Of a DNA stretch of 22,005 nt, positions 1 through 22,005 are shown piece after piece. Under the pieces are notes generated by a model. It had not been told where the DNA came from. It was given only the letters and a program-made list of their open reading frames with translations, and made no database searches. How positions within the stretch are numbered: position 1 is the first letter of the stretch; every line of letters starts with the position of its first letter. A program made the position numbers and the translations under genes. The stretch comes from a virus, in the IMG/VR virus record IMGVR_UViG_3300047546_000781, positions 1 through 22,005 of that record. One strand, given 5' to 3'.

Positions 1-286
1 TAGCGGGCGGTTCTATGGTGCTGCCAGTTGGTTCTTTCGACATTGCTGCTTCCATCAGCACGTCGTTCTCAAGACGAAGTCTCAAGGCCATTGGCAGTTC
101 GAGCAATCGGCGAGCAGCCCACATGGCTCCCCTCCGAAAATTGATTTCTTCTAGCGTCATATTGGGGGACTCGGCAATGTTGTAAGCAGCACGCAAGATG
201 TCGTCTTGCATCGCCTGCTTTGCGTAGGCCCATCCGGAACTGTTCTCCAGTTCGATGATGGCCTTGAGAGCGTCTTTAGGTTTCAT
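1..286 (-). CDS. Hypothetical phage protein, C-terminus cut by window edge
   Basis: An open frame of 95 codons starts at the ATG at 286 and runs off the left edge with no stop. The protein begins MKPKDALKAIIELENSSGWA and is largely helical, with charged and Ala/Leu-rich stretches. The start overlaps the stop of the upstream DUF6127-like gene in an ATGA arrangement, so it is probably translationally coupled to it. I do not recognise the family. Its place at the distal end of the virion operon suggests a structural or lysis-associated role, which is inference from position only. The unbroken frame and tight overlap make a real gene likely. Confidence 0.7.
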   Translation of the reverse strand, partial: MKPKDALKAIIELENSSGWAYAKQAMQDDILRAAYNIAESPNMTLEEINFRRGAMWAARRLLELPMALRLRLENDVLMEAAMSKEPTGSTIEPPA

Positions 287-528
287 TTGCCCCACTTGGT
301 ATATACACCAACAGCAATGATACTCAGAATACCGAGAGTCAACCACTTCACGAAGGTTGCGAGGATGGTTTTTCTCACATCTCGCCAGCCATCTATCAGG
401 TCTCTGAGGTCGGAAATGTCTTTACCTGCGTCATCATCATGGAGGCCAACGCCGCGCAATGCTTCGCGAGCGCCCTCTTGAGCCGCTTGCTTCAGAAGAA
501 TTTGTAGTTTTTGCTCATCTAGTTCCAT
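283..528 (-). CDS. Small membrane protein, DUF6127-like
   Basis: The 81-aa product has a helical N-terminal half with the signature KQAAQEGAREALRGVGLHDD, then a D/R-rich segment (DLRDLIDGWRDVRKT), and one C-terminal membrane helix (about FVKWLTLGILSIIAVGVYT) ending in a short basic tail. This layout matches what I know of the DUF6127 phage family, small membrane proteins of unknown role often found near lysis or tail genes. A holin-like role is possible but not shown. I chose the start at 528, one base after the upstream stop, because it puts MELDEQ directly before the family-like region. An ATG at 552 would add eight residues and overlap the upstream gene by 23 bp. No convincing ribosome site precedes either start. 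Confidence 0.75.
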   Translation of the reverse strand: MELDEQKLQILLKQAAQEGAREALRGVGLHDDDAGKDISDLRDLIDGWRDVRKTILATFVKWLTLGILSIIAVGVYTKWGK

Positions 529-529
529 G

Positions 530-1186
530 TTAATAGTCCACATTGTTGGCATCCCATACCATGACGGGACTCTCTGAAGGTTCGGTTGCTGAGTATTCTT
601 CGACGCAGATTTGAGGCATCAAGGAGAAACATTTATCTCCGTCAAAGCGCTGGTTCCATGAGGCTGTGAACCCGTTGTTGTAGTAGATGTTTGTCCTGAA
701 GTACCCCGATCCAGAGTAGTTCACAACTCGCCAGCGAATCGGCTTTTGCTTTCCTTTCCCCCAAGACGGAATCTCCGTCTTAAAAAACCTGTATCCATCA
801 GAGTCGTATTCGCGATGAAACTGGTAGTCCATTGCTTCATCGCCAAACTGCCACATGTAACGGAACATCATGTAGTCATTCCTGACTGAAGCTCCGTCCG
901 AAGCAGAGCCTCCACGATACAGGTAGCAGCCGACCTTGACTCGAATAATGCTGTCGTCTGATGTTGGCGTGTAATTTAAGAACATGCCATCAGGCAATGT
1001 AGCGCCCGGATTGTCTGGTTGTTCGTAATTGTTGCTGATCGTCTCAATGCTTGGACGCGGCTTTTTCATCACCATAGAAACTCGGCGCAATAGTTTTCCA
1101 GCGACCCGGGTCTTCCGGTCGTTGGTCACATTGCCGAATTTTGGCGATCCAATTATGTTCATCTCAGAAGTCCAGTTCTGCGCCAT
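530..1186 (-). CDS. Virion appendage protein, paralogue of the upstream gene
   Basis: The 218-aa product is rich in Tyr, Trp, Asn and Gly, as is usual for beta-structured tail appendages. It shares three collinear blocks with the next gene upstream (1164-1757): NYTPTSDDSIIRVKVGCYLY versus NYTPVRNDSLIRVICGGYIY; IPSWGKGKQKPIRW versus MPSWGAGKTKQVAI; and EEYSATEP...VMVWDANNVDY versus EEWENTEP...AVIEWDGAELDF. The two therefore arose by tandem duplication. The NYTP/IRV block resembles distal tail-fibre domains I know from marine and freshwater phages. The ATG at 1186 overlaps the upstream stop by 23 bp and has only a weak GAGTGGG ribosome site. A downstream ATG at 1162 is an alternative start. A receptor-binding or fibre-tip role is inference. 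Confidence 0.75.
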   Translation of the reverse strand: MAQNWTSEMNIIGSPKFGNVTNDRKTRVAGKLLRRVSMVMKKPRPSIETISNNYEQPDNPGATLPDGMFLNYTPTSDDSIIRVKVGCYLYRGGSASDGASVRNDYMMFRYMWQFGDEAMDYQFHREYDSDGYRFFKTEIPSWGKGKQKPIRWRVVNYSGSGYFRTNIYYNNGFTASWNQRFDGDKCFSLMPQICVEEYSATEPSESPVMVWDANNVDY

Positions 1187-1757
1187 CCCACTCGATCACG
1201 GCTGGCTGACCGGGTTCGGTGTTTTCCCACTCTTCAATTGTGAAGCGTCGAAGGTATGCGTCTACACGACCGCCAAACATCGACTGATAGCTGTCGCCTT
1301 GATGCAGGTTTACGGTGTTGCCGTCCCAGCTTGCGGCACGAATTGCCACCTGCTTTGTTTTTCCAGCACCCCAAGAAGGCATGTCCCATGTGTATTCGTC
1401 GAACGACTCCATGGCGTATGCGCTCTTGTAGTAAACGTTGATTCCGTTTCCGTCTACTTCGCAATCAATTGAGTAGCGCTGATAGGTTGTGTCGCGATAG
1501 ATGTATCCACCGCAGATGACGCGAATCAAGCTGTCGTTTCTGACTGGCGTGTAGTTGATTCGCCAACCATCAAAGTGCTTTGCAGACGGATAGAACCAGC
1601 AGCTATTGCCGCTGAAGTTGGGTAGACCCTGACCGTTGTCGGTGTCTGGCTTTGCTGGTCTTACAAAAGCCAAGCGCCGCAGGCAGGAATATCCCTCCTC
1701 GCGGCGCTTTGTCTCCGAAGACGGCACGCCGCTAAACACGTTGTAGCCGTCACTCAT
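1164..1757 (-). CDS. Virion appendage protein (second tandem paralogue)
   Basis: The 197-aa product is preceded by a good ribosome site (AAGGAG, 7 nt before ATG). The N-terminal 60 residues, MSDGYNVFSGVPSSETKRRE onward, have no counterpart in the neighbouring paralogue. From about residue 65 it shares the NYTP-(S/N)DS-IRV, PSWG-GK and EE(Y/W)-TEP-VxWD blocks with the 530-1186 product. It lies directly downstream of the large RCC1-repeat fibre and an 85-aa protein, so a role in the distal tail or host-recognition apparatus is likely. This is inferred from position, composition and duplication. No enzymatic motif is visible. Confidence 0.75.
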   Translation of the reverse strand: MSDGYNVFSGVPSSETKRREEGYSCLRRLAFVRPAKPDTDNGQGLPNFSGNSCWFYPSAKHFDGWRINYTPVRNDSLIRVICGGYIYRDTTYQRYSIDCEVDGNGINVYYKSAYAMESFDEYTWDMPSWGAGKTKQVAIRAASWDGNTVNLHQGDSYQSMFGGRVDAYLRRFTIEEWENTEPGQPAVIEWDGAELDF

Positions 1758-1767
1758 TCAACGCTCC

Positions 1768-2025
1768 TTATGCAATACCGACTTGCGCCTTGGTTGCTTC
1801 GCGGTCTCTGAAGAATGCGGGGCATCCTTCTGCAACCAACCTGAGTTCATCTTCATCCGTGACAACACCCCAGTTAATTTCTGCTGGTTGCTCTGGAACT
1901 TGCACGCCGTCTTCAATGAAAAAATAGCATTTGCCGTTGATTCCGTTCATGCCAAGAGACGTGAAATCGTCAGTCGGGTTGCAATGGGTCTTTCCATCCG
2001 GAGACTTGTAACCATAAATTGCCAT
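1768..2025 (-). CDS. Small protein downstream of the tail fibre, unknown function
   Basis: The 85-aa product is preceded by a strong AAGGAG ribosome site at the usual spacing. It is compact and acidic, begins MAIYGYKSPDGKTHCNPTDD, and has two cysteines and the segment VPEQPAEINWGVVTDEDEL. No membrane segment or catalytic motif is seen. It sits between the large fibre and the two paralogous appendage genes, with 11 bp on each side. A fibre-assembly or fibre-tip accessory role is plausible from the neighbourhood but unsupported by homology I can name. Confidence 0.7.
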   Translation of the reverse strand: MAIYGYKSPDGKTHCNPTDDFTSLGMNGINGKCYFFIEDGVQVPEQPAEINWGVVTDEDELRLVAEGCPAFFRDREATKAQVGIA

Positions 2026-2036
2026 TTGATCTCTCC

Positions 2037-4265
2037 TTAAATCAAAACTTGAACTGCGTTGAATGTGTTCGCGCCGTCTGGGCGGCCCGACATGTAGTTT
2101 CCAGAGTCGTAGCCAACCCAGTGGACAACACCCTCTTCATCCAAGGCCATCCAAGCATTTTCAAGAGTAGAGCCTGAGTGAAAGCCTTGAGCAGAAATAT
2201 GTCTGAGATGGTTGCCAGAGCGATTTGCAAAACCGACTCGACCAAACTGGGTCTGAGGAGAAGCTGTGTTCGGGCGACCCAAGCAAACGTTTTGATGACC
2301 AGCAGTAAAGGCAGCGCCGTTGCGGCGGTTGATACGGTCATTCTTGCTGGCGTGCGCCATGACAATGACGTTGTTGTAATAGTAGGTGGTGCTGGTGGTC
2401 TGACCAGCCCATTGAACATCAGATACCCACTGAACCTTCTGGTTGAGGACTGGCACAGCACGATCAGTTGTGTCGCCCAAACCAAGCAGGCCAACGTTAT
2501 TACGGCCCCATGTGTAGAACGTGCCGTCTTCGCACAGGGCGGCAGACGAACCGTAAACGCCACCGCCGCACCAGCAGTCGATGACGCGCTTGTTGGTATC
2601 TACGCCAATCACGTTCACCTGTGTCGGAGTAGAACGAGAAGTTGCAGAGTTGTCGCCCAACTGACCATAACCGTTGTAACCAAACGAATACAAACGACCA
2701 TCAGCACGCAAGGCGAGCGTCCAGCCGTTGGCATTGGAAGAGTCGCCACAAATTGCAACTTTCACGACCGCGCCGCCAATGTTGCACAGCGTAGGAGTAG
2801 AAAGGTTGGTTACAGTGCCGTTGCCGCACTGACCGCTGGTGTTCAGGCCGCAAAGGTAAAGCTGATTGTCATTGGTGATGAAGGCAACGTGGTAACCGCC
2901 AGTGCGTACACAGCGAACGTTTTGGTTGAAAACGGTGATCTTTGTGGGGGTCAAACGGTTGGTCGTGTCGCCATGGCCTAGCTGACCATAGTTGTTGTAG
3001 CCCCAAGAGTAAACATCTCCGTCTTCCATGAGTGCGTAAACGGAAAGAGTGCTCGCGCCATGGAACTGAACATGCAGATAACGCACTGGGCCAGCATCAA
3101 TTGGGAAATCGACTTTACGGAAGAAGGAGCGACTCACAATGCCGCCGTCACCTTGCTGTCCGTTTACACCGTAGCCACAGCTATAAACAGTGCCGTCTGT
3201 TGTCACAACGGCGGTGTATTCGTAAGCTGAGACGACCTGCTTGATGTCAAACATTTCGTCTTCGGAGAACTCAATACCTTCGTTTGTGTAGTTGAACAGT
3301 GGAGGGCGCACAGGAATGCGAGCAGTTCCACTGATGTCCCCATTTCGACCATTTGATGGGGAACCCCAAACCCAAAATCCGCCATCAAATGCGACTACGG
3401 AGCCACCGCGATATGAATATCCGGGTTCTTGTGCAACGTCCCAAGTGCCTGCGTTGGCTGCAACAGGGAAAGTTGTGGCGTCTTCGATGTAGTTGCCGAG
3501 GCGGTTAGTTGGGACTGTGGAGATGGTGACCGGGGTAGCCGCTTGGCTGCCGTCGGGTTGGGTGTACTTGCCGCCTTTGTTGACGGAAAGGTCGGGGTTC
3601 ATGCCGACGTAGTTGTTGTTGAGCGCCTTGATGCGGGTGTGCGGTTTTGCGCCGGAGAACTGCCAAGACGGAGCGCCGCTCTTGATGGTCAGTTGCGAGC
3701 CTTCTGCGCCAGCGCCAAGGCGAGCCTGAGCACCACCAGCGAAGACGACCATGTCGCCGTTGGTGGTCATGGGGGTTGTCAGTGCAGCCGTGATAGCGGC
3801 AATGTCGACCACAAACTCAACTTCAGCGCCATCGCAGTAGACCCAGCCGCGCTGGCCTGCGTTGATCTGCACATAGTCGTTTTGAGTTGAGGTCTTGATT
3901 CGGATGGGGATGGTGAGTCGGTTGTCGATGACGCTTGACCATCCGGTGTTGGGGGCCGTGACGCTCACGTTGCTGGCGGTGAAAGTACCTGCTTGTGGCT
4001 TTACGACAATGACTTCTTTTTGGACTTGGTCGGTTGACAGCGTGATGGCTGCCGTGCCGGGAGCGGGTTGCATGATGATTTCCGCAGGACGTGCGGCTGT
4101 ATCAATCAACTCCAAAAGAGCGTCTGCGCCCATGAGGCGCTCGACTGCCGTGGACAGATAAACAAGGTCTCGCGGAGTTGCGGACGATGCGCCAGTGGCG
4201 GCGGCTAGAGACGTGCCACGGGTCTTGATGGTTTCTACGAGTTCGCGAAGCGATGCTGTTGACAT
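2037..4265 (-). CDS. Tail fibre with RCC1-like beta-propeller repeats
   Basis: The 742-aa product starts at an ATG with an AAGGAG site. Residues 1-60 are helical (MSTASLRELVETIKTRGTSL onward) and look like a virion-attachment segment. Residues 60-300 are Thr/Val/Gly-rich and probably beta-structured. From about residue 355 to 720 at least five RCC1/regulator-of-chromosome-condensation-type repeats can be read: VYSCGYGVNGQQGDG, VYSWGYNNYGQLGHG, LYLCGLNTSGQCGNG, LYSFGYNGYGQLGDN and FYTWGRNNVGLLGLG. Most of these are followed by a T/S-R-S/L-TPT-like segment. RCC1 repeats form a seven-bladed propeller in the known family. Here they probably make a receptor-binding head. The gene lies downstream of the portal and two small structural genes. 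Fibre assignment is inference from length, composition and context; the repeat family is read directly from sequence. Confidence 0.85.
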   Translation of the reverse strand: MSTASLRELVETIKTRGTSLAAATGASSATPRDLVYLSTAVERLMGADALLELIDTAARPAEIIMQPAPGTAAITLSTDQVQKEVIVVKPQAGTFTASNVSVTAPNTGWSSVIDNRLTIPIRIKTSTQNDYVQINAGQRGWVYCDGAEVEFVVDIAAITAALTTPMTTNGDMVVFAGGAQARLGAGAEGSQLTIKSGAPSWQFSGAKPHTRIKALNNNYVGMNPDLSVNKGGKYTQPDGSQAATPVTISTVPTNRLGNYIEDATTFPVAANAGTWDVAQEPGYSYRGGSVVAFDGGFWVWGSPSNGRNGDISGTARIPVRPPLFNYTNEGIEFSEDEMFDIKQVVSAYEYTAVVTTDGTVYSCGYGVNGQQGDGGIVSRSFFRKVDFPIDAGPVRYLHVQFHGASTLSVYALMEDGDVYSWGYNNYGQLGHGDTTNRLTPTKITVFNQNVRCVRTGGYHVAFITNDNQLYLCGLNTSGQCGNGTVTNLSTPTLCNIGGAVVKVAICGDSSNANGWTLALRADGRLYSFGYNGYGQLGDNSATSRSTPTQVNVIGVDTNKRVIDCWCGGGVYGSSAALCEDGTFYTWGRNNVGLLGLGDTTDRAVPVLNQKVQWVSDVQWAGQTTSTTYYYNNVIVMAHASKNDRINRRNGAAFTAGHQNVCLGRPNTASPQTQFGRVGFANRSGNHLRHISAQGFHSGSTLENAWMALDEEGVVHWVGYDSGNYMSGRPDGANTFNAVQVLI
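2106..3203 (-). repeat. RCC1-like repeat block within the tail-fibre gene
   Basis: This segment encodes roughly residues 355-720 of the fibre. The recurring unit is hydrophobic-Y-(S/L/T)-(C/W/F)-G-x-N-x-x-G-Q-(L/C)-G-(D/H/N)-G, followed by a short TxxSxPT-like stretch and a blade of 30-40 residues. Five units are clear, and one or two degenerate ones are likely at each end (FWVWGSPSNGRNGD near residue 297, VVHWVGYDSGN near residue 713). Together these would suit a six- or seven-bladed propeller. Confidence 0.75.
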
Positions 4266-4277
4266 TTTTGGCTCTCC

Positions 4278-4787
4278 TTAAAGCACGTCAATTCCGAGTA
4301 AGGCATATTCCTCAAGCAAATCCAAACGAGGTTCTGATTCTGCCCGGAACAGTTGAACTTCTGATAGCAACGCATTGCCGTCGAAGATCATTGACCATTT
4401 CGTTTGATCGAGAACCGCGCCCCCTGTATGAGAATATAGACAAACCCATACCTTGTCGTCGTCCTCGACCATGTCGAGACGATTGTAGGACTCGCCGGAG
4501 GCGTATGGCCCCTTCTGGCGGAAGAAATATTGGTTGGTGTTGATCCACCCTGCGTTGGGATCAGTGAATGTGCCGAAGCGACTTTGGACGTATCCGGTTG
4601 TCTCGTTTACCCTGAATTGAAGAGTGGTTGGGTTGAGCGATCCGGTGGCGTCAAAAATCTTGTCGAGCAGTGCGGGCAGCGTGATGTCACCCTTTTCGCA
4701 CGCTTCGAGGTAGGTGTCGAGGACGTGAACTCCCGTTCTGGATGAACGAAGTTCAAGTTGCTCGCCTTTTGGTCTGGTAAAAGCCAT
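4278..4787 (-). CDS. Small virion protein, carbohydrate-binding-like C-terminal half
   Basis: The 169-aa product begins MAFTRPKGEQLELRSSRTGV and continues with a helical HVLDTYLEACEKGDITLPAL segment. This N-terminus resembles adaptor segments of short-tailed phage structural proteins. Around residues 90-130 the sequence KGPYASGESYNRLDMV...WVCLYSHTGG follows the pattern of small carbohydrate-binding modules: aromatic, GxxY, a D-x-V strand, then Y-x-HT. The ATG at 4787 shares a base with the upstream stop (TAATG), so translation is probably coupled. The gene lies between the portal and the RCC1 fibre, so a fibre-attachment or baseplate-like role is a reasonable inference. The family is not firmly recognised. 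Confidence 0.7.
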   Translation of the reverse strand: MAFTRPKGEQLELRSSRTGVHVLDTYLEACEKGDITLPALLDKIFDATGSLNPTTLQFRVNETTGYVQSRFGTFTDPNAGWINTNQYFFRQKGPYASGESYNRLDMVEDDDKVWVCLYSHTGGAVLDQTKWSMIFDGNALLSEVQLFRAESEPRLDLLEEYALLGIDVL

Positions 4788-5050
4788 TATTTCACCTCGT
4801 GCTCTTCGATGAACATAAGCAATTTGGCCTTAGTCAATGTGAACTTGTCGTCCTCCTTGTAGCGTTTCTGGAGGTACGCCACTGTGTCGGACAGCGTTTG
4901 TATTGTGGCACAGTGCTCGCATGCGTTGGATTGCGGAGCGGCCTGCGGGATTGCGGCGATGGCCTCTTGAATGAGAGCCTTGATGTAGGCGCGACCGTTC
5001 GGGGTCAAGCCGGACATGGACTCAAGTTGCGATGCGCGTGGGGTCGTCAT
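4787..5050 (-). CDS. Small hypothetical protein with a CxxC pair, portal-coupled
   Basis: The 87-aa product has one of the best ribosome sites in the window (AAGGAGGT, 5 nt before ATG), although its start overlaps the last bases of the portal gene (ATGA). Residues 20-40 (GRAYIKALIQEAIAAIPQAA) form a helix. They are followed by CEHC, a single CxxC unit with no second pair in the chain, and then a coiled-coil-like charged C-terminus (TIQTLSDTVAYLQKRYKEDD and on). I do not recognise the family. A small head-tail joining or portal accessory protein would fit the position. Confidence 0.65.
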   Translation of the reverse strand: MTTPRASQLESMSGLTPNGRAYIKALIQEAIAAIPQAAPQSNACEHCATIQTLSDTVAYLQKRYKEDDKFTLTKAKLLMFIEEHEVK

Positions 5051-6948
5051 CTTCTACCTCCTTGTGCTTGGCTCAACGGAATGATGTTGCCCTTCTGGGC
5101 CTCGGCGGCAATCTGCTCTTCCGGCATGACCGAAGCGCCGCGCATTTTTTCCATGAGCGCCATTTGCTGGGAAGGAGACGGGCCTTGGGCCTGATCTTCC
5201 TTAGTGATTTTGAATTGGTCAAGGTCGCTCACGCCCATGGCGCGGATGGCTTCCTCGGCGATCTTGCCCATCTTGTATTCCATCTGGAGGCCGGACTGCC
5301 CCATGATCTGGATCATGTTCAGCCACGTCTCAGCGTTGCGGGTTGGCTCGATTGGCAGCGTGCCGTCCACGACGAGGTAGTCAATTTCACCTTGGAGCAT
5401 GGTGGAGTCGTAGTCAACGTAGCCGTCTTGAACCATGCGGGTGAGTTCGGACGGGGCGTCTTGCTGGTTGAGACGAAGACTGCCCTCGACGTTCAGCGCG
5501 TCTTGGATGTTGGCGACCATCATGTTGACCATGGGGCGCACGGTGGTGGCAGACATGACGCGAGCCAAAACGCCGAGGCGTTGGGAGCCGAGTTGCGTCA
5601 GGCGCTGGATTTCCGTGGCGGTGCGGATACCGTCGCTGGTCGGCACACCTTGCTGGGCGTCGCTGGCAGCGGAGATGCGCTGCTTCAGGTCGGACATGGC
5701 GGCAATGTCGTTCCAGTGACCACGGGTGACATCTGGAATTTCCGCGATGAAGACGCCGTCACCGGGCTTCGCACCCGGCATGGTGCGCACGACGCCCCAC
5801 GGGTTGCGGTCAATCAGGTCAGGCACGGAAACCTGCGTTGGATCGACGAAGACGAGGTTGTTCAGGGCCGCCTGCACGTTGTCGATTCGGCTGCGCAGCA
5901 GCCAAGTCGAGACTTCGTGAAGCGGGAGCAGCAGGTCGTAGAGCGACTGGCTGTAAGTTTTGTGGCTGTCGTAGTACAGGCCGCCAATGGTGGTCGGGAA
6001 CTGCTGACCGTATGGGTTCAGTTGGAAGCGGATGACGGCGTGCTCATCCAAGACGGCGCAGACGAGCCAGATTTGCTCGATGCTCGGGATGCCAATCTCG
6101 TATCCGTTGAGACGAATCCAACATTCATCGAGCGTGCGGGCCGGGTCGAGTGTGAACTGGTAGCCGTTGGAGCCTGAGTTGCGGTCGATGGACTGATTGA
6201 TGTTCAGGCCACGGCCTTCTTCTTTCCAGTAGTTGTGCGCGTCCCACCACGTTGCACGATGGATGGACTTGCGCAGGCCGGGGTACTTGTTGAGCTTGGG
6301 ATACAGGCCACTGGAAACCAGCGCATTCGTTGAGACGAAGTCGCTGAAGATGATGTACTGCATGCGATCCCACTCGCCCCAGTTCACACGGGGATCAGGG
6401 AAAACCCTACGGGGATCGAAGTTGATGATCTGGTTCGAGTTGGACTTTGCGTCCCAGACGATCTTGGTCGGGGCAAAGCCGTAGCGCAGGCTGTCGAGCA
6501 GAAGCTGGGCAATGCGGGCTTCGCCAGCCGTGCGGCGCATCTGCTGGTGCAGCATGCGTTCGAGAATCAGGGAAGCGCGGCGTGACTTGCGGTTCAGACC
6601 CTCCAGTTGGAACATGGGATTGCGCCCAGCCAAGGCCGCCATTTGGTAGGTGAGGACGGTGTCGGCGATGGCGCGGGTGTCCGCGATAACGACTTTTTCA
6701 CGAAATTTTGTGGTATCTGCCGGAACCCACACGTCGTGAGCGCGATCTGCGTCGCGCCAGTGGTCGTAGCGGCGGCGGATGCGATCCCATGACATCTTGG
6801 AGCAGGCGCGGATAAAGTCGACCAGCTTGCGCTCTTGCTCGTCCGTGAGCAAATCGGAGATGTCGTTGTAATCCATCAGGGCATTGACGTGCTCTGATAG
6901 GTCAACGATCAAATGATCTTCTGATTGTCTGATGTCACGGTAATTCAT
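5047..6948 (-). CDS. Portal (head-tail connector) protein
   Basis: The 633-aa product lies immediately downstream of the large terminase, the usual place for the portal gene. The sequence has portal-like features. There is a helical N-terminal region rich in W/D/R (SWDRIRRRYDHWRDADRAHD). A long mid-section has a basin of W/Y/F and DPRRVFPDPR. A helical stem region follows (SLYDLLLPLHEVSTWLLRSR), then a segment TSDGIRTATEIQRLTQLGSQ typical of the crown-to-stem transition in large portals. The C-terminus is Gln-rich (PSPSQQMALMEK). Its length is closer to podovirus-type portals than to short siphovirus ones. The start at 6948 leaves 38 bp after the terminase stop; an ATG at 7011 would add 21 residues and overlap it. 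Neither has a strong ribosome site. Confidence 0.85.
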   Translation of the reverse strand: MNYRDIRQSEDHLIVDLSEHVNALMDYNDISDLLTDEQERKLVDFIRACSKMSWDRIRRRYDHWRDADRAHDVWVPADTTKFREKVVIADTRAIADTVLTYQMAALAGRNPMFQLEGLNRKSRRASLILERMLHQQMRRTAGEARIAQLLLDSLRYGFAPTKIVWDAKSNSNQIINFDPRRVFPDPRVNWGEWDRMQYIIFSDFVSTNALVSSGLYPKLNKYPGLRKSIHRATWWDAHNYWKEEGRGLNINQSIDRNSGSNGYQFTLDPARTLDECWIRLNGYEIGIPSIEQIWLVCAVLDEHAVIRFQLNPYGQQFPTTIGGLYYDSHKTYSQSLYDLLLPLHEVSTWLLRSRIDNVQAALNNLVFVDPTQVSVPDLIDRNPWGVVRTMPGAKPGDGVFIAEIPDVTRGHWNDIAAMSDLKQRISAASDAQQGVPTSDGIRTATEIQRLTQLGSQRLGVLARVMSATTVRPMVNMMVANIQDALNVEGSLRLNQQDAPSELTRMVQDGYVDYDSTMLQGEIDYLVVDGTLPIEPTRNAETWLNMIQIMGQSGLQMEYKMGKIAEEAIRAMGVSDLDQFKITKEDQAQGPSPSQQMALMEKMRGASVMPEEQIAAEAQKGNIIPLSQAQGGRR

Positions 6949-6986
6949 GGTCTGTTTATCCAACAAGTTGGGGTGGTCTGTCGTCC

Positions 6987-8633
6987 TTACAGTTCGCCCC
7001 ACGGTTTCCATTCATGCGCTTTTTGCTTGCCTATATTGTCCACCCAAGGCCCACTGTTTGATTCTGTGAGCGGCTTGAACTGGGAATACAAGGATGCGGC
7101 AACGTCGATTGGCGCGTTGATGAGTGCTGTGCCCACGCCGCCCATGCGCGACAAAATATCTAAGCCCATGGACAGGGCGTCAACTTGGTCGTCGTGCTTG
7201 CCAGATGGGAAAGACTGGCACTCGTTCATGAAGTCGTCCAGCCATGGGGCGTTTTCTGGGACAAATACGCGACCACCCTCAATGAGTGGGGTGACGGCGT
7301 TGACCCGAGAGACTTTGTCGGTCGAGACTTTGTATGGGATGACCGACAGGCCAGAGGCTGTCTTGAGTTCCTGAATGAGCGATTGGCCCGAGGCTTTGTC
7401 TTCAATGTAGAAGCCTCGTAGGCCACGGCCTCGCCAGAGGGTGTTGACCGATATGGCGCGGCGCTTGAGTTCGGGGAAGTCGTACTTGTTGCGGATGACA
7501 TCGAGCAGGTAGATGTCGCCCGATGCGTCCATGCCAAGGATCATGAGCACCGAGTAGTCGGACTGCTCTGTCTTCTTGAAGGCGGTGTCGGCAACGACGA
7601 TGACCGTGGTCGGGCGCACTAGCTCTGGGTTGTAGGTTCTCCACCAGCCAGCTTTGATGAGGTTACCGCCAGCGATGTAGGGCGACTGCTGGTAGAGGGA
7701 GGCGAACTCGCGCTGATCGAGGCGACGGCGGCGCTGGAGTTCTTCAAGCGGGAAGCGTTCAGGCCACAGTGCCTCTTCTTTAGTTTCGCGATAGTAACGC
7801 TTGCCGGGGGCAACCGTTGAGAGTTTTCCGGGTGCGACATAGCGTGGGTCATCCTCCGGTAGTTCTGTGACAGGACGCTTCTCGCCGCCAACTTCCTTGA
7901 TGGCGGGGAAGTTGATGTGATGCCAGAGTCCGTCTTTCCAGTCCTCAGTCTCCATGAGACGACCGGCGACGTCGTCTGGATGCCAGCGCGTAAGGATGAC
8001 GATCTCTATTGCGGGGGAGCCGTCAGGCTCCGGCTGCTTACGAGTGGTCAGTGCAGAAATGTAGTAAGACCACGTTTTGTTTCTTTGGCTTGCGGAGTCG
8101 GCTTCCTCTCGGGCTTTGACAGGATCGTCGAGAAGAAGGAGCGTCGCCGCTCGGCCAGTCGTCGAGCCACCAATGCCCGTGGCGAAATAAGTGCCATTAA
8201 AAGAAGTACGCCAGTCGTCGACAGCCCTGCTCTCTTCCGACATTCCGAAGTCTTTGAATGCTTGGCTAACGAGCGGCTCACGCGCCAGATCGCGAACTTG
8301 GCGTCCAAACGTCTTAGCCAAGTCCTGATTGTATGAAGTGGAGAGGACATTGCGAACAGGCTTTCTTGCAAGGTAGTAGACAGGGAAGGTAACTGTTGCG
8401 AGGAAAGACTTTGCATGCCGTGGCGGCATGGTGATGAGCAAGCGGGTAACCTGCTTGCCGTCTTTGTTTGTCAGCGTGCCCTTCTCAAGAGCATCGAGAG
8501 CGTCCATCAGTTCGTAGTGGAAGTCGGCCCAAACAAGGTCTGGGTAGATAGCGTGGACGAACTCGCGAAAAGAGGTCTGCGCCTTCTTGAGGCGCAGTAG
8601 ATATTTGGCGGCTTCTTGTGGTGATACCTGCAT
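6987..8633 (-). CDS. terL: Terminase large subunit (packaging ATPase/nuclease)
   Basis: The 548-aa product has both terminase domains. ATPase: Walker-A-like MPPRHAKS at about residues 69-76 (most relatives have PPRHGKS, so Ala replaces Gly), Walker B TLLLLDDP near 165-172, and a coupling motif ILTRWHPDD near 213-221. RNase H-like nuclease: first Asp in VVADTA near 349, Glu in IEDKASG near 411, and the final Asp pair in HDDQVDA near 480-486. It drives DNA into the prohead and cuts concatemers. The start shares a base with the stop of the 258-aa gene (TGATG), suggesting coupling; there is no strong ribosome site. The full set of motifs makes this the most certain call in the window. Confidence 0.97.
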   Translation of the reverse strand: MQVSPQEAAKYLLRLKKAQTSFREFVHAIYPDLVWADFHYELMDALDALEKGTLTNKDGKQVTRLLITMPPRHAKSFLATVTFPVYYLARKPVRNVLSTSYNQDLAKTFGRQVRDLAREPLVSQAFKDFGMSEESRAVDDWRTSFNGTYFATGIGGSTTGRAATLLLLDDPVKAREEADSASQRNKTWSYYISALTTRKQPEPDGSPAIEIVILTRWHPDDVAGRLMETEDWKDGLWHHINFPAIKEVGGEKRPVTELPEDDPRYVAPGKLSTVAPGKRYYRETKEEALWPERFPLEELQRRRRLDQREFASLYQQSPYIAGGNLIKAGWWRTYNPELVRPTTVIVVADTAFKKTEQSDYSVLMILGMDASGDIYLLDVIRNKYDFPELKRRAISVNTLWRGRGLRGFYIEDKASGQSLIQELKTASGLSVIPYKVSTDKVSRVNAVTPLIEGGRVFVPENAPWLDDFMNECQSFPSGKHDDQVDALSMGLDILSRMGGVGTALINAPIDVAASLYSQFKPLTESNSGPWVDNIGKQKAHEWKPWGEL

Positions 8634-9409
8634 CAGAAGAGCTTCTTGAACAACACTTGAAGGTTGACGTTGGGCTTTTGATCCATGGAGGTCTTGTCGT
8701 AGCGACCGCCGATTGACAGCGTACTGTCTTTGCCGCCAACGCCTTGCATGTTGAAGTTTGCTCCGGCAGACGTTGCGTTCATTGTCTGGCCTTCTTCCCC
8801 GGGCATATTGCGCATGCGGGAAAGGTAGGCGTTGATGGTTCCATTCTTGATGGCTTGCTCGAAACTGAGGCGGAGTTCATCCATGGATGGGCCGCCGCCT
8901 TGAGGCTTGTCTGATCGGTTGTATTCGCCGGTGAGTATGCCAACGCCAGCATCATTGAAGACGGGGAGACGACCGCCAACTGCAACACGACCGGGCATCA
9001 TGCCGCCGTATGACTCTTGCATCTCATTGCGACCCTGAACAATTCCGGGCGAGTCTCGTCTTACATAGTGATCGACAGGAATGTCGAGTGGGTTGTTCAT
9101 CGAGATGTATGGATTGTGCTGTCCGTGTTGGCGTCTGTTCTCGAACGAGCCGGTAGCTCTGAGGCCATAGTCCATGCTTGAGCCGCCATCTAGGGTTCGG
9201 TTGACGCCGACGTCGGAGAAAAGTCGATAGCCAGACTGCATGGACTGGTTGTTGGCTGCAAGATCAAACATCGGAGTCAGGTTTGTGCGCAAGAAGGCCA
9301 CCATTTCTGGGGTCAACTCGATGTTCATTTCCTGATTGAGGTTCAGCTTGGAGAGATCAATCTCGCTGGGGTTCAATCTGCCGCGCTCAGACTGACTGTT
9401 GTATGGCAT
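8633..9409 (-). CDS. Hypothetical protein with a porin-like C-terminal strand
   Basis: The 258-aa product has a strong AGGAGG ribosome site and overlaps the small-terminase gene by 23 bp. The first half is Asn/Ser/Arg-rich without clear domains. Residues 135-165 (GRVAVGGRLPVFNDAGVGIL) and the C-terminus (LSIGGRYD...VNLQVLFKKLF) show alternating hydrophobic/polar strands. The chain ends in Phe, as outer-membrane beta-barrel strands do. Similar barrel-like proteins lie beside terminase genes in several podophages, from memory and without an assigned function. No signal peptide is visible, so export to the outer membrane is doubtful. An internal virion or ejection-protein role is possible. Confidence 0.7.
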   Translation of the reverse strand: MPYNSQSERGRLNPSEIDLSKLNLNQEMNIELTPEMVAFLRTNLTPMFDLAANNQSMQSGYRLFSDVGVNRTLDGGSSMDYGLRATGSFENRRQHGQHNPYISMNNPLDIPVDHYVRRDSPGIVQGRNEMQESYGGMMPGRVAVGGRLPVFNDAGVGILTGEYNRSDKPQGGGPSMDELRLSFEQAIKNGTINAYLSRMRNMPGEEGQTMNATSAGANFNMQGVGGKDSTLSIGGRYDKTSMDQKPNVNLQVLFKKLF

Positions 9410-9824
9410 CTTTTTCCTCCTGAGAGTCGCGACGGTTCAGAGTCTCGACTACCTCTGCATCGCTGATGTCGTCAGTATCCTCCATCGTCTCTTCTTTGTC
9501 TTCCCTTTCAGACTGCTCGGTCGCCTGCATGGCGATTTGTTCGAGTTCCTCGATTGTGAGTTCGTGAGCTTTCTTGTTCTCGATAGTGTGCTCGTTGAAT
9601 GTGTGGTGCAGGTCGGGCATGACCTTGTTGAGCATCATGCCGAACAGACGAACCTGCTGATTCGACCAGCTTCTGTTGCCGTTGAGGACTTCCCTGACGG
9701 TCGGGATGTTGTTGCGGACGATGTCCAGAACCGAACGGCGGACGCGGTCGACTTCAATGGGTGTCACGGCGGGCAGACCGCCTGTGCTTTGCGTGATGCT
9801 GCGATTCTTGCGGACGTTTGGCAT
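9387..9824 (-). CDS. Putative terminase small subunit
   Basis: The 145-aa product begins MPNVRKNRSITQSTGGLPAV at an ATG with an AAGGAG site about 8 nt upstream. An ATG at 9908 would add 28 residues but lacks such a site and is unlikely. The N-terminus is basic. The middle (VRRSVLDIVRNNIPTVREVL, then WSNQQVRLFGMMLNKVMPDL) is helical and may hold the DNA-binding and oligomerisation parts. The C-terminus is strongly acidic (EREDKEETMEDTDDISDAEV), as in many small terminases. It is the first gene of the leftward operon and lies one gene upstream of terL. The call rests on position and layout; no family motif proves it. Confidence 0.6.
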   Translation of the reverse strand: MPNVRKNRSITQSTGGLPAVTPIEVDRVRRSVLDIVRNNIPTVREVLNGNRSWSNQQVRLFGMMLNKVMPDLHHTFNEHTIENKKAHELTIEELEQIAMQATEQSEREDKEETMEDTDDISDAEVVETLNRRDSQEEKDAIQQSV

Positions 9825-9880
9825 GTCTTTTTCTCCTTCTTTGTGTCTCGTTATTGTGACCGAGTTTTCATTTTTTGGTG

Positions 9881-9890
9881 CGAAATTTCG
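9881..9890. promoter_or_regulatory. Palindrome in the putative late promoter region
   Basis: CGAAATTTCG is a perfect 10-bp palindrome 57 bp upstream of the small-terminase start, with an A-rich leader between. On the minus strand a weak CACAAT element lies at about 9858-9853. An operator for the leftward operon is possible, but one palindrome of this length could be chance. Confidence 0.25.
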
Positions 9891-10081
9891 AATGGCAGGG
9901 CATGGCATGAGGCGAAGGCCGTCGGCGGGATGGGGTCTCCCCCCGGGGGTGCGCCCATGGGACGCGCCTTGCGGTGCATGAAGCGTGCATCTGCGAGGCT
10001 AAGTCGTTGATTTTGCACGGTTTTCGTCTCCCATCGAGGGACTTTGCGGTGGCTCGCGTGCCCCTGCGTTTCGCACGAGTG

Positions 10082-10110
10082 CGCGAGGTGGGCAAAAAAT
10101 GGGCCTCGCG
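10082..10110 (+). other. Hairpin CGCGAGG/CCTCGCG with A-rich loop
   Basis: A 7-bp perfect stem (10082-10088 with 10104-10110) encloses a 15-nt loop containing six A's. The left flank AGTGCGCGAGG is repeated exactly at 20331-20341, where it also opens a hairpin with a T-rich loop. Function is unknown; a structured RNA element or protein-binding site in the control region is possible. Confidence 0.4.
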
Positions 10111-10152
10111 GGCGCTTACGCAATCATGACGCGGGCTTACGGCGCACGTCGT

Positions 10153-10201
10153 CCTCCCAGAGGGAGGAGGAGGGCGATTGGGGTCAGCCGGTTCGGTTGA
10201 C
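10153..10201 (+). repeat. Two-hairpin leader module, copy A
   Basis: Hairpin 1 is CCTCCC-AGA-GGGAGG (10153-10167). After a 15-nt spacer comes GTCAGCC (10183-10189), which can pair with GGTTGAC (10195-10201) across a 5-nt loop with one G-U pair, giving hairpin 2. The same layout recurs at 10246 and 12671. It lies upstream of the first rightward gene. A transcript-borne control element, for example an antitermination site, is one reading, but there is no direct evidence. Confidence 0.55.
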
Positions 10202-10245
10202 AGTTCGGTCAGCCGTTCCGGCACACGCTCCGGCGTGCGCCTGAT

Positions 10246-10282
10246 TCCCCCAGAGGGGGATAGGGGGCAGTTGGAGTCAGCC
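10246..10282 (+). repeat. Leader module, copy B
   Basis: Hairpin TCCCCC-AGA-GGGGGA (10246-10260) is followed by a 15-nt spacer and GTCAGCC (10276-10282). The spacer length and AGGNGGGC...TTGG pattern match copy A. The stem sequence differs while the pairing and AGA loop are kept, which points to selection for structure. The second hairpin is weaker here (GCC/GGC only). A further isolated GTCAGCCGTTCCGG repeat lies at 10208-10221 between copies A and B. Confidence 0.55.
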
Positions 10283-10298
10283 ACTTCCGGCAACGGTC

Positions 10299-10318
10299 GT
10301 GTCACCCGCATGTGACAC
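10299..10318. promoter_or_regulatory. Operator-like perfect inverted repeat
   Basis: GTGTCAC-CCGCAT-GTGACAC has 7-bp perfect arms and a 6-bp spacer and ends 24 bp before the ATG at 10343. It is placed where a repressor could block an early promoter. GTGTCACA recurs at 19202-19209 in the integrase promoter, and related arms form the inverted repeat at 11392-11417. The binding protein is unknown; the XRE-type product at 20427 is a candidate. Confidence 0.55.
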
Positions 10319-10342
10319 ACAACGGACTCGAAGGAGAATGCT

Positions 10343-10720
10343 ATGTCCTCAATCAAACTCGCCAACCTCAAGGCTTCCGACCTCATCGCGCTCGCCAAGG
10401 GCGCGACCTCTGTCGCCGACATCGACCCCGTCGTCGCGGAGTTCGAGCGTCGCATCACCACGCGCACCGCGAAGGCCAACGCCGCCGCGTCCGCAGGCAA
10501 GGGCGTGCAAGCCCACGCGAGCATCCTCGCCAACGCGAACGCCAACCTCGCCACCGTGCGTGCAATGCGCGACGGCTTCGCCGCTCCTGCGCCTGTCGCG
10601 ACGTTCACCGCCGAGCCAGTCGCCAAGGCCAAGCGCACCCGCAAGGCTCCCGCAAGCGCCCCTGCGTTGAGCGCAGACGAGTTGGCTCTGCTCCGCTCGT
10701 TCCTCGCCAAGCTCGCCTGA
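10343..10720 (+). CDS. Small basic Ala-rich protein, possibly nucleoid-like
   Basis: The 125-aa product has a good ribosome site (GAAGGAG, 7 nt before ATG). Residues 1-85 are helical and Ala-rich (MSSIKLANLKASDLIALAKG onward), with a central EFERRITTRTAKANAAASAG. A hinge near residue 95 is strongly basic (KAKRTRKAPASAP), like H1-type or H-NS-linker sequences. The C-terminal helix is SADELALLRSFLAKLA. It is the first gene rightward of the control region and is closed by a strong terminator, so it forms its own short transcript. A DNA-binding or early regulatory role is inferred from charge and position; no family is recognised. Confidence 0.75.
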   Translation: MSSIKLANLKASDLIALAKGATSVADIDPVVAEFERRITTRTAKANAAASAGKGVQAHASILANANANLATVRAMRDGFAAPAPVATFTAEPVAKAKRTRKAPASAPALSADELALLRSFLAKLA

Positions 10721-10737
10721 TCGCGTAGCGCCCACGA

Positions 10738-10763
10738 CCCCCGCTTCGGCGGGGGTTTTTTTT
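10738..10763 (+). terminator. Intrinsic terminator after the first early gene
   Basis: The stem CCCCCGC/GCGGGGG has a TTCG tetraloop (the very stable UUCG type in RNA) and is followed by eight T's. It starts 17 bp after the stop at 10720. Only 31 bp separate the T-run from the next ATG (10795), so there is little room for a separate promoter and the downstream genes may depend on read-through or antitermination. Confidence 0.92.
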
Positions 10764-10794
10764 CGTCTGTTCGCAACCACGAAAGGAGCATCTC

Positions 10795-11004
10795 ATGCAG
10801 ACACAACACCAACGCCGCATCGCGGCTCAAACCCGTCAGCTTCTCGCTCTTCGCCGCGCAGACACGCTGCACGACGACGACAACTTCTATGCCTTCCTCG
10901 CGACTGGTGCGTTCGACCCGCCAGCCGCAGACACGTTCGAGGTCGACACCAACGAAGCCGTGACCGCCATGTCGGTCGCATTCACCAACGCAACCAAGGA
11001 GTAA
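10795..11004 (+). CDS. Small hypothetical protein
   Basis: The 69-aa product has a strong AAAGGAG site 6 nt before ATG. The N-terminus is basic and Gln/Arg-rich (MQTQHQRRIAAQTRQLLALR), and the rest is acidic (DTLHDDDNFYAFLATGAFDP). No motif is recognised. It is the first gene after the terminator and is followed closely by the next gene (4-bp gap), so it starts a tight cluster of small unknown early genes. Confidence 0.7.
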   Translation: MQTQHQRRIAAQTRQLLALRRADTLHDDDNFYAFLATGAFDPPAADTFEVDTNEAVTAMSVAFTNATKE

Positions 11005-11008
11005 CGCC

Positions 11009-11254
11009 ATGAGCACCTCAGTCGCGGTCGCAGATGCGACCAAGTTTTACCAGCGTGCGCTGTTCGCAGCACTCAAGGCACGCGAAGAAGCCGTCCGAGA
11101 CGGCGACACGGAGATGCGAGCCATCCTCGATGAGCGCATCGCCTACACGCAGGACTGCATCAAAGCGGTCAAGTTCGTGGGCAAGACGGGCATGTCCCCG
11201 GTCGACGCCTTCGCGTTCTACGGCATCAACATCCAGAATGGAGGCCGACTGTGA
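11009..11254 (+). CDS. Small helical hypothetical protein
   Basis: The 81-aa product has an AAGGAG ribosome site. It is predicted helical: two helices near residues 8-30 and 35-58 (TKFYQRALFAALKAREEAVR; MRAILDERIAYTQDCIKAVK). The tail is GMSPVDAFAFYGINIQNGGR. Its stop overlaps the GTG start of the 41-codon gene (GTGA). I do not recognise it. Confidence 0.7.
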   Translation: MSTSVAVADATKFYQRALFAALKAREEAVRDGDTEMRAILDERIAYTQDCIKAVKFVGKTGMSPVDAFAFYGINIQNGGRL

Positions 11255-11376
11255 GCGTGCACATCGTCTACCAAGACCGGCTCGCGTTTGGTGAGCGCTA
11301 TGCGTTCTACCGTGCCCGCGAACAAGTCGGAACCATCCGTGCGCTTTACCTGCTTTGGGTCGCACGTTCCATGTGA
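11251..11376 (+). CDS. Very small protein, GTG start
   Basis: A GTG codon at 11251 overlaps the preceding stop (GTGA) and has GGAGG 6 nt upstream. The reading frame codes for 41 residues, MSVHIVYQDRLAFGERYAFY and on, ending LLWVARSM. It is basic and aromatic-rich with a hydrophobic C-terminal end (IRALYLLWV). Translational coupling and the ribosome site support it; the size limits certainty. Function unknown. Confidence 0.55.
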   Translation: MSVHIVYQDRLAFGERYAFYRAREQVGTIRALYLLWVARSM

Positions 11377-11391
11377 AACACTGTCCCGTAT

Positions 11392-11417
11392 GTGTGACAT
11401 GTGCTATCCTGTCACAC
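11392..11417 (+). promoter_or_regulatory. Operator-like inverted repeat over a possible promoter
   Basis: GTGTGACA (11392-11399) and TGTCACAC (11410-11417) form perfect 8-bp arms with a 10-bp spacer. The spacer holds TGCTATCCT, an extended -10-like element (TATCCT at 11405-11410). The -35 region (about 11382-11387, TGTCCC) is poor. The site lies in the 68-bp gap before the lipoprotein-like gene, the largest gap in this cluster, so a repressed internal promoter is plausible. Confidence 0.5.
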
Positions 11418-11444
11418 TTACGAGACACAACCAAGGAGAAAACC

Positions 11445-11618
11445 ATGCGACTCATCGCAACTGTCATCGCTGTCTTGCTCGTGGCAACCACCCTGACCAT
11501 CGGCCTCGTCAACTTCGCCATCGGTTGCGGTGAGCCTGAGTACCACGCCGACGGAACATTCGTCACCGGCGAATGCTTCGTCATCCCATACACACCCGTG
11601 AAAGGAACATGGAAATGA
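11445..11618 (+). CDS. Small membrane or lipoprotein-like protein
   Basis: The 57-aa product starts at an ATG with AAGGAG 7 nt upstream. It opens with a short basic end and a hydrophobic run (MRLIATVIAVLLVATTLTIG), followed by NFAIGC. AIGC fits a loose lipobox, so the protein may be a lipoprotein with Cys28 as the lipidated residue, or simply membrane-anchored. The mature part is short (GEPEYHADGTFVTGECFVIP) with a second Cys. Small phage-encoded lipoproteins often act in superinfection exclusion; that role is inferred here from size, early position and its own operator-like site. A lysis (spanin) role is less likely since the hydrolase is far away. Confidence 0.7.
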   Translation: MRLIATVIAVLLVATTLTIGLVNFAIGCGEPEYHADGTFVTGECFVIPYTPVKGTWK

Positions 11619-11956
11619 TCGCCGATCAACCACCACTACCAGTCGAGCAGGCAGTCATCGCCTACTACGAACAAGCCACGCCTCAACGCATGACGAGCAT
11701 CATCTTCCGAGACGGTGCACGCTACGAACTCAAGCTCGCGCCCAACAGGTTCGAGAAGAGTCGCATGGTGTGCGTCATCCTCGACAACAAGAAGCTCGCC
11801 GCCATCGTGTGGGCAACCAACGGAGACGACCACTTCACGATGTCGCCTTCACCCAAGGGCAACACCATCAAGACCGGCGAGTACGCAGACTTCGTCTTCG
11901 ACGCATGCGCTCACCTCATCACCACTGATCGCGAAAGGAAGGAGAAAGCAAAATGA
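11615..11956 (+). CDS. Hypothetical early protein
   Basis: The product is 113 aa from the ATG at 11615, which overlaps the previous stop (ATGA) and has AAAGGA 8 nt upstream. An ATG at 11609 would add two residues but lies too near the ribosome site. The chain looks like a small alpha/beta domain (VEQAVIAYYEQATPQRMTSI; RFEKSRMVCVILDNKKLAAI; VWATNGDDHFTMSPSPKGNT) with a charged tail (RERKEKAK). Its stop overlaps the next start. No family is recognised. Confidence 0.7.
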   Translation: MIADQPPLPVEQAVIAYYEQATPQRMTSIIFRDGARYELKLAPNRFEKSRMVCVILDNKKLAAIVWATNGDDHFTMSPSPKGNTIKTGEYADFVFDACAHLITTDRERKEKAK

Positions 11957-12234
11957 CTGACGACACCAAGCAACGCTGGTGGGCGTGGCACAAGGCAAAC
12001 CCTCACGTCTACCAACTCTTCGAGCGGTTCACATGGGAAGCCATCAAGCTAGGTCACAAGCACCTGTCCGCTTGGCTCATCGTTAACCGCATCAGGTGGG
12101 AGACGAGCATCGTCACGAAGGGCGACGACTTCAAGATCAGCAACGACTTCATCGCCTACTACGCTCGCCTGTTCATGCACTACCACCCCGAGCACAAGGG
12201 GTTCTTCCGCATCAAGCGCCTCAAGTACGAGTAA
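11953..12234 (+). CDS. Conserved phage protein of unknown function
   Basis: The 93-aa product starts in an ATGA overlap with AAGGAG 9-10 nt upstream. The sequence NPHVYQLFERFTWEAIKLGH, followed by RIRWETSIVTKGDDFKISND and YYARLFMHYHPEHKGFFRIK, follows a pattern I recognise from many phages of proteobacteria: NPxVYxLFxRF...RWE...G.DFK.N...YYAR.F...P.H.GFF..R. In those it is annotated only as hypothetical. It is helical and rich in aromatic and basic residues, which suits nucleic-acid or protein binding. Function is not known. Confidence 0.8.
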   Translation: MTDDTKQRWWAWHKANPHVYQLFERFTWEAIKLGHKHLSAWLIVNRIRWETSIVTKGDDFKISNDFIAYYARLFMHYHPEHKGFFRIKRLKYE

Positions 12235-12252
12235 CCAACCAAGGAGAACATC

Positions 12253-12309
12253 ATGATCGAGTTCATCATCGTCACCGCAATCGTCATCGCTCAAATGCTG
12301 GGGAGGTAA
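12253..12309 (+). CDS. Possible 18-residue hydrophobic micropeptide
   Basis: ATG at 12253 is preceded by AAGGAG at ideal spacing, in the same CCAACCAAGGAGAA context as neighbouring true starts. The frame codes MIEFIIVTAIVIAQMLGR and ends in TAA at 12307-12309, five bases before the next ATG. The peptide is nearly all hydrophobic, so it would insert in the membrane. It may instead be a leader that couples translation to the next gene, or a relic of a longer gene. The strong ribosome site is the main support. Confidence 0.4.
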   Translation: MIEFIIVTAIVIAQMLGR

Positions 12310-12314
12310 GCGCC

Positions 12315-12698
12315 ATGACAATTTCTGTCACCCTCAACGGCGAGAACGCCAACCTCACATTCGATATTGAGACGACGCTCAACGAGTACCGCCTTCGCCA
12401 ACTCATCCAAGATGCGGCGACCGGCAACGACCAAGACACCATCACCATCCGGTGGGGTATCGACGACGTGAAGGCTCAGTACGACACCATGTTCACGGAC
12501 TGGGACGTCGAGCCTGAGTGCGGCCCCCTGAACGACGACGACTTCCGTCAAATTCTGCGCTTCGTCAGTAAGGCTCACGATGCCAACGTGGGCATCAGTT
12601 GGGAGGTCGTCGAAGCCCACATCGACAGCTTCATCCGCAATCGGATGGTGTCACGCGCCCGCCCGCCTGTCTCTCCAGAGGAGAGGGAGAGGGCATAA
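12315..12698 (+). CDS. Hypothetical early protein
   Basis: The 127-aa product has GGGAGG about 8 nt before the ATG. It starts with a beta-rich part (MTISVTLNGENANLTFDIET), followed by a helical and acidic middle (GNDQDTITIRWGIDDVKAQY; CGPLNDDDFRQILRFVSKAH). Its C-terminus is Arg/Glu-rich (VSPEERERA), and those last codons also form hairpin module C. No family is recognised. It lies just upstream of the AAA+/VWA pair. Confidence 0.7.
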   Translation: MTISVTLNGENANLTFDIETTLNEYRLRQLIQDAATGNDQDTITIRWGIDDVKAQYDTMFTDWDVEPECGPLNDDDFRQILRFVSKAHDANVGISWEVVEAHIDSFIRNRMVSRARPPVSPEERERA

Positions 12699-12718
12699 CC
12701 CATCAGCCAACCGGCTGA
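12671..12718 (+). repeat. Two-hairpin leader module, copy C
   Basis: Hairpin 1 CTCTCC-AGA-GGAGAG (12671-12685) spans the last codons of the preceding gene. After a 17-nt spacer containing GAGGGC comes hairpin 2, TCAGCC-AACC-GGCTGA (12703-12718), 6 bp perfect. It has the same order, AGA loop and TCAGCC element as copies A and B near 10.2 kb. It lies 34 bp before the AAA+ gene start. Confidence 0.55.
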
Positions 12719-12752
12719 CTTCACCCTAACCCTAACCATGAAAGGACATCCC

Positions 12753-14693
12753 ATGCTTCCACTTCACGAAGCGGTTTCATTGTTGCGTCGTGTCGATGCG
12801 ATGCAGGCAGACGAGAAGCGATCCAAACTGCGCGAACTCTTCACGAGTTCCGTCGTTGAGAACGCATCGACTCAGGTCAAGGCGAGCTTCGCTCGTGCAG
12901 TAGGCAAGACCATCGGTCAAGCCACCGACCTCTTGCCCATCGGCGCACTCGTTGGCGGCATCGTCACCTCCTATGAGACTGGCGACTCCGACCAAGTGAT
13001 TCGCAACATCACCGATGCGATCACCGACCCTGCGTCTTACGCTGTTCGCAACTCACGCTCCAAATCAGGCTACGGCTACGGTCACCACGTCGCCCTGTCC
13101 GACATGGACGCAACCGCTGGCGGTCACCGACTTGCCAACTTCACCGTCACTCAAACCATCACCCCAACCAAGGAGAACTCTATGGACATCAACCAACTCG
13201 CTGACCTCGTGTGTCAGTTGTCTGCCGTGCTTGCCAAGGACGCATCGTTCGACGGCAAGATCAGCGCGTCCGACCTCGACGCATCCGACACCCGTGCATG
13301 CGACGCCATTGCCATGGCGAAGGGTCTCAAGGCGGAGCAGTGCGATGCCCTGCGCTCGGCTGTCGCTGTCGTCAACATGAACCGATCAGTCGATGAGCGT
13401 GCCAACGTCGTCGTCTCAGACGAGGTTCGTAACATGGTGGGTAGCTCATCTGGTGAGCCTGCCCCGGCTGCCGTCTCGTCTCAGCCAGCCCCGGAGCGCA
13501 TCATGATCGACGGCGTCCTTGCTCGTGCCGTTGACTCGTTGCTCGGTCAGGCGACCGGCGGTAAGGCCACGTCCATCGAGGCCACCCTCGAAGACCTGTA
13601 CAAGTTGCAGGTCAAGTCGCGTGAGCTTGCCGACCAGTTGTCCCGCGCCAGTGCTCGTCCCGTTGCGGTCATCCCGACTGGCGGTAGCCAAGCCGTGGAC
13701 GGTGCGACCCTCACCTACGAGGTTGTCATGCGCCAAGCCGCCGACCTGTTCAAGAACCCCAAGACCGGCAAGACCATGGCTCAACTCAAGTTCGACATCC
13801 CAACCCTTGTGTGGAAGGATGACAAGGGCAACGTCGTGCAACACCCAATGGTTCCCGCACACGATGAGAACTACCAGTTCCGCATGACCCATGTGCTCAA
13901 GCTGGCGACTGCGTTTCTCATGAACAAGAACGTGTGGGCACACGGACACACCGGCACTGGTAAGACGACGCTGTTCGAGCAGTTCTATGCCCGCTGTGGA
14001 TTTCCTGTGTACAGATTGAACCTCGACTCGAACCTTGAGCGCTCCGACCTTGTCGGTCAGACCTCCCTTGCCGAGGACAACGGCGTGACCGTGTCCAAGT
14101 TCAACGAGGGCATCCTCCCGCAAGCGATGACTCAGCCTTGCGCACTCATCCTTGACGAGATCGACGCCGGTCGTCCCGACATCCTGTTCACGATTCAGCG
14201 TGCGACAGAGGGCAACGGCTTGATGCTGACCGAGGATGGCGGTCGTCTTGTGCGTCCGCACCCGCTGTTCCGCTTCTGCGCTACCGCCAACAGTCGTGGT
14301 CAGGGCGATGAGTTCGGCGTGTATGCAGGTGTGCGTCCGATGAACACCGCCATGCTTGATCGCTTCGGTGTCATGATCGAGGTCAACTACCTTGAGCGTG
14401 ACGAGGAAGCCAACTTCCTTGCCAAGGCTTACCCGAACCTGACGCAAACTGTCGTGACGCAGTTGACCACGTTCGCCAAGCTCATTCGTGAGGCGTTCAC
14501 CAATGGCGAGATCAGCCTGACGCTATCGCCTCGTGGTCTCAAGTCCATCGCTGAGACCTATGCGTTCTTCGACCCACTGCTTGGCACTGCCAAGGCGATG
14601 GAGATGGCGGTCGAGATGGTCGTCATCGACCGCGCCACCATGGACAACCGCCAACGTGTGCTTGAGTTGCAAGAACGTGCCTTCAAGGCTTGA
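12753..14693 (+). CDS. CobS/MoxR-like AAA+ ATPase
   Basis: The 646-aa product starts at an ATG with AAAGGA 6 nt upstream; an ATG at 12738 lacks a site. The ATPase core is in the C-terminal half: Walker A GHTGTGKTT near residue 398-406, Walker B ALILDEID near 464-471, sensor-like CATANSRGQGDEFGVYAGVR near 509-528, and Arg finger in MLDRFG. The ERSDLVGQ and EGILPQAM motifs are typical of CobS and MoxR/CbbQ proteins, which work with a VWA partner in remodelling or metal insertion. The partner is the next gene. The first 143 residues (12753-13181) are separate in character, with Ala/Gly-rich helices. They are followed by an internal ribosome site and ATG in the same frame at 13182. Cobalamin synthesis is unlikely because no CobN or pathway gene is present. 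Confidence 0.9.
   Translation: MLPLHEAVSLLRRVDAMQADEKRSKLRELFTSSVVENASTQVKASFARAVGKTIGQATDLLPIGALVGGIVTSYETGDSDQVIRNITDAITDPASYAVRNSRSKSGYGYGHHVALSDMDATAGGHRLANFTVTQTITPTKENSMDINQLADLVCQLSAVLAKDASFDGKISASDLDASDTRACDAIAMAKGLKAEQCDALRSAVAVVNMNRSVDERANVVVSDEVRNMVGSSSGEPAPAAVSSQPAPERIMIDGVLARAVDSLLGQATGGKATSIEATLEDLYKLQVKSRELADQLSRASARPVAVIPTGGSQAVDGATLTYEVVMRQAADLFKNPKTGKTMAQLKFDIPTLVWKDDKGNVVQHPMVPAHDENYQFRMTHVLKLATAFLMNKNVWAHGHTGTGKTTLFEQFYARCGFPVYRLNLDSNLERSDLVGQTSLAEDNGVTVSKFNEGILPQAMTQPCALILDEIDAGRPDILFTIQRATEGNGLMLTEDGGRLVRPHPLFRFCATANSRGQGDEFGVYAGVRPMNTAMLDRFGVMIEVNYLERDEEANFLAKAYPNLTQTVVTQLTTFAKLIREAFTNGEISLTLSPRGLKSIAETYAFFDPLLGTAKAMEMAVEMVVIDRATMDNRQRVLELQERAFKA
13170..13184 (+). promoter_or_regulatory. 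Internal ribosome site and in-frame ATG in the AAA+ gene
   Basis: AAGGAG (13170-13175) lies 6 nt before an in-frame ATG (13182). The context CCAACCAAGGAGAA is the same as that before true starts at 11445 and 12253. It suggests a second, 503-aa product starting MDINQLADLV, or an ancient gene boundary where the upstream gene lost its stop. Confidence 0.5.
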
Positions 14694-14717
14694 CCCCACC
14701 AACAAGGAGACCAACCT

Positions 14718-16853
14718 ATGAGTAACGATCTTTCGTTCCTTCCGCCGGACGACCCCGACATGGATCAGCCATCCGTCTCAGGTCGTGACTTCGAGAATGG
14801 CACTCGCGCTGCCGTGCGCACGCTCTCGTCTCAGTTCGACACGGACGTCGTGTTCGCTGGCGACGGTGCTTGCACCAACGGCAAGCGCGTGACCCTGCCA
14901 GCCAATGCGCCTGACAAGATGCTGACCAAGCGCCAAGCGCACGTCGGTCGAGGCTTTGCCAACCACGAGTCACTGCACAACCTGCTGACCGACTTCGATG
15001 CGGGCTTGCCCAAGTTTCGTGAGTGGGGCACGACCGGACGCACGTTGACACTGCACTTGGCACAAGCCATCGAGGATGTGCGCATCGAGAACGGTGGTGC
15101 TCGTCTGTACCCCGGGATGCCAAAGTCGATTGACAAGACCGCCGAGTTCGTCTGCCGACGCTTCGCCGAGAAGACGTTCAAGGAGAACCCCGACATTGCC
15201 AAGGATATGGGCGCTGTGCTCCCGCTCGCCATAACTTGGGCAGGTCGTCTGCGCATTGGCTACCCATCGCCCGTCATTCGCGTTGCGTTTGATGCACTTG
15301 GTGAGGACGTTCGCAAGCGTGCCGAGCAGGTGGTCGATGTCATCATGACCTTGCCGCATGGTGTCGAGGGCATCGGTCAGGTCAACCGTAGCGAGGCATA
15401 CAAGGGCTGTCGCATGGGTCTCGAACTCGCCAACCGCATCGGCAACGAGGTCGCCAAGGAAGTGGCTGATGAGGAAGAGCGCCAACGTCAAGGCCAAGGT
15501 CAGGGTCAAGGCAATGGTCAGGGTCAGGGTCAAGGTCAAGGTGGTGGACAAAACGGTGGGCAAGGTGGTGACGGCTCGTCTCAGGCAGCTGGTGGCAGCG
15601 GAGGCAACGGTGACACCGTCTCAGATCAGATGGCGAAGGGTGACGGGTACAAGGACTCGTCGCAGGAAGCCAAGGGCAACGGTGGTGCGCACGGTGCGAC
15701 CAACTCGCAAGCCCAAGAGGTGGGTAAGGTGACGGGCGAGTCTCGCTCGATTGACCCCAACCTCGACGAAGGTGTTGTCGAGTTGATGACCGAGGGTGTT
15801 GCGACCAGCAAGGACTATCGTCCCTACACGAGATCGTTCGACGTGTGGACTGACAAACGTGATGGCACACTCAAGACTGCGCTGTATCACAACAATGGTC
15901 AGGCGCTGTATGCGCACGAGAAGTCTCGCGTTGTCGGCTCGCTGGCTACGATGCGTCGCAAGTTGGAGCGTGCGCTGATTGCCAAGGACACACGCCAATG
16001 GGAGCAGTCGCGTAGTGGCAAGCTCGACATCCGTCGTCGTGGCGTTGGCATCATGAGCGGTAGCGATCTGATCTTCAAGCGCAAGTCTGACGGTGACGAT
16101 CTCAATGCGGCGGTGTCGATCTTGATTGACCTGTCCGGCTCGATGGCAGGCGACAAGGCGCATGTTGCAGGGCAGTCGACCATTGCGTTGTGTGAAGCGT
16201 TTGCTTCGACTGGCGTTCCGCTTGAGGTGCTCGGTCACTATACGCATGGCTTGCCTTATGACATGCGCAATCAGATCGCCAAGGAAACTGACGAGCACTT
16301 GCGTGATGACGATGGCAACTATGTGGTACAGGCTGATGGTTCTTATGCGAAGAACCCCAACGTGCACAACTATGACCGCACCGATGGGGTGACGATGCTT
16401 GTGTTCAAGTCGTTCGATGAGCCAATGACTCAAGCGCGTAGCGCACTAGGCATGATTCCGCACATGACGAGTGGTGCGAATGCCGATGCTGATGCCATCA
16501 TGTATGCGGCAGAGCGCTTGCTTGAGCAGAAGAATGATCGTCGCATCTTGCTTGTGATGGCTGACGGTTATCCCGCATGGCATTCGAGTGGTGGCAAGAA
16601 AGCCAACTATCGTCGCACTCGTGATGCTGTGCAGTGGTGTGAGACGAAGGGCATCAAGTGTGTAGGGATCGGCATTCAGAGCGACGCTGTTCGCCAGTTC
16701 TTCCCTCGCAATGTTGTGCTTCAGAGCGTGGCTGATCTGGGCAAGACGGTTCTCGATCAGGTTGCACGTCTCGTCTTGGGTGAGCGCTTCCGCGTTGACA
16801 ACAAGGACTTGATTGCATCTGACAAGGATCGCGCTCGTGCAATGGCCCGCTAA
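14718..16853 (+). CDS. CobT-like protein: HExxH domain, Gly-Gln linker, VWA domain
   Basis: The 711-aa product starts at an ATG with AAGGAG upstream, 24 bp after the AAA+ gene. Residues 60-130 hold FANHESLHNLLTDF (HExxH at 83-87) and, further on, QAIEDVRIENG (119-124), a spacing and pattern like metallopeptidase zinc sites. Residues 258-284 are a Gly/Gln/Asn linker. Residues 460-690 are a VWA domain: MIDAS DLSGS (471-475), a Thr in TSGANADADA (about 584) and Asp in MADGYPAW (about 616). CobT-type proteins pair with CobS-type ATPases; the gene order here matches that pair. The VWA part probably binds the ATPase or a metal-bridged target. Whether the HExxH site is catalytic is unknown. Cobaltochelatase activity is unlikely without CobN. 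Confidence 0.88.
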   Translation: MSNDLSFLPPDDPDMDQPSVSGRDFENGTRAAVRTLSSQFDTDVVFAGDGACTNGKRVTLPANAPDKMLTKRQAHVGRGFANHESLHNLLTDFDAGLPKFREWGTTGRTLTLHLAQAIEDVRIENGGARLYPGMPKSIDKTAEFVCRRFAEKTFKENPDIAKDMGAVLPLAITWAGRLRIGYPSPVIRVAFDALGEDVRKRAEQVVDVIMTLPHGVEGIGQVNRSEAYKGCRMGLELANRIGNEVAKEVADEEERQRQGQGQGQGNGQGQGQGQGGGQNGGQGGDGSSQAAGGSGGNGDTVSDQMAKGDGYKDSSQEAKGNGGAHGATNSQAQEVGKVTGESRSIDPNLDEGVVELMTEGVATSKDYRPYTRSFDVWTDKRDGTLKTALYHNNGQALYAHEKSRVVGSLATMRRKLERALIAKDTRQWEQSRSGKLDIRRRGVGIMSGSDLIFKRKSDGDDLNAAVSILIDLSGSMAGDKAHVAGQSTIALCEAFASTGVPLEVLGHYTHGLPYDMRNQIAKETDEHLRDDDGNYVVQADGSYAKNPNVHNYDRTDGVTMLVFKSFDEPMTQARSALGMIPHMTSGANADADAIMYAAERLLEQKNDRRILLVMADGYPAWHSSGGKKANYRRTRDAVQWCETKGIKCVGIGIQSDAVRQFFPRNVVLQSVADLGKTVLDQVARLVLGERFRVDNKDLIASDKDRARAMAR
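15489..15569 (+). repeat. GGTCAG/GGTCAA hexamer repeats coding a Gly-Gln linker
   Basis: Tandem hexamers of the form GG(T/C)CA(A/G) run through most of this stretch and code for GQGQGQGNGQGQGQGQ, then GGGQNGGQGG. The repeat is in frame and likely varies in length by slippage without breaking the gene. It joins the HExxH region to the rest of the VWA protein as a flexible linker. Confidence 0.85.
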
Positions 16854-17031
16854 AAAGAGGAAGGCGGGCGTTCCCAAGATACCAAGTGTGTGGTTTGCGC
16901 TGTTGCCCGGACAGTCGCTTGCGTTTTGGATTGGTGTTGCCAAGCGAGCCAAGTCTCGCAGGGTTCGCAAGCATGACTACACGAAGATCAAACAACTAGC
17001 AAAGGAGATTGCGTATGGAAGTAAAACCTAA
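16813..17031 (+). CDS. Small basic protein overlapping the VWA gene
   Basis: The 72-aa frame starts at an ATG inside the VWA gene (41-bp overlap), with AAGGA 9 nt upstream, and ends 17 bases into the next gene. The product is very basic (QWPAKKRKAGVPKIPSVWFA; KRAKSRRVRKHDYTKIKQLA) with a hydrophobic middle (VWFALLPGQSLAFWIGVA). It fills a 160-bp gap that would otherwise be empty in a dense operon, which supports it. A later GTG start near 16891 is possible. Function unknown. Confidence 0.5.
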   Translation: MHLTRIALVQWPAKKRKAGVPKIPSVWFALLPGQSLAFWIGVAKRAKSRRVRKHDYTKIKQLAKEIAYGSKT

Positions 17032-17293
17032 GTCAGAGTGGCGCAAGTCACTGTTCCTCGTTGCGCTTGAGGACTACCTGTTGAAGGGAGCCAATAGCGA
17101 CCCATCGTTTGCGATGCGGGTCATCGTGAGAGACCCGATCATCGAACGCACTGAGCGCAACGAGACAAAGTATGTGCCGGAGATTGAGGGTGTGATGTCG
17201 ATGCGTTGGCTCGCAGAAGACATCGTGACCTTCACGACGCATGATGGAAACGTAACGATCAAGGCTGACGAAGTCGTCGGCTACTACTCATAA
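17015..17293 (+). CDS. Hypothetical protein
   Basis: The 92-aa product starts at an ATG 7 nt after AAGGAG. The order is a helical front (MEVKPKSEWRKSLFLVALED), a mixed middle with FAMRVIVRDPIIERTERNET, and a beta-rich end (DIVTFTTHDGNVTIKADEVV). No known motif is seen. It sits in the run of small genes after the AAA+/VWA pair and may belong to the same transcript. Confidence 0.7.
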   Translation: MEVKPKSEWRKSLFLVALEDYLLKGANSDPSFAMRVIVRDPIIERTERNETKYVPEIEGVMSMRWLAEDIVTFTTHDGNVTIKADEVVGYYS

Positions 17294-17303
17294 GGAGAAA
17301 GCA

Positions 17304-17822
17304 ATGGACATTGACAAGATGGCTGACCAAGAGCTTGAGAAACTTGGTGTGAAGAAGAAGGAAGAACCGAAACCCCTGCGTTCGTCTTGGGGTGCGAGTG
17401 GATTCGATGACTTGGAGAGTGACGTGCTCGACTCGTCTTCGTATTCGAGCAATCGGTACAAGAATGGTGGATGGAAAGACCCCAACTACTGGAGCAAGAA
17501 GAGCAAGAGTTCGCCTCGCCAAGGTGATCTTTGGAGTCGTGGCACTGCGCCAGCCGAGAAGCTGGAGACGATCTGCCGTCGTGAGTTCAACACGACTGTG
17601 TCTGCCGGTGAGGCGCTGATCGGTCACGTTGGTCTCGACAAGATCGTGACCGAGTTGCGCACCGAGTTCATGCGTTCGCTCGACAAGAGCAAGGTGTTGG
17701 TCATTGATGGTAGGCCCGGTAACGATGCGCTGTACATGGCGATTGAGGAGATCATCACGAAGCACTGCATCTACATGACTGACGACGCTGAGTATCTGAG
17801 CATTGGTGTGGAGGACAAGTGA
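17304..17822 (+). CDS. Hypothetical protein with disordered N-terminal half
   Basis: The 172-aa product has AAGGAG about 7 nt before ATG. Residues 1-80 are polar and probably unstructured (Lys/Glu first, then Ser/Tyr/Gly/Trp: SSSYSSNRYKNGGWKDPNYW). Residues 80-172 look like a folded alpha/beta domain with ETICRREFNTTVSAGEALIG, then SKVLVIDGRPGNDALYMAIE and a final helix/strand. The stop overlaps the next start (TGATG type). I do not recognise it. A linker-plus-domain layout suits a protein that docks on a partner. Confidence 0.7.
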   Translation: MDIDKMADQELEKLGVKKKEEPKPLRSSWGASGFDDLESDVLDSSSYSSNRYKNGGWKDPNYWSKKSKSSPRQGDLWSRGTAPAEKLETICRREFNTTVSAGEALIGHVGLDKIVTELRTEFMRSLDKSKVLVIDGRPGNDALYMAIEEIITKHCIYMTDDAEYLSIGVEDK

Positions 17823-18103
17823 TGAGGAAGAAGCAGATCGCAAACATCGTGCACCTGAATGACGAGCAACGCATGAGGGAAGCCGCTGAGTATCTTGGTG
17901 AGAATGTCATGAAGATGTTCAAGGCAATCCTCATGAAGCATGACCGCGCTGTGATTGAGGCGGGCTTTGAGGCTGTGATGGCGGAGCGGGAACGATGCGC
18001 CAGCATCGTGGAACGCATGGGCATGGACGGCTATGGGACTTTGTATATCGCACAACAGTTGAGGAGTGGTGATGACTATCAAGATCAAAACACAGCACTG
18101 TGA
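17822..18103 (+). CDS. Hypothetical helical protein
   Basis: The 93-aa product starts at the ATG overlapping the previous stop, with GGAGG about 7 nt upstream. It is mainly helical and charged: RMREAAEYLGENVMKMFKAI, then AVIEAGFEAVMAERERCASI. A coiled-coil or oligomeric fold is possible. It overlaps the next gene by 32 bp. No family is recognised. Confidence 0.65.
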   Translation: MRKKQIANIVHLNDEQRMREAAEYLGENVMKMFKAILMKHDRAVIEAGFEAVMAERERCASIVERMGMDGYGTLYIAQQLRSGDDYQDQNTAL

Positions 18104-18278
18104 GGATTGTTGGCACGGCAAGTGGGACGTGCCGACCAGTGACTTGGTTTGTGAGAAAGGACACAAGCCAAGGTTCTTTCGCATGAAGTCGCCGCTAGAC
18201 CAGACGTTTGGGTTCAAGCGTAGGTGTGGTGACTTCGTCGACAAGATGGTGGCGAGACACTTTGAGAAGGAGAAGTGA
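18072..18278 (+). CDS. Small Cys/His-rich protein, possible zinc binder
   Basis: The 68-aa product starts at an ATG with GGAG upstream, overlapping the previous gene by 32 bp in another frame. It has C10-x-x-C13, C27-x3-H31 and C52, a spread compatible with one treble-clef or ribbon-type zinc site. The C-terminus is basic (FKRRCGDFVDKMVARHFEKE). The pattern HCEDCWHG...VCEKGH resembles small phage zinc-ribbon proteins I know only as hypothetical. A nucleic-acid-binding role is a guess. Confidence 0.65.
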   Translation: MTIKIKTQHCEDCWHGKWDVPTSDLVCEKGHKPRFFRMKSPLDQTFGFKRRCGDFVDKMVARHFEKEK

Positions 18279-18279
18279 G

Positions 18280-18681
18280 ATGGCTACGAGATGGGAGAAG
18301 GAGCAAGACAGAGCCAAGGTCGCGGCATACGAGGAGTGGAAAAAGAAGCGTGATGCTGAGACGAAGGCAAGTGTATCTACTGAAGAGACTTCTTCAGTAG
18401 ATACAAAGAATGGTGGCACGATCAAGTTGGGAGGTCAGACTCATGAGGTGGATGCAGAAGACTGCTTCATTTGGCTGAAGAACAACGCCGATCATGAGAA
18501 GCCACATCAGGTGATCTGTGCCATGCCGGAGCCGAAGGACGGTGTGCTTGTGATACGCAAGCCGTTCTTGATTGCATGGGGCTTGTACCACTTGCTGAGT
18601 GACGAGGAGTGGACGAACAAGTTGATTGAGAGAACGAAGGTGAAACTGGAAGCGCAACTCAAACCTATTACCAAGGAGTGA
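18280..18681 (+). CDS. Hypothetical protein containing a large inverted repeat
   Basis: The 133-aa product has GAAGGAG upstream of its ATG. The N-terminus is a charged helix (WEKEQDRAKVAAYEEWKKKR), then a Ser/Thr/Glu-rich hinge VSTEETSSVDT. That hinge is encoded by a perfect 15-bp inverted repeat (18372-18405). The C-terminal part is folded, with EDCFIWLKNN, then VICAMPEPKDGVLVIRKPFL and a helical end. No family is recognised. The hinge codons look like a site accepted into a tolerant linker. Confidence 0.7.
   Translation: MATRWEKEQDRAKVAAYEEWKKKRDAETKASVSTEETSSVDTKNGGTIKLGGQTHEVDAEDCFIWLKNNADHEKPHQVICAMPEPKDGVLVIRKPFLIAWGLYHLLSDEEWTNKLIERTKVKLEAQLKPITKE
18372..18405. repeat. Perfect 15-bp inverted repeat inside a gene
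   Basis: TGTATCTACTGAAGA (18372-18386) and TCTTCAGTAGATACA (18391-18405) are exact reverse complements with a GACT loop. It is the longest perfect inverted repeat I noticed. It is not followed by a T-run, and its base make-up is AT-richer than its surroundings. It may be a protein-binding or recombination site, or an RNA hairpin that slows translation. Confidence 0.8.
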
Positions 18682-18684
18682 ATC

Positions 18685-19188
18685 ATGGACATCGTTCAAG
18701 CTGTGGGAAACCTGATCGCAGGTGCTGATGACAAGACTGTGCGCACGTTGGCGCAGGTTGTCGTTGATCGTTACTCGAAGCTGATGGGTGAGGCTTACAT
18801 CCTTGCGCCAGCATCGCAGACCTTTACGCAGACCCCTTCCGGGTCTGCCCCCGCCAAGGCTGGTGGTGGTGTGAAGAAGAGCAAGCGGTGGTCTCGTCTC
18901 ATCACAGGATGCGACTACACGAAGCGGGCCAACGGGTATGCGGTCAAGGGTGGGTTTGCCAACCGTGATCTGAGCCAGCATGCCGAGGGCAGTCTCGTCT
19001 TGATGGTCGTGCCTGACATCGGGATGATGTTGGGGACGGTGTGCAAGGGCGAGGAATGGGTCTACCAGTATCCGAGTGGACAGACGGGAAGCGTCGAGAA
19101 CTTCAAGGGCATCATGCCTCTGTTCAATGAGGGCGATTGGGCTGGCATCGTTGATCGGTGCAAGGCGATGGGTGTCCCACAAAGTTGA
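18685..19188 (+). CDS. Hypothetical protein upstream of the integrase
   Basis: The 167-aa product has AAGGAG about 7 nt before ATG. The N-terminal helix is MDIVQAVGNLIAGADDKTVR. Residues 45-70 are a Thr/Pro/Ala/Gly/Lys linker (TPSGSAPAKAGGGVKKSKRW). The C-terminal 95 residues form a compact domain with LITGCDYTKRANGYAVKGGF, EGSLVLMVVPDIGMMLGTVC and EEWVYQYPSGQTGSVENFKG. No family is recognised. Its last codons carry the left arm of the integrase-promoter inverted repeat. Confidence 0.7.
   Translation: MDIVQAVGNLIAGADDKTVRTLAQVVVDRYSKLMGEAYILAPASQTFTQTPSGSAPAKAGGGVKKSKRWSRLITGCDYTKRANGYAVKGGFANRDLSQHAEGSLVLMVVPDIGMMLGTVCKGEEWVYQYPSGQTGSVENFKGIMPLFNEGDWAGIVDRCKAMGVPQS
18828..18848 (+). other. 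GC-rich hairpin within a gene
   Basis: GCAGACCC (18828-18835) and GGGTCTGC (18841-18848) pair perfectly with a 5-nt loop (CTTCC). There is no T-run, so it is not a terminator. It lies in the linker part of the gene, where sequence is free to vary. Confidence 0.5.
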
Positions 19189-19222
19189 CAAAGGGATGAG
19201 GGTGTCACATAATTGGGACACC
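19171..19222 (+). promoter_or_regulatory. Integrase promoter flanked by a 9-bp inverted repeat
   Basis: TTGACA (19185-19190), a 17-bp spacer and CATAAT (19208-19213) form a near-consensus sigma-70 promoter, the best seen here. GGTGTCCCA (19171-19179) and TGGGACACC (19214-19222) are perfect inverted copies on each side, and a third half-site GGTGTCACA (19201-19209) overlaps the -10. A repressor bound here would close the promoter. The ATG of the integrase is 34 bp downstream. Confidence 0.75.
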
Positions 19223-19256
19223 GACGTTACGGTTACGTTAAATGAAGGAGGTGGCT

Positions 19257-20291
19257 ATGCCGCTCAAAATTGTGAGGAAGAGTGGGCGACTGTGGGTGAT
19301 GGGTCGCATGCTCGGAGTACAGGTCAGACGCTCTACCCAGTTGCCAGTGGGGTACGAGAGAGAGGCCGAGAAGATGAGGCTCGACATCGAGCGAGACATC
19401 ATCGAAGGCAAGTTCAACACCAAGAAGCATTCGTTCAAGGAGGCGGTCGATTCGTACCTCGCTTGGAAGCGGATGGAGAAGTCCGACATCAGGACGATTG
19501 GTGCACATTGCGACATGTTCGTGTCGCTGTTCAAGGATGTGGCGGTGGAAGACATTACCGCAGACATCGTTCAGACGAAGACCACCGAGGCTTGGAAGAC
19601 GCTCAAGGCGGGTAGCGTGAGGCGCTATCTGAATACCATGAGTGCGGTGCTCAACCATGCCAGTGATCGGTGGGGGTTCAAGGTTCCCAAGTTGAAGAAG
19701 CCCGTGGTGGATGACGCACGGGACGCGCACTTCAGTGCGGAGGAAGCCAACCTGTTCTTGGAGTGGGTGGAGCGCAACCATCGGCACTACTTGGCGCACT
19801 TCACGGTGCTCATTGATTGCGGGGTTCGGCTCAACGAGTTGTTGCGGTTGACGAGACGCGACTTCAAGGAGGGCGTGCTGCGGATGCAGCGACGCACGAC
19901 TGGCAACGGGAAGACTGAGACGAGAGTGATACCTCTGACCAACGGCGTCCTGCTGGCAGTCAAAGATTTCCCTGCGTTCGGGCCAGCGTTCTTGAAGCCA
20001 AGTGGCGAGGCGTGGAGGACGAGCGCCGATGCGTCGAGCTACTTGGGCAAGGTGCTGAAGGAGGGGTGCGCTGAGTTGGGGCTACCGGCGTTGAGGGTGC
20101 ACGACTTGCGGCACACGTTTGCGTACTTGGTGGCGCAAGCGGGTGCAGATGTGGCTGACCTTCAGACGCTGTTGGGGCATGAGGACATCAGTCAGACCAT
20201 GAGGTATCGGGGCTTTGTGTTGAGTCGAGCGAAGCAGTTCGTGACTGCGGCGCGAGACAGTAGCGATGGGGAGACACGAGCATGCAAATGA
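19257..20291 (+). CDS. int: Tyrosine-type integrase/recombinase
   Basis: The 344-aa product starts at an ATG with AAGGAGGT upstream; an ATG at 19242 is less likely. Residues 1-55 are a basic arm-binding-like region, about 60-150 a core-binding domain (KEAVDSYLAWKRMEKSDIRT on), and 155-344 the catalytic domain. Catalytic residues can be read: R191 in GVRLNELL, a possible Lys at 219, H282 and R285 in HDLRH, H308 in LLGHED, and Tyr317 in TMRYRG. It would join phage and host attachment sites. It has its own strong promoter with operator-like repeats. No excisionase or clear attP was found, though the 135-bp gap downstream is a natural place to look. Confidence 0.95.
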   Translation: MPLKIVRKSGRLWVMGRMLGVQVRRSTQLPVGYEREAEKMRLDIERDIIEGKFNTKKHSFKEAVDSYLAWKRMEKSDIRTIGAHCDMFVSLFKDVAVEDITADIVQTKTTEAWKTLKAGSVRRYLNTMSAVLNHASDRWGFKVPKLKKPVVDDARDAHFSAEEANLFLEWVERNHRHYLAHFTVLIDCGVRLNELLRLTRRDFKEGVLRMQRRTTGNGKTETRVIPLTNGVLLAVKDFPAFGPAFLKPSGEAWRTSADASSYLGKVLKEGCAELGLPALRVHDLRHTFAYLVAQAGADVADLQTLLGHEDISQTMRYRGFVLSRAKQFVTAARDSSDGETRACK

Positions 20292-20332
20292 GACAGGGAC
20301 GTCAAGGTGATTTGGGTGTGCAAGCATTGAAG

Positions 20333-20367
20333 TGCGCGAGGGGTTTTAGGTTTTTCCTCTACGCGCA
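20333..20367 (+). other. Leader hairpin upstream of the XRE gene
   Basis: TGCGCG (20333-20338) pairs with CGCGCA (20362-20367) and AGG with CCT (20356-20358), with a 3-nt bulge and a T-rich loop. The 11-mer AGTGCGCGAGG at 20331-20341 is repeated at 10078-10088. It precedes the terminator by 16 bp. It may be part of an attenuator or of the integrase attachment region. Confidence 0.4.
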
Positions 20368-20383
20368 GTCTCCTTCTTGGTTT

Positions 20384-20415
20384 GGGTGGGGGTCACAAGC
20401 CTCCACCCTTTTTTT
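20384..20415 (+). terminator. Intrinsic terminator just before the XRE gene
   Basis: GGGTGGGGG (20384-20392) pairs with CCTCCACCC (20400-20408) as a 9-bp stem with one G-U pair and a 7-nt loop, followed by seven T's. It ends the integrase transcript. The next ATG is only 11 bp after the T-run, so it may also act as an attenuator for that gene. Confidence 0.88.
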
Positions 20416-20426
20416 AGGGGACTGCG

Positions 20427-20747
20427 ATGAACCTCGTTGACAAAGTAATCCGGTACATGCGCCAGCATACCGAAGCCGACAAGAATTGTTCGGAAGAATT
20501 CTGGGTCACAGGCACAGCACTCGAAGCAGTGTCTGGTGTGAGCCGCAAGACGATCTCAAGGTGGAAGACGACGAACGACCCGACGCTCTCCAACTTTGTG
20601 GCTGTCGTCGAATCATTGGGCGGGAGAGTGTTGGTTGAACTTCCCGAGCCGACAAAAACAAGCTGTCATAGATGTGGTCGTGAGACTGCGACGCTTGTGC
20701 GTAATGACCACAAGTTTTGTGGAAGGTGCGCATCACGAAAGGAGTAA
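20427..20747 (+). CDS. XRE-type HTH regulator with C-terminal zinc ribbon
   Basis: The 106-aa product has an AGGGGA site upstream. Residues 25-62 (GTALEAVSGVSRKTISRWKT onward, then LSNFVAVVESLGG) fit a Cro/CI-type helix-turn-helix, and residues 63-73 form the closing strand (GRVLVELPEP). The C-terminus adds C80-x-x-C83 and C98-x-x-C101, a four-Cys zinc ribbon. Such a regulator could bind the GTGTCAC-type operators; that is inference. The usual CI C-terminal protease domain is absent, so it is not a classical SOS-cleavable repressor. It begins just after a terminator, so its level may depend on read-through. Confidence 0.8.
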   Translation: MNLVDKVIRYMRQHTEADKNCSEEFWVTGTALEAVSGVSRKTISRWKTTNDPTLSNFVAVVESLGGRVLVELPEPTKTSCHRCGRETATLVRNDHKFCGRCASRKE

Positions 20748-20749
20748 TC

Positions 20750-21142
20750 ATGATGTTGACAGAAGCGATCATTTGTTTGGCGACTGCGGTCTACTTTGAG
20801 GCGAGAGGTGAGCCGCTCGTGGGGCAGGTTGCAGTAGCCAAGGTGGTGATGAATCGAGTCAAGGACGATAGGCATCCCAAGACGGTTTGTGATGTTGTTC
20901 GTTTCAGGGTGAAGACGACGTGTGCGTTCTCGTTCATGTGCGAGAAAGACAGGCTTGTTGTGAATGACATGAATGCTTGGAGAAGTTCGGTGAACATCGC
21001 AAGCCTTGTGTTCAATGGCAAGCTGACCGACCCAACGAATGGTGCGACACACTTCCATGCGAAGACGGTGCAACCAAAGTGGGGCAACGTGCAGGTGACT
21101 GCGAAGATAGGCAACCACATTTTTTACAGGAGCGAACAATGA
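20750..21142 (+). CDS. Cell-wall hydrolase, SleB/Hydrolase_2 family (endolysin candidate)
   Basis: The 130-aa product starts at an ATG with AAAGGAG 5 nt upstream; the next codon is also ATG. The family signature is clear: CLATAVYFEARGEP near residues 9-22 with catalytic-type Glu17, then VGQVAVAKVVMNRV, VCDVV, CAFSF, DPTNGATHFHA and IGNHIFYRS. SleB-type enzymes are lytic transglycosylases that cut peptidoglycan; phages use them for lysis or entry. There is no obvious signal peptide, though the first 14 residues are fairly hydrophobic, so release would need a holin. Its stop overlaps the next start. It lies apart from the virion operon. Confidence 0.9.
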   Translation: MMLTEAIICLATAVYFEARGEPLVGQVAVAKVVMNRVKDDRHPKTVCDVVRFRVKTTCAFSFMCEKDRLVVNDMNAWRSSVNIASLVFNGKLTDPTNGATHFHAKTVQPKWGNVQVTAKIGNHIFYRSEQ

Positions 21143-21657
21143 ACGTGTTCTACTTGGATGAAGACCCGAGAGCGGCGGCGCACATGCACTGCGACAAGCA
21201 TGTGTACAAGATGATCTTGGAGTATGCGCAGTTGATGATGGCGGCTTGGTACAAAGAGGCAGAGAAAGACCCGATGGTCGTGCAGTACATCACGGACAAC
21301 GAGTTTTGGAAGCCGTCACACTTGCATCATCCTGCGACCAAGTGGGTGCAGACAGGGATCATTCCGTATGCTTGGGTGTTCTCGTGCTGGGAAGAATTGT
21401 TGTTGATCTATGCGGGTAAGACGGGGAAGTTCCATGCGGCGATGAAGTACCACGACTCGTTGATGTTGTGTCCGCCGAGCATTAGTGAGCAGATGGAGTG
21501 GGTTGAGCCACCGCTGTGCATGCCCGATAGCTACAAGTATGGGAGTGCGGTTGATGCGTACCGCAGGTACTACTGCATTGAGAAGGCTGGGTTTGCGAAG
21601 TGGGTTGGCAGGCAGACACCGGCTTGGTTCAGTGGGCCGACATCAGCGGTGCACTGA
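21139..21657 (+). CDS. Conserved phage protein of unknown function
   Basis: The 172-aa product starts in an ATGA overlap with the hydrolase and has AGGAG about 6-7 nt upstream. The N-terminus FYLDEDPRAAAHMHCDKHVY, followed by KMILEYAQLMMAA, is a signature I know from many phages, where the protein stays uncharacterised. HLHHPATKWVQ and a Trp/Tyr-rich second half (PYAWVFSCWEELLLIYAGKT) follow. Conserved Asp, His and Cys residues could bind a metal or nucleotide. Coupling to the hydrolase gene suggests joint expression but not necessarily joint function. Confidence 0.82.
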   Translation: MNVFYLDEDPRAAAHMHCDKHVYKMILEYAQLMMAAWYKEAEKDPMVVQYITDNEFWKPSHLHHPATKWVQTGIIPYAWVFSCWEELLLIYAGKTGKFHAAMKYHDSLMLCPPSISEQMEWVEPPLCMPDSYKYGSAVDAYRRYYCIEKAGFAKWVGRQTPAWFSGPTSAVH

Positions 21658-22005
21658 CTACCAACTTCCTTTTTGGGTGAGCATGTAGGCGATGAAGTAG
21701 TAGAGCGCCATGCTCGCTGAGACGCCAATGATGATGGCGAGAGTCCACTCAACGAGTGTGTCGACGAGGTCTTGACGACGCTTGAGTTGATCGCGAACCA
21801 TCTTCTCACGGCTCGACTTGATGTCGCGACGGAGTTGTTGGAATTCTTGGTAGCCCGACATGCCAAGGTGACCGAGTTCTCCCCATGTGAACATGTGGTA
21901 AATCTCTTTTTCCATGTCGGCGAGTTTTTGTTTGGCAGCCATCTTGTCGAAAGCCTCTTTCGTCTCAGAGGTGTCGAACTTGATGGGCTTCCAGATGCTG
22001 GGCTT
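21658..22005 (-). CDS. Membrane protein, N-terminus cut by window edge
   Basis: The frame is open from the right edge to a stop at 21658 and abuts the convergent gene with no gap. An ATG at 21942 is possible, but the frame continues upstream through KPSIWKPIKFDTSETKEAFD, so the gene likely starts beyond the window. It has a charged helical middle (QQLRRDIKSSREKMVRDQLK) and one C-terminal membrane helix (LVEWTLAIIIGVSASMALYY onward). The layout, coiled coil then membrane helix, is similar to the DUF6127-like protein at 283-528, but the sequences do not clearly match. Function unknown; probably part of a second leftward operon. Confidence 0.75.
   Translation of the reverse strand, partial: KPSIWKPIKFDTSETKEAFDKMAAKQKLADMEKEIYHMFTWGELGHLGMSGYQEFQQLRRDIKSSREKMVRDQLKRRQDLVDTLVEWTLAIIIGVSASMALYYFIAYMLTQKGSW

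Follow-up and report, generated by a model that had tools for sequence, protein, structure and literature searches.

Three leader hairpins carry a mirrored third strand

The 22,005-nt stretch of viral DNA analysed here (the window) carries three copies of a short hairpin whose 3′ flank contains an exact mirror of the purine strand of the stem. Because the flank mirrors the stem in this way, a single strand is able to fold as a triple helix. We consider it about evenly probable that the copies represent an element acting in cis in the gene leaders of CRP-810-type phages of Alphaproteobacteria, the group to which the window belongs, and that its sense strand is arranged as an antiparallel intrastrand triple helix of the purine motif. 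The triplex geometry itself is well supported by the sequences: in all three copies, a pyrimidine strand (Y) is followed by AGA, the purine strand (R), one nucleotide and the mirror strand (R′).

10152-10174, plus strand: copy A, triplex motif TCCTCCC-AGA-GGGAGG-A-GGAGGG (Y 10152-10158, loop AGA 10159-10161, R 10162-10167, R′ 10169-10174)
10183-10201, plus strand: second hairpin 3′ of copy A, GTCAGCCG-GTT-CGGTTGAC, TCAGCC included
10246-10267, plus strand: copy B, triplex motif TCCCCC-AGA-GGGGGA-T-AGGGGG; the gene1 ATG lies 88 nt downstream
10277-10282, plus strand: TCAGCC element 3′ of copy B, without a clear second hairpin
12671-12692, plus strand: copy C, triplex motif CTCTCC-AGA-GGAGAG-G-GAGAGG; the likely cobS start, 12753, lies 73 nt downstream
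12703-12718, plus strand: second hairpin 3′ of copy C, TCAGCC-AACC-GGCTGA

A first-pass annotation had placed stems with AGA loops at 10153, 10246 and 12671, and we re-located them with the same coordinates and parts (stems 10153-10158/10162-10167 in copy A, 7 bp if counted from 10152; 10246-10251/10255-10260 in copy B; 12671-12676/12680-12685 in copy C). The G-rich spacer, described there as 15-17 nt, measures 16 nt in A, 16 nt in B and 17 nt in C; the mirror within it had been missed. As also proposed, TCAGCC opens a second hairpin in copies A and C (at 10184 and 12703, respectively), and only a weak one follows copy B. Copy C overlaps the 3′ end of an ORF at 12315-12698.

A scan of the entire window, plus and minus strands, for the Y/loop/R/mirror order returned copies A, B and C only. 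By sequence, their Y-loop-R-loop-R′ order and their triads (G.G:C, A.A:T and T.A:T) are those of purine-motif intrastrand triplexes (PIT, or TM class II). Chance origin is disfavoured, with 57 distinct elements in real related sequence and 8 in shuffled controls (about 2.8 Mb), nearly all of the latter having 5 triads. Shuffle-controlled RNA folding, a check suggested in the first-pass annotation, bears out copies A (z = -3.5) and C (z = -3.3) against dinucleotide shuffles; copy B, at z = -0.3, is unremarkable by energy alone, a measure that is blind to triplexes. A search of the whole window against Rfam at gathering thresholds gave zero matching families.

All three strands covary across the phage family

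Our family sample comprised 80 portal-bearing contigs of about 530. The site is shared by relatives whose terminase identity is as low as 56-61%, and the element has at least 5 perfect triads at 34 of 42 non-redundant loci. Most other loci have 3-4 triads or one mismatch, and just 3-4 triads are left in CRP-810, L216 and L309. Across the family, stems have fully diverged (CCCCC, CCTTTC, CTCTC, CTTTTCC and CCCCTCC, among others) and R′ changes in step. Among 40 distinct modules, which come from related lineages and are not independent draws, the third-strand base facing G is G in 156 cases, A in 3, and T or C in none; the base facing A is A in 45 and T in 14. For the heteropolymer copies, the mirror score is 153, compared with 79.4 ± 8.2 when third strands are permuted between copies (maximum 111 in 5,000 permutations).

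These data also bear on ordinary RNA secondary structure, in which the purine-rich flank would re-pair with the pyrimidine strand (slippage or a switch) or with an upstream strand to give a longer, bulged hairpin. Such pairing is possible in some copies, including copy A with GTCGTCC, L285 with CACCT/AGGTG, and L289. Direct-repeat identity in the heteropolymer copies scores only 91, however, against 153 for the mirror, and R′ is no more complementary to the 5′ flank than expected by chance (4.50 versus 4.41 ± 0.15). Furthermore, the third strands of L261 and L263 carry T in place of the A seen in L269, L285, L294 and L305. This exchange preserves the triad, but a T that faces A in R′ is unable to pair with T in Y, so that base pairing to the pyrimidine strand would be lost. 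It therefore favours a triplex over re-pairing, which we regard as very improbable. G.T wobbles are almost lacking in the triad zone, versus 67 in 507 pairs in the second-hairpin region, in a set whose detection favours strict pairs.

The constant parts of the element could instead point to a binding site at which a phage or host protein reads the loop and flank, whether for autoregulation by the gene1 product or as a replication or packaging signal. The loop is purine/A-rich and pair-closed in all copies, usually C-RRA-G, the spacing from loop to third-strand end is nearly constant, and the gene1-leader element sits between terS and gene1. Stem and third strand nevertheless vary freely so long as the triads hold, which argues that the stem sequence is not read, and we consider a protein site improbable. 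A packaging signal near terS would leave the cobS-leader copies unexplained.

The first-pass annotation had seen selection for structure in stem bases that differ between copies while pairing is kept. Family-wide covariation of stem and third strand strongly supports that claim and extends it: these phages rewrite all three strands and keep the triads, a rare case of comparative evidence for selection on the triple helix itself.

The element occupies fixed leader sites before gene1 and cobS

Copies A and B precede a small ORF, gene1, and copy C a cobS-like gene, in the following setting.

10122-10139, plus strand: upstream box of gene1 leaders, a candidate promoter region (family form AATCATATCAAnnnYTTA; window form AATCATGACGCGGGCTTA)
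10148-10154, plus strand: conserved heptamer GTCGTCC, immediately 5′ of the gene1-leader element
10343-10720, plus strand: gene1, a 125-aa ORF 3′ of copies A and B
10736-10757, plus strand: strong intrinsic terminator immediately 3′ of gene1, with a GC stem and T8
12753-14693, plus strand: cobS-like AAA+ ATPase gene, 3′ of copy C
14718-16853, plus strand: cobT-like gene, next after the cobS-like gene

Orientation is fixed throughout the family, with the element on the sense strand. It is carried by the leader of gene1, the first early gene, and in many genomes a second copy is carried by the cobS leader; the RRA-loop copies with at least 5 triads in near-complete relatives number one or two, all at these two sites. 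The start codon of gene1 lies 69-97 nt from R (about 103 nt in a single genome) and that of cobS 50-76 nt, narrow ranges that support the leader position originally proposed from the window. The sequences thus establish geometry, three-strand covariation, sense orientation and leader position before gene1 and cobS. In relatives, the gene1 position holds a small ORF of 103-161 aa, and searches with gene1 gave no family match. The second-hairpin region of gene1-type leaders beats shuffles on average (mean z = -2.3), and the second hairpin is weak or missing in several cobS-leader copies.

The upstream box, 20-45 nt 5′ of the element in relatives' gene1 leaders and not present before cobS copies, may be a promoter; its pattern matched 35 viral stretches. 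A scan for sigma-70-like promoters around the elements showed no excess over shuffles. By eye only, we spotted TTGACT-17-TTATAC 5′ of the CRP-810 cobS copy.

Promoters of the N4 virion RNA polymerase are short-stem hairpins with a 3-nt purine-rich loop, on the template strand, and transcription runs the other way. The phage element shares the short stem and the 3-nt purine-rich loop, but a hairpin promoter of this type is disfavoured, as the orientation is opposite, with genes 3′ of the hairpin, and neither CRP-810 gp35 nor other large proteins matched a polymerase family; a separate Pfam genome search had no positive control. The CRP-810 family paper makes no mention of RNA polymerase, promoter, hairpin or terminator.

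The module, gene1, a T-tailed terminator and a long co-directional operon follow one another in the window, in CRP-810 and in most relatives. This order recalls HK022 put (putL and putR), an early-leader element of two stems, and a nascent two-stem leader RNA might likewise ride RNA polymerase past the gene1 terminator into the early operon. In putL, a third strand follows the 3′ strand of the stem I hairpin after a short linker (PMC9378689), and deleting this RNA strand halves activity. Put acts alone on E. coli RNA polymerase, by way of the zinc-binding domain of the β′ subunit, and its triplex is a minor-groove one in a more complex fold, without the mirror purine code; in the phage element, by contrast, the matching follows a purine-motif (reverse Hoogsteen) code and second copies lie between genes. 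Two stem-loops in an early leader are seen in copies A and C, weakly in B, and not in several cobS leaders, although the second hairpin is a key part of the likeness to put, and some relatives have no visible terminator 3′ of gene1. Antitermination of this kind, argued by analogy, is in our judgement unlikely.

The element differs from bacterial triplex repeats

The TM_ECO/BoxC/PIT elements (Hoyne and Maher; Holder et al. 2015, PMC4666352) are bacterial intrastrand triplex motifs of the purine type, class II C-G-G, with the consensus CCCTCNCCC N3-6 GGGNGAGGG N3 GGGNGAGGG in many near-identical copies. The phage elements share their order on a single DNA strand (Y, loop, R, short loop, mirror R′) and their triad code, and a search for such motifs would catch stems of at least 6 with short loops. 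The bacterial motifs, however, are near-identical 9-triad intergenic repeats; they show no strand bias, have not been found in phages and have no reported effect on RNA polymerase. The phage elements have 4-7 triads, purine/A-rich loops, fixed leader sites, a fixed sense orientation, and diverging stems with third-strand compensation, in one or two copies per genome (three in the window). Their different sequence, low copy number and fixed orientation set them outside the TM_ECO/BoxC repeats.

That bacterial intergenic repeats belong to the same triplex class (PMC4666352) lends some weight to a host repeat (REP- or BoxC-like) captured by phage, and the first-pass annotation had named a common host REP-like repeat as a finding that would overturn its reading. 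The module pattern matched 74 stretches in 84,980 species genomes (one genome per species; the phage's host may not be among them), with zero AGA-loop mirror elements beside TCAGCC. As none of the 74 is a module, and the element is syntenic and covaries inside the phage family, a host origin is scarcely credible.

Transcript or displaced DNA strand

Which molecule folds, RNA or non-template DNA, and in what role, we infer from these features. We favour a role in the transcript leader, where the triplex would set the downstream gene's output in cis. A hairpin of 5-7 bp whose loop is short and purine/A-rich would be followed by a 0-5-nt turn and a third strand, folding back on the purine strand via G.G:C, A.A:T and T.A:T triads, with a second hairpin usually next. 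The likeliest sub-mechanism, itself doubtful, is a locked 5′ or intercistronic structure that protects or processes a segment of mRNA or tunes how it is translated; antitermination of the put type ranks next. Stability triple helices of the PAN/MALAT1 ENE type are triplexes of the U.A-U kind that lie near the 3′ ends of RNAs in eukaryotes and their viruses. They too are transcript triple helices and may protect; the phage element differs in its purine motif and 5′-leader position.

RNA is held to be unable to adopt the purine-motif triple helix. Semerad and Maher (1994; cited in PMC4666352) are reported to have found that triplexes of this motif fail to form with RNA strands, and this weakens the transcript reading and points to DNA. 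That the leader transcripts hold a genuine RNA triple helix of the purine motif (G.G-C, A.A-U and U.A-U), family-wide and acting in cis on expression, is a tentative proposal. At the DNA level, G-rich RNA might stay on the template while the displaced non-template strand folds into a purine-motif triplex, stabilising an R-loop and leading to a polymerase pause or replication priming. Purine-motif triads are DNA chemistry (PMC4666352), and the element offers what an R-loop needs, namely Y-R-R′ order on the sense strand and a G-rich RNA. The near-lack of wobbles in the triad zone also fits DNA, though the triad requirement explains it too. Moreover, C-GAA-G and C-AAA-G loops are not usual stable RNA tetraloops, whereas TTCG is frequent in these genomes' gene1 terminators. 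Against this, the narrow start-codon distance and the promoter-less-looking cobS copies better fit a transcript element, and E. coli PIT elements have shown no effect on RNA polymerase; we hold folding in DNA to be somewhat unlikely.

Phage leaders as test objects for intrastrand triplexes

Literature searches turned up no relevant report of triplexes in the leaders of phages. Bacterial intrastrand triplex motifs have been known for decades, to our knowledge without an assigned function, and we know of no previous comparative evidence for selection on the third strand itself. The window and its marine phage relatives offer test objects that are natural, varied and compact and that sit at defined sites in leaders, and a cultivated host exists, as CRP-810 grows on Roseobacter strain FZCC0198. 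The cellular action of triplexes, as DNA or RNA, is therefore directly testable.

Three intrastrand triplex motifs

On re-inspection, the three modules described in the first-pass annotation as hairpins with a G-rich spacer match that description, and in each the spacer is non-arbitrary: its final block is the exact mirror image of the second block, not its complement.

Modules in the window (position; pyrimidine block, loop, purine block, linker, mirrored block)
Copy A, 10152: CCTCCC-AGA-GGGAGG-A-GGAGGG
Copy B, 10246: TCCCCC-AGA-GGGGGA-T-AGGGGG
Copy C, 12671: CTCTCC-AGA-GGAGAG-G-GAGAGG

Purine-motif intrastrand triplex motifs combine pyrimidine, purine and mirrored purine blocks on one strand. 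Because a single strand carries all three blocks here, copies A-C are such motifs, a geometry that we consider established; the third strand could lie antiparallel on the hairpin purine strand via G.G:C, A.A:T or T.A:T triads. A scan of both strands, across all 22 kb, found this arrangement only at copies A, B and C. The earlier proposal of selection for structure was right and indeed understated, given the family-wide covariation of stem and third strand. An ORF (12315-12698) overlaps copy C at its 3′ end, where the last codons encode the purine block; this ORF has no match in the examined part of the relative L002, though L002 keeps the element.

Covariation of the third strand

We surveyed 2.76 Mb, on both strands, for hairpins that have a stem of at least 5 bp closed by a C-RNA-G loop (R, purine; N, any base). 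Consecutive triads number 0-2 in 157 of the 189 distinct hairpins and 3-6 in the other 32. Family elements, all on the sense strand, make up 31 of these 32; the last is a chance hairpin. The 40 distinct modules represent about 20 purine-strand sequences but come from related lineages and so are not independent draws. In these modules A is faced in the third strand by A 45 times and by T 14 times, never by G or C; G is faced by G 156 times and by A 3 times, never by T or C. Some of the modules first came to light in the triad scan; the synteny list (42 loci) is less biased. The 30 modules with a purine strand other than pure G score 153 for the mirror, versus 79.4 ± 8.2 (maximum 111 in 5,000) with flanks exchanged between modules and 72.6 ± 7.8 with letters shuffled within the flank, linker length being free (0-5) equally in modules and controls. 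Three-strand covariation is likewise established.

In one of the rival DISCRIMINATING folds, the flank would re-pair with the pyrimidine strand, demanding a direct repeat and no A-for-T exchange. The flank is instead a mirror (direct-repeat identity score 91 versus 153 in the 30 modules), and several lineages show A-to-T exchanges, e.g. GAGTG (L263) versus GAGAG (L269) at the same site. Pairing with the upstream strand into a longer bulged hairpin would demand complementarity to the 5′ flank, which is at chance (4.50 versus 4.41 ± 0.15). Alternative pairings are possible in some copies, copy A included, and may form locally.

Conservation among relatives

The window, a 22,005-base IMG/VR record, matches Roseobacter phage CRP-810 in its portal (about 69-71%) and large terminase (about 57-59%). 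CRP-810 is the founding member of the CRP-810-type family, phages mostly with integrase that infect roseobacters, SAR11 and Sphingomonadaceae (PMC11288001). From the terminase genes at ~9.9 kb the structural genes extend leftwards, in a region that also encodes a 742-aa protein with RCC1-like repeats (2037-4265, -); early genes run rightwards from 10.3 kb, a 125-aa ORF (gene1) first and cobS- and cobT-like genes among them. Terminase and portal searches gathered ~100 viral loci; 531 portal-bearing stretches exist.

All copies are kept in close relatives, among which the copy C strands already change in concert. Distant relatives carry elements with very different stems at the equivalent site, between terS and gene1.

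Elements in the window and viral relatives
Copy C site, window: CTCTCC/GGAGAG/GAGAGG
Copy C site, L002 (CobS identity 81%): CTCTCCC/GGGAGAG/GAGAGGG
Copy C site, L004: TCTCTCC/GGAGAGA/AGAGAGG
terS-gene1 site, L231: CCTTTC-AAA-GAAAGG-C-GGAAAG
terS-gene1 site, L259 and L262: CTCTC-AAA-GAGAG-TAG-GAGAG
terS-gene1 site, L261: CCTCTC-AGA-GAGAGG-G-GGAGTG
terS-gene1 site, L285: CTTTTCC-AAA-GGAAAA-G-AATAGG
terS-gene1 site, L278: CCCCTCC-GAA-GGAGGGG-TT-GGGGAGG
terS-gene1 site, L294 and L296: GCCCTTC-TGAAA-GAAGGG-CT-GGGTTG

An element with at least five perfect triads is present in 34 of 42 non-redundant loci having the region left of terL; most others have 3-4 triads or a single mismatch. The pyrimidine strand is lost in L313. 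CRP-810 carries the element in both leaders (triads 4/4 and 3/4).

Leader site and neighbouring sequences

The element occupies the leader, on the sense strand, an orientation and site that we take as established; its purine strand is 69-97 nt (once about 103) from the gene1 start and 50-76 nt from that of cobS or another downstream gene. Copy A is an additional upstream copy; near-complete relatives have only one or two RRA-loop copies genome-wide. Downstream of most gene1 copies, and of some at cobS, there is a second hairpin; G.U accounts for 67 of 507 pairs in this region, and almost none occurs in the triad zone. After gene1 comes a T-tailed intrinsic terminator (window 10736; CRP-810 419-450; also most relatives).

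Sequences common to gene1 leaders and absent at cobS copies
Window 10122-10139: upstream box AATCATATCAAnnnYTTA
Window 10148-10154: heptamer GTCGTCC

The block that they delimit (10122-10154), deeply conserved family-wide, is a candidate promoter or start-site region; it does not resemble sigma-70 promoters. Three box-positive far relatives (L326, L332, L337) keep the upstream box without the triplex element and have a hairpin, GAAC-TTC-GTTC, then TGGG, a possible replacement. The element and the cobS start are separated by an A/C-rich, unstructured stretch containing TAACC-type repeats (window 12720-12745, ACCCTAACCCTAACCATG; also in cobS leaders of L212, L216, L259, L262 and L263), possibly a translation enhancer. 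Just upstream of terS, the window (9920-9966, CCGTCGGCGGG...) and relatives have a further conserved GC-rich stretch, a possible promoter, terminator or packaging signal.

Known systems and possible role

As a motif the element belongs to the PIT/TM class, though it is distinct from the TM_ECO/BoxC repeat in sequence, strand bias, copy pattern and phage context; it matches no Rfam family. As a by-product, the pattern scan turned up two bacterial contigs that carry perfect 9-triad BoxC/TM-like motifs (L203:910, Sedimenticola; L166:7306, Gammaproteobacteria). HK022 put resembles the element in layout, and its stem I likewise includes a third strand; the functional analogy drawn in the first-pass annotation is a possible one.

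The element is real, conserved and well delimited. The folding molecule and its role are inferred, and two indications as to the molecule point opposite ways: DNA is favoured because purine-motif triplexes are reported, in work cited in PMC4666352, to exclude RNA, and the transcript because the element sits in leaders beside an RNA-like hairpin. We rank first a transcript-level role in cis, in which the element might, tentatively, serve protection at the 5′ end or between cistrons, processing or translation, or, with lower probability, put-like antitermination. A role on the non-template strand or in an R-loop seems doubtful, if slightly less so than antitermination.
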